Made by a program: the position numbers and the translations under genes. The notes beneath the pieces were generated by a model. That model made no database searches. It was not told where the DNA came from and saw only the letters and a list, made by a program, of their open reading frames with translations. A stretch of 64,000 bases of DNA from a virus, in IMG/VR virus record IMGVR_UViG_3300049215_000686, positions 62,001 to 126,000 of that record; one strand, 5' to 3'. Positions 1-64,000 of the stretch are shown in pieces (position 1 is the first letter of the stretch; the number at the start of each line of letters is the position of its first letter).

Positions 1-351
1 GTCTTTGACACTGGGCGGGAAAGTTACCAAATCAGCCTTTTCAGCACGCTTCAAATCCTCTTTTTCGGATTTTAAAAGCCCTGACTCTTTCATCGATTCC
101 GCCAATTGTCTTAGTTTTTCAGGATCCGTGGCTTCTAACATCTCAGCCGCCGCCTTAAAGCGCTCCATGCGATTATCGATCAGTGTCAATTTCTCAAGAA
201 TATGAAGGGGTAAAGGGCTGGTTTTCGGATTAAGAATCTGAATGAGTTGGGAGAGCATTGCGGTCAGTTCGGGATCATCGACCAGATCTTCCGCAGAAAC
301 CGATCCCACAACCCGAGCAAGCAAATCTAATAGTTCCTGGTCCTTAAGCAT
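1..351 (-). CDS. Hypothetical protein, 3' part outside the window
   Basis: An open frame starts at ATG 351 and runs off the left edge; 117 residues are visible. It begins MLKDQELLDLLARVVGSVSA and is rich in Leu, Glu and Lys, so probably helical. No domain is recognised. It lies 12 nt downstream of the SbcC-like gene on the same strand and is probably the next gene of that replication/recombination operon. Confidence 0.6.
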   Translation of the reverse strand, partial: MLKDQELLDLLARVVGSVSAEDLVDDPELTAMLSQLIQILNPKTSPLPLHILEKLTLIDNRMERFKAAAEMLEATDPEKLRQLAESMKESGLLKSEKEDLKRAEKADLVTFPPSVKD

Positions 352-363
352 GTTCTCATCGTA

Positions 364-2367
364 CTATGCCGTTTCTAGGCGACTTTCTTCGGCTTCATAA
401 ACAACCCGAATCACCTTTGAAAACATAGCCTTAAACTCGCTGGAGTGATCAATCACCAAAACCGGGCGAGTCTTAGAAACTTCCTCCAAAAGAGCCATGG
501 CTTCAGTTTTACCTACCACATCAAGGCCACCCAAAACTTCATCTAAGAGGAGAGGAAGCCCTTCACCCGCTGCCTCGGCGATGGCAATGTCATAAGCCAA
601 AGCGGCCCGCTCCTCCATCCCGCCAGAAAGATCATCTAAAGGCACTTCGGAACCATTTTTCACCATAATCGGCTTTAGAATGAGTTTTTGATTGCCCTTA
701 GAGTCTTGCGAGAGTTGCTCTAGATGAGTGGAATAAACGCTATCGGTCATAATGCCCAAAAGTTGCCCAGCCCGATCGCTGATCCTTTCAATCAGACCAT
801 CAAAGCAGACCGCACGATATCCCTTTGAACCAAAGATATCGACCAGATCCAAAGATTCGTTAAGATCCAGTTTTGTTAAATTGAGTCCTGATTGAGCCTT
901 TTTAAGTTCCCCGTCGAGTTTGGAGAATTGAATTTCTAATTGGTTATATACTTCACAATTTGAATGAAGCGCACGTTCCAAATGAGAAAGTTCCGTATAG
1001 GCCTTCTCGACTTCATGTTGAAGAACCATTTGCTGATCTTTGTATTTCCTTAAAATAGAATCCTTAAGTGCTTGAGCGTCTTTTTTGAGAGACCTTTCCT
1101 CAGATTTCTTCTGTTCCATTTTTAATCGCAATTGATCCAGTTCCAGTTTCATCTGATGAGGAGGAGCCTCAGCCGCCGATTTCGCCAAATAAAGTCGCTG
1201 AACTGCTTCTTCCTGCTCTTTCTCAAGAGCAAAAATATCGGGAACCTCCCCTAGCCGACCAATTGTTTCTAAAATAGAGTCCGCCAAAGATTCATACTTC
1301 AGCGTTTCTTCTTCCCTGGCTTCTTCAGGAAGAAGTTGTTTGCATTGCGAACAAGAACCCTGAGCAGACGAATGGGCTAGGTTTTTAGCGTTTTGATAAT
1401 CCCATTTTAGCCGCTCGATCCTGTTTTTTAATTGAAGAGCATCTGACAGTCTCTTTTTTAGATCTTGAACGGTAGCCTCCGCCAAAACCGTATTCTGATC
1501 CTTTTTTGGAACTGGATCGATTTTCTTTTGTTGAAGATCAATCTCGCCCTGAAGCACCTGAATCTGAAACCCCACATCAGCGATTTGCTCAATTAAAGGA
1601 TCGATTGCCTCGTGGACTTCTTCTTCAGATTTCTTCTTAGAATCAAAAATAAATTCATCAAGCCGCATTTCCATCCGAAACGCTTTTTCTTTTGCAAGAG
1701 AATGTTTTTTTTCGGCCTCTTTTCGATTTAAATCGGCCTTTGCCAATTGAGCCGGAAGGTCATGTAATTGGGTTTCATAAATTTCTATTTTAGTTTTGAA
1801 GGATTCAATCTTTTCTTCCGCTTCTTTTTTTAATTCTTTAGCCTTCTCAGCAGCCCGATCGAGTTCTTCAAGCCCTACCACAATTGACATCAAATCCATT
1901 CGCTCATTATCACTCATCCAATAAAAGGAGCGCGTCCGACGCTGGGGCATGTAAACACAAACTAAAAATCGCTCCGCACTCATGCCAAGCAAAATTTCAA
2001 GTCCCTTTTGATCCATTCCCTTTTGTTCAATTCCATTTTTCCAAACCGTCAATCGATTGGGCCGTTGTCGCTCGATCGAAATCTCATCCGGTCCGAATCT
2101 TTCGGTAATCTTGACCCGAGTTGCGCCGGCTGGTTGATTGTATTTTCGTCGGATTACCGCGTCTGACTGACCGCCTTTAGGCCCCTTCCACCTTGGGAGC
2201 CATCCATACCGGCACCAAAACCAGCAATCCAAAAGAGAACTTTTGCCGCAAGCATTACTTCCTCCAGTATCTTTATTAAAGCCATCAATCAAAGTGAGAC
2301 CTTCAGGAAGTTCCCAATCAATCTTTGGAAATGACCGAAAATTCTCGGCCTCGATTCTAAGGCTCAT
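364..2367 (-). CDS. SbcC/Rad50-like (T4 gp46-like) SMC ATPase
   Basis: Likely the ATPase subunit of an Mre11-Rad50 type nuclease used for DNA end resection in phage recombination. At 667 aa it has the family order: N-terminal Walker A (GGSNACGKSS, about residues 35-44), long coiled coils, a central zinc hook CSQC near residue 340, a second coiled coil, the ABC signature LSGGMEER (from about 580) and Walker B LPLLLDE (about 605). Its start overlaps the stop of the helicase gene by 4 nt (ATGA), so the two are translationally coupled. The partner nuclease is probably the SbcD-like gene at 26434-27444, about 23 kb away. The family assignment is strong; the role is inferred. Confidence 0.9.
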   Translation of the reverse strand: MSLRIEAENFRSFPKIDWELPEGLTLIDGFNKDTGGSNACGKSSLLDCWFWCRYGWLPRWKGPKGGQSDAVIRRKYNQPAGATRVKITERFGPDEISIERQRPNRLTVWKNGIEQKGMDQKGLEILLGMSAERFLVCVYMPQRRTRSFYWMSDNERMDLMSIVVGLEELDRAAEKAKELKKEAEEKIESFKTKIEIYETQLHDLPAQLAKADLNRKEAEKKHSLAKEKAFRMEMRLDEFIFDSKKKSEEEVHEAIDPLIEQIADVGFQIQVLQGEIDLQQKKIDPVPKKDQNTVLAEATVQDLKKRLSDALQLKNRIERLKWDYQNAKNLAHSSAQGSCSQCKQLLPEEAREEETLKYESLADSILETIGRLGEVPDIFALEKEQEEAVQRLYLAKSAAEAPPHQMKLELDQLRLKMEQKKSEERSLKKDAQALKDSILRKYKDQQMVLQHEVEKAYTELSHLERALHSNCEVYNQLEIQFSKLDGELKKAQSGLNLTKLDLNESLDLVDIFGSKGYRAVCFDGLIERISDRAGQLLGIMTDSVYSTHLEQLSQDSKGNQKLILKPIMVKNGSEVPLDDLSGGMEERAALAYDIAIAEAAGEGLPLLLDEVLGGLDVVGKTEAMALLEEVSKTRPVLVIDHSSEFKAMFSKVIRVVYEAEESRLETA

Positions 2368-3710
2368 TTTTGTTCCACCGGAATTTGAATTTGTCGATTC
2401 TTATCGTCATTTGCAAAAAGGTGGGTCGCACATCGATCATAAGAACTCACGCACTGAACAGCGACCGGACAATGGCCGTTTCTGACCTTATCCAAAAGAA
2501 AAACGATTCGGTTCTCTTCCACATCCGATTCCGAGCGGTTCATAGTAATGACGTTGCTTGATTTTTTTACCGTCCCCCAAGAATCGCCAACATCTGTACA
2601 GCGTAAAAGATCCGCCCCCGAGCGATTCATTTTGTGGGCAAGGCGATTTACTTGAGCACCGCCCGCTCCTGCAACATTCAGTTCACAGCAAAGTTGTTTC
2701 AATTCCCCGGTGACATGCTCATGAAGGCTATAAAGGCTGTCCATCGTCTTAAAGGCTTTGGTCTTGAGACATTGAAGATAGTCATCGATCAGCAAGTGAT
2801 ATTCCCATTGATCCAACATTCTTCGGGCTTGATCACAAACACTTTCAACGAAGGCCTCCTTGCCGTACATAAACCGTAAAATAACGTACTCTTTGATCAG
2901 TTCATCCGCCTCTTTGATCTTTTTATTATCCTCTTCCGATCGCATCGATTTTGGCAGAACCAATCGATTATACGGAACTTCAGAAAAACATGAAAGGTAT
3001 CTCAGTTTTGTCGGGATCTCCTCGTCTTCATGAATCATGACAAAGGTTCGCTTTTTTTTGAGTAAACAAGCCGCTTTAGCCAAATTCGGACAAAGCATGG
3101 ATTTTCCGACGTTGGATCCCCCCAAAAAGGTCGTCCAGGTTTGGGGCATCATCCCACCTTGCATCGACTGATCAATAATGTGGATGCCAGTAGGGATCGT
3201 CTCTTTCGTTTGTAAGGCGGCTAATTCCAAAAGTCGATCAGCATCACCGAATCGAACCAAGCGGTCATTCTCAAAATCAGCGTCATGAAGTTCCGCGAGT
3301 TTGTTTCGGATAAAATCATAACAAGATTGCCGATTGCCCGAATTATAAAGATCCACACTTTCTTTAATCGAACTCACAAAGATGTTGGCCTGAATGAACG
3401 CGGTCAATTCCTTTTTCAAATAGTCTCGACCTATGCTTTCAGTCGCCAGGATCGAGTCCAACTCTTTTCGATAAAGGTCTTGCTGGTCCTTATGTTTAAG
3501 AATCTCGCCCGCTAATTCTTCTGACCCCGGCGAGCGGCCAAATTCCTTAAAGAAATCAGTCACTTTTCTATAAAACCACGACAATTCTCCGCTAAAAAAG
3601 TCATCTCGAAGGTAATTTGAAGCCTTAGAGCAAAATACCCGATCAGCAAGCATGGTCTTTATGACGCATCTCTGAAATTCAGGACCATGTCGAAGGGTGA
3701 TTGATGACAT
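2364..3710 (-). CDS. DnaB-like replicative DNA helicase (SF4)
   Basis: Predicted hexameric 5'-3' helicase that unwinds the phage replication fork with the primase encoded at 38546-39499. The protein is 448 aa with an N-terminal helical region of about 170 residues, Walker A GGSNVGKS at residues 197-204, and a Walker B-like LLIDDYLQC around 325 followed by the H4-type segment AGAGGAQVNR. The ATG at 3710 follows AAAGGAG at a good distance. It is the first gene of a minus-strand operon that continues into the SbcC-like gene. T4 gp41 and DnaB are the nearest functional models. Confidence 0.85.
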   Translation of the reverse strand: MSSITLRHGPEFQRCVIKTMLADRVFCSKASNYLRDDFFSGELSWFYRKVTDFFKEFGRSPGSEELAGEILKHKDQQDLYRKELDSILATESIGRDYLKKELTAFIQANIFVSSIKESVDLYNSGNRQSCYDFIRNKLAELHDADFENDRLVRFGDADRLLELAALQTKETIPTGIHIIDQSMQGGMMPQTWTTFLGGSNVGKSMLCPNLAKAACLLKKKRTFVMIHEDEEIPTKLRYLSCFSEVPYNRLVLPKSMRSEEDNKKIKEADELIKEYVILRFMYGKEAFVESVCDQARRMLDQWEYHLLIDDYLQCLKTKAFKTMDSLYSLHEHVTGELKQLCCELNVAGAGGAQVNRLAHKMNRSGADLLRCTDVGDSWGTVKKSSNVITMNRSESDVEENRIVFLLDKVRNGHCPVAVQCVSSYDRCATHLFANDDKNRQIQIPVEQK

Positions 3711-3773
3711 GAAAATGATCTCCTTTAATCAATATACGTTTATTGAATTTTGGCTTAAGCATCTAAATTGGTC

Positions 3774-3802
3774 TTGTTTTTTTGAATCAATTGACCTATA
3801 CA
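3774..3802 (+). promoter_or_regulatory. Putative sigma70-type promoter for 3824-4627
   Basis: A TTGTTT box (3774-3779), a 17 nt spacer and TATACA (3797-3802) precede the plus-strand gene at 3824, whose ribosome binding site is AAAGAGG. The 113 bp between the divergent genes (3711-3823) must hold promoters for both directions; no clear minus-strand box was found. Confidence 0.4.
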
Positions 3803-3823
3803 ATCAACGAAAGAGGTATTTGA

Positions 3824-4165
3824 ATGAGTAAGCGTAAGAAGTGGACGCCCGAGGAAAAGGAGCAAATTCTTCAAAAGATTAAAGAATTAAAAGCCCAAAT
3901 GCCGCTGGTTAAGGCCTGCAAAGAAGCCGGGATCAATTACAATACTTATTTCACCTGGAACAATCCTCGCAACAAGAAGAAATACCGGAAGCGTAAGCCT
4001 GTAATGGTTACTTCTTTAGTGGCAACAGATCCCATACCTCAAAGCCCAGACTATTTCAGACAGTCCTTGGGCGAAAACCCCAATAAACCTACCACAAACC
4101 AAGTCGCAGAAATGCTTGCCGTAATGAATGCGCACGCTTTAAGGACGCTGCTTTCAGGAGAATAA
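3824..4165 (+). CDS. Small basic helix-turn-helix-like protein
   Basis: A 113-aa protein with a very basic start (MSKRKKWTPEEKEQ). The segment covering about residues 8-50 resembles the homeodomain/transposase-type HTH (KACKEAGINYNTYFTWNN), so DNA binding is likely. A good ribosome binding site lies 8 nt upstream. It is divergent from the helicase operon and 3 nt ahead of the next gene, so it could be a local regulator of either. No transposase catalytic domain follows, which argues against an insertion sequence. Confidence 0.6.
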   Translation: MSKRKKWTPEEKEQILQKIKELKAQMPLVKACKEAGINYNTYFTWNNPRNKKKYRKRKPVMVTSLVATDPIPQSPDYFRQSLGENPNKPTTNQVAEMLAVMNAHALRTLLSGE

Positions 4166-4168
4166 TCC

Positions 4169-4627
4169 ATGACTCAAACAGCAACCGAAAAAAAGAAAAA
4201 CAAAAACCAATTGATCTTTGACTTTTCTCTCGCTCGATCGCCCGAAAAGGTCGCAGATAAAAAAGTCCCTGTAGGAACTTATTTTCGGAAACAAACCTTT
4301 TTCAATATCGACTTCAGATTTCGTCATCGGGGCTTTAACGAAATTTCCCGTCAAGCAGGAATTAACCTCAAGGAACTTTCGCCAGGCAATGTGGTTGTTT
4401 TCTTAAATACAGCCCAAACCCAAATCATCATCGCCTTTAGCGACCAAGGAATGTACCATTGGAATAATGGTAAAAGAAAAATTGAACTTCGAGCCATTGA
4501 CGATATGATCATCCGCTTCAATCGAATCGGCAAAATGGCTTACGAAGATGGATTGGCTGATTTCTTAATTAAGCGCGGACATGGCGTTGAAGACGAAAAA
4601 GTAAAAAAGAATTCGAAACTCAATTAA
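4169..4627 (+). CDS. Hypothetical protein, co-transcribed with the HTH protein
   Basis: A 152-aa protein with a lysine-rich N-terminus and a central part (RFRHRGFNEISRQAGINL, then LSPGNVVVFLNTAQTQIIIAF) that faintly recalls IS66 OrfB-type accessory proteins. The resemblance is weak and no function is assigned. It starts 3 nt after the HTH gene and converges with the minus-strand gene ending at 4624 (4 nt overlap). Confidence 0.55.
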   Translation: MTQTATEKKKNKNQLIFDFSLARSPEKVADKKVPVGTYFRKQTFFNIDFRFRHRGFNEISRQAGINLKELSPGNVVVFLNTAQTQIIIAFSDQGMYHWNNGKRKIELRAIDDMIIRFNRIGKMAYEDGLADFLIKRGHGVEDEKVKKNSKLN

Positions 4628-4893
4628 GGCTTTTTGTTCTTAATGATGTTTTCAATATCGCCCTCGGATGACTGCCCATCCTGTCCGACAGTCTTATTTT
4701 GATCATCAATTTGAGATTGGGTATCAGTTCGGTCTTGCTGGGTGGCCGTGTTAGCGGCAGCGTCTTTTTCGCCTTTGATCCAGCGCATAAAGAAAAACGC
4801 TCCGATCCCAATCCCCAATCCAAAAACAAGTTTTAGGATGATTGTTACCAAATCACCCCCAAAAACGTTGCTCAAGATATTCAATAAATCCAT
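4624..4893 (-). CDS. Small single-pass membrane protein
   Basis: An 89-aa protein (91 if the upstream ATG at 4899 is used). The ATG at 4893 is preferred because AAAGGAAA is about 8 nt upstream. It has one strong transmembrane segment near the N-terminus (VTIILKLVFGLGIGIGAFFF) followed by a hydrophilic Asp/Gln-rich tail. It overlaps the lipoprotein gene and closes a three-gene envelope-type cassette (4624-6190). A lysis or envelope role is possible but not shown. Confidence 0.6.
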   Translation of the reverse strand: MDLLNILSNVFGGDLVTIILKLVFGLGIGIGAFFFMRWIKGEKDAAANTATQQDRTDTQSQIDDQNKTVGQDGQSSEGDIENIIKNKKP

Positions 4894-5867
4894 GACCATT
4901 TTCCTTTAACGGGATCATATTCACCGATGACAGATCGCCCATGGATAGTTAAAAGCCGCAAAACGTGGAATCGAGCGGGATCAAAATCAAAAATTGCTTC
5001 ACGATCAATTTTAAAATCAGAATCAAGCGCGATTACTGAAACATTCTCATCGCCTGAGATTTCAATTTTTGAATCTTTTTGGACGATTGCCGGAATGGGT
5101 AAAGGGAGAAATTTCGTATCGTAGCCATCAATGAACCAACTGATTCTAAGCGGTCCAGAAGGTAAAAAAGCAACCCCATTGAGAACACAGGTCTTCACTC
5201 CCACTTCATCTATAAATTTATTGAGCGGAATATTTAAAATACCATTTTCAACGGGAAGGTTTACCGGATTTGGCTGAACTCCACAAAGGGAACTTTCAAA
5301 AGCCACTTGAACCTGAGAAGCGTCTCCTACGTCCGGAATCACCGCAATTTGAGTTGGATTTTTACCAGCGGCCACCTTATCGGCGAATCCCATAAAAGAC
5401 TGTCCAGCGTTAAGAACTCGAATCCACAAATGTCCAACAAACGAATGAATAACGAGCCCGCTCGAATCTTCCTCAGGAAACTCGGGAGAAACAACAAAAC
5501 TAATAAGACAACTTTGAGAAGCCTTGCCCGCCAAATAATAGGGAACCAAATTGTTGCTTAAATAACGCACGGAATCAGGCAAGGGATTATCCAGTCGGCA
5601 ATTCGTCGAAACGCGAATTGTGCCTTGGTAATATCCTTGAATTGCAAATCCCACATTATCAAGATCTTGCTCGGTTAAAACCGGACAAATCCCGATCCCG
5701 TGGAAACGCTTCCCACAAGCAGAAAATTCAGCAGAATGGTAATTGGCTTGAGTAGAGGGAATCACGGAATCATTTCTGATCTGATTCCCTCCACAAGAAC
5801 TGAGAAAAAGACTTAAGAAGAGGAACCAGAAGCCGGAGGTGCAGGCGGGGCGGGAGGATTTTGCCAT
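4881..5867 (-). CDS. Predicted lipoprotein
   Basis: A 328-aa protein with a basic N-terminus, a hydrophobic core (FWFLFLSLFLSSC) and a lipobox LSSC directly before GGN, so a secreted lipid-anchored protein is predicted. The rest is beta-rich with scattered cysteines and no recognised domain. Its 5' end overlaps the upstream membrane-protein gene by 55 nt. It may be a moron acting in the host envelope, or part of lysis; neither is established. Confidence 0.65.
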   Translation of the reverse strand: MAKSSRPACTSGFWFLFLSLFLSSCGGNQIRNDSVIPSTQANYHSAEFSACGKRFHGIGICPVLTEQDLDNVGFAIQGYYQGTIRVSTNCRLDNPLPDSVRYLSNNLVPYYLAGKASQSCLISFVVSPEFPEEDSSGLVIHSFVGHLWIRVLNAGQSFMGFADKVAAGKNPTQIAVIPDVGDASQVQVAFESSLCGVQPNPVNLPVENGILNIPLNKFIDEVGVKTCVLNGVAFLPSGPLRISWFIDGYDTKFLPLPIPAIVQKDSKIEISGDENVSVIALDSDFKIDREAIFDFDPARFHVLRLLTIHGRSVIGEYDPVKGKWSWIY

Positions 5868-6190
5868 CCAGAAATTGCTCCTTTAATTGCTGACACAGCA
5901 CGCATCATATAATCCATCACCTTAAGCATCGTTGCGGAAAGTGGGATATTCGCATGAGGGAATACTTCAAGAACAGGCAACACGTAAGTCTGCCAAACAG
6001 TTACAATTTTTGCCGCAAGTTCATCATCAGTCTTTGACGCGGTGAGCGAAACAATAAATTGTAAGAGTTCAATGAGGATCGTCATTACAGGAACAAATGC
6101 GATCCCGTAAGCGCCAATAATGCCCAAAATACCGAATTTTGCACCCAGCATGGCAAGAAGTGGCTGAAGAATAGAAGAAATAATGTCCAT
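5813..6190 (-). CDS. Holin-like small membrane protein
   Basis: A 125-aa protein with a Gly/Ile-rich hydrophobic N-terminal half (LLAMLGAKFGILGIIGAYGI, then FVPVMTILIELLQFIVSL), an amphipathic middle, and a Pro/Ala tail that overlaps the lipoprotein start. The ATG at 6190 follows GGAGG at a good distance. Size and topology fit a holin or other phage inner-membrane protein, but no endolysin gene was found nearby, so the holin role is only a guess. Confidence 0.5.
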   Translation of the reverse strand: MDIISSILQPLLAMLGAKFGILGIIGAYGIAFVPVMTILIELLQFIVSLTASKTDDELAAKIVTVWQTYVLPVLEVFPHANIPLSATMLKVMDYMMRAVSAIKGAISGWQNPPAPPAPPASGSSS

Positions 6191-6247
6191 AAAAACCTCC
6201 TTAATGGAATGAACCCATTATCGAAGGCAAAAGGCAGATTGAGATTT

Positions 6248-6323
6248 TGGAGCCGCTGGACCGACTTGAACGGTCATCACAATCGTACCGGGATTGTGTT
6301 TTTACCAGTTAAACTACAGCGGC
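6248..6323 (-). tRNA. tRNA-Thr (GGT)
   Basis: A complete cloverleaf with acceptor GCCGCTG/CAGCGGC, encoded CCA and discriminator T. The anticodon stem CAATC/GATTG encloses CCGGTAC, giving anticodon GGT. Position 33 is C instead of the nearly universal U. First of three adjacent Thr isoacceptors that share U73. Confidence 0.85.
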
Positions 6324-6324
6324 A

Positions 6325-6410
6325 TGGAGCCGATAGGATGATTCGAACATCCGTGGGATCTCTCCGCTCGTTTACAAAACGAGTGCAATCGTCCTCTATG
6401 CGATATCGGC
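6325..6410 (-). tRNA. tRNA-Thr (TGT), with a long variable arm
   Basis: Acceptor GCCGATA/TATCGGC, T arm with TTCGAAT loop, encoded CCA, discriminator T. Anticodon arm CTCGT-TTTGTAA-ACGAG gives TGT by normal 5+7+5 geometry. The variable region is 14 nt (GGA-GAGA-TCC can pair), unusual for Thr and more like a class II tRNA. A one-base shift would read GTA (Tyr) but breaks the stem, and a normal tRNA-Tyr is present at 7445-7530. Confidence 0.75.
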
Positions 6411-6427
6411 AATAACATCGGCGAATT

Positions 6428-6501
6428 TGGAGCCTCGTGGCTGAATCGAACAGCCGATTGCTGAATACGAATCAGCAGTTATACCGTTTAACTAACGAGG
6501 C
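6428..6501 (-). tRNA. tRNA-Thr (CGT)
   Basis: Acceptor GCCTCGT/ACGAGGC, discriminator T, encoded CCA, anticodon stem GCTGA/TCAGC with loop TTCGTAT, anticodon CGT. With the GGT and TGT genes it would let the phage decode all Thr codons. Confidence 0.85.
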
Positions 6502-6516
6502 AAAGATCAGCAAATT

Positions 6517-6591
6517 TGGTGCGCGAGCCGGGAATTGAACCCGAATCTCATGACTGGCAGTCACGCATCATAGCCTTTAGACCACTCACGC
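6517..6591 (-). tRNA. tRNA-Gly (GCC)
   Basis: Acceptor GCGTGAG/CTCGCGC (one G-U pair), discriminator A, encoded CCA, anticodon loop CTGCCAG giving GCC, T loop TTCAATT. Confidence 0.85.
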
Positions 6592-6593
6592 AT

Positions 6594-6668
6594 TGGACCG
6601 GGTAGCGGGAATCGAACCCGCGAATCGACGTTGGAAGCGTCGCGTGTTACCACTAGCACTACACCCGG
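6594..6668 (-). tRNA. tRNA-Gly (TCC)
   Basis: Acceptor CCGGGTG/TACCCGG, T arm GCGGG-TTCGATT-CCCGC, anticodon arm CGACG-CTTCCAA-CGTCG giving TCC, encoded CCA. It starts with C1 and lies 2 nt from the neighbouring Gly gene. Confidence 0.88.
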
Positions 6669-6727
6669 AAAGAAAACTATCTTTTACAAAATCCCCCATT
6701 TTGGATAAAATAGTTTCCATTTTTAAA

Positions 6728-6808
6728 TGGCGGGGTACACGGAAGTCGAATCCGTCTGATCTCTCGCGTGACAGGCGAGTGGCCACTCCCATCGCAGCCC
6801 CGTACCCC
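6728..6808 (-). tRNA. tRNA-Asp (GTC)
   Basis: Acceptor GGGGTAC/GTACCCC, anticodon arm CTCGC-CTGTCAC-GCGAG giving GTC, discriminator G (the usual Asp base), encoded CCA. The D arm is longer than usual (81 nt in total). Confidence 0.88.
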
Positions 6809-6809
6809 A

Positions 6810-6849
6810 AAAACAAAAACCCCAGGAACCTTTCGGCACCTGGGGTTTG
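6810..6849 (-). terminator. Rho-independent terminator after mini-ORF 1
   Basis: CCCCAGG and CCTGGGG form a 7-bp stem around a 12-nt loop. On the minus strand it is followed by TTTTTGTTTTT. It ends the short transcript that starts near 6952, so the tRNA genes further left need another promoter or read-through. Confidence 0.75.
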
Positions 6850-6874
6850 GAAACTTTTTGTTATTAAGCAAAAG

Positions 6875-6952
6875 TTACACAATCACCCCAGGAAGATTTG
6901 TATCTCCGTCCGTACCGGTTCCAGTGATGGTGTTTGTAATGAATTTGCTCAT
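6875..6952 (-). CDS. Near-leaderless mini-ORF 1 (25 aa)
   Basis: Reads MSKFITNTITGTGTDGDTNL followed by PGVIV. The ATG lies 7 nt downstream of a -10 box (TATTAT, extended by GG) and a strong terminator follows within about 65 nt, so it forms a complete tiny transcription unit in the tRNA array. It could also be a small RNA. Compare the similar unit at 8977-9057. Confidence 0.45.
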   Translation of the reverse strand: MSKFITNTITGTGTDGDTNLPGVIV

Positions 6953-6957
6953 ATGTT

Positions 6958-6966
6958 TATAATACC
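6958..6966. promoter_or_regulatory. Bidirectional extended -10 promoter
   Basis: TTTATAATACC reads TATAAT on plus (6958-6963) and GGTATTAT on minus (-10 at 6959-6964). ATG codons lie 6 nt downstream on plus (6970) and 6 nt downstream on minus (6952), so both transcripts would begin at or next to the start codon. Confidence 0.5.
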
Positions 6967-7002
6967 AAAATGAGTTCAGACCCACAACGGTATAGTACAG
7001 AT

Positions 7003-7194
7003 ATGCCTGACATTACCATGTGCGACAATGAAAAATGTGCGCTGCGGCAAGACTGTTACCGCTTTACGGCTCAGCCTTCTCGATTTCAGTCTTATGCCCA
7101 TTTTGAGCCCCTAGACGAAACATGTTGCGATCATTTCTGGTGCAACAGTTCAGAAAAATTGGCACCGGACACAGGAGTCGAACCCGTTTCTTGA
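7003..7194 (+). CDS. Small Cys-rich, probably zinc-binding phage protein
   Basis: Reads from MPDITMCDNEKCALRQDCYR; an in-frame ATG at 6970 would add 11 residues. The spacing ITMC-x4-C-x4-C-YR followed by FxP and a C-terminal CCDHFWC is a pattern of small phage proteins of unknown function. A -10 box TATAGT at 6991-6996 sits 6 nt before ATG 7003, so a leaderless start is possible. The last 11 codons run antisense through tRNA-Trp, suggesting that the tRNA gene replaced the original 3' end. Confidence 0.65.
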   Translation: MPDITMCDNEKCALRQDCYRFTAQPSRFQSYAHFEPLDETCCDHFWCNSSEKLAPDTGVEPVS

Positions 7195-7230
7195 ATTTTG
7201 GAGGTTCAATTGCGCCCCGCGCTATCCGGT
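7160..7230 (-). tRNA. tRNA-Trp (CCA)
   Basis: Acceptor ACCGGAT/GTCCGGT with A1-U72 and discriminator G as in E. coli tRNA-Trp, T arm with TTCGACT, anticodon loop CTCCAAA giving CCA. Odd points: a very short D arm (CGC-GGGG-CGC) and a C-A mismatch closing the anticodon stem. Confidence 0.75.
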
Positions 7231-7242
7231 GTCTTATCCCTT

Positions 7243-7271
7243 ATAGGTAATAAACTGGCTTTATAACCTAT
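7243..7271. repeat. Imperfect inverted repeat (possible operator)
   Basis: ATAGGTAATAAA and TTTATAACCTAT form a 12-bp inverted repeat with one mismatch and a 5-nt spacer between tRNA-Phe and tRNA-Trp. It contains TATA-like blocks, so it may be a promoter or operator for tRNA transcription. Confidence 0.35.
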
Positions 7272-7280
7272 GGGTAATAA

Positions 7281-7358
7281 TGGTGCCGCAGATCCGAATC
7301 GAACGGATATTATGTCTGATCTTCAGTCAGATGCCATGACCACGTAGGCGACTGCGGC
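7281..7358 (-). tRNA. tRNA-Phe (GAA)
   Basis: Acceptor GCCGCAG/CTGCGGC, anticodon arm TCTGA-CTGAAGA-TCAGA giving GAA, T loop GTTCGAT, discriminator A, encoded CCA. Confidence 0.9.
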
Positions 7359-7363
7359 AAATT

Positions 7364-7439
7364 TGGTGGACCGACCCGGACTTGAACCGGGAATCCCTCG
7401 GTGCAAGCGAGGAGTTTTACCAATTAACACTATCAGCCC
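7364..7439 (-). tRNA. tRNA-Ala (TGC)
   Basis: Acceptor GGGCTGA/TCGGTCC (two G-U pairs; no G3-U70 on the usual strand order, here G3 faces U70), anticodon arm CCTCG-CTTGCAC-CGAGG giving TGC, discriminator A, encoded CCA. Confidence 0.87.
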
Positions 7440-7444
7440 AATTT

Positions 7445-7530
7445 TGGTCGGAGGAGCAGGACTCGAACCTGCGAAGCCCAAAGACGCGTGATTTACAGTC
7501 ACGTGGGTTAGCCGCTCCCACCATCCTCCG
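7445..7530 (-). tRNA. tRNA-Tyr (GTA), class II
   Basis: Acceptor CGGAGGA/TCCTCCG, anticodon loop CTGTAAA giving GTA, 14-15 nt variable arm as expected for bacterial tRNA-Tyr, T arm GCAGG-TTCGAGT-CCTGC, discriminator A, encoded CCA. Its first 23 nt overlap the 3' end of the protein gene at 7508-7735 and supply that gene's stop codon. Confidence 0.9.
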
Positions 7531-7735
7531 AAATTTTCACATCAACTCCGAGTTCAAACCATCCCTTCCAGTGTTCGCCATTCCAAGTTTTTCTCTCAGA
7601 CTGAAATAGCCGCTTATTATCCCGAGATCTTCCTCCAAAAATCAAGAACATGTATTCTCCGTGTTCATGAATCCGGTTTTTGGCTCGATGGCTAATTGGG
7701 ATGAGTTTGACTTTGATACCTTTGTCCATTTCCAT
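7508..7735 (-). CDS. Hypothetical protein ending inside tRNA-Tyr
   Basis: A 75-aa basic protein (MEMDKGIKVKLIPISHRAKN). No domain is recognised. It overlaps the preceding gene by 94 nt in another frame and ends at a TAA inside the 5' part of tRNA-Tyr, so the last residues (EDGGSG) are encoded by the tRNA gene. There is no strong ribosome binding site; coupling to the upstream gene is likely. Confidence 0.55.
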   Translation of the reverse strand: MEMDKGIKVKLIPISHRAKNRIHEHGEYMFLIFGGRSRDNKRLFQSERKTWNGEHWKGWFELGVDVKISEDGGSG

Positions 7736-7914
7736 AAATCACTTTTCCGAATTGAAATCGCCTGCATCCGTCCTTGATAAACTCGTAAAGTCCGGTTCCA
7801 ATAACTCACGATCAAGGAAATCAGTTCGTCACTTTCTCCAAGAACTTTTTGAATTTCGAAATCAATATCGAGACAACTCATGTGTCGATAAAGATGGCCA
7901 GATTTAATTTTCAT
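7642..7914 (-). CDS. Conserved-looking hypothetical phage protein
   Basis: A 90-aa protein whose first ~66 residues (MKIKSGHLYRHMSCLDIDFE, then SYWNRTLRVYQG) look like a globular domain with conserved YRH, CLD and YWNR motifs. Function unknown. The start overlaps the stop of the upstream basic protein gene. The last ~30 residues overlap the downstream gene in another frame and look less protein-like. Confidence 0.6.
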   Translation of the reverse strand: MKIKSGHLYRHMSCLDIDFEIQKVLGESDELISLIVSYWNRTLRVYQGRMQAISIRKSDLWKWTKVSKSNSSQLAIEPKTGFMNTENTCS

Positions 7915-8104
7915 TTTTTGGCTTCCATCGCGTCTTTCGATACCGTTTCCAAGATCTCCGAGACCTAGACCATCCTCGCTTTGAATTTTCTCCTCGATTC
8001 GGCGGACAAATAGGGCATCGAAGTTTTACCCGCGAAGCCTTCTTATAAACCGCGCTATTGGTCGTTCCCGTTAATTCGTTATGATTTCGTCTTTTATCAC
8101 CCAT
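7904..8104 (-). CDS. Small basic protein with a CxxC pair
   Basis: A 66-aa protein, very rich in Arg and Lys, with one CPIC motif and no second Cys pair. GGGAGG lies about 11 nt upstream of ATG 8104. It heads a three-gene run (8104 to 7508) between tRNA-Lys and tRNA-Tyr. A nucleic-acid-binding role is plausible from the charge. Confidence 0.55.
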   Translation of the reverse strand: MGDKRRNHNELTGTTNSAVYKKASRVKLRCPICPPNRGENSKRGWSRSRRSWKRYRKTRWKPKNEN

Positions 8105-8161
8105 TGCATGAATCCTCCCTAGTGGAAGGTCATGCGTCCTCGAATGTGCTTCATAATTTTT

Positions 8162-8236
8162 TGGTGGGGCCGAAGAGAATCGAACTCTTTCCTGGCAGAT
8201 TAAAAGTCTGCGGTGCCGCCTTTACACCACGACCCC
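8162..8236 (-). tRNA. tRNA-Lys (TTT)
   Basis: Acceptor GGGGTCG/CGGCCCC, anticodon arm GCAGA-CTTTTAA-TCTGC giving TTT, T loop TTCGATT, discriminator A, encoded CCA. Confidence 0.9.
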
Positions 8237-8240
8237 AATT

Positions 8241-8315
8241 TGGCGGGATCGCAGAGACTTGAACTCTGATACACGGATTAAGAGTCCGCTGTAATAGCCG
8301 TTATACGACGATCCC
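8241..8315 (-). tRNA. tRNA with CTT anticodon on an Asn-like body
   Basis: Acceptor GGGATCG/CGATCCC, discriminator G, encoded CCA. The anticodon arm GCGGA-CTCTTAA-TCCGT gives CTT (Lys). The arm differs from the E. coli tRNA-Asn arm (GCGGACTGTTAATCCGT) at one base, and G73 is the Asn discriminator, while Lys tRNAs usually have A73. It may be a Lys tRNA derived from Asn, or a tRNA charged ambiguously. Confidence 0.8.
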
Positions 8316-8368
8316 CAATTTTTCCTTTCGTTTTCGTTTGTGTCGTTTCATATCGTTCCTTTAAATTT

Positions 8369-8443
8369 TGGCTCCAGGGGCAGGTTACGCTCCTGCATAT
8401 GACGCGTTAACAGCGCGTTCCTTTACTAGTCAGGCACCCTGGA
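8369..8443 (-). tRNA. tRNA-Asn (GTT) with atypical T loop
   Basis: Acceptor TCCAGGG/CCCTGGA, G73 and encoded CCA as in E. coli tRNA-Asn; anticodon stem CGCG/CGCG with loop CTGTTAA giving GTT. The T arm is GCAGG-AGCGTAA-CCTGC, lacking the usual TTCRA. Its 5' 14 nt overlap the HNH gene on the same strand and provide that gene's stop codon. Confidence 0.8.
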
Positions 8444-8831
8444 ATATATCTTTTCTTAAGCCCCGAATCTTACACGAACTGAAAGTCCCTCTCGCCATCC
8501 CAACAATTTTACAAGCATCATGTTCTGAATGTCCTAATTCTATAAGTTCAAGAACCTTAATGAACTTTTCATCAGAAATAGTCCTGGCTTCGGACTGGGG
8601 AATATCTTTAAATCTCTCACTCAAGTCTTTCTTTGTTTTTTCTAAATGGCATGACCGACAAAGCACTTGACATTTTTTAAGTTCCGCGTCTCTTTTAGAT
8701 TGAGTCCAACTCCAAATACGTGAAGAAACTTTAGTTTTAGGATCAATATGATCTAATTCCAATTCTTGCCATGATCCACATTGAACACAAGGTCCCTTTG
8801 CATCAAACCATTCCTTACGTCTTCTCGCCAT
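8430..8831 (-). CDS. HNH endonuclease with C-terminal HTH-like tail
   Basis: A 133-aa protein: CVQC at about residues 15-18, ELDHIDP (HNH His-Asp), then CQVLCRSCHLEKTK, the classical Cys4-type HNH core. The C-terminal ~45 residues (GHSEHDACKIVGMARGTFSS) resemble a DNA-binding HTH. It is a likely homing endonuclease inserted in the tRNA cluster. The gene ends within tRNA-Asn, consistent with spread targeted to tRNA genes. Confidence 0.8.
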   Translation of the reverse strand: MARRRKEWFDAKGPCVQCGSWQELELDHIDPKTKVSSRIWSWTQSKRDAELKKCQVLCRSCHLEKTKKDLSERFKDIPQSEARTISDEKFIKVLELIELGHSEHDACKIVGMARGTFSSCKIRGLRKDIFQGA

Positions 8832-8876
8832 CCATTCCCTTTGATACTTTCAAAGGTACTCCCTTCTTTCTTCCCT

Positions 8877-8903
8877 GATCGGCATATATACAACATACCG
8901 ATC
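8877..8903. promoter_or_regulatory. Inverted repeat with -10-like core upstream of the HNH gene
   Basis: GATCGG (8877-8882) and CCGATC (8898-8903) flank a TATA-rich core (TATATAC). It lies about 46-72 nt upstream of the HNH start and next to the terminator of mini-ORF 2, so it may be the promoter/operator of the leftward HNH-tRNA unit. Confidence 0.4.
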
Positions 8904-8918
8904 GCCAAAAAACGAAAA

Positions 8919-8947
8919 CCCCGCTCAATCTTTTACGACTGGCGGGG
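8919..8947 (-). terminator. Rho-independent terminator after mini-ORF 2
   Basis: CCCCGC and GCGGGG pair across a 17-nt loop. On the minus strand the stem is followed by TTTTCGTTTTTT. Confidence 0.75.
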
Positions 8948-8976
8948 TTCTTAGAATCTTTTTTGTTTAAACAAAC

Positions 8977-9057
8977 TTACAAGAAAGATTTCACCCCGCG
9001 AGCCACCCAATTGGTCGCATTATTTTTAAAGTTATAGGCGAAATAATTCTTGTTCAT
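8977..9057 (-). CDS. Near-leaderless mini-ORF 2 (26 aa)
   Basis: Reads MNKNYFAYNFKNNATNWVAR followed by GVKSFL. The -10 box TATAAT (9067-9072, extended by GG) lies 9 nt before ATG, leaving a leader of about 3 nt, and a terminator follows about 30 nt after the stop. The layout matches mini-ORF 1 but the peptide is unrelated. It could be a small regulatory RNA rather than a gene. Confidence 0.45.
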   Translation of the reverse strand: MNKNYFAYNFKNNATNWVARGVKSFL

Positions 9058-9066
9058 ATATTTACT

Positions 9067-9074
9067 ATTATACC
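9067..9074 (-). promoter_or_regulatory. Extended -10 promoter of mini-ORF 2
   Basis: AAAAAAGGTATAATAG on the minus strand: a perfect TATAAT with GG directly upstream and no recognisable -35 box. It belongs to the GGTATAAT motif family seen repeatedly in this window. Confidence 0.55.
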
Positions 9075-9101
9075 TTTTTTTGCTAGATCGCAACTTTATT
9101 T

Positions 9102-9356
9102 TCACTTTTTTACAGCAGGTGACGGACTCGGAGCGGGAGCCGGCGACGCATTGGAAGCAACGGGCTTACTCCAGCAAACTTCTCCGCCCTTTGAAAGGTA
9201 ACAAATCACCTCAGTCGTTTCGCACCGAGAAAAACCAACCTTTTTATCTAACTGCAAACAAAACTTTCCCTGGATTACGGGCTTTTCTTCTTTCTTTGAT
9301 TCTTTTGCAAAGGCCAGCGAAGAAACCAACATCATTAAAAAAATCCATTTTCGCAT
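9102..9356 (-). CDS. Small secreted protein
   Basis: An 84-aa protein starting MRKWIFLMMLVSSLAFAKES: a clean signal peptide with an AFA-K cleavage site, then a short domain with four Cys residues and a Pro/Ala/Ser tail. The ATG at 9356 is chosen over 9371 because GAGAGAG lies 8 nt upstream. It is only 22 nt from the tmRNA 3' end. Periplasmic location is predicted; function unknown. Confidence 0.65.
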   Translation of the reverse strand: MRKWIFLMMLVSSLAFAKESKKEEKPVIQGKFCLQLDKKVGFSRCETTEVICYLSKGGEVCWSKPVASNASPAPAPSPSPAVKK

Positions 9357-9377
9357 AATGTTCTCTCTCATTCTAAA

Positions 9378-9800
9378 AATGGTGGAGGTGGGCGGAATTG
9401 AACCGCCGTCCAGAATCTTTCAGTCACCAAGTCATTCACACGCATATCTGGTTTTACGATCCAGCAATCAGGGTACGACCCGTTTTACCGAGTCTCCACC
9501 ACTTGGTTTATGTCCAAGAACAGGAGAGGCGTTTCCGCGTCCACCAGCCGCCAGTTTAACGTCTCGACGACCCGACGTTTTTGCCTTTCTTCTGTTTCTC
9601 GGCTCAGGCAGCCTCATTGTTTCCTAACCTAGGTCAGGCTACAAGGCGGAGATCAGCCTTACGGCTGAAATCCACGCGAACGACGTTGTCATTAGCATTT
9701 GTTGTTTGCATCTTTGTTTCCGGGGAATCCCCAAGGCAGCCTCATGCTCTGCCTGCGCGCACTCAATTTCCTCGTTATCCTGTCGAAACCTGTCACCCCC
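9378..9800 (-). ncRNA. ssrA: Phage-encoded tmRNA (ssrA)
   Basis: Transfer-messenger RNA for ribosome rescue. The 5' end GGGGGTGACAGGTTTCGAC and the 3' end with T arm GGCGG-TTCAATT-CCGCC and encoded CCA form the tRNA-like half (acceptor GGGGGTG/CACCTCC). The 423-nt length and pseudoknot-like repeats between are typical. The best tag frame is 9696-9634: ANDNVVRVDFSRKADLRLVA then TGA, 20 residues ending in LVA. Another frame (GCA AAC AAC AAA TGC TAA) would give only ANNKC and is less likely. Confidence 0.92.
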
Positions 9801-9810
9801 ACATTAAAAG

Positions 9811-10035
9811 TTATCCCTCTAATTCTAAATCAATTTCGGAGACCTTCTCTTTTGTTGCTTCATTGAGATGCCCCGCCCACTCGATTTCTTGCTTTAACCA
9901 AGGGTAAAGATATAGGCGAAAAAACGCAAGAACATCTCGACTCTTTGTTTGGGCCGCCTGATCATAAATCTCAATCAGTTTTTCTACCCGAATCGCCGCT
10001 TCACTCATCTCAATGATTTCGGTGAGAGCGCCCAT
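9811..10035 (-). CDS. Hypothetical helical protein upstream of tmRNA
   Basis: A 74-aa acidic helical protein (MGALTEIIEMSEAAIRVEKL). AAGGGG lies 8 nt before ATG 10035 and an extended -10 promoter lies about 36 nt upstream. Ten nt separate its stop from the tmRNA 5' end, so the tmRNA is probably co-transcribed and processed. No domain recognised. Confidence 0.6.
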   Translation of the reverse strand: MGALTEIIEMSEAAIRVEKLIEIYDQAAQTKSRDVLAFFRLYLYPWLKQEIEWAGHLNEATKEKVSEIDLELEG

Positions 10036-10070
10036 TTTATGGTCCCCTTATTTCGTTGATTCACAATGTT

Positions 10071-10078
10071 AATATACC
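10071..10078 (-). promoter_or_regulatory. Extended -10 promoter for 10035-9378
   Basis: The minus strand reads AAAATAGCCGTTTTGGTATA then TT. The AAAATAG block and TTTTGG-TATATT recur at 19117-19140 (AAAATAGGCGGTTTTGTATA then AT), suggesting one phage promoter family. Confidence 0.55.
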
Positions 10079-10158
10079 AAAACGGCTATTTTATAAGAGT
10101 TCCAGGCGTGTCCAACTTGACACATTGTATAAATTGGGCGTTGCGTTATTCTTGGGAT

Positions 10159-11670
10159 ATGAAGATCCAACGTCTTTTAATAATTTTGGTCAGTGGGTTC
10201 CTTATTGAGATCACGCTTTCGGCCTGTAATGCACCTACCGATGCGAACACTCAAACCAATGATTCTTCTCAATCTTCGACACAAGACGATGTTTCCAGCA
10301 GCCCTGGCAATTCAGCCGATCAAGGAAATTCACAATCTTCAAATGCAAATTCGAACTCAAGTAATTCCCCTAAAGGAAAAGGACCATCTCAGCCAGTCCC
10401 CAATCCTTCATCTACGGCTTCACCTTCCCCTACACCAACGCCGACTCCTACACCAACTCCTACGCCAACGAATTCAGCGCCGGTAATGAGCACTCTCAAT
10501 CAATCGGGAGCAGAAAATAGCGCATTGGTATTTAATTTGGTCGCCAACGATGCCGACAACGATCCTTTAACTTATTCTTGTGTGTCAAGTTGTCCTGCCG
10601 GGCTGACAGTTGATGGGCCGACCGGCAATGTGGAATGGACGCCTGCTTTTGGTACAGCCGGGACCTATCATGTCAACTTCGGAGTATCTGATGGAGTGAA
10701 CCCCCAAGTCACCCAGTCAGTCCAAATTACAATCGCTCACACCAATCGGCCCCCTGTCATTCAGCCGCTTACGTCTCAAAGCGTGAGTACTGGACAGACT
10801 TTAACCATCACTCCCGTTATTTCAGATCCAGACCAGGATGCCTTAACTTTAACCATGAATAACCCTCTGCCCGCCAACTCTGCTTTTAATGGTACTTCTT
10901 TCAGTTTTAGCCCCACCAACGCACAAGCCGGACAATATACCGTGACCTTTAATCTCAGCGATGGTGTTTTAACGACTTCTGAAAGAGTGACTATCACATC
11001 AAACTCGGTGAACATCGCGCCGCAAATGGCTTCGATCGCCAGCCAAAGTATTTCCCAACAACAGCCCATTACATTTGCCGTTTCCGCGACCGATGCGAAC
11101 AATGATCCGTTAGTCTACAGCAGCGCGAATCTTCCAGCAGGAGCGACTTTTGCTAATAATCAATTCTCTTGGACACCTTCTTGCGGACAAAACGGGACTT
11201 ATACGCCGACCTTTACGGTAACCGATACCGGAGGTTTGACGGATACAAAATCGCCCACAATCACGGTTTCAGCCAGCGACTATTACACAGTTACTTGGAA
11301 CTCCAACATTGCTCCCTCATTATCGGGAACAAACGGAAACTCGACAAATGCCTATGCGGGAATCGGGTTTTATCTCGGAGCAGGAGGACTGACCTATTCC
11401 TATGTTGCTGAATTCGATTGTAATAACAAGACATGGAATAAGGCATGGAATGCTGGAACAAGGACGCTTTCGGTAACAAATCCGTTTGGGAGTCTCGATC
11501 CCGGCAAACATTCCTTCTTGGTCTATGTTCAAGACTCTTGTGGAACGAAATATTACCGCTTCATTCAGGTCACGGGATATAACGGCAGTTTCTCGATTCA
11601 GAAATCAGACCAAGGAGCGACTTATTCAACCGCTGGACTTTGTGGTGGAGGCCATGTTTATCAGCATTAA
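10159..11670 (+). CDS. Lipoprotein with repeated Ig/cadherin-like domains
   Basis: A 503-aa protein starting MKIQRLLIILVSGFLIEITL then SAC: signal peptide with lipobox LSAC. A Ser/Asn and Pro-Thr linker (PTPTPT repeats) follows, then about three repeats of the type NxxPVxxxLxxQ...DxDNDPLTYS, characteristic of cadherin/Ig-like extracellular modules, and a Cys-rich C-terminus. The ATG at 10159 is chosen because the upstream extension to 10066 is not hydrophobic. Probably lipid-anchored on the host envelope or part of the virion; adhesion or superinfection exclusion is possible. Confidence 0.7.
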   Translation: MKIQRLLIILVSGFLIEITLSACNAPTDANTQTNDSSQSSTQDDVSSSPGNSADQGNSQSSNANSNSSNSPKGKGPSQPVPNPSSTASPSPTPTPTPTPTPTPTNSAPVMSTLNQSGAENSALVFNLVANDADNDPLTYSCVSSCPAGLTVDGPTGNVEWTPAFGTAGTYHVNFGVSDGVNPQVTQSVQITIAHTNRPPVIQPLTSQSVSTGQTLTITPVISDPDQDALTLTMNNPLPANSAFNGTSFSFSPTNAQAGQYTVTFNLSDGVLTTSERVTITSNSVNIAPQMASIASQSISQQQPITFAVSATDANNDPLVYSSANLPAGATFANNQFSWTPSCGQNGTYTPTFTVTDTGGLTDTKSPTITVSASDYYTVTWNSNIAPSLSGTNGNSTNAYAGIGFYLGAGGLTYSYVAEFDCNNKTWNKAWNAGTRTLSVTNPFGSLDPGKHSFLVYVQDSCGTKYYRFIQVTGYNGSFSIQKSDQGATYSTAGLCGGGHVYQH

Positions 11671-11675
11671 AAAAA

Positions 11676-11708
11676 GGCCAGATCGACTTCTTGCAAATCG
11701 ATCTGGCC
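11676..11708 (-). terminator. Strong hairpin, terminator on the minus strand
   Basis: GGCCAGATCGA and TCGATCTGGCC form a perfect 11-bp stem with an 11-nt loop. A T7 run follows on the minus strand; on plus there is no U tract, so the plus-strand lipoprotein would not be terminated classically. The 162-nt gap 11671-11832 also holds a smaller hairpin (TGAGCCGC/GCGGAACTCA, about 11728-11752) and no convincing gene. Confidence 0.55.
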
Positions 11709-11819
11709 CCGAGAGAGAGGAGTAGTATGAGCCGCTTCTTGCGGAACTCATCCACTCTGAGCGAGCAGCCATAAAAAAGCAAATGAAAAACTCTTATTTA
11801 AAGATATCAGACACAATGG

Positions 11820-11825
11820 TATTTT
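11820..11825 (+). promoter_or_regulatory. Extended -10 promoter giving a leaderless endonuclease mRNA
   Basis: GGTATTTTTAAAAAAATG: the TATTTT box preceded by GG ends 7 nt before ATG 11833, and no ribosome binding site fits in between, so the mRNA would be leaderless. Confidence 0.4.
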
Positions 11826-11832
11826 TAAAAAA

Positions 11833-13392
11833 ATGAAAGCAAATGAAATCCCAATTGGCACCCCTTTCGGAGACTGGATAACGCTAAGCGTCTATGATCC
11901 TGTCACGAAACGAATTCTTTGCCGTTGTGTTTGCCAAACGGTTAAATCGATATCTGCCGGATCTCTCATCAATAAAGACTCCACTGGATGTGGCTGTAAG
12001 GCCAAAGAAAAGCGCCGTCAAACTCGAATCAACCAAGGAGACTTTCAAGACTTAACCGGAAAACGTTTCGGTAACTGGTTAGTCCTTTCAAAATCAATAG
12101 CCCCCAATAAATATTGGGTTCAATGCGAAGGCTGCCAAAATGTAAAAAAAGAAGTTTGGGCAGGATCCTTACTTCAAGGAAAGTCAAAGGGCTGTAATAA
12201 GTGTGGGGTCAAGCAGTATCGAGAAACTATGAAGAAAAAGTACGGTGAAGAACATCCGCTTCGATTAAAGGAATTTAAGGAAAAACAAATTCAAACTAAT
12301 TTACAGCGCTATGAAAAAGAAAACCCGGCCCAAAATTCTATCATTAAAAAAAAGATGGAATCGACACTCTTTCTCCGTCACGGCGTAAAAAACGCAATGC
12401 AATGTCCTAAAATCAGACAAAAAGCCGAGCAAACAACTTTAGCAAAATATGGAGTAAAAAATATCCTTCAGTCCGAATCCGTTCGGGAAAAACTTCTTAA
12501 AGAATCTTCCCAAGGAGAAAAAGACATTCAAGCGTTCCTTCATTCTTTAAATATCCAAACCCACTCTAAAATTTGCCAAATAGGGGATAAAGTTCATCAA
12601 TTTGATCTTTATGATGATCAAACAAAAATCGCCATCGAATACAATGGAGAATACTGGCATAGCGAATCGGCAAAAAGAGGAAGGAATTACCATCAAGACA
12701 AAAACCGCGATGCAGAAACCCTCGGAATTCGACTTATTCACATTTTCGAATTGGAATGGAAATCAAAAAAAGAGCAGATTAAAGGATTCCTTAAAAGCGC
12801 ATTTGGTAAAAACGAAATTCGGATCTTTGCTCGAAAATGTGAAATCAAAAAAACAGAAAAAGAATCCGCCCGTGAGTTCTTAAATCAATATCATATTCAA
12901 GGAGCAGGTCCGGGAGGATTTCACTACGGGCTCTTCTATGATCAAGCCCTCATCGCAATTATGACGATTAGCAACCATCACCGAATCCCCCATGAAAAAA
13001 TCATGTCTCGCTGGTGTGTAAAAAATAACATCACAATAAGTGGCGGGCTCAGCCGTCTGATTGAATTTGCGATGCGAGATCTTAATATTACAGAAATTAC
13101 AACTTGGGCTGACTTACGCTGGAGTACCGGTAACGGTTATCTAAAATCCGGCTGGGAACTCATCTCAAGAATTCCTCCCGATTACTTTTATTATGACGCA
13201 TCTGCTCGGAAAATAATATCAAAACAAAGTAGGAGAAAATCAGCAGTCGGAACACCGCCAGGAATGACGGAAAGAGAACATGCCGTCCAAGATGGACTTC
13301 ATCGAATTTGGGATTGTGGCAAATTAAAACTTTGTTATCGCTTAAAAAATAAAAAAGGGACGCCAGATATTCCGGCGTCCCCAATCTATTAG
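11833..13392 (+). CDS. EDxHD/Vsr-like homing endonuclease
   Basis: A 519-aa protein with modular order: two N-terminal Cys-containing DNA-binding modules (DLTGKRFGNWLVL type, with CxxC pairs), repeated short motifs KYGVKNxxQS (NUMOD-like), a Vsr/PD-(D/E)XK-like nuclease core IAIEYNGEYWHSE...DxxRDAETLGIRLIHIFE, and an unidentified C-terminal domain. This matches I-Bth0305I/Hef-type phage homing endonucleases. It sits alone on the plus strand beside the capsid operon; its last 12 codons overlap the capsid terminator. Free-standing mobile gene by inference. Confidence 0.8.
   Translation: MKANEIPIGTPFGDWITLSVYDPVTKRILCRCVCQTVKSISAGSLINKDSTGCGCKAKEKRRQTRINQGDFQDLTGKRFGNWLVLSKSIAPNKYWVQCEGCQNVKKEVWAGSLLQGKSKGCNKCGVKQYRETMKKKYGEEHPLRLKEFKEKQIQTNLQRYEKENPAQNSIIKKKMESTLFLRHGVKNAMQCPKIRQKAEQTTLAKYGVKNILQSESVREKLLKESSQGEKDIQAFLHSLNIQTHSKICQIGDKVHQFDLYDDQTKIAIEYNGEYWHSESAKRGRNYHQDKNRDAETLGIRLIHIFELEWKSKKEQIKGFLKSAFGKNEIRIFARKCEIKKTEKESAREFLNQYHIQGAGPGGFHYGLFYDQALIAIMTISNHHRIPHEKIMSRWCVKNNITISGGLSRLIEFAMRDLNITEITTWADLRWSTGNGYLKSGWELISRIPPDYFYYDASARKIISKQSRRKSAVGTPPGMTEREHAVQDGLHRIWDCGKLKLCYRLKNKKGTPDIPASPIY
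13357..13381 (-). terminator. Terminator of the head-gene operon
   Basis: GGGACGCC/GGCGTCCC, 8-bp stem with a 9-nt loop, followed on the minus strand by a long T-rich run (TTTTTTATTTTTT). It lies 26 nt after the capsid stop and inside the 3' end of the convergent endonuclease gene. Confidence 0.85.
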
Positions 13393-13406
13393 AGAACAGA
13401 ATTCGC

Positions 13407-14921
13407 TTAGGCGACTCCGATGTTCTCGATGACGCCGCTCTTACGAGGGGCGAAGAGAATCAATGCGCCAGCAAGCCAGAGCAAGAATTCCTTAGCGGTA
13501 GAAATCGCCGCTAGATTGATTTTGAGCAGTGGGCTCAATTGTCTCCAAATCATCACTTCCGGACGCATATCCAGCATATAAGCCGAAGCAGCACCAGGAG
13601 CGCGATTTCCAAGATCCGTGAACAGCGTAGCGCTGCCGGTTCTTGCGACATAACCGATGAACAACGCCGAGCCAGTGCCCAAGTTGTTCGTGCGGTAAAC
13701 CGCGTAATGAGTCGGCTGATTGCCAGCAGACGGATCGGAGATCTTGAAGGTAACATTGTTACCATCCGTAGCGATCGTAACCGCTACAGAAGTAATGAAT
13801 GCAGCGCTTTCGCCCTGCTCATTCACCGAGGTAACGCTGTAGACGTAAACGTCACCAGCCTTCAATTTCGAACTAGCCGCAGTCTGATCCATGCTGTTTC
13901 CAGAACCCGCAGCGACCGAAGCCGCAGCAGCGTTCTTGAGGTCAGCAGGAGCGCCAGGCACACCCATACGATCCGGATTCGCCTTGGTTCCCTGTTTTTG
14001 TTTCAGGAACACGTTCGGACGAAGTTGAATTCCTCCAGCCGTGGTCACCATCTCGCGAACGATATAACCCGCACGGCCACTTTCGACGCCGAGTTGGTTT
14101 ACGCGTTCTTTTGGATAGAACTGCTTAATGAAATCCGACAACTGCTTCGGAGGAAGGTGCAATTCCGAAGGGCGACCGAAGTTCTCAACCAACACGTTGG
14201 CTTCGAATTCGATATCGCTTTCGTTCAGAATGTCCCCATCTTTCGAAAGGATTACGGTCTGACTTCCGCCGTATCCATCAAAAGCGCGGGCCTGAGCAGC
14301 GAAATCACCATCGCCAGAACGGATCTGTTGCTCGATACCATTCAGGTTAAGATTCTGCATCTTGATCGGGATCGCAGCGACCAATCCATCGAACTTACCG
14401 GCGTTGCTGTAATCAGCATTACCTTTGTAAAGTTCGCGCTCAAGTTTCTCAAGCATCCAAAGCGTCCCGTTCTGGGTCTCAAGCGACTCGATGTCATTGC
14501 CGAAATTCTGGCGAACCAGAGTTGCAGCAAGCGAAACACCACGTCGGGTCGAGAAGAACATGACCTTTTGTGCATGCCGATTATACTCGGCGTCGTTCAT
14601 CACAGGCGAGCCGCTTTCAGGGATGTATGGCGAGCCACCATCACCGTAGGCGGTCGTGCGAACATATTGCTCAGCGAGCGAATATGCGCGATCTTGGCTA
14701 ATTGACGGCCACATGACCAAATTCGTCGCATCGTAAGTCACGCTTTTAAGCGTTCCATCAATGCTTTCCACACCCAAAGCACCACCACCCACCAATTGGG
14801 TAGGAGCACCAAGATAGCCATGACCCACCTGAAGAGTCTTTAACAACTCCTCACCCTGGTTCGAGTCCATCGCTTGCGATGCACCGGCTCCGATTTCTAC
14901 TGAAAAAAGATCATCAAACAT
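13407..14921 (-). CDS. Major capsid protein
   Basis: A 504-aa protein, the last gene of the head operon and the one with the best ribosome binding site (AGGAGGAAAACGTAA-ATG), as expected for a highly expressed virion protein. The N-terminal part (WPSISQDRAYSLAEQYVRTT, and FFSTRRGVSLAATLVRQNFG further on) resembles HK97-fold major head proteins of large siphoviruses. A C-terminal region (about residues 350-440; VYVYSVTSVNEQGESAAF) looks like an inserted fibronectin/Ig-like domain, probably displayed on the capsid. Assignment rests on motif feel and position between scaffold-like protein and terminator. Confidence 0.8.
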   Translation of the reverse strand: MFDDLFSVEIGAGASQAMDSNQGEELLKTLQVGHGYLGAPTQLVGGGALGVESIDGTLKSVTYDATNLVMWPSISQDRAYSLAEQYVRTTAYGDGGSPYIPESGSPVMNDAEYNRHAQKVMFFSTRRGVSLAATLVRQNFGNDIESLETQNGTLWMLEKLERELYKGNADYSNAGKFDGLVAAIPIKMQNLNLNGIEQQIRSGDGDFAAQARAFDGYGGSQTVILSKDGDILNESDIEFEANVLVENFGRPSELHLPPKQLSDFIKQFYPKERVNQLGVESGRAGYIVREMVTTAGGIQLRPNVFLKQKQGTKANPDRMGVPGAPADLKNAAAASVAAGSGNSMDQTAASSKLKAGDVYVYSVTSVNEQGESAAFITSVAVTIATDGNNVTFKISDPSAGNQPTHYAVYRTNNLGTGSALFIGYVARTGSATLFTDLGNRAPGAASAYMLDMRPEVMIWRQLSPLLKINLAAISTAKEFLLWLAGALILFAPRKSGVIENIGVA

Positions 14922-14949
14922 TTACGTTTTCCTCCTGATCTCGGCCCGG

Positions 14950-15684
14950 TTATTCGCTAAGAATGCCCAAGGCTTTTAGTTTTTCGTCGTCCCCCTTCAT
15001 CAACCGTCCTTGCTCGACTCGGGTAATGAAAGTGGTGTCCACACGCGGATCTCCGGACTTTTTGAGTTCCAGGAGTTTGCCGACAAGTTCACCCTTACGG
15101 AGTGGTGCCGGTCCCTCGTTTTTCTTAAGAGGCTGATATCCAGCAAGACCTTTGCGCTCTTTCGGTTGAGCCGCGATTTTCTTGACGGTTTCAGCAACAT
15201 TTTGAACTGTCTTTGCGAGAGCCTCAAAACGATCATCGAAAGATTTACGAAGATCCGAAAACTGTTCGCCAGCCTCTTCGGATTTCTTCATAGATGGTTT
15301 TTCTGCGGCTTTTTCGACTTTCGCCATCAAGCCACGCTTTTCCATCTTAGTGATGAGGGATTTGTAAGTTGCCATCAACTTATCGTCGTCTTCCTCTTCT
15401 TCGCTTTCTTTCTCTTTATCTTTCTTGTCTTCTTTGTCGCCTTCTTTAGCCATGATTCCAGCCGTAGAAGCGTCACCGATTCCGGGAGTAGACACGGGCT
15501 TTGGCTTCACTTGCATGCCACCGCTCACATCCATCGCATCATCGATACCCATCTGGGCCTTTTTCATGTCACCAGAAGAACCCACTTCGGTTTCATAAAT
15601 TGCCAAAGCCTCGTCCAGAACATCTGCGACGGCCTTAAGCAATTCTTCTTGCGAAGTTTTCTTTTCGGTATTTTCTGTAGCCAT
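14950..15684 (-). CDS. Probable scaffolding protein
   Basis: A 244-aa, highly charged, low-complexity helical protein with runs of Lys/Glu/Asp (EDKKDKEKESEEEEDDDK) and a likely coiled coil after it. Located directly upstream of the major capsid gene, the usual place of the scaffold. No sequence family is recognised, so the role is inferred from composition and position. Confidence 0.55.
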   Translation of the reverse strand: MATENTEKKTSQEELLKAVADVLDEALAIYETEVGSSGDMKKAQMGIDDAMDVSGGMQVKPKPVSTPGIGDASTAGIMAKEGDKEDKKDKEKESEEEEDDDKLMATYKSLITKMEKRGLMAKVEKAAEKPSMKKSEEAGEQFSDLRKSFDDRFEALAKTVQNVAETVKKIAAQPKERKGLAGYQPLKKNEGPAPLRKGELVGKLLELKKSGDPRVDTTFITRVEQGRLMKGDDEKLKALGILSE

Positions 15685-15713
15685 TTATATTGACTCCTGT
15701 CCTTAAATTTAGA

Positions 15714-16172
15714 TTACTGTCCAGAAGCGCCGAGACGAGCATCGTTCGGCAATTCATAAGCGACAGCAGCATCAGTCATGTGGGCTTCATCAAGATTACC
15801 GACCGCCACAAAACCAAACTTCACAGAACTCGTGCCGAGCCTTTTGACAATGGCAGCGATCAATGCAGTATCAGTTTGTGAAGCAGCAGTGCTGATCAAC
15901 ACATAAGCCACATGCTCAGGCAAGCCTTCCGCAGCAGACGAAGACAATTCAGCAACAACGTTGAATGAATTATAGTGTCTCTGAGAAATGCAAATTGCCG
16001 CCTTATTCGTTCCGCCCAATGAAACCATTAAAAACGGATCATTGGCTTGCGGAGCACCACCGGAACCAGTTCCAGCGGTCAGTGATGAAACCACTGCATA
16101 ACCGTTGGTCAACTGGAGGTCCGCTTGCAGTCTTTCCGCCAATTGAAAACGTGTATTAGTTGCTAAAGCCAT
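15714..16172 (-). CDS. Putative virion protein (decoration or head accessory)
   Basis: A 152-aa protein, Ala/Ser/Thr-rich and beta-rich (MALATNTRFQLAERLQADLQ). GGAGGAA precedes the ATG. It sits between protease and scaffold, where decoration or head-accessory proteins are common. No domain recognised. Confidence 0.5.
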   Translation of the reverse strand: MALATNTRFQLAERLQADLQLTNGYAVVSSLTAGTGSGGAPQANDPFLMVSLGGTNKAAICISQRHYNSFNVVAELSSSAAEGLPEHVAYVLISTAASQTDTALIAAIVKRLGTSSVKFGFVAVGNLDEAHMTDAAVAYELPNDARLGASGQ

Positions 16173-16190
16173 TTTTTTATTCCTCCAACT

Positions 16191-16925
16191 TTAGGCTGTT
16201 TTGGCCATTAAGTTTTTGATTCTTTCCAATTGCGCCTGACATTTCATCAAACGAGTCTTAGAATCATTTTCCTCACGATTTGCCTTTAACTCTTTAATAA
16301 GTTCTCTGGCATTCACCGCAAGATCATAAAGACGCTCAATTGGGCTCGCGTTCTTTTGTTCAATAAAAACAGGGACAGTATCGCTTTCGCTTTTAATTAA
16401 TGCCTCAGAGGCGCCCATACTTTTCACGATTCCAACCACATCGGTTCTTGTCGTTCGGTTAGCCGGATGAACTGTGAGCGCCACTCCTTTAATTAAAGTG
16501 CGCTTAAGGACACCGTTTTTTCCTCTTTCGATCGTTTTGCCTTCTACAGACAATTTGACCGGCGGCTCTTCACCCTTCGAATGGTAGTAATTGTAAATAG
16601 AACCAATCGCGTCCGCTTCTTTGTGCCCGTGACCATCCCAGAGTTCGATCTTGGTCCACAAAAAGGGCTTTTTCATTTCATTGAAATATTTGATTTGGGA
16701 CGGGGTTTCGCAATCCGAAAGATCTTTAATCTTTTTTGCTCCAACTATCCGACCTACCAAATGTTCAAAACGACCTGAATGATCTGAATTAGCAAAACCG
16801 CGTCCCTCAAGAAGAGGGCTGATATCGGCCCCATCAATGTCGAGACTCTCGCCCTGCTGATCTCTCGCAGAAGTCGCAGCCACCCCTTCAATAATGGTCG
16901 CCTTTTTCAAATCCATTGGCCCCAT
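16191..16925 (-). CDS. Prohead protease
   Basis: A 244-aa protein. The first ~170 residues fit the serine prohead protease fold that matures the capsid: N-terminal beta segment (IIEGVAATSARDQQGESLDI), candidate catalytic His at 49/55 in SDHSGRFEHLVGRI, and Ser126 in PPVKLSVEGKTIER. The C-terminal part is helical and may be a scaffold-like tail. Starts 16925 or 16916 are both possible. Position between portal-side genes and capsid supports the call. Confidence 0.8.
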   Translation of the reverse strand: MGPMDLKKATIIEGVAATSARDQQGESLDIDGADISPLLEGRGFANSDHSGRFEHLVGRIVGAKKIKDLSDCETPSQIKYFNEMKKPFLWTKIELWDGHGHKEADAIGSIYNYYHSKGEEPPVKLSVEGKTIERGKNGVLKRTLIKGVALTVHPANRTTRTDVVGIVKSMGASEALIKSESDTVPVFIEQKNASPIERLYDLAVNARELIKELKANREENDSKTRLMKCQAQLERIKNLMAKTA

Positions 16926-16962
16926 ATCGAAAGAGTTTGACGAAAAAAAGTTAGACTGAATT

Positions 16963-17271
16963 TTACAAGTCTAAAAAATCTTCAGGTTCTTGAGATTCGG
17001 TTGAATTTGGACTCATCTTTCGACGAAAAGACTGAAGGACTCGTTTGACTTCATTGTCATCCATCATCAAAAGGCGAGCAATGCGATGAGTGGAAGCGGT
17101 TTGGCCATTATCGGCCATGTATTTAAAGAAGCAATAATTAGATTCGGCATCAGCCACAAACCAGGGGCAGCCGCCTTGTTTGCCCTGCCGGGATAAATCA
17201 ATTGCCTTTCGGCCTTCCGGGCAAGCAGAGCAAGGTAATTTTTTGAGGTTTCTTGGGCATCTCGGATCCAT
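16963..17271 (-). CDS. Small Cys-containing protein with HTH-like C-terminus
   Basis: A 102-aa protein with PCSAC, C and C residues in the N-terminal half (possible zinc site) and a C-terminal segment (STHRIARLLMMDDNEVKRVL) that resembles a helix-turn-helix. It overlaps the upstream gene by 74 nt. A regulatory or assembly role is possible; not recognised. Confidence 0.55.
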   Translation of the reverse strand: MDPRCPRNLKKLPCSACPEGRKAIDLSRQGKQGGCPWFVADAESNYCFFKYMADNGQTASTHRIARLLMMDDNEVKRVLQSFRRKMSPNSTESQEPEDFLDL

Positions 17272-17518
17272 CTTGGTTCCTTTTTTTGAGTTCTTCCTTG
17301 AATGTAGAAATCAAGGCTTTTATTTTTCGATAGAACGGAAGACTGATGATTTTCGCTTGCCCCGATTCAAGAAAAAAAACGTTCTCTTGAAGGTCAATTA
17401 AGGTTTCTTTGAGTTGTCGGTCGCTGTAATCAGCCAGATTTTCTTTCACGGAAACTGCAAGAAGAACAGAAAGTGTATTTATACCTTCCGAATTCGACTT
17501 CTCCTGTTGATTCGCCAC
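17198..17518 (-). CDS. Hypothetical helical protein
   Basis: A 106-aa predominantly helical protein (ENLADYSDRQLKETLIDLQE). Both ends overlap neighbours in other frames (89 nt with 17430-17735, 74 nt with 16963-17271). No domain recognised. Confidence 0.5.
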   Translation of the reverse strand: MANQQEKSNSEGINTLSVLLAVSVKENLADYSDRQLKETLIDLQENVFFLESGQAKIISLPFYRKIKALISTFKEELKKRNQDGSEMPKKPQKITLLCLPGRPKGN

Positions 17519-17735
17519 ATTTTGGGCATAAATCTTTTGTTTTTTCTTTCGGCTCAGGCTCCTTCGAAAGTTTTTCTTCTGATACTTCAGCAGTAAATCC
17601 CTGATACGTCATTGAATTTACTGCCGCATTTAATCTTTGAAGTTGCTTCCTAAGACGCGCGTTCTCACGGCGGAGTTGCTGGTTATCGGAATGAGTCCGT
17701 TTACGATCACTTCTCCCACGGGTTCTTTCATCCAA
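17430..17735 (-). CDS. Coiled-coil protein with C-terminal zinc ribbon
   Basis: A 101-aa protein: basic N-terminus, a coiled coil (LRRENARLRKQLQRLNAAVN), then CPKC-x14-CSSC, a zinc-ribbon pattern. Found within the head operon; function unknown. The last ~30 codons overlap the next gene. Confidence 0.55.
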   Translation of the reverse strand: MDERTRGRSDRKRTHSDNQQLRRENARLRKQLQRLNAAVNSMTYQGFTAEVSEEKLSKEPEPKEKTKDLCPKCGESTGEVEFGRYKYTFCSSCSFRERKSG

Positions 17736-17738
17736 AGC

Positions 17739-17775
17739 CTTAAGCCCCCTTTTCTTTAGTTTAGGGGCGCTTAAG
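17739..17775. other. Intercistronic hairpin
   Basis: CTTAAGCCCC and GGGG-CG-CTTAAG pair across about 15 nt in the 51-bp gap between 17787-18449 and 17430-17735. It has no clear U tract on the minus strand, so it may be a processing or attenuation site. Confidence 0.4.
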
Positions 17776-17786
17776 TAGGCTGAATT

Positions 17787-18449
17787 CTAGGCTGGAGTGG
17801 GGTCTTGCGCGCTTTCCGGATGCTCGGTCGGCTTCTCTTCCTGAGGTTTAGGTTTCCGAAGTCCTAAAAGACAGATCTCAGCCATATCTGTTTGACCCTG
17901 AAGACCCAGCGGGAAAACTTTTACTTCTCCGACTTTCATCCCCTTCAATACATCGTCCAGTTCAGGGAAAAGTTCATAATCGCCAACATTCACGCGACAT
18001 CGAGGCTTTCTCTCTTGAATCAGTTCTTCACCTTTATTGAAGAATTTAATGGAAAAAATTGCTGAATACCCCTTTTCGGCAATGTCCTCATCCGCGATTT
18101 GCATTCCTCTGGCGATGTCTTCATCGTCGCTTTCTTTATTAAATTCTTCGATCTTCAATTGCTCGGCAAGTTGTACAATTTGTTCCTCACTCGGGAATTG
18201 AGGGATATTCATTTTTGTACACTGATCGAGAAGTTTCATGATCGCCAAAGAGCGCCATTCCGCCTGGTCTGCGTATAGGCACATCTTTGAAAGCATTTTA
18301 TTTACGTTGCGCTCAAATTTGAAATAACGACCGCTCAATTCCAAAATCAATTGGAACAATTGATTAATCTGTTTTTGGATATTTTCGGCGTTAATCTGCG
18401 CCTCTTTTAAATTCCTTTTTCTAAAATCCGTCATCCTTGAATTACTCAT
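17787..18449 (-). CDS. Hypothetical protein of the head operon
   Basis: A 220-aa protein: helical N-terminal 100 residues, an acidic middle, a beta-rich region with GYSAIFSIKFFNKGEELIQE, and a Pro/Glu tail. Its ATG overlaps the stop of the preceding gene at 18449. No known family recognised; structural role possible from location. Confidence 0.5.
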   Translation of the reverse strand: MSNSRMTDFRKRNLKEAQINAENIQKQINQLFQLILELSGRYFKFERNVNKMLSKMCLYADQAEWRSLAIMKLLDQCTKMNIPQFPSEEQIVQLAEQLKIEEFNKESDDEDIARGMQIADEDIAEKGYSAIFSIKFFNKGEELIQERKPRCRVNVGDYELFPELDDVLKGMKVGEVKVFPLGLQGQTDMAEICLLGLRKPKPQEEKPTEHPESAQDPTPA

Positions 18450-18880
18450 TAAAATTCAGGTCCTTCCCTTTCCATTTTTGAAAGTTGTAAAAGTAGTTCT
18501 TTTTGGGCCTTTTGAAACGCATCCGTATCAACACCCGGATTGAGCCCCGATGGAATAGACTTATTCCCCATTGGCTTTGCGCTACCTGGATTAAACATAA
18601 CTGGCTTAGAAGGCGCAACGGCCACGGGCTGAGGTACTTGGGTTTGTCGTTGAAGAATGGTTTGCGCTAAAACCTTAATGGCCTGAGTTTCTTCAACCGT
18701 AAATCCAGAAAGGCTAAGAGATGTTTTTGGAGGAGCAAGGATCTTCTCCATCATTTCATCAACCCAAGCCAGATATAAAACAGTAATCATCTCTCGAATG
18801 GATTCATCTGAAACTTTTGGGGGCCGATTCCTGATTTTTCTAAAAGCATTCAAAACAGAGATCTTCTCATCCAAAGACAT
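18449..18880 (-). CDS. Hypothetical protein, start uncertain
   Basis: From ATG 18880 the product is 143 aa (MSLDEKISVLNAFRKIRNRP). The frame is open further, to ATG 19108 (219 aa), but that extension is low-complexity and lies over a better-looking Zn-ribbon frame. A GTG at 18913 is another option. However, ATG 19108 sits 8 nt after a -10 box and would fit a leaderless mRNA, so the long form cannot be excluded. Function unknown. Confidence 0.5.
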   Translation of the reverse strand: MSLDEKISVLNAFRKIRNRPPKVSDESIREMITVLYLAWVDEMMEKILAPPKTSLSLSGFTVEETQAIKVLAQTILQRQTQVPQPVAVAPSKPVMFNPGSAKPMGNKSIPSGLNPGVDTDAFQKAQKELLLQLSKMEREGPEF

Positions 18881-18894
18881 TTGTTCAATGTCTT

Positions 18895-19095
18895 TTATTG
18901 ATCTCGTTCCCACTGACTGAATAATTTTAGATACTTTCTTAGGCTCTCCATCGGAATGACCTGATCGCACTCCGGGCAATCCGCTGACTCCAGAAATATC
19001 GGGGACCGTTGTGGCAGGATCAGTTCCCTGCACCTCGGGCACTCCACTTGGGGTTCCCCCGTCTCGGGATGAAGATAAACCGGCAGTTGTCTCAC
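18895..19095 (-). CDS. Small zinc-ribbon protein
   Basis: The frame contains VECPRCRELILP then ADCPECDQVIP, a clear CxxC-x17-CxxC zinc ribbon, followed by a helical tail. The start is unclear: a TTG at 19125 lies on the -10 box, so GTG 19095 is used here (66 aa). It overlaps the alternative long frame of the neighbouring gene. Confidence 0.5.
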   Translation of the reverse strand: MRQLPVYLHPETGEPQVECPRCRELILPQRSPIFLESADCPECDQVIPMESLRKYLKLFSQWERDQ

Positions 19096-19116
19096 GTTTC
19101 TTTCCCATATGTCTTC

Positions 19117-19124
19117 ATTATACA
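19117..19124 (-). promoter_or_regulatory. -10 promoter inside the head operon
   Basis: TTTTGTATAATG on the minus strand, with the AAAATAG block 10 nt further upstream, matching the site at 10071-10078. It overlaps the stop region of the head morphogenesis gene and would drive the downstream capsid genes separately from terminase and portal. Confidence 0.55.
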
Positions 19125-19131
19125 AAACCGC

Positions 19132-19983
19132 CTATTTTAGCCTTCCACTCCGTTGCCTGGCAAATTCGTCATGAGATTTACTGATATAGACCTTTTTGTT
19201 ACCTGAGAATCCCCAGCCCGGCTTGAGTTCCTGAAGAATAAAATGGCGCTCATTCGGGTGGGTGTTATCTATCGTAGGCTTCCAATCCCGTCGCTTACGC
19301 CCAATATTCGATCCGCCCGCAATCAGTTCACTCATTTTATAGACACGCGGCGTTATACCATCATTCCAAAACCAAAATTTCTTACACTCATCACAAACCG
19401 CGCCATCCATGGGACCGACTTTATAAACCACTATCTCTTCAGGGGGATTCTCCTTGTTGTTGTATAAGATCGCGTCCATGGCTCCGTAATTGGATGCCCG
19501 AGCAAGTTCCGTATCCACAATCAACTTCCAACGATTCCGCCATTCCTTGACCGTATCGTTGAGTGCATGGCCTAAGTATTTTTGGGCCTGATCCTTATCT
19601 CGAAGAAGATCGTAAACGTGAGCGCCTTCTTGTCGATTAGTGAACGGCATGAGTTGTGCCTCGATTCTTCCCAACAAATCAGAAGTGAATTGCTCAGCCG
19701 CCTTATCCGCATATCTGGAAAACATCCTTTCCAAAAAATCAATTGCACCCTCACGCACATCTTTGGGTGCCGGAACAACGGAAGACTGAGAATGAGTCGT
19801 CAAATAAGACCTTGCCACCGCAGCCTTAGGGGCCTGAGCAGAAGTAATCAGCCCCGAACGAACCAAATCCTTCAGTTCCGCTCGACTTAAAGCGTGCGGC
19901 CCAACCGAGCGGTATTTTAACCAAGAAACGAATCTCTTCATCGCTTGGGTAATTTTAGATGCGGTTTTAGGTTTGAGCGCCAT
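19132..19983 (-). CDS. Head morphogenesis protein (Mu gpF / SPP1 gp7-like)
   Basis: A 283-aa protein that likely joins portal and capsid shell during prohead assembly. The C-terminal third has the family signature: RASNYGAMDA, then VCDECKKFWFWNDG (zinc-like Cys pair) and HPNERHF close to the end. The start overlaps the portal stop by 1 nt (19983), the classical gene order. Confidence 0.8.
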   Translation of the reverse strand: MALKPKTASKITQAMKRFVSWLKYRSVGPHALSRAELKDLVRSGLITSAQAPKAAVARSYLTTHSQSSVVPAPKDVREGAIDFLERMFSRYADKAAEQFTSDLLGRIEAQLMPFTNRQEGAHVYDLLRDKDQAQKYLGHALNDTVKEWRNRWKLIVDTELARASNYGAMDAILYNNKENPPEEIVVYKVGPMDGAVCDECKKFWFWNDGITPRVYKMSELIAGGSNIGRKRRDWKPTIDNTHPNERHFILQELKPGWGFSGNKKVYISKSHDEFARQRSGRLK

Positions 19984-21998
19984 TATTCAGGTTTCTTCTT
20001 GTCGTCATCTCTCTCGCCGACATCGTCTTTCAAGGCTTCAATAATATCTTTCACCAAGAAATTCGCTCCACGTTCGAAATCAGAAATAAGCCCTTCTCTT
20101 AGCCGGTCGATATGTTCGGCATTGGCTTCAGATTTTGCATCAGCCTTACTGAGGTTCTCGTGGAAACTCTTAAAGAGTTCTGGATTGGCTTCAATAAACC
20201 GATCAATTGCCATAGACTGTCCCTGGGCTTGAGCCTGTTGCTCCATGTGACTATCCATCGCTTGTTCATGCTCAGCCTTGCGATCCATCTTTTTGGCTTT
20301 TTTAGGGTCTTCGGGGCGTTTTTTAGGTTCCTCAGGCGGCTCTTTCTGCATTGAGGCTTCGGCTTGTGATTGTTGCTGAAGCATCGTCATCTGCATTTGC
20401 TGCCATTGGAACCAAAATTGATCAGGGATATATTGAAGATCTGGACGATTCGAAGCACCCGGAATATTCATGAACTTCTCCATAAACATCCCTTTGGGCA
20501 TATTCTTCTCAAGATACTGAAGCAAAAGAGCATTCAGAATCAATCCGCCACCTACTTCAAGAGGCGTAAGGTCGGCTTGTTTTCGCGCTTCGTCGAGGGT
20601 TGTGTGCAACTGGACTTCGTTTTGAAGACGCTGAATTTCTTCATTGCGAGTCTCAGCATCCAGCCCCACAAAACAAATCTGATAACGCTCCGCATAATCC
20701 CTTCTCCATGCTGGAAGGATGTCTTCATTAAGAATTTGTTCCAAACGATTCAAAAGTGGGCGCAAGCCTCGGTCTCTGGAAGCGGTGATTTTCCACTCGT
20801 TTGAACTCTCCGAAAGCGCTCGCTGCTCTACTCCCTTTGAAAGGTAACCAAAGCCGGTTTCTTCTGGATCGATCGCAAAGCAAGAATGAATCGTCCGAAT
20901 CACGTGATCCTGATAAGCCGCATATTCCATGTCGCGATTAGTGGCCGTAAGCGGCTGCCATTGAACGGCTTTAATACCGGCCAAAATAGGCGTCCGCCAA
21001 GCCGATTGCGGACCAGTCGTTTGCTGCGTCCATTGAGCCTGAAGCGTTCGCATTTGATTCGGCGTGACATCGCCCTGAATAACTAAAAGCCCTTTAGAAG
21101 CGACGCCGTGCGTAAAAAACATCTTTTGATGGTTTTCGATTTGAAGGTGAGCCGTGATCATCGAAATCGCGCGCTCCAAGGGGCCAATCGAATAGCCATT
21201 TAAATCAATATCGGTTTGAAGGGCGAACCGAGCAAAGATCAATTCCGAAGCAGTAAACCCCTCCACGACCTTGCCATTGATCACTTGCAGCCAAGTATAA
21301 TCGTGTTCTGGGCTTTCAAAATCTTGGCCTAGATCTTCACCATTCATTTTTCGATATGCTTCTTTATAGGAATCGATCGTATTTTGAATGGTGTTTTTAT
21401 CGATTAGTTTTTTATTAGCGTAATAAATCGTCTCAGCCGGAAGAGGCAAGAAGGCGTAAAGATTACCTTCCATATCGTGAACCTTTTCAATCGTGCAATG
21501 TCCATATGTAAGCATGTCAAAGGCAAGGGCATATGCCAACTGATCCAATGTCAGCGTATCGTCCTTGGATCGATTATCGGTTCGGCCTGTATTTAAAATA
21601 AATTCTTCAATCTCTTTGACTTCTTCGGCATTACCTTCCACTACGCCGTCCCGAGGTTTGACCTCAATGCCGGTATCAAAACGATTCGAAGGCATCCTAC
21701 AAAATGCAGCGACCTGAGTGGCTCGGGTATGAAGGATCGTTGAAACAATGGGATCTCGGCGAGAAATCAGTTTTAGGATCAGATTTGATATAAATCCTGA
21801 TCCCGCACCTCTTGGCTTATAAACTCCCCCAGAATATCCAACATCAGTGAACGGATCGAAAATCAGACCCTTTCGCCCGTAACCGTCTTCTTTCAACCGT
21901 TTTTCAAGGGGTTCGCCGCTTTCAGGGAGATTATATTCCGCCAATCGGTCATCAAGTTGCTGTTCAATGACTCCTGTGATTTGGTTAATGATACTCAT
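19983..21998 (-). CDS. Portal protein
   Basis: A 671-aa protein forming the dodecameric DNA entry ring. N-terminal region includes the typical segment LISRRDPIVSTILHTRATQV; the middle has SIGPLERAISMITAHLQIEN and LLVIQGDVT as in phage portals. The C-terminal 150 residues are Gln/Lys-rich with a Met-Gln stretch, as often seen. Its start overlaps the resolvase stop by 4 nt, and terminase lies two genes upstream, which supports the call. Confidence 0.85.
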   Translation of the reverse strand: MSIINQITGVIEQQLDDRLAEYNLPESGEPLEKRLKEDGYGRKGLIFDPFTDVGYSGGVYKPRGAGSGFISNLILKLISRRDPIVSTILHTRATQVAAFCRMPSNRFDTGIEVKPRDGVVEGNAEEVKEIEEFILNTGRTDNRSKDDTLTLDQLAYALAFDMLTYGHCTIEKVHDMEGNLYAFLPLPAETIYYANKKLIDKNTIQNTIDSYKEAYRKMNGEDLGQDFESPEHDYTWLQVINGKVVEGFTASELIFARFALQTDIDLNGYSIGPLERAISMITAHLQIENHQKMFFTHGVASKGLLVIQGDVTPNQMRTLQAQWTQQTTGPQSAWRTPILAGIKAVQWQPLTATNRDMEYAAYQDHVIRTIHSCFAIDPEETGFGYLSKGVEQRALSESSNEWKITASRDRGLRPLLNRLEQILNEDILPAWRRDYAERYQICFVGLDAETRNEEIQRLQNEVQLHTTLDEARKQADLTPLEVGGGLILNALLLQYLEKNMPKGMFMEKFMNIPGASNRPDLQYIPDQFWFQWQQMQMTMLQQQSQAEASMQKEPPEEPKKRPEDPKKAKKMDRKAEHEQAMDSHMEQQAQAQGQSMAIDRFIEANPELFKSFHENLSKADAKSEANAEHIDRLREGLISDFERGANFLVKDIIEALKDDVGERDDDKKKPE

Positions 21999-22645
21999 TT
22001 TTCTTCACTCCCCGTTCCGCCAAACAACGTCCCATCACAAAGGGAGCACCCTCTGATGTAGGCAAGCCCGATCAAAACGGCATCACAGGCATCGTTCATA
22101 TTTAGAGGAAGTTCGTAACCAAAATGTTCCTTAAAACATCGCAACGCCGCATGCTTACGGGTAATTTTTCCAACCACTTTGCCATCGATTTTGGCGAGCC
22201 GTTGACCGGTCTGTTTTTTGATTCTGGAGATTTTAACGTTGAGTCTTTTTTCTTCGTCATTGAGGTTAGCCCCAACTTTCGAGCGCCAAATACCAGTTCG
22301 GATATAACTGACCCTAACTTTTTTGGACTGTAACCCCGTAAGAACAGCATAATGGATAAAATCCAGTATCTTTTGGGAATATGGGTTCTTACCGGCTGTG
22401 ACCTCTTCGATCACCACTTCCACGTCAGGATGATTAACCTGAATCAGTGAAACTTCAGAAACGATCCTAATACCAACGTCTTTGGCAAAATCGGTGTAAT
22501 TAAAAGGATATTTTCCGTACTCTTTGATCTGCTTTTTCGGAAACAAGGTCTCAAAATGAAGGCTTTTAATGTCGCCATCTTTGATATGAAAGCGCGCGAT
22601 TCCAGACTTTGTTGAGAGATCAAGAGACACAATGGTTCTTTCCAT
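21995..22645 (-). CDS. RuvC-like Holliday junction resolvase
   Basis: A 216-aa RNase H-fold nuclease that would resolve branched DNA before packaging. Acidic residues fit RuvC: Asp in IVSLDLSTKSGIA, Glu in VEVVIEEVTAGKNP, and two Asp in MNDACDAVLIGLAY. A basic linker lies before the last motif. It sits within the packaging cluster between a virion protein and portal (ATGA overlap with portal). Confidence 0.75.
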   Translation of the reverse strand: MERTIVSLDLSTKSGIARFHIKDGDIKSLHFETLFPKKQIKEYGKYPFNYTDFAKDVGIRIVSEVSLIQVNHPDVEVVIEEVTAGKNPYSQKILDFIHYAVLTGLQSKKVRVSYIRTGIWRSKVGANLNDEEKRLNVKISRIKKQTGQRLAKIDGKVVGKITRKHAALRCFKEHFGYELPLNMNDACDAVLIGLAYIRGCSLCDGTLFGGTGSEEK

Positions 22646-23566
22646 TTATTCCGCAAAAAAGACAAAGCCGGTAGCCACATTGATTCCCGGATTAAAAAGG
22701 TTGAGTTGATAAATCTTTCCACGCTTCAAAAGTATTCCAGGGTTTCCTGCAAGATCACCATTCACGGGAGGCTCAATTACAACACCACTTCCCGAGTCCC
22801 CGTTGAATTGGGCACTCACCACATGATCAATCGCCAAAAGCATCCATTTGATGGCCTCTGGATAGATGACTACTCCGGTCGTAATTCCTGAAATCGTTTC
22901 TTCAATTGCGGCTGGATTTGAAAACTGAACGAATTCATCAGTGACTCGGGTGATTTTAAATTGACCTTGATTAGGAAAACTAAAATTAGAATTGCTAATG
23001 TCTAAAACATCTCCCACCTGAACTGGGCCACTGGAGTAAACATCGACTTGACCCACAACCGTTTCTGCCATCCCAATTGGATTTACAAACTCGATATAAT
23101 CCGAGCCCTTATTTACTATGACAAAATCTCCTTGGTTGAAGGTGTTGAAAGGAGATCCAAGGGTCACTCCGTCTCCGATTTGAATGCTGGCAAAAGTCGG
23201 GGCGGTCCCTGTACCGCTAAATTTTGCCTGGATTATCGAATTCGTCTTAATGATTTGCCATTCAGTAGTTCCATCACCATCGAGTCTTCCCGTTCGCTGT
23301 TCCAAAGACGCCTGGAGTTGAACATCAGAAGAACCCGGTACTTGCGCAATACTAAACGAAGTCGCTCCGTTAAAACTAATCGAGCGCGTCACCGACATGA
23401 TGGCCTTTGTTTCTCCTGGAGAAAGAGTCACCGGAACCATTTGAGGAGAGTCAGTGGGCATTCCCAACATCGACCATTTCAGATCCGTAAACTTCACAGA
23501 AGGATTCACAGTCTTTAAGGCATCTGCATAACAGACCAAATTTAAAGAAACATTAATCAGTGACAT
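22646..23566 (-). CDS. Putative virion structural protein
   Basis: A 306-aa, nearly all-beta protein with two related segments (GDFVIVNKGSDYIEFVNPIG and QGQFKITRVTDEFVQFSNPA), suggesting an internal duplication of about 55 residues. The composition is typical of secreted or virion surface proteins. It lies between terminase and resolvase/portal. No named family recognised. Confidence 0.55.
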   Translation of the reverse strand: MSLINVSLNLVCYADALKTVNPSVKFTDLKWSMLGMPTDSPQMVPVTLSPGETKAIMSVTRSISFNGATSFSIAQVPGSSDVQLQASLEQRTGRLDGDGTTEWQIIKTNSIIQAKFSGTGTAPTFASIQIGDGVTLGSPFNTFNQGDFVIVNKGSDYIEFVNPIGMAETVVGQVDVYSSGPVQVGDVLDISNSNFSFPNQGQFKITRVTDEFVQFSNPAAIEETISGITTGVVIYPEAIKWMLLAIDHVVSAQFNGDSGSGVVIEPPVNGDLAGNPGILLKRGKIYQLNLFNPGINVATGFVFFAE

Positions 23567-23606
23567 TGCAATCTCCTGTTAGGATTGTAAGCCGGAATAT
23601 TTATAA

Positions 23607-25448
23607 TCAAGTCCAACTCCACAATGGCCCGCTTGGTTTAAAGCCTTCTCCGTCCGAATCGACCTGTCCGGGCTCCCGGTTATCCATGAACTGAAGGCCA
23701 TGTTCTCTGGCGATTTGATCTAAAGAAGGGATGTTTGACTCAGTGCGTCCAGTGGTCGGGGTATGAAAATCAGAACCGACTTTCATTCTCATTCTTCCAA
23801 AAAGCCACCAAATCATATAACGAAGGGGATCCAGATAGTGGTCATTGCCCTCTTCCGGGGGTTCGTTGTCCAGGATCTTGCCGGTCGGATCCTGTTTCTT
23901 CTTATAAATTTCGAATTCTTCAATAATCCCTGGAATACCAGGAATATTACTTTGGAGATCGGGTGCCAAAAAGATTCTTGATTGCCCATTGGTCCCCGGA
24001 ATCCTCAAAAGCCCCTTAACGAGGTTTAAGCCCAATGGGATAGATTTATCGATTTCATCAGTCGTAGGAAGTCCGGCTTGCTTTAAAAGCGCATTTCCAG
24101 AGCCATTCGCCAAATCAGGGCAATACATTTGAATATCATATTGTCGGTGAACGGTTGTTCGAATGAGTTCAATGAATTCTGGATCTGGAGTAAAAGTTCG
24201 ACCAACCGCGTCGATAATATAACAATACTCTCGCCGATCGACTGCCATCACCACGCAAGTCGAAGGACTTGACCAACCCCAGTCCACTCCAGCATAAAAA
24301 GTCGCTCGCCGTCTTTTAAGTTCAGCAATAAAAGAATCTCGATTAGCAAAAGGGTTTTCCTCACCCGTTAAAACTTTCCACATGATGTCCCATCCCGGAA
24401 CATGGATTTGACGATCAAACTCAAAGTAAATGAGTCCTTCCGAAGAAGGTTTCATGGACATAATTTGGGCAACACCCCAGTCCCATGAACCAGACATTCG
24501 GATTTTGTTAATTACGTCATCGATTTTTCTTAACAAAACGCTCTTACTTTTTTGTTTCTTAAGATCACCCAAACAGAATGCCGCAATTGGACACTCTCGG
24601 CATTTATCAAAAGTGTCATCGGTCCGCTGAAACCCGTCCGTTTTTCCGGCAGGAAGACCCATGAATTCTTGTTCAGTAAATTTAGTCCCTTTCAGAGGAT
24701 GGACATAAAGAGGAGTCGGAATAGTCCCGGATCGCTCATCCGGACATCGTTCGGTAGAGTCTAATGTGGTCCATTTCAAAACCTCAATTCCGGTTTTGGC
24801 AGCATCTCTGAGTTCTTGCTCGGCCAGAGAATGCCCCTTTTGGCGGGAAGTAATCTTCACAATAACGCCGGGCTTGCCTTTGGTTGAACTTCCCACGATA
24901 CCGTGAGCATCCGCATAGGCCCGAATATTCGAAGGCTCCATAGAAGAAGCCAACTCGTCAAAAGTCAAAAGAGAGCAATGCGCGCCTTGCACGGCTTTAG
25001 GGGTTGCCGGAAGGACTTCAAGGCCAACATCTTCACCGTTAATATTAAGCCTGATTTCTCTCGTATTTTGTTTAGTAATCGATTGCCGAATCAAGAGTTC
25101 CTTATTGATGAATTTTTCTAGATAGTTTCTGGCACGAGATGCCTGTTGAGTCGTCATCGCGATATGAACCGTATTTCGGCAATCGTGAAGAAAGGATAAA
25201 AGATCGATGATCGAAAGGCTCAAAGTTTTCATTGAATCTCGACCTGCAACAGCCAAAAATCCCGCAGAATCTCCGTCCATAATCGCGCGATAGACTCTCC
25301 AAACAAAATCTAAAGGATTGCTGTTTGAAAAACGAGAAATGGTCTGATTCGGAAAATCAAGACCTGTATATCTTTTAATCCATGCCTTAAGATGCTCCGG
25401 ATCCCCGCAAGGACTCATAAGCATTTGCAGTTCGCTGATGTTGCTCAT
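23607..25448 (-). CDS. terL: Terminase large subunit
   Basis: A 613-aa packaging motor. ATPase: Walker A-like AGRDSMKTLSLS, Walker B LLTFDELASS, and a coupling-motif region after it. Nuclease: RNase H-like domain starting FYAGVDWGWSSPSTCVVMAV with the first metal-binding Asp, and further Asp residues near CPDLANGSGNAL. A CxxC-containing insertion (KCRECPIAAFC) sits between the two. The start overlaps the upstream gene by 4 nt. Confidence 0.9.
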   Translation of the reverse strand: MSNISELQMLMSPCGDPEHLKAWIKRYTGLDFPNQTISRFSNSNPLDFVWRVYRAIMDGDSAGFLAVAGRDSMKTLSLSIIDLLSFLHDCRNTVHIAMTTQQASRARNYLEKFINKELLIRQSITKQNTREIRLNINGEDVGLEVLPATPKAVQGAHCSLLTFDELASSMEPSNIRAYADAHGIVGSSTKGKPGVIVKITSRQKGHSLAEQELRDAAKTGIEVLKWTTLDSTERCPDERSGTIPTPLYVHPLKGTKFTEQEFMGLPAGKTDGFQRTDDTFDKCRECPIAAFCLGDLKKQKSKSVLLRKIDDVINKIRMSGSWDWGVAQIMSMKPSSEGLIYFEFDRQIHVPGWDIMWKVLTGEENPFANRDSFIAELKRRRATFYAGVDWGWSSPSTCVVMAVDRREYCYIIDAVGRTFTPDPEFIELIRTTVHRQYDIQMYCPDLANGSGNALLKQAGLPTTDEIDKSIPLGLNLVKGLLRIPGTNGQSRIFLAPDLQSNIPGIPGIIEEFEIYKKKQDPTGKILDNEPPEEGNDHYLDPLRYMIWWLFGRMRMKVGSDFHTPTTGRTESNIPSLDQIAREHGLQFMDNREPGQVDSDGEGFKPSGPLWSWT

Positions 25449-26062
25449 TTCTTATCCGCCTCTGCCATTAAGGCTTTCTTAATGTCATCAGCCCCGTTTT
25501 GGGTAAGAACGATTTCGGGCTTATCTTGATTATTCACAGTCACCGAGACAAGAGGAGTCGATTTGTCAGTCAAGTTTTTATCTTGAACAGGAGAAGTGAT
25601 CTCCTTCAACATGCTGATCAAGTAGCCATAAGAATGAATATTGTCGGGAATGATCTTTTTAGGGGCCTCATTCTTGTCTGGATCTGCAATAAAATTAAGA
25701 ATTTCTTTTCGATACTTAACGTGAGTCGCCGTGATTACATCCGCCAAAAATCGAATACTTTCCATCCTAGCGGAAAGAGCCGCGTTTAAGGTCTCTTGCT
25801 GCACGACTTTACGGTATTGGGCGCGAGTGTCGTCCCAGTTATAAGAGATCTTTGCCCATAAAAGAACTTCGATTGGATATTCTGGGAACCATCGCTTAAT
25901 GTCTTCGCAAGAATAGCCCAAGCAATAAATCTCGCCTAAGCGTTCGGCTTTGTATTTAGCGAGCCCCGGTTTCCCGTCCTCAATCCAATTCGAAAGGAGT
26001 TTAGCCTCTTCTTCAGTGAGCCCCTTTTTTACAAGATCGGGAATTTGATTATTCGATGACAT
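25445..26062 (-). CDS. Probable terminase small subunit
   Basis: A 205-aa protein directly upstream of the large terminase, with an ATGA overlap. The N-terminal part contains an HTH-like stretch (LGYSCEDIKRWFPEYPIEVL), followed by a helical segment, which fits small terminases that bind the packaging site. Family identity is inferred from position and fold type. Confidence 0.6.
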   Translation of the reverse strand: MSSNNQIPDLVKKGLTEEEAKLLSNWIEDGKPGLAKYKAERLGEIYCLGYSCEDIKRWFPEYPIEVLLWAKISYNWDDTRAQYRKVVQQETLNAALSARMESIRFLADVITATHVKYRKEILNFIADPDKNEAPKKIIPDNIHSYGYLISMLKEITSPVQDKNLTDKSTPLVSVTVNNQDKPEIVLTQNGADDIKKALMAEADKK

Positions 26063-26540
26063 GCACTTCCACCTGATATTGAGGCGGCAAATATTCTTTT
26101 GCCAAAACCTTAATATTTTCTTCTATCCCGTAAGGAGCCCCGGCCTTCGCCAATGCCAAAAAGGCCGCCTTTTTTAATGTGGGGTTTTTGATCGTTTGCT
26201 GAACCTTATTTAAGGCTTTCCATTTAAGAAGGGCGCCTGGTTCTAATTTTATTTTATAGGTTACTTTAGGATTCTTGCCGTTATTAGCATCATCGCGATC
26301 AATCTCAAGAACGACGCCTTTGTGATAAACGCCTTTTTGGGAGTATGCATAAAGAAGAAGCGTATCAATCGCGCTTTCTGGGATGACTCCGGCACTGACC
26401 AGCCATTGTTCGGCCAACCATTGCTGAGAAGTCTCATTCAAAAATAAGGCTTCCTGCGGAGACAATAAGTCGCTCGACTGGCGTTCTCCATTTCTTTCCT
26501 TGTATAAAGGATTCAAGTTTTTCACGTTTTGTCTTTCCAT
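26049..26540 (-). CDS. Hypothetical protein
   Basis: A 163-aa mixed alpha/beta protein. It starts inside the SbcD-like gene (107 nt overlap in another frame) and ends 14 nt into the small terminase gene. No domain recognised. It bridges the recombination and packaging modules. Confidence 0.5.
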   Translation of the reverse strand: MERQNVKNLNPLYKERNGERQSSDLLSPQEALFLNETSQQWLAEQWLVSAGVIPESAIDTLLLYAYSQKGVYHKGVVLEIDRDDANNGKNPKVTYKIKLEPGALLKWKALNKVQQTIKNPTLKKAAFLALAKAGAPYGIEENIKVLAKEYLPPQYQVEVHVIE

Positions 26541-27444
26541 GATTTCCTGGGATATTCACTGCGCCTCTTTCCGGTATCAGCGCATCCACTACCCGTCTTG
26601 ACCCAGAACGGAGAGCCTTGGCTTTCGGAGTCTTCCAAAATTCGGCGATCTCCATCGGAGTCCCTCGGCCCATGATTTTATAAGAACTCTTAGGATTGGG
26701 ATTCGGCAAAGCCTCAAGTAAGGAATCCACGAGCGGTTTGGAAATGTCTTGAGGCTGAATCACCTCAAATCGAGGCATGTCCAAATCATGCTCCTTAATT
26801 AAGGTGTATCCTGTTTGGCTTAAATGGATCGTAAATACCCGCTTTTCTTGACCCGCTTCACCAAAACTGTGCTGAAAAGGCGTACCAGGATACCAAACAT
26901 TTTGAATTTGCTGACGCTTATGAACATGACCCGAGATCACAGCCCCCAAATGGGCAACGCATCCAGGATCAACTCCATGGGGATCAAAATACCCATTTTC
27001 AAAAGTCGCCCCTGTAAATGATTGATGACAGAAAAGAACAGACTGCTTCGGTAAAGACCGACAAGCCAATTCAAATTCCTTACTATCTCTAAAAAAAGGA
27101 AGAAAATAGACTCCAGCGAAACAAGAGGGAATTTTACTATCCACAACTTGAATCTTTCCTTTAAAGACCTCAAGGGCATGACTTCCGCCGCTTTGACCTG
27201 CAAAATCATGATTACCGACAAGCGTGATCACTTGGGTTTTGTTGTGAACATGTTGGAAAAACTCATTCCAAAGGCTTAAAATCTCACTCCTCACCACTGC
27301 AAACGTATGAAAGAGATCTCCAAGTAAAATCAGCGTTTCATGCTGAATCGACAAATCGTATAACCGCTCAATGAACTTTCTTCCGTCATCAATGCGCTGG
27401 ATTTGAAGATGGGGATCTCCAACGATTAAACTCTTAAGTCCCAT
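26434..27444 (-). CDS. SbcD/Mre11-like (T4 gp47-like) nuclease
   Basis: A 336-aa metallophosphoesterase that should pair with the SbcC-like ATPase for DNA end processing. Motifs in order: SLIVGDPHLQ, LILLGDLFHT, ITLVGNHDF, VLFCHQSF, AVISGHVHKRQQ. It overlaps the RecA-like gene by 11 nt. The length is close to gp47 (339 aa). Confidence 0.88.
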   Translation of the reverse strand: MGLKSLIVGDPHLQIQRIDDGRKFIERLYDLSIQHETLILLGDLFHTFAVVRSEILSLWNEFFQHVHNKTQVITLVGNHDFAGQSGGSHALEVFKGKIQVVDSKIPSCFAGVYFLPFFRDSKEFELACRSLPKQSVLFCHQSFTGATFENGYFDPHGVDPGCVAHLGAVISGHVHKRQQIQNVWYPGTPFQHSFGEAGQEKRVFTIHLSQTGYTLIKEHDLDMPRFEVIQPQDISKPLVDSLLEALPNPNPKSSYKIMGRGTPMEIAEFWKTPKAKALRSGSRRVVDALIPERGAVNIPGNHGKTKREKLESFIQGKKWRTPVERLIVSAGSLIFE

Positions 27445-28303
27445 TGGCGTCGTCTACCAATTCGATCCCATCCGAAGTGATCTTCAAAAAGAAATCTTTA
27501 CGGCCAGGGTTCATTTTATCAATATGGTTCTTGAATAACTGCCACTTTACGATCGCGCCCTTCCTGACCTTCTCTCCATCAACAGTTTTTTCTAACCACT
27601 TCACACGACTCGTTTGATAAGTAAGTGAAGAAAATAAGTTGACCGCCTTTCCTCCGGCATTCGTTTTCCCATGAGACCCGATATTATCATAAGTGTAATT
27701 CACGATCAAAAAAGCGATGTTTCCTTCGTCTCTTTTAATGACCATTTTATTCAAGCCCAGGCGATTAATCTTCCCCTTACTTCCAGGCTGCTGAGAATGG
27801 GTCACCATATTCATCTCGGCATCATGCAACCCAACCGTATTTCCAATTGAGTCAAAAACGACCAACAATTTACCATCGGGATTGAGTCCTTGTGCGGCAT
27901 CAATCGTCTGAAACATGGCCTCAAAAGCATATTCGGCTCGCCCATCCTTAATCAGACAAATCTGAGTAGGATCTACTCCCCATTCTTGAAGATCATGAGT
28001 CGTCGTCTTTCCTTCGGTCTCAACGTAAATAATTCCATAACCCTGAGACTGTGCTGCTTTCATAGCGACAATGGCTGCGGAAGTTTTACCTGAATCAGAA
28101 TCTCCGGCAATCATCGTGATCCTCCCAAGATAAATCCCACGAGTATTAGTCGCCGCTTGCCACCATTCCGGCATTTCAATACATTCACCCGACTTTGGGT
28201 CAGGAAGATCCGATCCAATTCCGATACATTTAGCCAAATCCGGGTCCGTTTTACTCAGTTTCTTTTTGAGCGTTTCTGCTATTTCAGCCATGTTAAATGC
28301 CAT
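27434..28303 (-). CDS. RecA/UvsX-like recombinase
   Basis: A 289-aa strand-exchange ATPase. Walker A GDSDSGKT (residues 67-74), Walker B LLVVFDSIGN, and the L2-like region NYTYDNIGSHGKTNAGGKAV. Shorter than RecA (about 350) and closer to T4 UvsX-type core. It lies between the SbcD-like gene and SSB, a coherent recombination unit. Confidence 0.88.
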   Translation of the reverse strand: MAFNMAEIAETLKKKLSKTDPDLAKCIGIGSDLPDPKSGECIEMPEWWQAATNTRGIYLGRITMIAGDSDSGKTSAAIVAMKAAQSQGYGIIYVETEGKTTTHDLQEWGVDPTQICLIKDGRAEYAFEAMFQTIDAAQGLNPDGKLLVVFDSIGNTVGLHDAEMNMVTHSQQPGSKGKINRLGLNKMVIKRDEGNIAFLIVNYTYDNIGSHGKTNAGGKAVNLFSSLTYQTSRVKWLEKTVDGEKVRKGAIVKWQLFKNHIDKMNPGRKDFFLKITSDGIELVDDANGT

Positions 28304-28706
28304 TGCTACGAATCTCCTTTTGAATCTGAGAGTAAATTTGTCGGTATAAAATGTGAGCGTTATTAAAAATGTCGTAATGCTGTCTTAAAAAATCGATATC
28401 GTTCTGAAGTTCTGCCGCCTTCTTTGTCGCTAAAACATATTCAGGATCGGCTTCGGCAATGACCTTTCGTTCAGTGATGTTCTTCCCTTCAGCCCGAATA
28501 ATAGCCAATTTATAAGCCGTACTTTGCTCGGCAACCGCACCGACATGCTGATTTGAGAATAGATGCCGCATATGGGCCACATAGGAGCATGCCCGGAGAA
28601 ACTCAATAGCCCGGAACTCTGCCTCATCCGGGGTGACCATCTTCTTTTCTTCAGATATTTGAAGAAGATCAATGAAACGAGAAAGTGTTTCGCGAAGATC
28701 CGCCAT
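28293..28706 (-). CDS. Hypothetical helical protein in the recombination operon
   Basis: A 137-aa all-helical protein (RETLSRFIDLLQISEEKKMV). It overlaps the recombinase start by 11 nt, so co-translation is likely. A recombination mediator would fit the position, but there is no sequence evidence for that. Confidence 0.5.
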   Translation of the reverse strand: MADLRETLSRFIDLLQISEEKKMVTPDEAEFRAIEFLRACSYVAHMRHLFSNQHVGAVAEQSTAYKLAIIRAEGKNITERKVIAEADPEYVLATKKAAELQNDIDFLRQHYDIFNNAHILYRQIYSQIQKEIRSNGI

Positions 28707-28780
28707 AATCGGGTTCCAATAAGAGTTGATTTAGAAAGAGGCCGACCCATAAAGAGCCGGCCCAATTCAGGGAGTCGATC

Positions 28781-29653
28781 TTAGACGTTTGTTGCCTTAA
28801 GAAGATTCAAACGATCAATTTCAGACTGGATGTCACCCACCTTATTAGAAACAGCCGGCGCTTTTGCAGGCTGCTCGGCAGATTCCCCACCATTTAGCAT
28901 CTTCTTTAATTCAATTGCGGTTACAGGATCATGTGCAGTATGAATATCCTGCATGAGGCTTCCATATTGGACCTCGCCAGAATTCTTCAACTCTTCTCGG
29001 ATTTGAGCCAAAAGTTCCGGAGGGAGCGGCGAACGATCGGGTTTATCCGCAACACTTCCATCTTCCAAAGTGACCGAAGTTTTCTTGAAATCAACCGAAT
29101 ATTCGGTATCAAACATCTTGCCAGTCCGAGTAAATTCAAACCAAACGCCACTTTCAAGAGAAACCGGATCAAAAGCGCCCACCTTGCGACGACAAGCCTC
29201 TAGGATCTTCTTCGCCAAGGCATCATGGGCAGTTTTACCAAGTTCAAGCATCACAACTCGACCATCTGAAGTCACGGCATTGTAGAGCCAGAAACGACGG
29301 GCGCGAAACTTTGAAATATATTCCTTGAGTTCTTTTGCTGAAGAATCATTCCCATTAGCCTCAGCACGCTTCAATTCATCCTCAGCCTGTCTGACTTGAG
29401 CACAAACCGGGCAAAAACCCTCATGTGGATAGGAACAGCCAACGCTTCTCTCTTTTCCATTGTTCCCAATAAATCCCCAATGCATGGTGTACTTATGAAA
29501 CAAAGATCCACCATGATTCGTTCCAAAGGGAGGGAGAATTCGGTAACAGGAAACCCCGTCCTTAATCCTCTCTCGGCGTCTTACAAAATTACCGGAAGAA
29601 TTCTCGATACCATCGATATTAAAACTCAAATTTAAGTTATTTAAATCACTCAT
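28781..29653 (-). CDS. gp32-like single-stranded DNA-binding protein
   Basis: A 290-aa protein. Zinc site HWGFIGNNGKERSVGC then FCPVC: His58, Cys73, Cys81, Cys84, close to the T4 gp32 pattern. A basic/aromatic core (FRARRFWLYNAV) would contact ssDNA and the acidic, low-complexity C-terminus could bind partners. Neighbours (RecA-like, SbcD-like, DnaE) support the role. Confidence 0.8.
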   Translation of the reverse strand: MSDLNNLNLSFNIDGIENSSGNFVRRRERIKDGVSCYRILPPFGTNHGGSLFHKYTMHWGFIGNNGKERSVGCSYPHEGFCPVCAQVRQAEDELKRAEANGNDSSAKELKEYISKFRARRFWLYNAVTSDGRVVMLELGKTAHDALAKKILEACRRKVGAFDPVSLESGVWFEFTRTGKMFDTEYSVDFKKTSVTLEDGSVADKPDRSPLPPELLAQIREELKNSGEVQYGSLMQDIHTAHDPVTAIELKKMLNGGESAEQPAKAPAVSNKVGDIQSEIDRLNLLKATNV

Positions 29654-30260
29654 TTACTTGTCTCCTCATCTCTATTTGGTTAGTTTTTTCCATGATTGCT
29701 TTGGCCACCTTCTTGATAGCCCCTGCACTTGAATTGGGTTTTAGAAAATAATCGGACTTCACTTTATCCGGATCTTCACCCACAAATATTGTGACGAACT
29801 GTTTTCCTAACAGTCGCTTAAGTTCTAAAATTTCATTGGCACCAACATTGGTGACAATATGAATTCCATCCTTTTGATCTTCGAAATACGAAACCAATTG
29901 ATCAAGAAGCCAATATTCACCAAAGGACTGAACTCCCACATAATAAATGAAAAAATAAATAGCCTCTGCTGGCGTGCCCAATACCTTTCCTACAAAGTTC
30001 TGAACGGGGCGAATGCCTAAACTCAGTTTTGAGAAGAAGTGCCTCACATGCGAATCATTCACAACGAGAGGGGTTTTAAAGGGATGATCAAGTGATCTTC
30101 CAATTGACTTAGACAATGCGTCCAAAACCAATTGCTCAATAGGGAAAATAGACGCGGCATGAGGAGTGAGGCCAGAAATTATCCCCTGAATCTGTTCTTG
30201 CTCCAAACTGTGGTCATAAGCGACGGCAACCAATTTTTTTATATTAGCCGGTTTTTTCAC
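29646..30260 (-). CDS. Hypothetical protein, possibly nucleotide-kinase-like
   Basis: A 204-aa alpha/beta protein. The central part (GVQSFGEYWLLDQLVSYFED and IHIVTNVGANEILELKRL) resembles the distal half of phage dNMP kinases, but no P-loop is visible, so catalytic activity is doubtful. It overlaps SSB by 8 nt and the upstream gene by 17 nt. Confidence 0.45.
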   Translation of the reverse strand: MKKPANIKKLVAVAYDHSLEQEQIQGIISGLTPHAASIFPIEQLVLDALSKSIGRSLDHPFKTPLVVNDSHVRHFFSKLSLGIRPVQNFVGKVLGTPAEAIYFFIYYVGVQSFGEYWLLDQLVSYFEDQKDGIHIVTNVGANEILELKRLLGKQFVTIFVGEDPDKVKSDYFLKPNSSAGAIKKVAKAIMEKTNQIEMRRQVNE

Positions 30261-30660
30261 GAGAGATCTCCTTGCTGCAATTTAGATAAACTTCCGTTTG
30301 TGTCTCAATAAACTTAGGAAAATCAATTCGACTACGGTCTAAAATGATGACGGAAACACCAATTTGAATTCGGTCCCCATCTTCATTGTTTTGAAAAACC
30401 GGCTTATCTAAGCGATCTTCTTTTTCAAGAATATAAGCCAATTGATGCGCCAATATTTTGGCTGAGGCTTGTTCTTCCATTCTTGCATCCCGCGCGGTCT
30501 CACAAATCATCCGCCTCTCAAGCAAAAACATGTAATCCATATTGCCATTCACCGGCAAATTGACATGAACACCCGAAATCACGTATCCATTCTTCAATTC
30601 CGAATGAAAGATGGATCTCTCCACCAAACGAAGTAACTCATTAAAACGATTTTGGTCCAT
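30244..30660 (-). CDS. Hypothetical protein
   Basis: A 138-aa protein with alternating beta strands and helices (KNGYVISGVHVNLPVNGNMD). No family recognised. It lies 12 nt after the DnaE stop and overlaps the next gene. Confidence 0.5.
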   Translation of the reverse strand: MDQNRFNELLRLVERSIFHSELKNGYVISGVHVNLPVNGNMDYMFLLERRMICETARDARMEEQASAKILAHQLAYILEKEDRLDKPVFQNNEDGDRIQIGVSVIILDRSRIDFPKFIETQTEVYLNCSKEISREKTG

Positions 30661-30672
30661 TGATGTCGCCCT

Positions 30673-33600
30673 TCAAAATTGATTGATTGCCTGGACCGAT
30701 AAAGACCACTTTCCAGGTTCTCGGCTTTCTCTTAATATACCTTTTACGAAAATTATCTTTCCGTCCTTAGGCGCCCCAATTTTGGCGTACAAATCAGGCC
30801 AGAGTATGCATTCCAGGGAATCCCCGTCATTAACGATCTGACATCGAAGGGCAGTTACTTGCTGGTTGGTTTTTTTGTCCTTATACCTAAATTCTTCGTG
30901 CTTCTGGACAAGACCAACCCATCCCACTTGAGGAGTCTTTAGTGTGGGAATTTGTCTTAAATTCCGAATTACACGAATTGTTTCATTATTAATCCGGCCC
31001 GAAATTCTTCCCGTGTCATCATAAAGGAAGTATTTCTTCATCAATAAATCTTTAAAATAGTCGTGAACATCCATCCGATAAATGGGGAGGAGTTGTAGTC
31101 TTAAAATCTCAAGTTCGACATCGTCCGAATAAAGAATCGGGACATCGACCTTCTTCCCCGATTTGAGATAGGCCTCAACCGCTGCAAAAAGTTCTTGTCC
31201 CCTTTTTCCACGACCGATCTTCAAATCTTCTACGCGCCTAAACGCATGATAGAGCCACAATAGTTCTTTGGGTTTAGCAGTCGCGATCGGATCAAAGGCG
31301 CCACATAAGACAAGAGCATGCATGATCTTTTGATCCACGGCTTGTTTATCGATTCGGTCATAGAAATCTTGAAAACTCTTAAAATCGCCGCCCGCCTGTC
31401 TGGCATTTCGAATACTTTGACATGCCGAATCACCAATGCCGTCAATCAAATAAAGGGGCGCATGAACTTTCCCATCTCGCAATTCGAAGGTATCCGTTGG
31501 GCCATTAACGTGAGGCAAAACAAGCAAGTCCTTAATCGCGTAAGCGTAGCCTTTGTCTCGAATATCATCGGTCTTTGCGTTTTGAAGAACAGCCGTCCAC
31601 CACTCCAGGGGATAGTAATGCTTCAGGAACATGCATTGATACGCAACAGTTGCATAACTAGCGGAGTGCGCTTTATTGAAAGAATAACTTGCCGACGCAA
31701 CGCACAAATCGATTAAAACTTTAATCTGCGCTTCCGTCCAATTTCGCTCATGAAGGCGCTTGCGGATCTCTGGAAGAGTTTTTTCCATGTCCTGCTTTTT
31801 CTTTTTTGCAATCAGTTCTCTGATTTGATCGGCTTCTTCGGGAGAATAGCCCGCGAGGTCTGAGAAAATTTGTTGGAGTTGCTCCTGATAGACCGCAACC
31901 CCATAGGTCTCTTTTAAAATGGGCTCAAGGCCAGGATGGACATAACTCTCGCCTAATTTGCCATCACGACGAGCGATGAACGCTTCCGTCATGGTATAAG
32001 AGCCTTCTTCCGGATTAGGGATGCCAGTATCAGCCGTCAAGGGTCCAGGTCGCACTAAGGCGACAATCGCGCTCAAATCTTTAAGAGAGCGCGGACGAAT
32101 TCGTTTACAGAATGCGGTAAGAAGAGGAGTATTCATTTGAAAAACAGTTTCAGTTTTGCCTAAATCAAAATCTTTAAAAACGGCTTCTTCTGCGGGTAAT
32201 TGATAAATATCGAGGATTTTTCCATCCGGCATTGGAACCTGGTCAACACCCAGGTCACCTTGCCAAATATCAAAACTCTCCGATTGGATCGTTATTTTGT
32301 CGCGATTTACTTTATAGCCTAAACGTTTTTGTACGAGGCGAACACACGCCGAAATATCCGAAAGAGTATTTACTCTGAGAAAATCGAATTTGATTAAACC
32401 AGCCTTCTCGCTCGGAACCGCCGTGTATTGAGTAACAATATTACCGCCGATATTGCAGGTCGGAACCGATTCCCAAATCGGACGATCTGAAATAAAAAAA
32501 GCCGACGCATGCCTCCCAACGCTTCGCGGTATCCCCAACAATTTCAGGACCATGCGGAATACATCGTCATATTCCTGAAAGAACTTTTTCAGCACTGGAT
32601 TTTGATCAAGATGTCCTTGATGGATATGCCCTTCGGCATCGGTATATCCCACCAAAAAATCCTCATCAGCAACACCAGTCGGTGTATTGGGGATGGTTTT
32701 GGTTACTGCATCAACTTTAGGATCTTGAGAATTCATTCCCAAAAGGACGCGGCAAGCGTCCTTAATCGCTGACTTAATCTTCAGCGTTCCATGAGTTGAA
32801 CATTGAGCGAATTGATTACCATAAGTTTCCGAAAGTTTTGCGATCAAAAGATCTCGTTGACCCAAATCCCAATCAATATCTGGGAACTTCCCGCGTTTTA
32901 ACCTTCCCATTGACAGAAACCGCTCAAAGGGCAGGTTTAGATCAAAAGGATTAAGATGCGTAATTTTCAATAAATAACATAACAAACTGCCAGCCCCAGA
33001 CCCGCGACCGGGAGCAGATAAAATAGAGTGATCACGAGTCCACCGACCCCAAAACTCCAAGAACAAAAAGTACCGAGAGAAATCAATAATCCCATTATCG
33101 CAGATAATCGTAATTTCTTTAGACAGCCGGCCAACATATTTCGGATCATTCCAATCCATCCTTCCGTTCTCTTGAACTCTTTTCATCAAAAGAACTTTAA
33201 ATTTATCAGCATCAGGAATCTGTGCAGTCTCAATCTCTACAGGCAAAGAGATTTCAGGCTGCTTAAATTCGTCCTGGATTTGAAATCCCTTAGCCCGATC
33301 GGCGATTTCATGGTTGGATTGAACCGCCTCTAAAAAAAGAGACGACTCTTTCTTGCCGCTCCCAATGTGTTTTGACCAGTGTTCCCATGCTTCTTGGGTC
33401 GTCATCATGTGGTAAGAATTATAAAACCTCCAACCATCGGGATCTCCGTTTTGTAAAAGAACGTCTTGAACCGCCTTTTGCTCTGGAGAAACAAAATGAG
33501 AATCAATTGTCAACAAAAGAGGAAGATGATACTTTGCAGCAAAATCAATATTGCGAAGATTGCATGCCTTTTGAAGGTCTCCTTCAGGAGAAAAATCAGT

Positions 33601-34257
33601 GCATTCATTCTGGATAAACTTTTTCAATTTTCGGTCATAATTATGAGTTACACAATGCGGCATGACCTCTAAATAAAAGCGCCCCTTAAATACATCGAGC
33701 AATTTAATAAGGTTTTGCTCCGCGCCATCATATTCACCTTGTAAAAGAGATTTATTAATTGCGCCGATCAGGCACCCAGAACCCAGAACCAATCCTTCAT
33801 GATACTGAAACAATTCATTAAAAGTGATTCTCGGTTTTTCCGATCCAACCTTTTTAACAACTCGTTTTGACCCATCCGGAAGTTTTTCATCAAAAGAAAT
33901 TGAGCCCAAACGAAGAAGATTTCGATATCCCACGTCATTCGTCGCCCACGCAGTGATATGGTAATAATCGTAAGGTTTGCCTACAAATTGGTAATTCTTT
34001 TCAGGACAAACGTAAAATTCAACACCCGGAAGTGGCGTAATTCCGGCTGCCTGGCTCTTCTTAATAAGGTCCAAAAGACCGATCATCCATCCATGATCAG
34101 TAATCCCTAAAGCAGAAGCGCCATTTTCCTTACACCAATCAATATAGTCATCAATCCCGCTTGCTCCATCGAGCACGGAATAACTGGTGTGGGTATGGAG
34201 CGGAAGAAGTTGAAGATCAGTTGGACACTTCATCGGGTTCCTTTTCGATCTCCCCAA
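30673..34257 (-). CDS. dnaE: DNA polymerase III alpha subunit (DnaE type)
   Basis: A 1194-aa replicative polymerase. N-terminal PHP domain (LLPLHTHTSYSVLDGASG, then GITDHG), palm with GRGSGAGSLLCYL and the catalytic triad segment FPDIDWDLGQRD, fingers, tandem HhH region, and a C-terminal OB domain (VGWVGLVQKHEEFR). Phages more often carry family A or B polymerases, so a full C-family enzyme is notable. No epsilon or beta clamp gene was found in the window. Confidence 0.93.
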   Translation of the reverse strand: MGRSKRNPMKCPTDLQLLPLHTHTSYSVLDGASGIDDYIDWCKENGASALGITDHGWMIGLLDLIKKSQAAGITPLPGVEFYVCPEKNYQFVGKPYDYYHITAWATNDVGYRNLLRLGSISFDEKLPDGSKRVVKKVGSEKPRITFNELFQYHEGLVLGSGCLIGAINKSLLQGEYDGAEQNLIKLLDVFKGRFYLEVMPHCVTHNYDRKLKKFIQNECTDFSPEGDLQKACNLRNIDFAAKYHLPLLLTIDSHFVSPEQKAVQDVLLQNGDPDGWRFYNSYHMMTTQEAWEHWSKHIGSGKKESSLFLEAVQSNHEIADRAKGFQIQDEFKQPEISLPVEIETAQIPDADKFKVLLMKRVQENGRMDWNDPKYVGRLSKEITIICDNGIIDFSRYFLFLEFWGRWTRDHSILSAPGRGSGAGSLLCYLLKITHLNPFDLNLPFERFLSMGRLKRGKFPDIDWDLGQRDLLIAKLSETYGNQFAQCSTHGTLKIKSAIKDACRVLLGMNSQDPKVDAVTKTIPNTPTGVADEDFLVGYTDAEGHIHQGHLDQNPVLKKFFQEYDDVFRMVLKLLGIPRSVGRHASAFFISDRPIWESVPTCNIGGNIVTQYTAVPSEKAGLIKFDFLRVNTLSDISACVRLVQKRLGYKVNRDKITIQSESFDIWQGDLGVDQVPMPDGKILDIYQLPAEEAVFKDFDLGKTETVFQMNTPLLTAFCKRIRPRSLKDLSAIVALVRPGPLTADTGIPNPEEGSYTMTEAFIARRDGKLGESYVHPGLEPILKETYGVAVYQEQLQQIFSDLAGYSPEEADQIRELIAKKKKQDMEKTLPEIRKRLHERNWTEAQIKVLIDLCVASASYSFNKAHSASYATVAYQCMFLKHYYPLEWWTAVLQNAKTDDIRDKGYAYAIKDLLVLPHVNGPTDTFELRDGKVHAPLYLIDGIGDSACQSIRNARQAGGDFKSFQDFYDRIDKQAVDQKIMHALVLCGAFDPIATAKPKELLWLYHAFRRVEDLKIGRGKRGQELFAAVEAYLKSGKKVDVPILYSDDVELEILRLQLLPIYRMDVHDYFKDLLMKKYFLYDDTGRISGRINNETIRVIRNLRQIPTLKTPQVGWVGLVQKHEEFRYKDKKTNQQVTALRCQIVNDGDSLECILWPDLYAKIGAPKDGKIIFVKGILRESREPGKWSLSVQAINQF

Positions 34258-34444
34258 AAACAGCAGGAACTTTACCCTTCACCAATACGTCCATATCGAA
34301 CTCGGTTGGAAAGTGACGAAGACACCAATACGCCTGGCGACGGATCTCTTTGGGTACTCGCGAAGTTTGTTTAGGATCTAGGAGTGAGCGAAGGAAGACT
34401 CTCGCGTTCCTGATCGCGCGGGTGCGCTCGTTAGGAAGCGTCAT
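34217..34444 (-). CDS. BPSL0761-like small phage protein
   Basis: A 75-aa protein with the pattern RxxRxFLxxLLDPxxxxRVPKEIRRQAYWCLRHFPTE, typical of a small conserved family (BPSL0761-like) of unknown function in phages and proteobacteria. Starts at the stop of the next gene and overlaps DnaE by 41 nt. Confidence 0.65.
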   Translation of the reverse strand: MTLPNERTRAIRNARVFLRSLLDPKQTSRVPKEIRRQAYWCLRHFPTEFDMDVLVKGKVPAVFGEIEKEPDEVSN

Positions 34445-34797
34445 TACCGCGTTCTCGCCCGGCGGATCTGCCGCGTTTCGCGAACGATATTCTCTTTCCT
34501 TCCGCCTTGGATATACTTGGCCAAATCGGGGCGAGCCATCACAGGGACTTCACGGCGATCGTCTTGCTTCAAAACAATCCGTCCCGACGGAGTTCGCATT
34601 TCTACCAATCCCGGCGATTTTATCTTTTCGCCGGTCGGTATCAAAATAATCCCGAGTTGCATCCCTTCATTGTATTTTTTTATCTCAGAGTGGAGGGATT
34701 GATGAGCCTCTTCTTTTGTATGACCAACACCCTTTAAAAGAGTGCCGGTTAGTCTCATATATCTCGTTAGGACGTACTTTCCTTGGCTATCACGCAT
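34444..34797 (-). CDS. Hypothetical protein
   Basis: A 117-aa basic protein (TRYMRLTGTLLKGVGHTKEE). The 3' end is very Arg-rich (RRARTR). It overlaps the endonuclease gene by 31 nt. No domain recognised. Confidence 0.5.
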   Translation of the reverse strand: MRDSQGKYVLTRYMRLTGTLLKGVGHTKEEAHQSLHSEIKKYNEGMQLGIILIPTGEKIKSPGLVEMRTPSGRIVLKQDDRREVPVMARPDLAKYIQGGRKENIVRETRQIRRARTR

Positions 34798-35327
34798 GAT
34801 TGTTCCCCTTCCTTAGGAAAATTTAAACTAGCATACTCTCCAAACAATTCTCTCGCCGCTCGATCATAAGCGTGAGCAGCATCTTCTTCTAAGATAAATA
34901 TACCTAAATGCTTCGTTTTCCATCTACCGGCTGTATAGCAAATAACTGCTTTCCATTTTTTATCAGCCTTAGACCAGCAAACACCCTTATATTTGGAAGC
35001 AGAATCCTGGCGTTTCCTAGAATTCCTCGCATTCTCTGCCCGTGTTGCGATTCTCAAATTGGATTTTTGATTATTCAAACCATTGCGGTCTTTGTGATCC
35101 AGAAAAACGTTTGGATCCGTGACTCCAAAAATTTCTCTATGCATTAAAACGAACTTTCTTACCCCATCAATATCAGAATGACGCCTTGCGTAAATGCCTC
35201 TTGGCCATTTTACAATATGCCATGTCCATCTCATTAAACGATCATAATCTTCATCATCAATAAGGACAGAAAATTCACCAAATTTTTTGCTATAAATCTT
35301 GATCTCTTTCATTATTTCAATTTCCAT
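34767..35327 (-). CDS. HNH-AP2 homing endonuclease
   Basis: A 186-aa protein: HNH domain with VFLDHKDRNGLNNQKSNLRI and ENARNSRKR, then an AP2 DNA-binding domain (SKYKGVCWSKADKKWKAVI, ending DRAARELFGEYASLNFP). The combination is typical of free-standing phage homing endonucleases. It lies between NAMPT and a hypothetical gene and may interrupt the original operon. Confidence 0.88.
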   Translation of the reverse strand: MEIEIMKEIKIYSKKFGEFSVLIDDEDYDRLMRWTWHIVKWPRGIYARRHSDIDGVRKFVLMHREIFGVTDPNVFLDHKDRNGLNNQKSNLRIATRAENARNSRKRQDSASKYKGVCWSKADKKWKAVICYTAGRWKTKHLGIFILEEDAAHAYDRAARELFGEYASLNFPKEGEQSCVIAKESTS

Positions 35328-36855
35328 GAACGTATCGAGCGTGAAGATCCCTTTTCATCGTTTTAATCTTGGAACTGAAAATTTCCTTAGGCATCGGAAA
35401 CGAGTGGAACTCCTCTCGGACGCGATTCCTAACTTCTCTAAAGTCTTCCCGGTAACATAAACCGCTGCCATCTATACCATCAAACCAAAGCACCAATTCA
35501 TCTTGTCCTGATTCATCTATTGATCGAACCGTCGGAAGAAGTTCGTGCCGATCACTCAGTTCCCGGACGATTTTAACCAATCCAGGCACCGAACCCTTCC
35601 CAGGCGTGTGGCTGAATTTCATCACCGGACGCTTTTGCTCTCCCACCGCACACAACTTCATAGTTGCCCCGAAGTTGTCTCGACTGAGGCAATTCCTTAA
35701 ATATCCGCCGATGCCATAGACCAAGCATCCGGCAGGATTAAACCCCTTTTTCAAAAGAGCCTCATTGATCTCTAAAATAGACTTAAATGTCATCCCATCG
35801 CCCTGGATCGCGCGTAAACAGGTCATACTGATCAGGCCATTTGAGTTTTTTACATAAAGCCCAGCATCAACTGCGGCCTCCAAAACATAGAGAATTTGCT
35901 CCAGAGGATCTCCTGAATCCGGACGAGCGACAATGACTCCTCCCGTCTCCTTTGCTTTTTTGGCGAGAGGAACTAGATAAGAATCCACTGCGGTATAAAA
36001 ATTGTAACAATCCGCGACATGAGAAGTGAATGTATTGGGCTCGGCGTAATAAAGGGCAAGATAGGAATCTTCTTCTTCATCGAATCCCTGAACAATGCGG
36101 TGAGCCAAAGCCTTAATCGAACATCCCCAAGGGGTTTCACCCGAGGCTTTCCAGGCAAGATAGGCAGCAACCGTTGTGTCGGTCCCAAAATGACTGGTCA
36201 AATGAGCCAGTCCCAGAACTTCACTTTCTTGAGGGCAGGATCCGGCACGATCGCCAAAATCATGTGTCATCAAGGCGGCCAGGATATTTAAGTCATTTTC
36301 ACTTAAATATCCTGGCGAATGCTCCTTGACTAATTTGCGGTTATAATCTAACCAGTGCCGCATAAGGGTGGCGCGCTCACTGGGTGCCCAAACTTGAAGG
36401 AGTTTGCTCTCGAAATAGCCAGCAAACTCCCCAAAACCATCCTTGGCTTCGATTTGAATGACAGGCTCGCCCGGCAGGCAAGTTGCTCCGTCTTTCATCG
36501 CCCATATCCTTATGGGTATTAAACCTTTTTTCTCAGTAACAACGCGATCCCAAATCGTACGGTCGTATTTAAACGGGAGCGCGCCCGCATGGAAGGTCGA
36601 TAAAAACCGATCCGCTTCTTCTACCTCTTCCATGGTAACTGGCTTGCTAAAAAGATCAACTAAAATTCTTTGCAGACCGTGAAAAATAAAACGAGACTCA
36701 CATCCCAAGATCTCCATCCATTCAGGTCGCTTACGGAAGATCACCTGATAAGCCGAGTATTCTTTGGCCTTTGAAGATACATGGGGACCACTTCCAACCG
36801 TATAGGCATCTGCCAACAGAATCCTTGGGATTATATTGCCGTTTCCTTTGAGCAA
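35317..36855 (-). CDS. nadV: Nicotinamide phosphoribosyltransferase (NAMPT)
   Basis: Makes NMN from nicotinamide and PRPP, the first step of NAD+ salvage. 512 aa, close to human NAMPT. Recognisable blocks: start of barrel ADAYTVGSG, FHGLQRIL, HDFGDRAGSCPQESEVLGLA, GTDTTVAAYLAW, VARPDSGDPLEQIL, IQGDGMTFKSILEINEALL, YGIGGYL. It overlaps the NMN adenylyltransferase gene by 25 nt. The pair forms a NARP2-type NAD+ reconstitution pathway, known to counter NAD-depleting phage defences. Confidence 0.92.
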   Translation of the reverse strand: MLKGNGNIIPRILLADAYTVGSGPHVSSKAKEYSAYQVIFRKRPEWMEILGCESRFIFHGLQRILVDLFSKPVTMEEVEEADRFLSTFHAGALPFKYDRTIWDRVVTEKKGLIPIRIWAMKDGATCLPGEPVIQIEAKDGFGEFAGYFESKLLQVWAPSERATLMRHWLDYNRKLVKEHSPGYLSENDLNILAALMTHDFGDRAGSCPQESEVLGLAHLTSHFGTDTTVAAYLAWKASGETPWGCSIKALAHRIVQGFDEEEDSYLALYYAEPNTFTSHVADCYNFYTAVDSYLVPLAKKAKETGGVIVARPDSGDPLEQILYVLEAAVDAGLYVKNSNGLISMTCLRAIQGDGMTFKSILEINEALLKKGFNPAGCLVYGIGGYLRNCLSRDNFGATMKLCAVGEQKRPVMKFSHTPGKGSVPGLVKIVRELSDRHELLPTVRSIDESGQDELVLWFDGIDGSGLCYREDFREVRNRVREEFHSFPMPKEIFSSKIKTMKRDLHARYVHGN

Positions 36856-37739
36856 GAATATTTTTGAATAAGTTCCTGAAACAATTCTTTGTGGGTATCG
36901 ACCAGATTGGGAATCGACTCATGAGACACCGGAAACCATGAGACTTCTTGAAGATCGTCTCCGGCTTTCGGAACTCCGTCGAATAAGGTCGTAGCGAACA
37001 GTACAGTCGTAATTACCCCATCATCAGCATGCCGATAGCGCCAATCCCGATTCCGATGGCTGCAAACATATTCAAGATCATAAACATGAACACCGGTTTC
37101 TTCTTCGGCTTCTCTGGCAGCAGCGTCTTCTAATCGTTCATCTGATTGATCGACAAATCCTCCAGGAAAACACCAAAGAGTATTATTGGGTTTTTTCCCC
37201 AAAAGGACTTTGCCATCACGGATAATGGCGATATCAACCGTTGGAAAAACTCGCTGATAAGTATTCGCGTAAGCGTAAATTACTCCGGCCCGAAAATCGG
37301 CTGAAACCCGAATCCGATTGGCCGTGATTCTCCTCAATTCCGTCCCGCTTGTGGAATATTCGAGTTCGATCTCATGAGTAGGATACTTTCCTTTATAATG
37401 CGGAATAAAAGAATCACGCCCTCCATAAAGAACCACTCTCCCAATCGGGCAGGCCAATTGTACGATGGAATCGAGTTGCTGAGACCAAGAATCATCGGTC
37501 GGCATATCCGCCAATGGAGCGACCAAAATGTCTGAATAAGCCGCCTTAAGCATCTTCTCTCGTGTCGGATAATCCAAGGGATGACGCTTAGAGCCTAGGA
37601 CTTGTGAACAGCCCAATAGAACCAAAACCTGGCCGTGCTGATCGCGGATGTGTTCGATGAGTTTTCGATGCCCATCGTGAAGTTCTGGAACCTGAAAACG
37701 TACTACAATCACTCCTAATTGTATCGATCCTCCGATCAA
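36831..37739 (-). CDS. nadM: Bifunctional NMN adenylyltransferase / Nudix hydrolase
   Basis: Converts NMN and ATP to NAD+. The N-terminal domain (about 1-165) is a NadM-type nucleotidyltransferase with VIVVRFQVPELHDGHRKL (HxGH) and YSTSGTELRR. The C-terminal Nudix domain has the box GGFVDQSDERLEDAAAREAE then EETGV, usually an ADP-ribose pyrophosphatase. 302 aa, a length similar to KVP40 and bacterial NadM-Nudix. It overlaps the sigma-like gene by 4 nt. Confidence 0.92.
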   Translation of the reverse strand: MIGGSIQLGVIVVRFQVPELHDGHRKLIEHIRDQHGQVLVLLGCSQVLGSKRHPLDYPTREKMLKAAYSDILVAPLADMPTDDSWSQQLDSIVQLACPIGRVVLYGGRDSFIPHYKGKYPTHEIELEYSTSGTELRRITANRIRVSADFRAGVIYAYANTYQRVFPTVDIAIIRDGKVLLGKKPNNTLWCFPGGFVDQSDERLEDAAAREAEEETGVHVYDLEYVCSHRNRDWRYRHADDGVITTVLFATTLFDGVPKAGDDLQEVSWFPVSHESIPNLVDTHKELFQELIQKYSCSKETAI

Positions 37740-38530
37740 AAAGTGCTTAATTCAGTCCAACGATTCTCAGATTCTCGGAAAAGGATATCTTTTATCGTGT
37801 CCCTAGAATCACGATCCAATTCAAAAAAAGCCTTTTTAACGGCTTCTGGACCCTGTTTTTCCAAGATCTCAAGCAATTGATCCTTTTGGACTTCCATCCT
37901 AAAAGAAGACCCCAATGGATCCACGTTGCTCTCGGTATAAAGCGAATAGCGATATTCAATATTGTGTCCGTTCTCGGATTCACGGTCAAGCAATTGATCG
38001 ATGCTCCAAGTGATTCCCCCTAATTGCTCGGGATGATACTTCCAAGAAGAACGCCGCAGATAGTCACGAAGCCTTCCATAAACAATACTTTGTTCCAATT
38101 TCCGAATCTCAAGTTCCATTTGTTCTTTGGAGCGCTCTCGATGATCCATCACCTTAAACGGATCAAATCCATTTAAAATAGCCAAAAAAACCTCGACCCG
38201 ACATTGATTCACAAAATCATCGTAAGAATACCCGGTATCGCGAAGAGAAAGCACCGGATAGAATTTTCTCACCATGAAATGACACATGGGTTCGTAGCGA
38301 TCGACCCGTTCTTGAGTGATCAGTTGCCCGGCTTTACAGAAAAACTTATTGTTACGAAGTTGCCCACGCTCAGCATATCGCTGCATCCGTCTTGTGTGCT
38401 TTAAAAAAGACTGCCGTTCGGAAGGAGGCTTAGAATTTACCCTCCACTGCCAAAGCAATCTCTTTTGCTTTTTCTTTTGTCTGGTTCTTTTTGGAACAAA
38501 AAAGACATCCTTGTCTTTATCTTGGTTCAT
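37736..38530 (-). CDS. Putative phage sigma-like factor
   Basis: A 264-aa protein. Residues ~75-130 (RYEPMCHFMVRKFYPVLSLR, YSYDDFVNQCRVEVFLAILN, GFDP) resemble sigma70 region 2. A highly basic N-terminus precedes it; no clear region 4 is visible, though the C-terminus is helical. A T4 gp55-like late sigma factor is the best model and might read the extended -10 promoters in this genome. Moderate support. Confidence 0.5.
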   Translation of the reverse strand: MNQDKDKDVFFVPKRTRQKKKQKRLLWQWRVNSKPPSERQSFLKHTRRMQRYAERGQLRNNKFFCKAGQLITQERVDRYEPMCHFMVRKFYPVLSLRDTGYSYDDFVNQCRVEVFLAILNGFDPFKVMDHRERSKEQMELEIRKLEQSIVYGRLRDYLRRSSWKYHPEQLGGITWSIDQLLDRESENGHNIEYRYSLYTESNVDPLGSSFRMEVQKDQLLEILEKQGPEAVKKAFFELDRDSRDTIKDILFRESENRWTELSTF

Positions 38531-38545
38531 AAAATGACCTCAATC

Positions 38546-39499
38546 TTATTTAAAATAAACCTCTAAAAAATCTGATGGCCCGGTAATGGGCCTCGACGAA
38601 TAAAGCGCCTCAATGGTTTCTTCATGAGAGCACTCACCAAAATCTTTCCTCCCGTTTGGCGGTAAAACTCGATAAATTCTTTTTCCCAATCCGATCCTTT
38701 TCACTACCTCATAGACTTCTTCAGCGGCATCGGGATCTAACCCTAAATAAATATCTTGCGCCGGCAGATCGACAACTAACTTAATTTGATCACGACTCAC
38801 GCCCTTCCCAAGACTTGCCACCCCAGAAAATCCATGTGATCTCTTGTCCACACTCACACAATCAAATGGCCCCTCAACTAGAACAACTTTTTCGCTAGTT
38901 TTCGCAAAATCCCAATTAAGTAAGAATTTTGATTTAGAAAACATGTGAGAAATTAAGCGAAGTTCACCCTCTTTTGGCTCAATTCTTCTGGCTTGCCAGC
39001 CGTAAATTTTAGAGTTTTTCTTAATCGGAAAGACCACCGCATCCATCATGGCGTGATACCGAAGATCATAAGAGTAAATAATTTCTGGATCACAAGCATT
39101 CCGCTTGGCTAAATAAGAAAGCCCTCTCGGTGAGAGATGAACCGAAACAAAGTCTGGACCAAGAGAAATTTCTGGTTCTCCTTTTTCTAGAGAAAATTCC
39201 TCTGGATCATCAAGGATGACTTCAAGTCTTTCAACACCAGAATCTCCTGCCCCTGATCCAAAAAAAGTGGAATAAGAATCTTGAATGTGACAATTGGCGA
39301 TGATTGAAACGACCCGGCGCCAAGACCACTTACCTCCACAACGGAAGCAGATGGCGGCGCCATCGTTTTTCCAGATATAGCAGTGCTGTTCCTTGCCGCA
39401 AGACGGGCTCAAGCAATCCGTGACAAATGCACGTTTACTTGACGAATACGTCACGCCATGCTTGTCAAGGAATCGCTGAAGCCTCCATGCCAGCGACAT
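38546..39499 (-). CDS. DnaG-like primase (TOPRIM)
   Basis: A 317-aa RNA primase for lagging-strand synthesis. N-terminal zinc ribbon: Cys29, Cys34, Cys51 and Cys54 (CFRCGGKW). Core TOPRIM motifs: VVLVEGPFDCVSV (Glu) and IYLGLDPDAAEE (Asp-x-Asp). Shorter than DnaG (about 580), lacking the helicase-binding C-terminal domain, like many phage primases. Partner helicase is at 2364-3710. Confidence 0.85.
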   Translation of the reverse strand: MSLAWRLQRFLDKHGVTYSSSKRAFVTDCLSPSCGKEQHCYIWKNDGAAICFRCGGKWSWRRVVSIIANCHIQDSYSTFFGSGAGDSGVERLEVILDDPEEFSLEKGEPEISLGPDFVSVHLSPRGLSYLAKRNACDPEIIYSYDLRYHAMMDAVVFPIKKNSKIYGWQARRIEPKEGELRLISHMFSKSKFLLNWDFAKTSEKVVLVEGPFDCVSVDKRSHGFSGVASLGKGVSRDQIKLVVDLPAQDIYLGLDPDAAEEVYEVVKRIGLGKRIYRVLPPNGRKDFGECSHEETIEALYSSRPITGPSDFLEVYFK

Positions 39500-39579
39500 T
39501 CCCCATCTCCCTCATGTCCATACAACCGATATGATTAAATTTTTACCTAAATTTTACATAAGTACAAGGAATAAAATAC

Positions 39580-40026
39580 CTAGTGAGATGAAAAATATTC
39601 CTTCCACTCACTCCGCGTCCAGGCATACTGACCGATCAATTCAGAAGCCTGAGCATAAGGCAAAGACCAATAAGACTGGAAGATGGAAGTCGCCCATCTG
39701 ACCGCAGATTTATCGGCTTTTACTCCTAAATCAGCGAGTTCTTCAATCAAGTCTTCTTCGGTATCACGCCATGAGGAAATGTCGTCTCCAAACAAAAGCC
39801 CAAAGACGGGATCTTTTCTCAACAACAAATGGCCCACCTGAAAAAGAAGGGAAGGGATAGCCTCTAAAGACTCTCTCGTTTCTCCCACTTCAATAGTCTT
39901 TTTTGTTACATCTAAGACGCTTTCTCCCGGAGAGATTTCATGACTGGCCAAAAGCCGATAATCAGGAGCAAGAGCCCGAACGATCCTTCTAACGACATGA
40001 AAATCGTTCATTTGCTCTATGCTCAC
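39580..40026 (-). CDS. Hypothetical protein
   Basis: A 148-aa mixed protein (MSIEQMNDFHVVRRIVRALA) with repeated Trp residues in the C-terminal half (WATSIFQSYWSLPYAQA). No domain recognised. Its start overlaps the stop of the upstream gene by 4 nt. The 80-nt gap 39500-39579 before primase is AT-rich and holds no gene. Confidence 0.5.
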   Translation of the reverse strand: MSIEQMNDFHVVRRIVRALAPDYRLLASHEISPGESVLDVTKKTIEVGETRESLEAIPSLLFQVGHLLLRKDPVFGLLFGDDISSWRDTEEDLIEELADLGVKADKSAVRWATSIFQSYWSLPYAQASELIGQYAWTRSEWKEYFSSH

Positions 40027-40292
40027 AATGCGCCCATCTCTTTTAAACGATCCACCATGTATTTCAGACGGTTATTGCCGGATTTGATCGCATCGTTGAT
40101 GGGGCCAACGATTTGACTCAGATTTTCTCTGGCTTCCAGGATCTCGGTCTTTGTCTTTTTGAACTCCTTAGAATCTTCAATCCCTTTTTGGGTCTGAATC
40201 ATCTCGGCCTTAATTTCATCAACTGATGCCGCATTAATTTTATCGGTAAATTCCGGACTCAATCCAATAGGCAACTTCTTTTCTTTCTTCAT
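40023..40292 (-). CDS. Hypothetical coiled-coil protein
   Basis: An 89-aa protein starting MKKEKKLPIGLSPEFTDKIN. ATG 40292 is chosen over 40352 because CAGGGAG lies 9 nt upstream. Charged helical composition suggests a coiled coil. Function unknown. Confidence 0.55.
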   Translation of the reverse strand: MKKEKKLPIGLSPEFTDKINAASVDEIKAEMIQTQKGIEDSKEFKKTKTEILEARENLSQIVGPINDAIKSGNNRLKYMVDRLKEMGAL

Positions 40293-40314
40293 AGATATGT
40301 CTCCCTGAAAAGAA

Positions 40315-40443
40315 TCATACCTTTCTTTGTTTTTTATCCAGGCAATCACCACAAACTTCCGGTTGAACGCCCTTTTCCATCCCAGGAAAGGTCATTTGCC
40401 CACAAAGAGGACAGGCATGGATCTCTTTGTCTTCGGAATTCAC
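40315..40443 (-). CDS. Mini zinc-ribbon protein (42 aa)
   Basis: Starts at GTG 40443, overlapping the stop of the preceding gene (GTGA). The sequence contains HACPLCGQMTFPG and EVCGDCLDKK, a CxxC-x17-CxxC zinc ribbon. Too short for usual gene finders, but tight coupling and two perfect Cys pairs support it. Possibly a cofactor of transcription or nucleases. Confidence 0.6.
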   Translation of the reverse strand: MNSEDKEIHACPLCGQMTFPGMEKGVQPEVCGDCLDKKQRKV

Positions 40444-40832
40444 TTGGGCCGCCCGTCCTGATCCAGGAACCCTTGCTGTTTACACCATTCGATACCCTTT
40501 TCAGAAACGAGCCGAGGCAGGTCATGTTTATTGAAATAGTCTCTAGCCCGAGCGTCGAGTTTCTTTTCAATATCGTTTACAACCGTTTTGCCGCGATAAT
40601 CATCTGCTGTTTCAACGATATGTGCTTCCGGCATCCCCAAAACTTGAGTTAAAGGCTGTCCACAAACCTTACACGCGCCAGAAAAGGCATCGGCTTCTTC
40701 TTTTTTCAAGAGCCGCCTTTCTTCGCGATTACAAGGCTTACAAATAAATCGATAAATTGGCATATCTGCTTTCTTCTGGTTTTTGGACCATTCCTCCATC
40801 AATGCTTTAAGTTCGGGCCGGGTGTCGTCCAT
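40440..40832 (-). CDS. FmdB-like zinc-ribbon protein
   Basis: A 130-aa protein starting MDDTRPELKALMEEWSKNQK. ATG 40832 follows GAGGTCAATC; the longer ATG 40874 lies in the upstream membrane-protein gene. Residues ~27-60 read MPIYRFICKPC then GACKVCGQPL, an FmdB-type zinc ribbon. The C-terminal half (KKLDARARDYFNKHDLPRLV) is helical. Confidence 0.65.
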   Translation of the reverse strand: MDDTRPELKALMEEWSKNQKKADMPIYRFICKPCNREERRLLKKEEADAFSGACKVCGQPLTQVLGMPEAHIVETADDYRGKTVVNDIEKKLDARARDYFNKHDLPRLVSEKGIEWCKQQGFLDQDGRPK

Positions 40833-40840
40833 GATTGACC

Positions 40841-40960
40841 TCAAAAGAAAACTAAGAAGAAAAATACAGCCCAAAACGCTTCAATATAAGGAACTTTGCC
40901 AGTATAGACCAAAAATGCAGCCGCAAGAATCCCTGTGGCCCTAACGGTATTTGCGCTCAT
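40841..40960 (-). CDS. Tiny membrane protein (39 aa)
   Basis: Reads MSANTVRATGILAAAFLVYT, then GKVPYIEAFWAVFFFLVFF: two hydrophobic segments around a short polar turn. It fills the gap between neighbours with 2-8 nt spacing, as expected for a gene. It may be a small holin-like or regulatory membrane peptide. Confidence 0.5.
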   Translation of the reverse strand: MSANTVRATGILAAAFLVYTGKVPYIEAFWAVFFFLVFF

Positions 40961-40962
40961 TC

Positions 40963-41133
40963 TCATTCCACCAAACAAGACGGCTTCACCATTGAGCGAA
41001 CCTCTTCTTTAACAAGAGACTCATATGACATCTTGTAATGAACCCAACGGGTCACGTAAAAATCCGCCAAATAAAGACCGCCCAATACTGTGACGATTGC
41101 GATCCCACCAAGCCATAGTCTCCAATGTTTCAT
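40963..41133 (-). CDS. Small single-pass membrane protein
   Basis: A 56-aa protein from ATG 41133, which overlaps the stop of the preceding gene (ATGA). One transmembrane helix (LWLGGIAIVTVLGGLYLADF) near the N-terminus, then a soluble tail. Confidence 0.55.
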   Translation of the reverse strand: MKHWRLWLGGIAIVTVLGGLYLADFYVTRWVHYKMSYESLVKEEVRSMVKPSCLVE

Positions 41134-41597
41134 ATGCTTTCCCATTTCTTAATTTGTTCGGCTAAATCAGCCAATGAATAGACAACCTTAAGTTCAGGCA
41201 ACATGAGCCCCATCTGGATTTCAATATCTTCGCGTCGCCAAAACTGTGGGTCCACTCCGACAAAAATCGGCTTACTATTGAAAACACGAGAGAAACTTGC
41301 CCAAGCCCCAAGTTCATAAAGAGTAATTGCGCATTTGGCTGGATATGGGAACCAAAACGAAACGGCATCAGCAATATGAAGATGACGGAACTCCCATTCA
41401 ATCTGTTCGCGACTAAGTCCTGAATTGTTCACATCAAAGGATGTTCGCCTCGGATCAAAAACGGTCAAATCCGTAGGATCAAGAAGACCGCTCAACTCAG
41501 TTTGCCAATCCGGAGCCCCCGTAATTCCTCCCGCCAAAAACAAACATAAATCATGTGGCTGCCTAATGTATCGTTCCGGAGCAATGATCTTTTTCAT
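41130..41597 (-). CDS. Nucleoside 2-deoxyribosyltransferase-like protein
   Basis: A 155-aa protein from ATG 41597, preceded by GGTGAG. Residues match the Nuc_deoxyri_tr2 family: LFLAGGITGAPDWQ, TVFDPRRTSFDVN, EQIEWEFRHLHIADAVSFWF, ITLYELGAW and KPIFVGVDPQFWRREDIEIQ. The family cleaves or exchanges nucleoside bases or acts on modified nucleotides. The true substrate is unknown; it could serve nucleotide salvage or anti-defence. Confidence 0.78.
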   Translation of the reverse strand: MKKIIAPERYIRQPHDLCLFLAGGITGAPDWQTELSGLLDPTDLTVFDPRRTSFDVNNSGLSREQIEWEFRHLHIADAVSFWFPYPAKCAITLYELGAWASFSRVFNSKPIFVGVDPQFWRREDIEIQMGLMLPELKVVYSLADLAEQIKKWESI

Positions 41598-42112
41598 AGG
41601 CTCACCAATAAATAGACAATAAGCAAATCGGTTAAACCATGAACAAGTTGATCTAAGCCCAAAGACCACCAAAAGAAGGTGTTGCCTCTCAGTTCAGCAC
41701 CGAACTTCTCCCGGACACCCTCCTCGCCCAACCTGGGGAGATAGGATAAAATATGTCTCATTTTTTCTTCAGAAAGAGCCTTAAATCTTCCCAAATAACG
41801 CGGCCCTGCCTTGATTCGGTCCATGATGAAATGGCAAATGAAATCAATCCCAGCCAAAATAGGGGGTAAAAGGCAATAATCGGCCAACATCCCGAAGTGA
41901 TCGAGCCACCAACAAGAAATTAAAAACGTAAAGCCAGCATGAACAAGGCAATGACTTGCAAGGGGTAAAACGAAATCCCAATTAGGGGAAAACTTTTTCA
42001 GCATCCACGGGCGTTGAAGGGGAAAATCCGCCAGGAAGTGTTTCAGAAGAAAGACCGCTAATAGAAGAAATATCGGATTCGACGGAAAGCATATTACGTG
42101 GATTAATTCCAT
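41594..42112 (-). CDS. DUF3307-like multi-pass membrane protein
   Basis: A 172-aa protein with about four hydrophobic segments and the motifs FLLKHFLADFPLQ, DFICHFIMDRIKAGP and WSLGLDQLVHGLTDLLIVYL, typical of DUF3307 membrane proteins. The start overlaps the upstream gene by 131 nt in another frame and the stop overlaps the next start (ATGA). Confidence 0.7.
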   Translation of the reverse strand: MELIHVICFPSNPIFLLLAVFLLKHFLADFPLQRPWMLKKFSPNWDFVLPLASHCLVHAGFTFLISCWWLDHFGMLADYCLLPPILAGIDFICHFIMDRIKAGPRYLGRFKALSEEKMRHILSYLPRLGEEGVREKFGAELRGNTFFWWSLGLDQLVHGLTDLLIVYLLVSL

Positions 42113-42335
42113 TTTTTGCGTCCTCTATGTCTTCATTGATCTCGACCCTATAATGCGAACTGCCCACCATCTCGCTTAAGATGTAGTTCAGTGCCCGCTC
42201 GGCTGTAACGACGATATTCTCTAATGATGTCTTAAACCGGTTGTTGCCGTCAAATTCAAAAACGTTCGGTTCGCGACGAGTCTCATTAGACCGAATCACC
42301 CATCCGTTTTGTGCTTCTTCAATTTCGATTCTCAC
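41982..42335 (-). CDS. Hypothetical protein downstream of the chaperonin
   Basis: A 117-aa protein. The first ~75 residues (MRIEIEEAQNGWVIRSNETR) form a plausible small alpha/beta domain; the rest, Ser/Pro-rich, lies over the DUF3307 gene. The start overlaps the GroEL stop by 4 nt. Co-expression with the chaperonin is likely. No domain recognised. Confidence 0.55.
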   Translation of the reverse strand: MRIEIEEAQNGWVIRSNETRREPNVFEFDGNNRFKTSLENIVVTAERALNYILSEMVGSSHYRVEINEDIEDAKNGINPRNMLSVESDISSISGLSSETLPGGFSPSTPVDAEKVFP

Positions 42336-44062
42336 CCAAGAGCCTCACTCTCAATGGCTTTCATCAGCCCTTCTTGCATCGCTTTTACCTGCTCGACGTT
42401 CTCAGTCCGTTCAAGAACAATCGCGCCACCCAGCGTCATAAGCAACTGAGCGACCGACAATGCATTTTCAAGGGCTGAAAGGGTAACTCGGGTTGGATCC
42501 ATGATCCCGCCAACCCACCACTCAACCAATTCACGCTTCAATGCATCGTATACATAAAAGTTATCAGTATCATTAACCGGAGGGCCAATTTGCTCTAAAA
42601 GAGATTTCACTTCGCCAATACCCGCGTTCTCCAAAATCCGAACAAACGGCTGTTTCAAAGCGTTCACAAAAATCGTGAATGGAGATTTGTTTTTTGAAGC
42701 GAAATAAATATCTTTTTCAAGATGATTTGCAATCAAAGCGAGTGTCGATCCACCACCGGGAACGACTCCCATCATCAAGGCCGACCTTACCGCACAAATT
42801 GCATCAGTCACCCGTGCGTGACGTTCTTTGGCTTCCAGTTGAGTCTTACCCCCCGCAAAGATCGTAGAGACTCCGCCCGTCAAGCGGCCAATACGGTAAC
42901 GAATGAGATCGCAATCAAACTCTGAAGCCCCTTGCATCTGCTTTTTAAGATCCGCGATCCTGCCCTCGACTCGTTCAAGTTCAGATTCCCCGATAATAAC
43001 GCCTTCGCTTCTTCCCAATTTCATGGTTTCACAAAAACCAAGTTGCGGAAGTTGCGATTCAGTCAGAGGAGAGCCTTGGGGATCAAAGACAAAGCCGCCC
43101 GTATAAGCCGCCACATCATGCAAAAACTCACTTCGACCATTGGCTTGGCCATTTCGTGGAGTAATCACGGGAACAACCGTAAGAGTTCCCCGACGAAAGT
43201 TCTGTGCCATCATTTTAAGGACTTGATCACTGAAGCGGTGACTGAACACAATCAAAGGGGCTTTAATTGATCGACCAGCGGAATCGAGTTCAGATCCAAC
43301 TCTTTGCATCAGAGGAACAATAGTTCCAATATCATTGATTTCCCCGTCATAGAGGCACACATAGGCGCCTTCGACCATGCAATCGCCCAAATCGTTACGA
43401 TTCACAAAAGAAGGGCCTGCTGACCCCCCAAGATCGGTAAGTCCAGAATTGAAAGAAAAACCTTTTTCGAAAGAAACGCGGCATTCGGCGCCCGCTCCTT
43501 CTTCAGCGATACAGATGCCGTCTTCACCGACTCCCTCGACCGCTTCGGCCACTGCCTGAGCAATTTCAGTGTCTCCATTGGCGCTAATCAAAGCCACATG
43601 CTCGATCGCTTTTTTGGCTTCCTCTTTGGCAAGATCTCGGATGGATACCGATTTTTCAAGGATCGCGGGGCGGATTCTTAAATTGTAAATGTTTTTCAAT
43701 TCACGAGAAAGAAGTTGCGGAGAATATCCAGGATTTGCCTCTAAGAATTTTTGGCCTTCTTCAACCAAAGCCGCGCCTAAAACAATGGCCGTGGTCGTTC
43801 CATCACCAGCATCTCGAACCGTTCTTTCACAAATTTCAATCGCAGAGCGAGCAACGACATCTTCGAGATCTCCTGATCCCTGAAAATGACGCGCAACAGT
43901 AACGCCGTCTTTTGTAGATAAAGGAGGCCGATTTTCAACTTCCAGAAGAATGGGTCTGCCGCCCGGGCCGAGAGTCGCTGCCACGATCTGGGAGAGATCC
44001 TGAATCGCCTTCAGAACAATCTTCTTCGTCGCTTCGTTGCCATGATAAGTCTTCATTTTCAT
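42332..44062 (-). CDS. groEL: Phage GroEL-like chaperonin
   Basis: A 576-aa group I chaperonin from ATG 44062 (the frame is open to 44119 but that extension lies over the methyltransferase gene). Motifs: AATLGPGGRPILLE, KDGVTVARH, GDGTTTAIVLGAAL near the N-terminus, apical domain, and VPGGGSTLALI plus DPTRVTLSALENA near the C-terminus. It lacks the GGM tail. No GroES gene was found in the window, so it may use the host co-chaperonin or act alone, as other phage chaperonins do. Likely folds virion proteins. Confidence 0.92.
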   Translation of the reverse strand: MKMKTYHGNEATKKIVLKAIQDLSQIVAATLGPGGRPILLEVENRPPLSTKDGVTVARHFQGSGDLEDVVARSAIEICERTVRDAGDGTTTAIVLGAALVEEGQKFLEANPGYSPQLLSRELKNIYNLRIRPAILEKSVSIRDLAKEEAKKAIEHVALISANGDTEIAQAVAEAVEGVGEDGICIAEEGAGAECRVSFEKGFSFNSGLTDLGGSAGPSFVNRNDLGDCMVEGAYVCLYDGEINDIGTIVPLMQRVGSELDSAGRSIKAPLIVFSHRFSDQVLKMMAQNFRRGTLTVVPVITPRNGQANGRSEFLHDVAAYTGGFVFDPQGSPLTESQLPQLGFCETMKLGRSEGVIIGESELERVEGRIADLKKQMQGASEFDCDLIRYRIGRLTGGVSTIFAGGKTQLEAKERHARVTDAICAVRSALMMGVVPGGGSTLALIANHLEKDIYFASKNKSPFTIFVNALKQPFVRILENAGIGEVKSLLEQIGPPVNDTDNFYVYDALKRELVEWWVGGIMDPTRVTLSALENALSVAQLLMTLGGAIVLERTENVEQVKAMQEGLMKAIESEALG

Positions 44063-44702
44063 AATCGCCTGACTCCATTGAGTTTTTTGCGTTTCTGGCG
44101 GAGTTTTGCAGCCCACCATCGATATATTCCCAGCCTAAAAACTTACACGCATCGCGAATCCCAGGGTTACCATACGGATCCAGAACCCGATCACCTGGTT
44201 GAAGATCGGCGAGTTGTCCGCAATTGAGGACTAGAGCCGCCGGCAAAAATCGTCGATCCCGCCTGTCATTCCTTAACGGCCAGTGATCTCCAATACAGGT
44301 TGCGTATTCGTCTTCATCAAAAGTTCCTTCGCGCCCTTCAAAACCTTTTTTGATCTTCGTGGCGGCTTCGCGGTTAATGTGATAATTTTTTTGCTTCGCT
44401 AATACGCCCAAAACTTCCCAGGTATTCGTCAGTCTTTTTGATTTCGTCGTGACAATCGATCGATCCCGATACCAGCAAATTTTTGCCGCAATTACCAGCC
44501 CAGCGTCTTCCAATTCACAAAGGAGGCGCCCGCCGTTATTGGGGAATTCCACATGAATCGGCATCGAGACAAACATGAGCCCGCGAGCATCAACAAATTT
44601 TGCCATTTCCAAAACAGGCTTGATATCGAAGCGGGAGCAATAAGGAAGACGGGTGATTAATGCTTGGCAATTAGGGATCTTCATCTTGACATGGCGCTCC
44701 AT
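43935..44702 (-). CDS. Degenerate DNA methyltransferase-like protein
   Basis: A 255-aa protein. A motif-I like segment, DRVLDPYGNPGIRDACKFLG, and N-terminal RLPYCSRFDI recall N4/N6 DNA methyltransferases, but no clear DPPY is present, so it may be inactive or divergent. The last ~42 residues lie over the chaperonin start and are low-complexity; the real C-terminus may be shorter in function. Promoter at 44732-44737 is 29 nt upstream. Alternative start ATG 44684. Confidence 0.5.
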   Translation of the reverse strand: MERHVKMKIPNCQALITRLPYCSRFDIKPVLEMAKFVDARGLMFVSMPIHVEFPNNGGRLLCELEDAGLVIAAKICWYRDRSIVTTKSKRLTNTWEVLGVLAKQKNYHINREAATKIKKGFEGREGTFDEDEYATCIGDHWPLRNDRRDRRFLPAALVLNCGQLADLQPGDRVLDPYGNPGIRDACKFLGWEYIDGGLQNSARNAKNSMESGDYENEDLSWQRSDEEDCSEGDSGSLPDRGSDSRPGRQTHSSGS

Positions 44703-44730
44703 GACTTGGCTAAAATTAGGGTCACAAGAG

Positions 44731-44738
44731 TATTATAC
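44731..44738. promoter_or_regulatory. Divergent -10 promoter
   Basis: GTATTATAC is palindromic, giving TTTTGTATAATAC on minus for the methyltransferase-chaperonin operon and TATTAT on plus for the gene at 44762. Confidence 0.5.
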
Positions 44739-44761
44739 AAAAAGGGAGATTTATTGATTTT

Positions 44762-45016
44762 ATGGAGAAGGACCTAAAGAAACTTTGGAAGATCTACCGA
44801 TCAAAAGCGCCCGTAAACCGGCAAACCTCTCAAATCCGAGCATTTCAGGCATATCAGGTAATTAAGCCCTATTTAACCAAAGAAGAAATCAGTAAAATAG
44901 AGACTGCTCTTGGCCATGCCCTTTTTGTGGGAGAAGGCCGAAGAGAATTTGATCACATTTGCACCGAGATCGAAAAACGCCTATTTCAAACCCAACCATT
45001 CTTGTCTAAGTCTTAA
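44762..45016 (+). CDS. Hypothetical helical protein
   Basis: An 84-aa plus-strand protein (MEKDLKKLWKIYRSKAPVNR) inside a minus-strand region. Starts 26 nt after the shared -10 box with GGGAG upstream; its 3' end overlaps the pyruvyl transferase gene by 36 nt convergently. Mostly helical; function unknown. Confidence 0.5.
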   Translation: MEKDLKKLWKIYRSKAPVNRQTSQIRAFQAYQVIKPYLTKEEISKIETALGHALFVGEGRREFDHICTEIEKRLFQTQPFLSKS

Positions 45017-46021
45017 TCCAATTCTTTCCCAGTCTTCATGATTCTTTTGAGAAAACCGAATTAAAGATTGGCGAGAAAGACCTCTTTCGGCAAATTCAAC
45101 TGCTTTTAAAAATCGATCCTTAGTAAAAGAATAAGACTCTACCGAGAAATCTCCAAAATCATATTCTTTGCAATAAAGAGCCGTCTTCCGGGTAACCCCA
45201 ATATTGACAAAGGGAACCCCTGCAATCGTCGCAAAAATGAGCCCGTGATATTTCATACTGACAACCAAATCCACCGACTCCCGAAGAGTATTTATTAAAT
45301 CCGTCGTATCGCATCCGCTTTTATAGATAAGATCCTCAGGCATAATTCCGACGTTTCGATTGCTTCGCATCCTCGACATCACATCATAATGCATTGCGAT
45401 ATCGTAGGCATAACGTCCATTCGATAGATGAAGAAACCCGATGTCATACCATTGGTTCAGATAATCCAGAGACTTCGCTAATTCCCATTTGAAATATTCG
45501 AAATAAGAAACTTCGGCGAACTCTTTGGCGGTAATATCCGGATGAATTGCTGAATTCGCAAGAATTACTACCATCTTTTTTCGAGGAGAACCCTGCCGAA
45601 CAGGGGCCTCTCCGAAGCCAGGAATAGCAAAAGCCAAATCAGGACAGAGTTTTGCCGGCAACCCTCTTCGGGCACCCATAAGATAATCCGCGTAATTCCT
45701 GAAATAAATCTTTTGGCATGGCCCATCAAGCAAATCCAATTCGCTCTCATACCCCAGACCAACACCTAACGCATAAAAAGGCCGATCTTTAGGCAAAAGG
45801 GAAAGGTAATAAGGCTTGATGACATCTCCGCCACCTAGAATCAAAAGCGGATTATCCAAACCCTCCATCAAAGAGGTCGAACTAAAATAAAGAGGATTTT
45901 CAGGAAAGAGGTGTTGAAACGCTAATTTAAAAGACTCATCGCCTAAATTATTTCGTCCGTACCAACCCAAAATATTTATAGGGCGCTGAATTCTTGATTG
46001 CTCTTCACGCTGAGATACCAT
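44981..46021 (-). CDS. Polysaccharide pyruvyl transferase-like protein
   Basis: A 346-aa protein of the CsaB/PssM family that transfers pyruvate to sugars of surface polysaccharides. Motifs: N-terminal LGWYGRNNLGDESF, LLILGGGDVI, and C-terminal VSMKYHGLIFATIAGVPFVN. It overlaps the glycosyltransferase gene by 46 nt. Together they may modify host surface glycans or decorate virion proteins. Confidence 0.82.
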   Translation of the reverse strand: MVSQREEQSRIQRPINILGWYGRNNLGDESFKLAFQHLFPENPLYFSSTSLMEGLDNPLLILGGGDVIKPYYLSLLPKDRPFYALGVGLGYESELDLLDGPCQKIYFRNYADYLMGARRGLPAKLCPDLAFAIPGFGEAPVRQGSPRKKMVVILANSAIHPDITAKEFAEVSYFEYFKWELAKSLDYLNQWYDIGFLHLSNGRYAYDIAMHYDVMSRMRSNRNVGIMPEDLIYKSGCDTTDLINTLRESVDLVVSMKYHGLIFATIAGVPFVNIGVTRKTALYCKEYDFGDFSVESYSFTKDRFLKAVEFAERGLSRQSLIRFSQKNHEDWERIGLRLRQEWLGLK

Positions 46022-47262
46022 TTTGCGATCTTATCCCAGGTTCTTTGTTCGATAAAGTCAGTAGTCTTTTCTTTGATTGATTTTTCATAAACCGGATCTT
46101 CAAATATCCGAGATATTTCGTCAACATATTGAGAAATATCGGAACACACGGGGACTGCTCCCTTAAACTCCTGAAAAAAAGGAACATCTCCTAAAACAGT
46201 AGGAATGCCGCTCGCTAAAACCATTCGAATGGCGCCCGAAGCCCCATGAACCTTCCACTCCGGATGATTCCAATAAGGGAAGAGCCCAACCCGCGATTGC
46301 CGAAGGTAACTCAATAAGACCTCTTCGGATCTAAACCCTTTATGTAAAACAAAATTGTTAGTGAGATCTTTTTCTCGAACGATCTCCATGAGTTTATCGT
46401 AATAAGAATTGCCGAAATTTTCACTAAACCGGGACACATTAAAAATCCCGATATAAAGAACATCAGGATAGAATTCCTTTAAGTTCTCGACAATCTGAAT
46501 CGCTTGATCCCAGCCCTTATATTCGAACCCAAATCCATATTGAAAAAGAACGTGCGAATTCGACATTTGAGAAAACCTCATATCAATATGAGGAATCTTT
46601 AAACAGCCATGAGGAACATAATGAATCGGGCAATGAGTTATCTTTCTTTTTTTAAGTAAGTCTCTGCCGCTTTTGGAATGGACGATAACTTCTTTGCAAG
46701 GCGCCTCAAAGATAAGTTTGTCCACGTGATCGTAAACGCTATGAAGGACCACAATGGTACGCCAGCGAGACAAATGTCCTAAAAGCAAGTTCCAGTTGCC
46801 GCCATGATTAAAACAGCCGTATTCATGTTGAACATAAATGATATCCGGGTCAAAGGTTTCAATTTGAGAGATGATTCCGGAATAGTTTCCACTTCGATCC
46901 CAACAGCGAATCACTCCGTCTTTTTCATCATCCACGTAGTCTTGTAGGCTTGAGAATTCGGAAAAAATCTTGAGTTCTTTCACTAAAGGACGCATTTCGT
47001 CGCAAAGGTATTTAGTATAGGTCGCGATCCCACAATTGATGCCATAAGAGGCGATCATCGCGACCCTAAGGTCTTGCCAAGGCTGGTTTTCCGCATCTGA
47101 TTTAAGAATCAGCCGACCTCTCCAAACCTCATATTGGTCAATGATTTCTTCAGGACTTAAATGGCAAAGTTCGTAAGGCCGCTCGATTATTTCGCAGTTT
47201 TCAAACCGAAACCTTTCAGTTCCAACCGCTAAGATTTTCTTCCCACGGTACGCGATATACAT
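45976..47262 (-). CDS. Glycosyltransferase (GT4/GT-B type)
   Basis: A 428-aa protein. N-terminal Rossmann half (RVAMIASYGINCGIATYTKY), middle with IIYVQHEYGCFNHGG, and a C-terminal half with FQYGFGFEYKGWDQ, SRVGLFPYWNHPEWKVHGAS and a conserved Glu region SGAIRMVLASGIPTV, as in family 4 enzymes. Acts with the adjoining pyruvyl transferase on a polysaccharide or glycoprotein. Substrate unknown. Confidence 0.85.
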   Translation of the reverse strand: MYIAYRGKKILAVGTERFRFENCEIIERPYELCHLSPEEIIDQYEVWRGRLILKSDAENQPWQDLRVAMIASYGINCGIATYTKYLCDEMRPLVKELKIFSEFSSLQDYVDDEKDGVIRCWDRSGNYSGIISQIETFDPDIIYVQHEYGCFNHGGNWNLLLGHLSRWRTIVVLHSVYDHVDKLIFEAPCKEVIVHSKSGRDLLKKRKITHCPIHYVPHGCLKIPHIDMRFSQMSNSHVLFQYGFGFEYKGWDQAIQIVENLKEFYPDVLYIGIFNVSRFSENFGNSYYDKLMEIVREKDLTNNFVLHKGFRSEEVLLSYLRQSRVGLFPYWNHPEWKVHGASGAIRMVLASGIPTVLGDVPFFQEFKGAVPVCSDISQYVDEISRIFEDPVYEKSIKEKTTDFIEQRTWDKIAKWYLSVKSNQEFSAL

Positions 47263-47296
47263 CTCAAAAACGCCTTACTCATGGCTGGCGAACTCA

Positions 47297-47554
47297 TTAA
47301 CGTGAAATTTTCCACCAAATCTTTCTTGGCTTAGAAACAACCCACTGAATGTGAAGATAATACTTCTCTCGATGATGATGTTTTATCCTCCGAATGCTGC
47401 CAAAAACTTGGTCGGGTTGCTGATGAGAACACGAGCAATGCGATTGATCGCTAAGCCCATCAACAAACATCACCTCAACCATTCCGGGACAAAAAGGAAT
47501 CGCAAATTCCGTATCCCCCGTTTCTGTCACAGTCAAGTTCCCATGTGTTTTCAT
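47297..47554 (-). CDS. Hypothetical protein
   Basis: An 85-aa protein from ATG 47554 with CGGAG 9 nt upstream (MKTHGNLTVTETGDTEFAIP). Contains MVEVMFVDGLSDQSHCSCSH, and a basic, aromatic C-terminus. No domain recognised. Confidence 0.55.
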   Translation of the reverse strand: MKTHGNLTVTETGDTEFAIPFCPGMVEVMFVDGLSDQSHCSCSHQQPDQVFGSIRRIKHHHREKYYLHIQWVVSKPRKIWWKISR

Positions 47555-47595
47555 GAAATTACTCCGAAATAATGCCAACGCGGCGGACAACTTTT

Positions 47596-47703
47596 TCAAC
47601 ATAAATCAATGTAGAAAGGTTTTAGCGGCGGATCAAATTGTTCCGACATTTGATAAATCCGGCGAGCAATTGGACACTTGCTGGTTTGACCGGAATCCGC
47701 CAC
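47596..47703 (-). CDS. Possible small protein (35 aa)
   Basis: Starts at GTG 47703, 7 nt after the VWA gene stop: MADSGQTSKCPIARRIYQMS, then EQFDPPLKPFYIDLC. It fills the gap between two genes, but the ribosome binding site is poor (GGAG 15 nt upstream). Confidence 0.35.
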   Translation of the reverse strand: MADSGQTSKCPIARRIYQMSEQFDPPLKPFYIDLC

Positions 47704-47712
47704 CAAAACTAA

Positions 47713-49896
47713 CTAAAACTCCACTTTCGTCTCATCAACACTCAAAGTATATTCGATCCCATTCAGAGTGAGCGTCGATTTTTCTCTGGACGGAAACTCA
47801 TCAAACCACTTTTTACCCAAAATAATTGCAAACTTTGTCTCTTGGATATCAGAGCGGACCAAGATCAATTCTCGCTTGAGTTTAGAAATTTCATCATCCA
47901 AGAAGGCAATCCTTACCGTGTCGGATGCGGTCTTTGACAAATTCTGGTCAAATAAATCGAGCCCAGACTTCACCAAAAGCATACCGGGAGTCAATTTTCC
48001 TCCCTTTTTGTTCTTCTCAAGCACGTCCTTAACCGAAGGCAACGAAGACAACCCCTTCATCTTGATCTCAAATTCTTTGGCCATATAGAAATCAGTGGCC
48101 TCGACCTTTTCAACCGGAGGGCTAAATCCGTTTCGACCAATCCCCTGGCTTTCAAGGTAGAGTTCCTGGTCAGAGGTCAACGAGCCCCTTCCAAGTTTCG
48201 ATTTGCCATCCGGATCGATCTCGTTTCTCAAATAATTGAGAGCCTTAAGTTGAGCCTCAAGTTCGAGTTCACGATGAGCCTTTTGGCAAAGCGTCCTTGC
48301 TGAAGTCTTCCCCTCAGCGATTTGGCGATTAATAATCGGGATTCGGTCCAGATGAAGGACAACTGGCGATCCACCATCTCCATACCGAACATAATCCTCA
48401 ATCACACCTTGACCATACAGAAGATCAAACGTGGTTCGAGAAAGTGTCACGGGCAGCCGGTCAACATTCAGAAAACCATCTTTTACAAGTGCGTAGTTTC
48501 TCCAAACATAAGTAGGATAGGGGTTAGTAAAGCCCTGTTTTCGGTAATCCCCTTGAAGTTCCACATGGCCTTTAATCTGAGCCAAGACCGATAAATTCAA
48601 TTTCGTCTTGTTCCAACTGAGTTTATTAAGCGCACATTTCACATTCCGGTCTGGGGCAAATTCGGGATATCCCGCCTTGACCTTAGATCCCGACCCAATT
48701 CGTTTATATTCAAAATCAGGATGATAGGGATAAAAGTGGGATTGTTCATCTTGCATCAGAGCCTTAAGAGCATCGAGCACGCAAAACGCATCGGATTTAG
48801 GTAAATAAGAACGATCAATCCCCTGGATGAAACGGCGTTTAGGATTGGCCATCGCTTCTTGGATCTTCCCTTCTGCTCGCCCGTATTCGGTATTAGTGAA
48901 CGCGTTATTGACCGAATCAATCAATTCACGATCACCAATCACTCCCAATACCTCCAGCGCGACATCAGATTTGGCTCTTTGCGTCAACAAATAAGCCGCG
49001 CCGTATAGCCCCCGAATCATCGATTCTCGGTTAGTGGGACGCTTCAGATCGCTTTCAGGCAAAGAAATCTCTTCTCCTCCAGTGGGAGCCCGATCGGTCA
49101 AGATATAAATTGAATCACGATTGCCTCGCGTAGGAACGAATTCAACGGCTCGATCAATAACGGAATACAAATTGATTTGTTTTCCATTGATCCCAAAGGT
49201 CAGGGCGTCTTTTGAAACCGGGATATCAAGATCAACTTTCATTTTTAACCCGTTTTCACGAGAATCTTTCATGAAGCCGTCGAGTTGTGCGGAGAAAGTC
49301 GGCAAACTTTCCGAATGAATGAGCGAGCCGCCTAACCTTTCAGCCATTTGGCTCATCAATTCTTTATTGTAATAATCTCCGTAACCCACGAGAAGACTGG
49401 AAGCGATTCGAGAACCAATTTTTTCAATCGCAGAATGAATCGCTGTGATCTCTCGCGAATAATTCGAAACAACCGGGTATCCATCTGTGAAAAAGCAAAG
49501 CGCAAAATTGGATGAAATATTCGAAAGATCTTTGAGCACTTGATCGGTGTCATTCAAAATCTCACTGAAACAAGTAGTGGTCAATGAATGCTTGTTCCGA
49601 TTAATCGTGTCTTCAAGAACCTTATAGTCACGATTTTCGGTGATTTTGTAGCCCTTCAACATGAAATTGCTCTCGCCCTCACCAGAAAACCAACCCAGCG
49701 TGATCGTGTCTCCTACTGGGATGTCTTTGGCTTTTACAACGAGATCTCGGGCCAATTGTGGAAGAACTCCCGACATGGACCCTGATCTGTCATAAATCCA
49801 AACATGATTGATATGAGACGGGCGAGATTGTGTTGGGTGACTGTTGACGAACTGCTCGACCAGATAAAGATCTGGCTTAATTTTAAAATAGCGCAT
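47713..49896 (-). CDS. Large von Willebrand A-domain protein
   Basis: A 727-aa protein. N-terminal VWA domain with the MIDAS motif DRSGSMS (from residue 36), a Thr/Ser loop (KHSLTTTCFSE) and FFTDGYPV. The rest is alpha/beta with no domain recognised, ending in a beta-rich tail. It is paired with an AAA+ ATPase gene 18 nt upstream; such MoxR/chelatase-like AAA-VWA pairs remodel protein complexes. Its phage role is unknown; virion assembly or anti-defence are options. Confidence 0.75.
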   Translation of the reverse strand: MRYFKIKPDLYLVEQFVNSHPTQSRPSHINHVWIYDRSGSMSGVLPQLARDLVVKAKDIPVGDTITLGWFSGEGESNFMLKGYKITENRDYKVLEDTINRNKHSLTTTCFSEILNDTDQVLKDLSNISSNFALCFFTDGYPVVSNYSREITAIHSAIEKIGSRIASSLLVGYGDYYNKELMSQMAERLGGSLIHSESLPTFSAQLDGFMKDSRENGLKMKVDLDIPVSKDALTFGINGKQINLYSVIDRAVEFVPTRGNRDSIYILTDRAPTGGEEISLPESDLKRPTNRESMIRGLYGAAYLLTQRAKSDVALEVLGVIGDRELIDSVNNAFTNTEYGRAEGKIQEAMANPKRRFIQGIDRSYLPKSDAFCVLDALKALMQDEQSHFYPYHPDFEYKRIGSGSKVKAGYPEFAPDRNVKCALNKLSWNKTKLNLSVLAQIKGHVELQGDYRKQGFTNPYPTYVWRNYALVKDGFLNVDRLPVTLSRTTFDLLYGQGVIEDYVRYGDGGSPVVLHLDRIPIINRQIAEGKTSARTLCQKAHRELELEAQLKALNYLRNEIDPDGKSKLGRGSLTSDQELYLESQGIGRNGFSPPVEKVEATDFYMAKEFEIKMKGLSSLPSVKDVLEKNKKGGKLTPGMLLVKSGLDLFDQNLSKTASDTVRIAFLDDEISKLKRELILVRSDIQETKFAIILGKKWFDEFPSREKSTLTLNGIEYTLSVDETKVEF

Positions 49897-49914
49897 CCTT
49901 GCTCCTTAATTGTT

Positions 49915-50907
49915 TTAAGACGTGGAAAATCCGATAGGTGATCCTGAATGGGCCGAATTGGGCTTCACTTTCATCTTCTTAAGACGAGACAAAACATCTG
50001 TCGCCGAATTCCCTTGGCACCAAACTCCGACAATGAGTTCCCTTAAATGGGCGATCGACATCCCTTTAGTCTCGGCAACAAGATCAATTCCATCAGGAGA
50101 GAAAGTCGTCTGGATCTTGGCTTCCAAATACATCCTCCTGGCCTCATCATTCGGAGTATCGATCTTTTCAATTCGATCGAATCGACTTGGGCGATTAGTG
50201 ATTCGAGAATCCAGTTTTTCAGGGTAATTGGTCGTAGCGATGAAAACGATATTATCGATTTGAGATTCGCCGTCTAGGATACTCAACACTTCGGATTCTC
50301 CGAAACGTTCGATCACAGCATCGAGGTCTTCCCAAATCTCAATCATTTCCCGCTGAGGCTCAATGGAACGAACCTGAGACAGAATGTATCCTAAAAGATC
50401 AGGGCTTTCCGCAATAAGAACCAATCCGCCCTTTGAAACCATTTTCTTAACCAAAATGGCTACCGTACAAGTCTTGCCCGAACCGGGAGGTCCCCAAAGC
50501 AAAAATCCTCGCTTATGGCTAAAACCAAATTCTTTAAATTTTCTCTTTAACTCCCAGAACTTTTCGACTTCAGCGATAATCGAATCTGATTTTGTGTCAG
50601 GAAACTGAATCAGCGAATCAGTAATCAAATTAATAGGATCAAGCCATACACCAAGATTGCTTATATGAGGCTTATAGCAACCTGAAGGGAGGCTCTGAAT
50701 GGTCGCTGTGGTGGCCATATATCCTGTGCCGAATAAAGCGTATTGGCACAGTTTCCCAGGCTCGGGCTTCTTTGCTCCTTTTGACTCGTCCGCGACCTCA
50801 TTCGTGAGATCCGCGAGGGGGCTACGGCTTCGTTTCTTTTCGGCAACCTTTTCGGTTCCTACTTTTTCATAAAACTCGTCCAGACTTCCGGTGTCCGGGG
50901 TATCCAT
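49915..50907 (-). CDS. AAA+ ATPase paired with the VWA protein
   Basis: A 330-aa ATPase of the classical AAA (FtsH/Cdc48-like) type: Walker A WGPPGSGKT (139-146), Walker B MIEIWEDLDAV, sensor 1 FIATTNYPEKL and arginine finger NRPSRFDR. N-terminal ~100 residues are unstructured. No protease domain follows, so it is a remodelling ATPase. Confidence 0.85.
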   Translation of the reverse strand: MDTPDTGSLDEFYEKVGTEKVAEKKRSRSPLADLTNEVADESKGAKKPEPGKLCQYALFGTGYMATTATIQSLPSGCYKPHISNLGVWLDPINLITDSLIQFPDTKSDSIIAEVEKFWELKRKFKEFGFSHKRGFLLWGPPGSGKTCTVAILVKKMVSKGGLVLIAESPDLLGYILSQVRSIEPQREMIEIWEDLDAVIERFGESEVLSILDGESQIDNIVFIATTNYPEKLDSRITNRPSRFDRIEKIDTPNDEARRMYLEAKIQTTFSPDGIDLVAETKGMSIAHLRELIVGVWCQGNSATDVLSRLKKMKVKPNSAHSGSPIGFSTS

Positions 50908-50936
50908 CGAATGCTCCTATCCTTGGAGTAAGTGTT

Positions 50937-51432
50937 TTACCGCTTCGGAGGCTTTCTTGATTTCTTGCTTACTGCTTTTGAATTGGTTCCAAGAGCCCTT
51001 CTCACCGCCCGCCCCATTTCCGCTGGAGCAGATTCGAAAAGAGGCTGAGGATCCCGGACATCCTGTCCAATTCCACCTAGTCCGATCGCGGCAGCCAAAT
51101 CTGTAAGATTTAAGTGTGGATCAAAAATCCTTTGACCACAATAAATAAAATTTTCCTGAAGTTCGTGGAGTTCCGCTGCCTCGATTGCCTTATAAGCCGT
51201 CCGGATGATCTCGCTTTCGCATGCGTGAGAGGAGAGATACCACTTCCGGCATTTTTGCAATTTCACTTCTCCCGTCATCCGATCTTTCAGTTGAAAGGTC
51301 ACCTGAAGAAGAAAACCCGTCGCCCTTCGAATGGATCTGAAATCGCCAGTCTTTGTAGTTGATCTTGGAAACGATTAATGAAATCCACCGTTTCATAGAA
51401 GCGCTGCCATCGAGGTGACGAAGGTGAGTCAT
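50937..51432 (-). pseudogene. Conserved phage protein split by a +1 frameshift
   Basis: ATG 51432 (GGAGGAACCGC before it) begins MTHLRHLDGSASMKRWISLI and reads YKDWRFQIHSKGDGF, then leaves frame at GGGTTTTCTT near 51313. The second frame continues FLLQVTFQLKDRMTG and RKWYLSSHACESEIIRTAYK to 50937. In related phage proteins these two parts are one chain (DWRFxVxxxGDxxFLQVxF...RKWxLSxHM). The break is a single-T difference in a TTTT run: sequencing error, recent mutation or programmed frameshifting. Function unknown. Confidence 0.7.
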
Positions 51433-51449
51433 GCGGTTCCTCCGCCAAA

Positions 51450-51692
51450 TCAGGGATTATCTTTCATTGCCTCATGAAGAGCGTCTGTGAACTTTTTCTC
51501 TTGCTTAGGCGATATCCGAGACTTTACCGCTTCGGTCGCCATTTTCACTGAACTCAAAAGACTATCGAGTTGATCATGCGTTGCCTGCTCGGCTTGCTGC
51601 TCTTCTCTCCGTTGTTGATTAAGCATCAGCGCATACAAGCCAACGCCCATTACAAATAAACCCACCACCAAAAGAACTGTCCCGGTACCCAT
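51450..51692 (-). CDS. Small membrane protein with coiled-coil tail
   Basis: An 80-aa protein: N-terminal transmembrane helix (VLLVVGLFVMGVGLYALMLN), then a Gln/Glu-rich helical tail. GGAGG lies before the ATG and an extended -10 promoter about 20 nt upstream. Topology (N-out, cytosolic or periplasmic tail) resembles spanin-like or phage membrane anchors; unassigned. Confidence 0.6.
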   Translation of the reverse strand: MGTGTVLLVVGLFVMGVGLYALMLNQQRREEQQAEQATHDQLDSLLSSVKMATEAVKSRISPKQEKKFTDALHEAMKDNP

Positions 51693-51712
51693 CGATTGAA
51701 TCCTCCAACGTT

Positions 51713-51720
51713 ATTATACC
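51713..51720 (-). promoter_or_regulatory. Extended -10 promoter
   Basis: GAAATAGGAAAACGGTATAA then TAAC on the minus strand: GG-TATAAT with an AAATAG block upstream, the same layout as at 10071 and 19117. Confidence 0.6.
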
Positions 51721-51726
51721 GTTTTC

Positions 51727-52710
51727 CTATTTCAGAAGTTTTGCACGTTTTCGCGGCAAATAATTCAGCCGAATAAAGGGTTGATATCGAGCATAATCAA
51801 GCCCAATTTGAGCCAAAAGATCTCTAAATTGTGAAACCCCTCGGTCCTTCTGAGCCATTCCCTTGATGTCTTCAAGAGAGCAGATTTTGAGCGGAATCAT
51901 TTTCCCTCGCCGAGATATCTTTTCAATATGACGAAGGTACTTATCCACAAATTCCAAATGGCACTCGATCTCTTCAAAATTGCGCTTGGTGTCAAAAAAC
52001 CTAAACTCCAAAGTTTCCGGTTTTTTAATACGTTCGTATGACTGCTTGTCGCTTACTTTGATTGCATAACCTTTTGTGATATCGAAAACGTCGAGGATAT
52101 CCGAAGTTTTGAAATCACGAGGAACTTTGGGATTTTTGTCAAAAATAAGGCGTTCGAATGTGGGCGAAGTCGCTAAATCAAATCCGTGAGCGCCGTAGAG
52201 CGTTCGTTTTACTTTCCATTCCACCAAACTTCTCGCCGATTGGATGTTTCCATAATCATTGAAAACCCAATTCAAATAAGGTCGGTTGGTAATGTCCCGA
52301 AAAACATTGATTAAAAATACCAAAAGAAGCGTGCGATCTTTCTTGATAGAGGACGGGATCGCTACATGAATATGGCCTCCGCCTGAAACCGTATCAGAAC
52401 GATGGGTAACAAGCGGCTTTCCCGTAAATAAAGAAAGCCTCGAAATTTCCGGCATCAATCGGGAATAATAAGCCTTAACTTCCCCGAGATTCGAAAACGG
52501 CGGTGTAGCGACTTCCAAAGCACTCGCGTCGTTGTAAATCCGATAAAAAGGGATCCCTCGATCCCGAAAAAACCCCTTCAGCAAATTGCTATAGCCGTAA
52601 GCATAAGTGTCTTCATTTCTTTTGGTCCAATGAAGCCAGGTCAACTCCATTCCCATCTTGGAATAAAAAGGCTGAGTTTCGATCATTTCAACTCCAAACT
52701 TCGTGAACAA
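51727..52710 (-). CDS. Amidoligase-like enzyme
   Basis: A 327-aa protein resembling the amidoligase (COOH-NH2 ligase / gamma-glutamylcysteine synthetase-like) family: KMGMELTWLHW, DASALEVATPPFSN, GGGHIHVAI and ETLEFRFFDTKRN supply the Glu/His metal-ATP positions. Such enzymes form amide bonds on peptides or cell-wall precursors. It overlaps the Zn-finger gene by 28 nt. Substrate unknown. Confidence 0.6.
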   Translation of the reverse strand: MFTKFGVEMIETQPFYSKMGMELTWLHWTKRNEDTYAYGYSNLLKGFFRDRGIPFYRIYNDASALEVATPPFSNLGEVKAYYSRLMPEISRLSLFTGKPLVTHRSDTVSGGGHIHVAIPSSIKKDRTLLLVFLINVFRDITNRPYLNWVFNDYGNIQSARSLVEWKVKRTLYGAHGFDLATSPTFERLIFDKNPKVPRDFKTSDILDVFDITKGYAIKVSDKQSYERIKKPETLEFRFFDTKRNFEEIECHLEFVDKYLRHIEKISRRGKMIPLKICSLEDIKGMAQKDRGVSQFRDLLAQIGLDYARYQPFIRLNYLPRKRAKLLK

Positions 52711-52940
52711 TCAGCGCGCCAATTCGGCAAATTCTTCTCGCGAACGTACTTTAAACGACGGTACTCTTTCTCGAAAATTTCCTTTCGTCTGGCTTCAAGT
52801 TTCCCCATGAATTGCTCATAACAGGGGGACCGATGGAAGATCAGCATCGTCTTCTCGTCCGGATAGAAACGCTCTAATAGATGCATTCCCACGGTCAATC
52901 GCCTTCCACATTGGCAACACGTTTCTTTTTTTTGGATCAT
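52683..52940 (-). CDS. Small zinc-binding protein
   Basis: An 85-aa protein: CCQCGRRL near the N-terminus and a His-Cys pair (FHRSPCYEQF) about 30 residues later, together a plausible zinc site, followed by a very basic helix. First gene of the leftward run that includes the amidoligase-like gene. Confidence 0.6.
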   Translation of the reverse strand: MIQKKETCCQCGRRLTVGMHLLERFYPDEKTMLIFHRSPCYEQFMGKLEARRKEIFEKEYRRLKYVREKNLPNWRADCSRSLELK

Positions 52941-52993
52941 ATTGCAAATTGAAACGGATCATTTCAGAATGGTCAAGAGATAAAAAACGAAAA

Positions 52994-53010
52994 GGTATTA
53001 TTCCGGTATA
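52994..53010 (+). promoter_or_regulatory. Rightward extended -10 promoter
   Basis: GGTATTATTCCGGTATAC holds two overlapping GGTAT-type boxes. Here transcription switches to rightward, and the first gene starts at 53084. Confidence 0.4.
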
Positions 53011-53083
53011 CGCAGCGGAACCAAAAATCTGATCCACCGAAGGACAGATTGATCTGCCGCGTTCAGTTTTCCCAGGAGGAGAC

Positions 53084-53257
53084 ATGGTCGAATGGCAGTG
53101 GTGGGTCTTTATTTTTCTCGTCTCAATTATCGGGACTCTTTCCATCTACGTAAATCTTCCCTGGGACATGACCGCAATGATCGGCCTGAGTCTCCTTTTC
53201 CTTTACTGGTTTGGGTTCTCCTGCTTCTTGGCCGCTCGCATCATTTTCGGGCACTAA
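53084..53257 (+). CDS. Two-TM small membrane protein
   Basis: A 57-aa protein (MVEWQWWVFIFLVSIIGTLS, later MIGLSLLFLYWFGFSCFLAA) with two hydrophobic helices. AGGAGGAGAC precedes the ATG, an excellent ribosome binding site. Size fits a class II holin, but no lysin is nearby. Confidence 0.65.
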   Translation: MVEWQWWVFIFLVSIIGTLSIYVNLPWDMTAMIGLSLLFLYWFGFSCFLAARIIFGH

Positions 53258-53274
53258 GATATTTTTAAACAAAC

Positions 53275-53779
53275 GCAACCGCAGCAAGTTAACAATTTGA
53301 CATCAAGCGTCTTAACTTTAAGCGAGGCGTTCAATGCACCGAGTCTTAATAATCTTTTTGACAGTCCACCAAAACGACTTCACGATGGAGGACGTAGAAT
53401 TTTGAAGTTGGAGTTTTGACGGACCTTTCTTCTCAAAAAAGGCCGAAAGTTGGCGAATGCGCCAAGCGAAAGTCCCTGGCATGGGAAGCCGGGAGACCGG
53501 ACAAGGAAGTAGGAATTACCGGTTTCGCGAAAAACCAGTTCAGGCAGAAAAATTCGTTCTTGTAAATGTAGGTCCGAGGCCGTGGAAAAGCCAATGCTTC
53601 TTCCACCAAAGGGAGCGGTAGTTAGCGGTGACACAGTGACGCTTGGTAGCGGACGGGTAGGGCAAGAAAGGGTTTTTGGGTCAAAAGCAAAGATCGCGGC
53701 ATAGTCGAGAACGCAATGTGACTGACTATGTCTAGTCGAATCTTCTACTAAGAGAAAGACCCTATGTGTTCTTTTTTTT
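53275..53779 (+). ncRNA. Candidate large structured RNA
   Basis: The 614-bp gap 53258-53871 has no credible protein gene on either strand but is dense in hairpins: TTGGCG-AATG-CGCCAA (53450-53465), CCGG-GAGA-CCGG (53489-53500, GNRA loop), GGTTT-CGCGAA-AAACC (53521-53536), GTGGAAAAGC-CAAT-GCT..TTCCAC (53582-53606) and GCATAGTC/GACTATGT (53699-53731). A T8 run (53772-53779) after AGAAAGAC/GTGTTCTTT could be its terminator. It does not match RNase P, tmRNA or group I/II cores I could recognise. GOLLD/ROOL-like large phage RNAs are a possible class. Confidence 0.45.
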
Positions 53780-53871
53780 AGTTGGGGATTCGAAGATCAA
53801 GCCAAGGCCAACTACGCAAGAAAAATGGAAAACCACTACAAAAGAGTAGGTAGGTAAAAGAGAGGTTCGCC

Positions 53872-54555
53872 TTGAGAGCAAAGAGGACAGGGATTGTCGG
53901 ATTTAAGAAGTTCAGGAAAATAAAAATTGTCGGAGAATGGGAATATTTGGCCGGCGGAATCGATGCGGCGCTCGATGAGCATGGTTATTACCGCCTAAAG
54001 AATAAAACCCTTCTGCATCGAGAAGTTTATAAACAAGCCTACGGAACAATCCCGGCAGGCTGGGTCGTTCATCATATTGATTTTGACAAAAAGAACAATG
54101 ACCCGATAAATTTGATTGCTCTTCCAGACTGGTTTCATGACCAAATCCACGGAAATATGAAAGCCCAAGGCCGTAAATTTGATCGAGTGGAAATCATTCG
54201 TCTTTTAAAAGCAGAAGTTAAAGTTCATACCGATGATTTTTGCGCAATGCTTCACGAAAAATCTGAATTGGAAAGGCTTTTTGGAGAAAAGATCAGACGA
54301 TATCTCTCTTTGGAAAATAATATTAAAAAACTGATCAGTCCACGGATTTCAATTATTGAGGGGATTAATCACATAAGCGTTCTTGATCAGCCACCTAAGC
54401 CTTATTCGTTAGAGGTTAAGCCAAAAAAGAAAAGCAAACGAGCAACTGATTCTTTTCTGGAGGAAGCCAGAATAAGAGATGTTTGCGAAGCCATGGCGAA
54501 GATCGAAGCGGTTAAGGTGAAAGTCATTTTGAGAAAAAAAAGCACTTCTGTATAA
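53872..54555 (+). CDS. HNH endonuclease-like protein
   Basis: A 227-aa protein from TTG 53872, with GAGAGG 6-7 nt upstream. HNH region: LHREVYKQAYGTIPAGWVVH then HIDFDKKNNDPINLIALPDWFHDQIHG, typical of phage HNH nucleases. The C-terminal half is basic and helical, probably for DNA binding. Its stop overlaps a -10 box. It may be mobile and linked to the upstream RNA-like region. Confidence 0.75.
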   Translation: MRAKRTGIVGFKKFRKIKIVGEWEYLAGGIDAALDEHGYYRLKNKTLLHREVYKQAYGTIPAGWVVHHIDFDKKNNDPINLIALPDWFHDQIHGNMKAQGRKFDRVEIIRLLKAEVKVHTDDFCAMLHEKSELERLFGEKIRRYLSLENNIKKLISPRISIIEGINHISVLDQPPKPYSLEVKPKKKSKRATDSFLEEARIRDVCEAMAKIEAVKVKVILRKKSTSV

Positions 54556-54556
54556 T
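54550..54556 (+). promoter_or_regulatory. -10 promoter for 54621-55547
   Basis: CTGTATAATTAAAGGG: TATAAT at 54551-54556 overlaps the stop of the HNH gene, about 65 nt before the next start. The leader can form TTGAAG-TCACGG-CTTCAA. Confidence 0.4.
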
Positions 54557-54620
54557 TAAAGGGCTTGCTTTTATTTGAAGTCACGGCTTCAATCTTTAAA
54601 TCAAACAGAAAGGAGTAGTC

Positions 54621-54713
54621 ATGGCCATCAAGAAGAAGGCTGCGACGACTGCGAAAACTTCTGCAAAGAAGACCGCATCTAGCGCCAAAAAGAAAACCCA
54701 GAAAACTCAGTAA
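54621..54713 (+). CDS. Histone H1-like basic peptide (30 aa)
   Basis: Reads MAIKKKAATTAKTSAKKTAS, then SAKKKTQKTQ. AAAGGAG lies 8 nt upstream. Composition (Lys, Ala, Thr only apart from a few residues) matches the AKKT-type tails of H1-like DNA-compacting proteins. It might neutralise or condense DNA, or bind RNA. Confidence 0.6.
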   Translation: MAIKKKAATTAKTSAKKTASSAKKKTQKTQ

Positions 54714-54742
54714 AAGTCTTAGAAACCAAGGAAGGAATTACA

Positions 54743-55426
54743 ATGAACTTACCTCAAAACGCAAATCCACATCTGGTTGATAGGGATTTTACGGTCATTA
54801 TCGATCGCAGTGGCAGTATGGCCGATCCGGCTCTTGCCGGTAAGGCTCGAACCCGCTGGGAAGCATCTGAAGAGGCGACCATCGCGTTGGCTCGCGAATG
54901 CAATAAGTATGATCCGGATGGAATCACGGTTTATACTTTTGGATCAAATTTCCATCGTTTCGACAATACCACTGAAAGCAAAGTCGGCGAAATCTTCCGT
55001 CAGGTACGGCCCAATGGCAGCACTCGATTGGCAGAAGTCCTTGAAGATGCATTCTTTGGAGCCAATGGCTACATCGCGCGTAAAAAGCGCGGTCAGGCCA
55101 AGAAAAACGGCGAACTGTTCTGTGTGGTGACTGATGGTCAACCCGATGACCAGCAAGCCGTGGCCGATGTGATCATTCGTGCGAGTCACGAACTCACCGA
55201 CCCGAATGAGGTGAACATCACTTTCATTCAGGTAGGGGATGATCGCAAAGCCAAGGAGTTTCTCGTTAACTTGGATGACAAGTTGGAGGCTCCCGAAGGT
55301 CAGCAAGGCAATAGCCGTTATGCGAAGTACGACATCGTGGATACTTTGACCATCGATCAACTCGGCGGCAAAGATCTCACCGAAGTTCTCGTCGCAGCGG
55401 TGACTGAACATAAGCAATCGGTCTGA
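54743..55426 (+). CDS. VWA-domain protein (TerY-like)
   Basis: A 227-aa protein that is almost only a VWA domain: FTVIIDRSGSMADPA (MIDAS, from Asp21), RPNGSTRLAEVLEDA (second MIDAS Thr) and CVVTDGQPDD (Asp). All metal-binding positions are kept. GGAAGG precedes the ATG. It is one of three VWA proteins in the window; partner unknown. Confidence 0.78.
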   Translation: MNLPQNANPHLVDRDFTVIIDRSGSMADPALAGKARTRWEASEEATIALARECNKYDPDGITVYTFGSNFHRFDNTTESKVGEIFRQVRPNGSTRLAEVLEDAFFGANGYIARKKRGQAKKNGELFCVVTDGQPDDQQAVADVIIRASHELTDPNEVNITFIQVGDDRKAKEFLVNLDDKLEAPEGQQGNSRYAKYDIVDTLTIDQLGGKDLTEVLVAAVTEHKQSV

Positions 55427-55433
55427 GTCAGAA

Positions 55434-55547
55434 ATGATTCTCATGATTGTTGGATTCGGATTGGGACTTGCGACGCGGCATTATTCACAAGCCTTGGTTG
55501 AAAAACTCAAGGATGTGGAAGCCAAAATCAGCAACATCCTAAAGTAA
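55434..55547 (+). CDS. Small membrane-associated peptide (37 aa)
   Basis: Reads MILMIVGFGLGLATRHYSQA, then LVEKLKDVEAKISNILK: a hydrophobic start and an amphipathic helix. It begins 7 nt after the VWA stop and is the last phage-like gene before the foreign-looking segment. Confidence 0.45.
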   Translation: MILMIVGFGLGLATRHYSQALVEKLKDVEAKISNILK

Positions 55548-55567
55548 GTTGAGCTTCCCCCGGAAAG

Positions 55568-56314
55568 TTGAAGCGTTTTGGATTTAAGTCTCCCTGTGTC
55601 ACAATAGTGGGCCTAAAGCCCACTGGCAAGGGTCCATTTCCTGCGGTGCTATACAATCATGGTAGTGCGCCTGGGATGTTGAATAGTCAGGCCGCTGAAT
55701 TGCTGGGACCTTTGTACGTAAGCCGTGGTTGGGTGTTCTTCATGCCCTATCGTCGTGGGCAAGGTTTGAGTCAATCGGCAGGTCCGTACATTATGGACGA
55801 GATCGCCGCTGCCGAGAGAGCAGGTGGGGTTAAAGCGGCTGCGGAAACGATGACTCGCTTACTTACGACGGATCATTTGAACGACCAACTCGCCGCGCTT
55901 GCTTGGCTTAGAAATGCAGACTTTGTGCAAACTAAGCGTATAGCGGTGTCGGGGAACTCCTTTGGAGGCATTGAGACGGTTCTTGGCGCTGAGAAAGGAA
56001 CCTATTGCGCGGCCGTAGATGCGTCGGGAGCTGCTCAAAGTTGGGCAACTTCACCCGCGATTCAAGCCATCATGACAGAGTCTGTACGACGTTCTCGGGC
56101 TCCGATTTTCTTCTTCCAGGCTGAGAACGATTTTGACCTATCGCCAAGTAAGGTGCTGTCTGCCGCTATGAAAAATGCTGGCAAGGTGTCGCAGGTCAAG
56201 TTCTACCCGCCGTTCGGTAAATCGCCGAAAGATGGCCATACCTTCGCTTACCAGGGAAGTTCTGTATGGGCGGATGATGTGTTCGCATTTTTGCAACAAT
56301 ACTGCGGAAAATAA
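55568..56314 (+). pseudogene. Alpha/beta hydrolase (dienelactone-hydrolase-like), 5' truncated
   Basis: 248 aa from a TTG at 55568. Catalytic features: oxyanion region FPAVLYNHGSAPG, nucleophile elbow SGNSFGG, acid in ENDFDLSP and His in KDGHTFA. No ribosome binding site or ATG is present at the start, and the family usually has 30-60 more N-terminal residues (often a signal peptide), so the gene seems cut by the segment border near 55555. Confidence 0.65.
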
Positions 56315-56410
56315 ACCCACAAACGACAGCTTGACGTGGCTCGTTGCGTCGCGCTCGCTGGATTAGTGTGTACTTGTGGTGGATATTAGTTATACTTACT
56401 TTTAATAAGT

Positions 56411-56605
56411 ATGGCATCCATTGAGCGAGAAATCATTGAGGAGCTTCAGAAGCCGCAAGACAGGAAGGAACGCTTTAATTTCACTCTCTCGAAAAGTACC
56501 AAAGAAGGTTTGGCTGCTTGGTGCAAGGAGCATGGATTTAAGGAATCGACTGCGTTGGACATCCTCATTCGAAAAGTGATTCCCGAAAAGTTCTTCAAGC
56601 GGTAA
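56411..56605 (+). CDS. Small RHH/antitoxin-like protein
   Basis: A 64-aa protein (MASIEREIIEELQKPQDRKE). The middle RFNFTLSKSTKEGLAAWCKE followed by a helix resembles a ribbon-helix-helix unit. It is followed 9 nt later by the next gene with an AGGAGG site, so the two form an operon. An antitoxin or regulator role is possible. Confidence 0.55.
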   Translation: MASIEREIIEELQKPQDRKERFNFTLSKSTKEGLAAWCKEHGFKESTALDILIRKVIPEKFFKR

Positions 56606-56614
56606 TCAGGAGGA

Positions 56615-57304
56615 GTGGAATTGTTCAGGAAAGAACATGAGTTAGTTAGTGCGTTCTCCTCAAAGTCAGATGCCTTTCTGAAGGCATTACTGAACAAGTC
56701 CGTTTCTCGCTCATTCTTGCTTCACGAGTTCGACAGTTACTTTGGAGTAGCTGATGTCGTTTTGGGCGTCATCAAAGCAAGCGTTGCAAGACAGACGGCA
56801 AGGAAGCCGCTCAATCCAAATTGGCTTGTTCCCCTTGCCGCGATGAAGCGTGGGACAAAGGTCAGTGTTAGCGACTTTCAAAAGACATACAGTCTGTCGA
56901 AGTCAGGTGCGACAAAGCGCCTGACTGAGTACGAGGATGCAGGTTTTTTAGTTAAGCTTGAGGCGCAGACGTATAAGGTCGCCAAAGAGTACAAGCCGGT
57001 TGCTGACTTTGTGGTCTCCATAGAGGCAAAATTAAGGAACTGGCAAAAGGCGCTAGTACAGGCCCAACGTTATAGGAGATTTTCAGACTACTCTTTCGTG
57101 CTTCTCGACGGAGCCCAGGCTGCTTCGGCAATCGAGAACCTGAGTTCATTTGAAGAGAGGAACATCGGTCTGGTCTCACTGAGTGCCGACAAGCTTAATT
57201 TTCATTTCATTCCGGAAAAGAATGAGAGGAAAATCTCCGAGTACTATCTGCGCGTAAATGAGGTCGCTTACGACCAGTTCATTTCTGCGCAGACATCTTG
57301 CTAA
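56615..57304 (+). CDS. Winged-helix plus nuclease-like protein
   Basis: 229 aa from GTG 56615 (TTG 56621 is spaced better from AGGAGG). The middle (VSVSDFQKTYSLSKSGATKR) looks like a winged helix; the C-terminal part, DFVVSIEAKLRNWQKALVQA then QRYRRFSDYSFVLLDG, resembles a PD-(D/E)XK-type core seen in restriction-like proteins. Operon partner of the small upstream protein. Possibly a host defence or regulatory gene. Confidence 0.5.
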   Translation: MELFRKEHELVSAFSSKSDAFLKALLNKSVSRSFLLHEFDSYFGVADVVLGVIKASVARQTARKPLNPNWLVPLAAMKRGTKVSVSDFQKTYSLSKSGATKRLTEYEDAGFLVKLEAQTYKVAKEYKPVADFVVSIEAKLRNWQKALVQAQRYRRFSDYSFVLLDGAQAASAIENLSSFEERNIGLVSLSADKLNFHFIPEKNERKISEYYLRVNEVAYDQFISAQTSC

Positions 57305-58448
57305 CGACTCGGTTCCAGACGGGAAGATGATCTCCGCTACAGTTCCGGTCAAAGTACATGACGCCGGTTTCCTCAACACGGCGATATAAGCTATTGGCTT
57401 GAGTGATCATGTCTTTAACCGCTGCCGTTCGCGCTGCAATTTGCTTACTGCCAAGGTCTCGAAGTTGGTCACAGATTAGAAGGAAGTGATGTTTGTACAG
57501 CTCGGGTTTCGTAAAATGGGGACGGCCAGTATCGAAAATAGCATCTGAGTGTAAGGTCGGAATGTAGATTTCCTTCCATACTTCGGGGTGATCTTCCTTC
57601 AACTCAACAGCTGTATCGTATCTCATCCAATTGAGCAGCTTCGGGAAGTAAAGACGTGGCGCAGGGCCACGCTTGTCACTTTCTTCTTCCAGAAACTTAT
57701 CAATCGAAAAACCTCTAGTGTTTTCATACGCCCCAACCGCTACGGCATGAGGGTCGAGCAAAGACATGATTATCGACTCAGTATTGCAGTAGCCTATGAT
57801 TACTTTCAAATTCGCGCCCTGTAGGTCGCGTATAAAGTCTACATGAGCTTGGAGTTTTTCAAAGTTTCCGAGCTGCTTCGTGTTCTCCCGAAACTCATTG
57901 AGCAGGTAGACGCCCTGGATTTCCGGGTATGACGTAATCCAATTCAAGAGTTCATTTCGGTAGCCTTTGTCTTGCGTCATCGCAGTAGTGACTGGAAGCG
58001 AGAGGAAGACTTTCTTGTCCGTTTTTCTCTTTTGGAGTTCTGCAAGGAACGGCTCTACCGTAAACGCTTTCTGCTTCGCAACGTAGTCAGATACGAGTTC
58101 CGGAAAATAACGAGCGGGAACGATGATTGATTCGAAGTCGTTCTCGATCTGAAAATCCAGACACATCGCGGCCGACTGATGGGCGACTGCTTCAAAATCA
58201 GTTGTAGAAAATCCGTTTGTAATCTTTTCCGGAAAGAACTCGTAACTATGAAGCTTACTCTTTTGAGAGTCGGGGATATAAAATTGAGGATCGAACAAGC
58301 TGGCTTTGCGCACTTCAGGAAGCAGCTTGACCATTCTTTCTTTTGAATAGTGAACAGGGCTAAAAATGATCCCATCTGCGCAACTTTCGGATTGAAAGCT
58401 TTCCAAATTCCAACTCGTGTTGTGCCCCGCCTGATGAAAGACTTTCAT
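57279..58448 (-). CDS. Unknown protein with possible TIM-barrel fold
   Basis: A 389-aa protein (MKVFHQAGHNTSWNLESFQS). Alternating strands and helices, for example DGIIFSPVHYSKERM, KVFLSLPVTTAM and LKVIIGYCNTESI, suggest a barrel. It overlaps the kinase stop by 4 nt, so the two were an operon in the source genome, and converges with 57304 (26 nt overlap). Function not recognised. Confidence 0.5.
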   Translation of the reverse strand: MKVFHQAGHNTSWNLESFQSESCADGIIFSPVHYSKERMVKLLPEVRKASLFDPQFYIPDSQKSKLHSYEFFPEKITNGFSTTDFEAVAHQSAAMCLDFQIENDFESIIVPARYFPELVSDYVAKQKAFTVEPFLAELQKRKTDKKVFLSLPVTTAMTQDKGYRNELLNWITSYPEIQGVYLLNEFRENTKQLGNFEKLQAHVDFIRDLQGANLKVIIGYCNTESIIMSLLDPHAVAVGAYENTRGFSIDKFLEEESDKRGPAPRLYFPKLLNWMRYDTAVELKEDHPEVWKEIYIPTLHSDAIFDTGRPHFTKPELYKHHFLLICDQLRDLGSKQIAARTAAVKDMITQANSLYRRVEETGVMYFDRNCSGDHLPVWNRVVSKMSAQK

Positions 58449-59005
58449 AGCTTCTCCTTAATGCCGTTGAGTTCCGCCAGGATCTCATCGACTGTTCGAA
58501 ATCTTTGGTAGGGATGGACTTTGATAAGCTTTTCAATCAGTTTTACAGTCCCATCGCTTACGTCTTTATTGTAGGTTCGTAGACTCTCAACCTTGCCAGA
58601 CAGGCAATTCTGAACAACGCCTTCCACGCCGATTTCGGCATCACTACCGTAGGGGAATTTTCCAGTGAGAACGAGGAAGGTGATTACACCGATCGCAAAC
58701 TGGTCAGTCTTGTAGGTTACCTCGGCCTTGTTATTCGTGAGTTGCTCAGGGGCGGCGAAGCGCGGCGTACATGGTGAAGGAAAAGCCGGATTTGTAATGA
58801 TCGTAGCGCCGTCGCTCATGCTCTTGGCGATTCCCAGATCAATGATGACGGGGGTGAGATGGGGGCGAACGAGTATGTTCTCGGGTTTTAAGTCCCGGTG
58901 GGGCGGCGAATACCATAAGCCTAATTGGAGAATTATCGCACAGGCCGCTTTTTGCGAATTAGATCCGAAATTGGCGCTTCGAGTTTTAAGACTCGCAAAT
59001 TCCAA
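58445..59005 (-). pseudogene. Ser/Thr protein kinase, N-terminally truncated
   Basis: Hanks-type kinase C-lobe: HRDLKPENIL (catalytic loop), VIIDLGIAKSM (DFG as DLG), RFAAPEQL (APE), DQFAIGVITFLVLTGKFPYG and a C-terminal helix. The whole N-lobe with the glycine loop and the ATP-binding Lys is missing. Kinase similarity ends at about 58910; beyond it the frame is only the antisense of the Ro-like gene. So this is a broken fragment. Confidence 0.7.
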
Positions 59006-60191
59006 ACGCTCAATCGGATCTCGTAGAGAAGGAACTCATTTTTCTCGCCATCTTAAGACGGCTGCTAAAAAATACCTTCGTTACCGAGAAAGTAACCCTA
59101 AGATGCTTGAGGGTATTAAAAAGGCTGGATTGGGCAATACTCTGAAATCTATGTATCAAATTGCTCGAATCGCTCCGTCGATTGAGGCGGTTCAGATCTT
59201 ACGATGGAAACAAAAGCCGGGGTTTCCGGGCGCGAATATTAAGATCGAAAAATCAAAAATGTTCGATTTTTCTGGTCTGAGCGATCTTGATATCGCCTAC
59301 AAAATCAGAAACGAAAGACTTAAGCCTCAGGCAGTTCTTGGGGCGCTTTCTGATAAAATTTCACCCTGTATTGCTGCCGCTATTTTAGAACAATGTTCAG
59401 GAGATCAGGCGGTTGTTTTGACTTCTCTTTTTGAGGAACAAGGACTGCTTAAGAATAAAGATTTCAGAGAAGAATATGAACTCAAAATTAAGACAGCAAA
59501 ACAGGCGCTCGATCGCGTGGAGCGTATCAAACAAGAACTTGATGAAACGACCAAGCAAATGCTTCGAGATGCTAAAGCCCATGTCCGTAAAGAACAGGTC
59601 GGAGACATTGGAAAGATCTTTGTTCATTTGGATATTTCTGGATCCATGACCCAGGCGATCGATATTGCCAAAAACAAAGGGTCCATTATTGCTGAGTGCG
59701 TCAAAAAGCCTCAGGAAAACTTCCATTGGGGCGTCTTCAACAATCAGGGTGGAGTATTGAAACGTCCTGAGAAATTCACTAAAGATGCCTTCATAGCGGC
59801 TCTTTATGGAGTTCGTCCAGGGGGAGGCACCAACTGCTTAGCGCTTTTCCAATACGCGCGCCAGGAGGGCTGCGATACCGACATTTACATCACTGATGGA
59901 TATCATACAGATGGAGATGTGGCCTCTCTGCTTCGAGGTTTTCAATCAAAGGGGATCGCCTTTCCCAAACAAGTCGTCATCATTAAATGCGGAAATTACG
60001 CACCATACTTGGAAAATGGGTTTAAGACGGTCGGTATTCCGGTATCCACCATCAATGAAAGCCAACTTACTGAAAGCGCTCTTGTAACACAGGCAGTCAA
60101 GACTGCGGTCAAAGGGGCTCAAGCAGTGATTGATGAGATCTTGGCCACACCACTCTTGTCCCCTCCGAAATGGTGGGAAGTGGTGAAATAA
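58875..60191 (+). CDS. rsr: Ro60-like (TROVE plus VWA) RNA-binding protein, N-terminus probably cut
   Basis: Ro60 orthologues bind Y RNAs and misfolded RNA. From about 58920: a helical-repeat domain (RIIAQAAFCELDPKLALRVL, NTLKSMYQIARIAPSIEAVQ, LKPQAVLGALSD) compatible with TROVE, then a VWA domain with MIDAS DISGSM (59631-59648), GGGTNCLALF and YITDGYHTDG. The frame is open to 58728 but upstream of ~58915 it only mirrors the kinase gene, so ATG 58875 is a guess and the native N-terminus (perhaps 50-70 aa) seems lost at the insert border. Four Y-RNA-like RNAs follow directly. Confidence 0.62.
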   Translation: MFSGFKSRWGGEYHKPNWRIIAQAAFCELDPKLALRVLRLANSKRSIGSRREGTHFSRHLKTAAKKYLRYRESNPKMLEGIKKAGLGNTLKSMYQIARIAPSIEAVQILRWKQKPGFPGANIKIEKSKMFDFSGLSDLDIAYKIRNERLKPQAVLGALSDKISPCIAAAILEQCSGDQAVVLTSLFEEQGLLKNKDFREEYELKIKTAKQALDRVERIKQELDETTKQMLRDAKAHVRKEQVGDIGKIFVHLDISGSMTQAIDIAKNKGSIIAECVKKPQENFHWGVFNNQGGVLKRPEKFTKDAFIAALYGVRPGGGTNCLALFQYARQEGCDTDIYITDGYHTDGDVASLLRGFQSKGIAFPKQVVIIKCGNYAPYLENGFKTVGIPVSTINESQLTESALVTQAVKTAVKGAQAVIDEILATPLLSPPKWWEVVK

Positions 60192-60227
60192 AAATACACA
60201 GGGTTATTGTACAATCTAGGTGAGAAA

Positions 60228-60235
60228 GGTATATT
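60228..60235 (+). promoter_or_regulatory. Extended -10 promoter of the Y RNA array
   Basis: AAAGGTATATTAACAG: TATATT at 60230-60235 with GG upstream, about 45 nt before the first RNA stem. It belongs to the same motif family as the other promoters in this window. Confidence 0.5.
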
Positions 60236-60282
60236 AACAGTAAGGAAGTTCCTAAAATTTTAGAAGTATCGATCTTTGAAAA

Positions 60283-60473
60283 TTTGAGAGTTCCCCAGGT
60301 TATTGCTTACAAGCCGCTCCCGCAAGGGAGCAAAAGTTGGTTCGACTCCAACTTCCCCCACCTTAGCCCTCGACTCGTTCGAGGATTAAATTGGGGGAAA
60401 CGCCGTGTGGACGGCAACTGTCATTATCAGACAGAGTGAAAACTCGAAAGCAGCGGCCACTCGAACTCTCAAA
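60283..60473 (+). ncRNA. Y-RNA-like RNA 1 with class II-type permuted tRNA module
   Basis: Outer stem TTTGAGAGTTC/GAACTCTCAAA (11 bp), inner stem ending in CTT (60306-60308) pairing with AAG, motif CTTACAAGC (60306-60314). Inside, in order: GCTCCC-GCAA-GGGAGC (variable-arm-like), T arm GTTGG-TTCGACT-CCAAC, acceptor 3' strand TTCCCCC (60353-60359), a closing loop with its own hairpin, acceptor 5' strand GGGGGAA (60393-60399), D arm GCCG/CGGC and anticodon-like arm CTGTC-ATTATCA-GACAG. This is a circularly permuted tRNA, as in YrlA RNAs. Confidence 0.7.
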
Positions 60474-60479
60474 CAATTT

Positions 60480-60621
60480 TGGAAGTCCCCCAGATTTCAC
60501 TTACAAGCACGCTGGTTCGAATCCAGCCTTCTCCGGGGAAACTCGGGAGAGGTAGTCTAGTGGTTAAGACAATCGAATGTTAATCGATCAAAAACGAAAG
60601 TGATATCAACTTGGACTTCCA
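60480..60621 (+). ncRNA. Y-RNA-like RNA 2 with a near-perfect permuted tRNA-Asn
   Basis: Outer stem TGGAAGTCC/GGACTTCCA, inner stem GATTTCACTT/AAGTGATATC, motif CTTACAAGC (60500-60508). Module: T arm GCTGG-TTCGAAT-CCAGC (60511-60527), acceptor 3' strand CTTCTCC (60528-60534), G at the discriminator position, short loop, acceptor 5' strand GGAGAGG (60546-60552), TA, D arm GTCT-AGTGGTTA-AGAC, anticodon arm ATCGA-ATGTTAA-TCGAT with GTT at 60579-60581. All tRNA parts are present but permuted, with the acceptor closed by a loop and no CCA. Confidence 0.75.
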
Positions 60622-60628
60622 TACAAGT

Positions 60629-60719
60629 TTGCCCGTCCCCTCTAATGACGCTTACAAGCAATCGTCCAATGGTAGGACATCTGTCACAAAAAAAAAGCGT
60701 TATTGACTTGGACGGGCAA
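60629..60719 (+). ncRNA. Y-RNA-like RNA 3, minimal module
   Basis: Outer stem TTGCCCGTCC/GGACGGGCAA, inner stem AATGACGCTT/AAGCGTTATT, motif CTTACAAGC (60651-60659). Only 91 nt: the module holds one D-arm-like hairpin GTCC-AATGGTA-GGAC and an A9 stretch, with no T arm or acceptor. The 3' strand GACTTGGAC matches RNA 2. Confidence 0.65.
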
Positions 60720-60736
60720 CTCAAATTTAATCAGTT

Positions 60737-60856
60737 TGGGCGCTCCACCGCGAGTTACTTACAAGCAAATTTGGGGTCGTACCCCAGATCCCCGCCAATT
60801 TCGGGGATCTTCCTGCGAGGGAAATTGAATGAAAGTAATCTGCACTTGAGCGCCCA
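60737..60856 (+). ncRNA. Y-RNA-like RNA 4 with partial permuted tRNA module
   Basis: Outer stem TGGGCGCTC/GAGCGCCCA, inner stem around GTTACTT/AAGTAAT, motif CTTACAAGC (60758-60766). Module: a T-arm-like TGGGG/CCCCA hairpin, then GATCCCCG-CCAATTT-CGGGGATC as a closed acceptor, then TTCC-TGCGA-GGGA as a small D arm and a poorly paired segment. The 3' strand CACTTGAGC is like the other copies. Confidence 0.6.
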
Positions 60857-60877
60857 TATTTTTATGGAGAAACAAAA

Positions 60878-61189
60878 GTGGAAGAAGGAACTTTCGCAGT
60901 TATTGACGACAAATATTATGGCCCGGCTCAAGGCTTTGGCTCTTGGTTTTATTCAAAAGAAAAAGTCCCTTACGGAACCGTCCGCTGTATCCGAGGGATT
61001 CTTTTTTACGCTTATTCGATTTACGAAGAAGATCTTTGGTGGCTTCGTTCAAGAACTCACTGGATTCCAGTTGACGACAATTTAAATATACCAGAAAATT
61101 GGGAACACTTTTGGAATAGAGCCCTGCATGGAGCGACAACGATCCGGTTATGCTCGACTTTGAAAAACTTGCCAAACCCAGAAAAGTAA
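60878..61189 (+). CDS. Hypothetical protein downstream of the Y RNA array
   Basis: 103 aa from GTG 60878 with GGAG about 10 nt upstream (MEEGTFAVIDDKYYGPAQGF). Trp- and Tyr-rich (IYEEDLWWLRSRTHWIPVDD). It overlaps the next gene by 40 nt. No domain recognised; may be co-transcribed with the Y RNAs. Confidence 0.6.
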   Translation: MEEGTFAVIDDKYYGPAQGFGSWFYSKEKVPYGTVRCIRGILFYAYSIYEEDLWWLRSRTHWIPVDDNLNIPENWEHFWNRALHGATTIRLCSTLKNLPNPEK

Positions 61190-61977
61190 TCGTCCCAGTT
61201 CGAGATCGTTCTTTTCTCTTTGAAAAAAGACGTTTTTCCTTACAAGCAGACGACGGCTGGCATCTCGTTGAAATCGAAAATCGATCCGCTAAGATGATCG
61301 AGCAAGTATCTGCCTCAAATCTCGATTATCCATCGATCCTGGGATATACCCACAACAATTCGATCATCTTTCAAAATTTTGATGTCGCTAAACGTAAATA
61401 CGGTTTAGGCCTCAACGCTCCTCTTTATTTCAACCGATCTTCTACTTTTGAACCGATTAAGGCGATCGTTTGGGAAGATCGACAAGTCTATTGGTGCGCG
61501 CCCAATTATGCGGATGCTAAAGCGCTTGAACTGAAAGATTTGGCCGAAAACAGCCAAGACATTAATGGCCAAATCGGCATTACTCCGGAACTGAGAACCA
61601 CTTATCTTTTTCACGCGATTGAGAAAGAAAGCCTAAGAAAAATTCTCCAAGAAACTAAACAAAAAGAAGAACTCGATCGTTTAATGGCTTCGATTCCCGG
61701 AAGGCTTAAAGTCACCTTTGATCGCGTGGGTGCGGAACTTGTGAATTATTCTTTGAGTGGAGATCGAATTGTTGTTGACTGGAAAATTAAGGGCTCCTAT
61801 ACTGAATACAATTCAATTATTGATTCTCGGACGTGGATGGTAGTTGAGGCTGGCTATTGCATGAGCGGAGATGACCGCAGGCATAATGTCACCTCACTCG
61901 TAAAAACCGCCCAAGAATACGAAGAAAGACGAGTGACTTTTATCACTCGAAGAAACGAAGATGATAACTGGGACTAA
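61150..61977 (+). CDS. Hypothetical protein
   Basis: A 275-aa protein: N-terminal beta-rich part (KVIVPVRDRSFLFEKRRFSL), a helical middle, and a C-terminal strand-rich part (GDRIVVDWKIKGSYTEYNSI) ending acidic. No domain recognised. It is part of a rightward operon that continues to the end of the window. Confidence 0.6.
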   Translation: MLDFEKLAKPRKVIVPVRDRSFLFEKRRFSLQADDGWHLVEIENRSAKMIEQVSASNLDYPSILGYTHNNSIIFQNFDVAKRKYGLGLNAPLYFNRSSTFEPIKAIVWEDRQVYWCAPNYADAKALELKDLAENSQDINGQIGITPELRTTYLFHAIEKESLRKILQETKQKEELDRLMASIPGRLKVTFDRVGAELVNYSLSGDRIVVDWKIKGSYTEYNSIIDSRTWMVVEAGYCMSGDDRRHNVTSLVKTAQEYEERRVTFITRRNEDDNWD

Positions 61978-61985
61978 GGGGAAAA

Positions 61986-62243
61986 ATGATCAAGACACCA
62001 CATTTTTTTGCAGTCGTGAAGATGAAGGGTAGTTCTCAGCCATTAATTATGCGCGCGAAGACCTTGAAAGGACTCCAAAGGAGTGTCCGCGAATTCAATC
62101 AAAGCGAAACGGGCAAACGTTGGCCGATTAATCGCGTATTAACCGTTTTTCATGCAAATGGTCTTGAACTTTACTTCAACGATGTTGTCGATTTAAGGAA
62201 GACTCGCACTTATGGTAAAATTAAAAGATCTCAATCTGCTTGA
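61986..62243 (+). CDS. Hypothetical small protein
   Basis: An 85-aa basic protein (MIKTPHFFAVVKMKGSSQPL) 8 nt after the previous stop, with AAGGGGAA as ribosome binding site. It overlaps the HNH gene start by 32 nt. Function unknown. Confidence 0.55.
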   Translation: MIKTPHFFAVVKMKGSSQPLIMRAKTLKGLQRSVREFNQSETGKRWPINRVLTVFHANGLELYFNDVVDLRKTRTYGKIKRSQSA

Positions 62244-62796
62244 GATCGGTAACACGATCCAATTAACCGGTGCAATTTATTCGGGAAATGGCAAACACTT
62301 TCTTTGCTTTTTCCCGGATGAAAGCCCGGATTCCTTACCTTCGGATATCCTTCACATGACACGCGATGAATGGGAAACCTTCATACGCCAGACGGATCTA
62401 CTTGAAACTGAGATCATCGCCGAGCATCCTGAAAATAAACAAATGATCAAAGCGGTAATTCGCAAATCTCAACGTCAAATCGATCAAAATATCTCTTGGC
62501 AGGTTTATCGAAGGGATGGTTATCGATGCCGTTATTGCGGGAAAGATGACGTTCCTTTGACCGTCGATCATGTTGTTCTTTGGGAATCAGGCGGACCGTC
62601 GATTGAGTCCAACTTGATCTCTGCTTGCAAAAAATGCAACAGAACAAGAGGGAATACTGAATATTCCGAATGGCTGAAAAGTGATTATTACCGACGTGTT
62701 TCTCAAAACCTAGAGGAGCACACACGAGAAGGCAATCGAGAAGTTGTTCATTCCTTAGCGATGATCCCAAGGGTGGTCCATAAGAGGAATCGCTAA
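62212..62796 (+). CDS. HNH endonuclease
   Basis: A 194-aa protein. The C-terminal half is a standard HNH domain: RRDGYRCRYCGKDD, LTVDHVVLWESGGPS and NLISACKKCNRTRGN with both CxxC pairs. The N-terminal ~85 residues are a separate domain (KDLNLLEIGNTIQLTGAIYS), perhaps for substrate binding. Its stop codon overlaps the next ATG by 1 nt (62796), so it may belong to the operon rather than be a free mobile gene. Confidence 0.82.
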   Translation: MVKLKDLNLLEIGNTIQLTGAIYSGNGKHFLCFFPDESPDSLPSDILHMTRDEWETFIRQTDLLETEIIAEHPENKQMIKAVIRKSQRQIDQNISWQVYRRDGYRCRYCGKDDVPLTVDHVVLWESGGPSIESNLISACKKCNRTRGNTEYSEWLKSDYYRRVSQNLEEHTREGNREVVHSLAMIPRVVHKRNR

Positions 62797-63263
62797 TGCT
62801 TGAATCTTCGATGGTTCAATATGGTGGCAAAATTATCTCGGTAAGTAAGGGGAAGCCTGCTTCCGTAGAGTTCGACTTTGAAGCAGTTTGGCGCTTTAAG
62901 AAAGTTCTCGGGCACCGATTCGATCCATGCCTCTTAAGATGGATCCACGTTCATCCTACAGGCTTTGGGATTCTTCCCTCTCCCCAGGATGAACTTTGCG
63001 CCGAGGGGCTAGCAGCCGCCTTTAAATCATGCGAAAATTTTGTAATCCTTCGTTTTTTTAATCCTGGGTTTCAAGATATTTTCGGAGATCTGGCTATTTA
63101 CCGTTGGGATCTGAAAAAACTGGTTCTTACCGAGACTTCATCCGTTGAATTCGGATTATTTAAACGATATGCTTATATCTTAAAAACTCTTTCCTATGGT
63201 GATTTATGGACATCAGGCTCTATGGACTCGGAGCGATTGGGAGCAATCTCCTTGTCCAGTTAG
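62796..63263 (+). CDS. JAMM/MPN metalloprotease-like protein
   Basis: A 155-aa protein with the zinc motif H51-V-H53-P ... S62-P-Q-D65 (RWIHVHPTGFGILPSPQDEL), as in JAMM deubiquitinase-type isopeptidases and phage lambda K-type proteins. The upstream Glu could be in VEFDFEA. It overlaps the E1-like gene by 58 nt. The pairing suggests a ubiquitin-like processing step, though no E2 or Ubl gene is visible before the window ends. Confidence 0.6.
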   Translation: MLESSMVQYGGKIISVSKGKPASVEFDFEAVWRFKKVLGHRFDPCLLRWIHVHPTGFGILPSPQDELCAEGLAAAFKSCENFVILRFFNPGFQDIFGDLAIYRWDLKKLVLTETSSVEFGLFKRYAYILKTLSYGDLWTSGSMDSERLGAISLSS

Positions 63264-63790
63264 CAAAACAATTCCCCGATGCCAATTTCTACGGTATCGA
63301 TTTCGATAAAATCGAAGAACGAAACATCCGCACTCAAGCATACTTTCTGGAGCACGTGGGTCTCTATAAGGCCGATGCAATGCGAGTTATTTTGGGTCGG
63401 TATTTAAGAAAGCCCAAATATACTGCCGTCAAAACAAAGGTAGAAGGTTCTGTTTATATGGGAGTTCATGGTCCCGAAGGACTGGATGCCCATCTTGGGA
63501 TTGACTGTTTTGATAATACAAAATCTAGAAAACTTTTTCAAAATTCAGGACATGTTTTTCATGTTGGATTTTCCCCAGAATATTCAGCGGAAGGCATCTG
63601 GCACAATAAAGATTATGAAGTAGCAAACGACGTTGATCCGACAAAAAATGACATTTGTTCAATGACCGATGCCGTTCCTTTTATCCATTTTGTGGTGAAT
63701 TTAGCGGCGCTCAACATCGCCCGCTGGATTCAAACTAAAGAAAAACGAGACTTTTTAGTGACCGGCAAGCACAAGGTGAAATGGCTGTGA
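63206..63790 (+). CDS. E1/ThiF-like adenylating protein
   Basis: A 194-aa protein with a ThiF-type Rossmann start MDIRLYGLGAIGSNLLVQLA (GxGxxG) and the conserved GIDFDKIEERNIRTQ (Asp, Asn, Arg, Gln of the ATP site). Later GIDCFDNTKSRKLF aligns with the DxxDN region of E1 enzymes. It is short and the typical catalytic Cys region is uncertain. It works plausibly with the JAMM protein. Confidence 0.7.
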   Translation: MDIRLYGLGAIGSNLLVQLAKQFPDANFYGIDFDKIEERNIRTQAYFLEHVGLYKADAMRVILGRYLRKPKYTAVKTKVEGSVYMGVHGPEGLDAHLGIDCFDNTKSRKLFQNSGHVFHVGFSPEYSAEGIWHNKDYEVANDVDPTKNDICSMTDAVPFIHFVVNLAALNIARWIQTKEKRDFLVTGKHKVKWL

Positions 63791-64000
63791 TGTCGAATGA
63801 TTCCGCCCTGGAATCCGACCCTTTTATCAAAAGGCGATTCAAAGTAGGCGATAGGGTCGTACCTAAAGGTTGGACCCAGGTTATTTTTGAAATTAAGACT
63901 GTTCTGGAAGGATTGGCTATGCCTTACGAACTCAAACCGCTCTTTACAGGAAAAACCGGAACCCTTCGTGCAAACGAAGAAGAAATGCGTCTTGCTACTT
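63790..64000 (+). CDS. Hypothetical protein, cut by the window end
   Basis: Starts at ATG 63790 overlapping the E1-like stop (TGATG) and is open to the end (70 residues seen: MSNDSALESDPFIKRRFKVG). The stretch FKVGDRVVPKG followed by TGKTGTLR resembles SH3/KOW-like small domains. It may be the next component of the operon. Confidence 0.6.
   Translation, partial: MSNDSALESDPFIKRRFKVGDRVVPKGWTQVIFEIKTVLEGLAMPYELKPLFTGKTGTLRANEEEMRLAT

Follow-up and report, generated by a model that had tools for sequence, protein, structure and literature searches.

A complete tmRNA gene in a large tailed phage

The window, by which we mean the whole 64,000-nucleotide stretch of DNA that was analysed, belongs to a 157,131-bp virus record and carries capsid, portal, DNA polymerase, helicase and nuclease genes; judging by these genes, the virus is a large tailed phage. 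The part of the window considered here contains the following genes:

9380–9800, minus strand: one-piece tmRNA, complete, with an encoded CCA (ARAGORN; Rfam RF00023; ACCA tail)
6248–8315, minus strand: cluster of 11 tRNA genes (ARAGORN), downstream of the tmRNA on the same strand
13407–14921, minus strand: major capsid protein gene (phrog_752), the query used for finding relatives

The tmRNA is matched by RF00023 with 87.1 bits against a gathering score of 47 (E 2e-32), the alignment spans all 374 model positions (1–374), and the coordinates given by ARAGORN are the same. It is the sole tmRNA over the cut-off in the record. The acceptor stem is of the alanine type (G3:U70), and the T arm and CCA end are present, as is standard for tmRNA. 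The first-pass annotation had placed a tmRNA at 9378–9800 and proposed a check by ARAGORN or a covariance model; both methods place a complete one-piece tmRNA there, and only the start at 9378 lies two bases too far.

Relatives of the phage were gathered by capsid, protease and polymerase searches. The tmRNA gene lies downstream of the capsid gene in the window and likewise in the related contigs L005, L015 and L016, which argues against the gene being degenerate or left behind by an integration, and yielding no working tmRNA. Although tmRNA genes are described as integration sites (PMC3029335), and the Rfam score is under the 132.1 bits of the L005 gene, such an origin is very improbable for a complete gene, with its acceptor stem intact and CCA present, that has tRNA and capsid genes as its neighbours within a phage record.

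At the far end of the window, an Rfam tRNA-like match (60546–60644, plus strand, 99 bases, 34.1 bits) without an ARAGORN call may be insert-bearing or spurious.

The tag reading frame

Four elements of the tmRNA are needed for the description of its tag:

9634–9696, minus strand: tag frame, 20 codons and UGA, encoding ANDNVVRVDFSRKADLRLVA (ARAGORN; common to L005)
9646–9675, minus strand: hairpin A, wholly within the tag frame, with a GUAA tetraloop (folds)
9652–9681, minus strand: codons 6–15 (VRVDFSRKAD), the excess over short Myxococcota tags such as ANDNVALRAVA (tag-end comparison; putative insertion)
9617–9644, minus strand: hairpin B, in which the last codons and the stop are paired as the 5' strand (folds; candidate true helix 5)

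The frame starts at a GCU resume codon (9694–9696), is preceded by the conserved A four bases ahead of that codon, and stays open to the stop at 9634–9636. In E. coli tmRNA, an A at this position is reported to fix the reading frame (PMC2481249). The encoded tag ends in LVA, and an end of the form [LVMIA][AV]A is expected in only about 0.23% of random frames of the same base composition. By comparison, the first 14 codons of frame +1 read LMTTSFAWISAVR and give no degron-like tag, and frame +2 opens with two stops. A resume codon elsewhere with a tag of standard length was looked for as the finding that would speak against the long frame, and ARAGORN keeps the long frame. The first-pass annotation had regarded the 20-residue frame as the most convincing one, and we consider this choice right because of the A at –4, the unfitness of frames +1 and +2, and the rarity of an LVA end by chance; the same frame is also found in L005. 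The assignment of ANDNVVRVDFSRKADLRLVA as the predicted tmRNA tag is thus supported by the rule for the resume codon, by the LVA ending and by this comparison.

An in-frame hairpin and the long tag of a related phage

Folding places the GCCGTAAGGC hairpin (hairpin A) entirely inside the tag frame of the window. For the 63-nt frame the folding energy is –24.6 kcal/mol, whereas shuffles average –14.45, and none of 200 shuffles folds as well. The tag frame of L005 likewise encloses a hairpin, which is not unusual for its composition, as 20 of 200 shuffles fold as well. In a published alignment, most tmRNA stop codons sit in the loop of helix 5 (PMC1168896). In minimum-energy folds, the stop of the window tag either pairs or falls outside any loop. 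This test is a weak one, as with the same method just 47 of 105 Myxococcota tmRNAs have their stop within a hairpin loop.

The long-tagged relative, L005, has a capsid protein 76% identical to that of the window and a 19-residue tag, DNSNVVRPAFGARAVSMAA, which is read in the same frame and ends in MAA. Shorter tags are found in other relatives: L015 and L016 (capsid 72% identical) carry one identical tmRNA with the 10-residue tag DNYVEELQAA, and L006 (capsid 67% identical) carries the 10-residue tag DEEQYFQAAA. A tmRNA over the cut-off is present in five of the 13 group records (G000 to G012, window included), most of which are fragments, so that a missing tmRNA says little; two of the five are long-tagged, and four of the five are distinct, as the tmRNAs of G004 and G005 are the same.

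These relatives bear on the question of whether the long tag is an accident, in which a base slip, either in the phage itself or in its assembly, shifted the frame off the stop in the helix 5 loop and let reading continue to the next stop. Hairpin A does hold a UAA in its loop (9659–9661), out of frame, as such an accident would leave it, and the usual position of tmRNA stops and the 10-residue tags in other contigs of the group point the same way. However, this UAA belongs to the GUAA tetraloop, and the frame that meets it would end in GFQP, which is not degron-like, whereas the actual stop is preceded by the LVA that chance would rarely supply. Furthermore, the independent contig L005 shows the same long frame with a degron-like end and with a different hairpin loop that lacks UAA. 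We therefore consider an accidental frame improbable.

Between the tags of the window and L005, an in-frame alignment needs only a one-codon gap, and the stops coincide. The 14 ungapped codons differ at 18 bases; seven residues are kept, five of them via synonymous change, and when the same 18 changes are placed at random, 0.6% of trials achieve both (joint chance 0.006). The block NVVR, common to the two tags, is kept in this way through synonymous codons. A small RNA hairpin was also considered as the source of the synonymous NVVR changes: both RNAs fold there, and the registers differ. Conservation of the peptide appears to be the better explanation.

In pairwise scores, the window and L005 tmRNAs are mutual best partners, whereas a tree of 15 tmRNAs, which is small and weak, sets the window beside L015 rather than L005 (support 84/87). 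The long frame is seen in only these two phages. An exact search of the tag DNA across viral contigs gave no match, and a degenerate search with the NVVR block gave eight stretches; an ARAGORN tmRNA coincides with just one of them, in the L005 contig. The helicase query found no relatives, and the DNA polymerase query found one further contig, L023, without a tmRNA match. A distant relative, L069 (G018), has a tmRNA match of 81 bits and no ARAGORN call.

Myxococcota-like ends of the tag

Among named phages, the capsid protein of the window is nearest, by identity and coverage, to that of Myxococcus phage Mx1, followed by those of SPO1-like phages. Mx1 contains a complete tmRNA (OR576727.2, 46646–47023; 1501–1877 of locus L325; 117.7 bits) with a 14-residue tag, VNTNVFGSQMMAAA. 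As in the window and L005, this tag starts with xNxNV; it differs from the window tag in its length and in its UAA, which Rfam assigns to the loop of helix 5, and it ends in AAA. The Mx1 record has no tmRNA annotation and shows a small gene, labelled 'Hef-like endonuclease', across the 3' end of the tmRNA.

The best bacterial match of the window tmRNA in the control set is that of an uncultured Myxococcales bacterium (L278, tag ANDNVELALAA), although whole-gene comparison does not single out Myxococcota, with scores of 199 for L278 and 197 for a Paraburkholderia. The tags were compared with those of a Myxococcota sample in which 154 of 188 genomes have a tmRNA over the cut-off; 110 loci were read, 107 were called by ARAGORN, and the 104 calls with a tag ending in A were used, L278 being removed from the set of other bacteria. 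Of the 104 Myxococcota tags, 17 have the xNxNV start, against none of 102 other bacterial tags, in a test that was devised after seeing the tags and in which related genomes are not independent, so that P values are only a guide. Among 204 bacterial tags (103 from Myxococcota and 101 others), the best at the tag ends is L456 (ANDNVALRAVA), which agrees with the window at 25 of 33 bases over its first five plus last six codons. Chromosomal tmRNAs of Myxococcota such as L456 and L343 (ANDNVELALAA) resemble the window tag in the ANDNV start and the LR-x-VA end, but have 11 residues and no inserted block, and none of the 104 sampled Myxococcota tags reaches 16 residues. Myxococcota is a candidate host phylum, suggested by capsid and tag comparison.

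The first-pass annotation had suggested that the overlap with a hairpin may explain the length of the tag. This proposal holds up, as the reading frame runs through the hairpin and the tag resembles short Myxococcota tags at either end. The comparison supports a model in which the extra length would be a hairpin-forming block, read in frame in the middle of the tag.

The hairpin could have another history. In a reading that we regard as possible but doubtful, hairpin A is helix 5 itself, whose loop stop was lost, and the ribosome reads through it to terminate in pseudoknot 2; only the history and anatomy would differ from the proposal below, and not the tag or what it does. In the Rfam alignment, hairpin A falls on helix 5 in both phages and the stop on the start of pseudoknot 2, but confidence there is low (digits 5–6 of 10). 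In addition, the end of the window frame, CUC CGC CUU GUA GCC UGA, resembles the helix 5 sequence of L456, CUC CGC GCU GUA GCU UAA (14 of 18 bases), which would place helix 5 at hairpin B. After the Myxococcota tag comparison, an inserted hairpin seems the better reading, while Rfam favours a read-through helix 5.

A proposed role in trans-translation

In trans-translation, a tmRNA charged with alanine binds SmpB and tags stalled chains for proteases. In the phage record, no match to the SmpB profile PF01668 (which detects 10 of 14 control genomes) and no match to ClpP was found; a phage SmpB, as expected of self-sufficient phage trans-translation, is thus not seen in the record, and all partners must therefore be those of the host. 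We favour, with a probability of about 0.7, an explanation in which the gene encodes a working phage tmRNA, whose Myxococcota-type tag has been lengthened by about nine in-frame hairpin codons and which uses the SmpB, synthetase and proteases of the host.

During infection, the host synthetase would load alanine onto the phage tmRNA, which would pair with host SmpB and enter stalled ribosomes, where alanine followed by ANDNVVRVDFSRKADLRLVA would be appended to the unfinished chain. The LVA end, a predicted degron, would then pass the tagged product to host Clp-type proteases. A host-type tag (ANDNV ... LR-x-VA) would have gained the hairpin codons by insertion, and the ribosome would have to open the hairpin while reading the tag. 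A more far-reaching proposal, which we advance tentatively and think rather unlikely as a whole, is that there is a lineage of Myxococcota phages in which a host-type tmRNA kept both tag ends and carries a coding hairpin between them, giving a lengthened degron and a template that is melted as it is read. If so, the longer tag would alter the speed at which host proteases grip tagged proteins during infection; alternatively, tagged products might bypass a host adaptor. The first-pass annotation had likewise suggested that a different tag could change what becomes of stalled proteins.

Long tags in other systems

The first-pass annotation took 8–12 residues as typical of tmRNA tags. With 20 residues, the window tag is indeed far above the usual 10, but tags of more than 12 residues are known in phages. 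The mycobacteriophage ET08 (species Bixzunavirus Bxz1) resembles the window in having a one-piece phage tmRNA in a tRNA cluster, a long tag (25 residues, ATDTDATVTDAEIEAFFAEEAAALV) and much pairing inside the frame; by contrast, its tag is unrelated, ends in ALV and shows no trace of a hairpin splitting a host-type tag. Among bacteria, the tmRNA tag of Mesoplasma florum is reportedly well over 20 residues. This long bacterial tag is read by a special Lon, and its end is unlike that of the window tag.

Long tags were also surveyed with one DNA pattern, counting anchored one-piece calls among the matches listed, which are an arbitrary sample; permuted-type calls, many of which look misframed, were left out. 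Among the matches listed, tags of at least 18 residues occur in 5 of 28 viral contigs and 2 of 104 bacterial genomes (P 0.005), and, with degron-like ends only, in 4 of 28 and 1 of 104, respectively (P 0.007), L123 and L290 being excluded from the latter count as likely misframed. We do not lean on this excess, because the stop of L148 and L161 is located within or next to a hairpin loop, with simply a longer stretch of tag before it, and because L163 may be misframed. Three viral contigs among the matches listed (L079, L148 and L161) have tags of 19 to 23 residues ending in AA or SA. A Candidatus Peribacteria locus (L223, 2160–2583) has a 26-residue tag, ANSEANRVAAYLASKLAPARLSAMAA, with pairing inside the frame.

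The current tmRNA database, where tags of 10 residues are the commonest, includes 79 unique phage sequences (PMC11915505); a tmRNA was reported in 402 of 18,146 phage genomes (PMC9004378), and a 2014 listing names ten phages with tmRNA (PMC4131195). In mycobacteriophage Wildcat, the tmRNA is described as the most highly expressed lytic gene (PMC7474061). Phage tmRNAs and long phage tags are thus already known, and the observation, although sound, is a modest one. For a host-type tag with a coding hairpin inserted into it, the literature passages searched, which are a narrow basis, gave no example. Phage tmRNAs are uncommon. The group, with its 10- and 20-residue tags, offers a natural test of tag length, and the tag of the candidate host phylum shares both ends with the window tag. 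The in-frame hairpin further suggests how a tag may grow without losing its degron.

Other genes in the window

At 35317–37739 on the minus strand, a nicotinamide phosphoribosyl transferase gene (phrog_448) adjoins a gene for a cytidylyltransferase-like and NUDIX protein, and the two likely form a phage NAD+ salvage pair. A 595-residue chaperonin of the GroEL (Cpn60) family is encoded at 42332–44119 on the minus strand (PF00118, E 7e-41).
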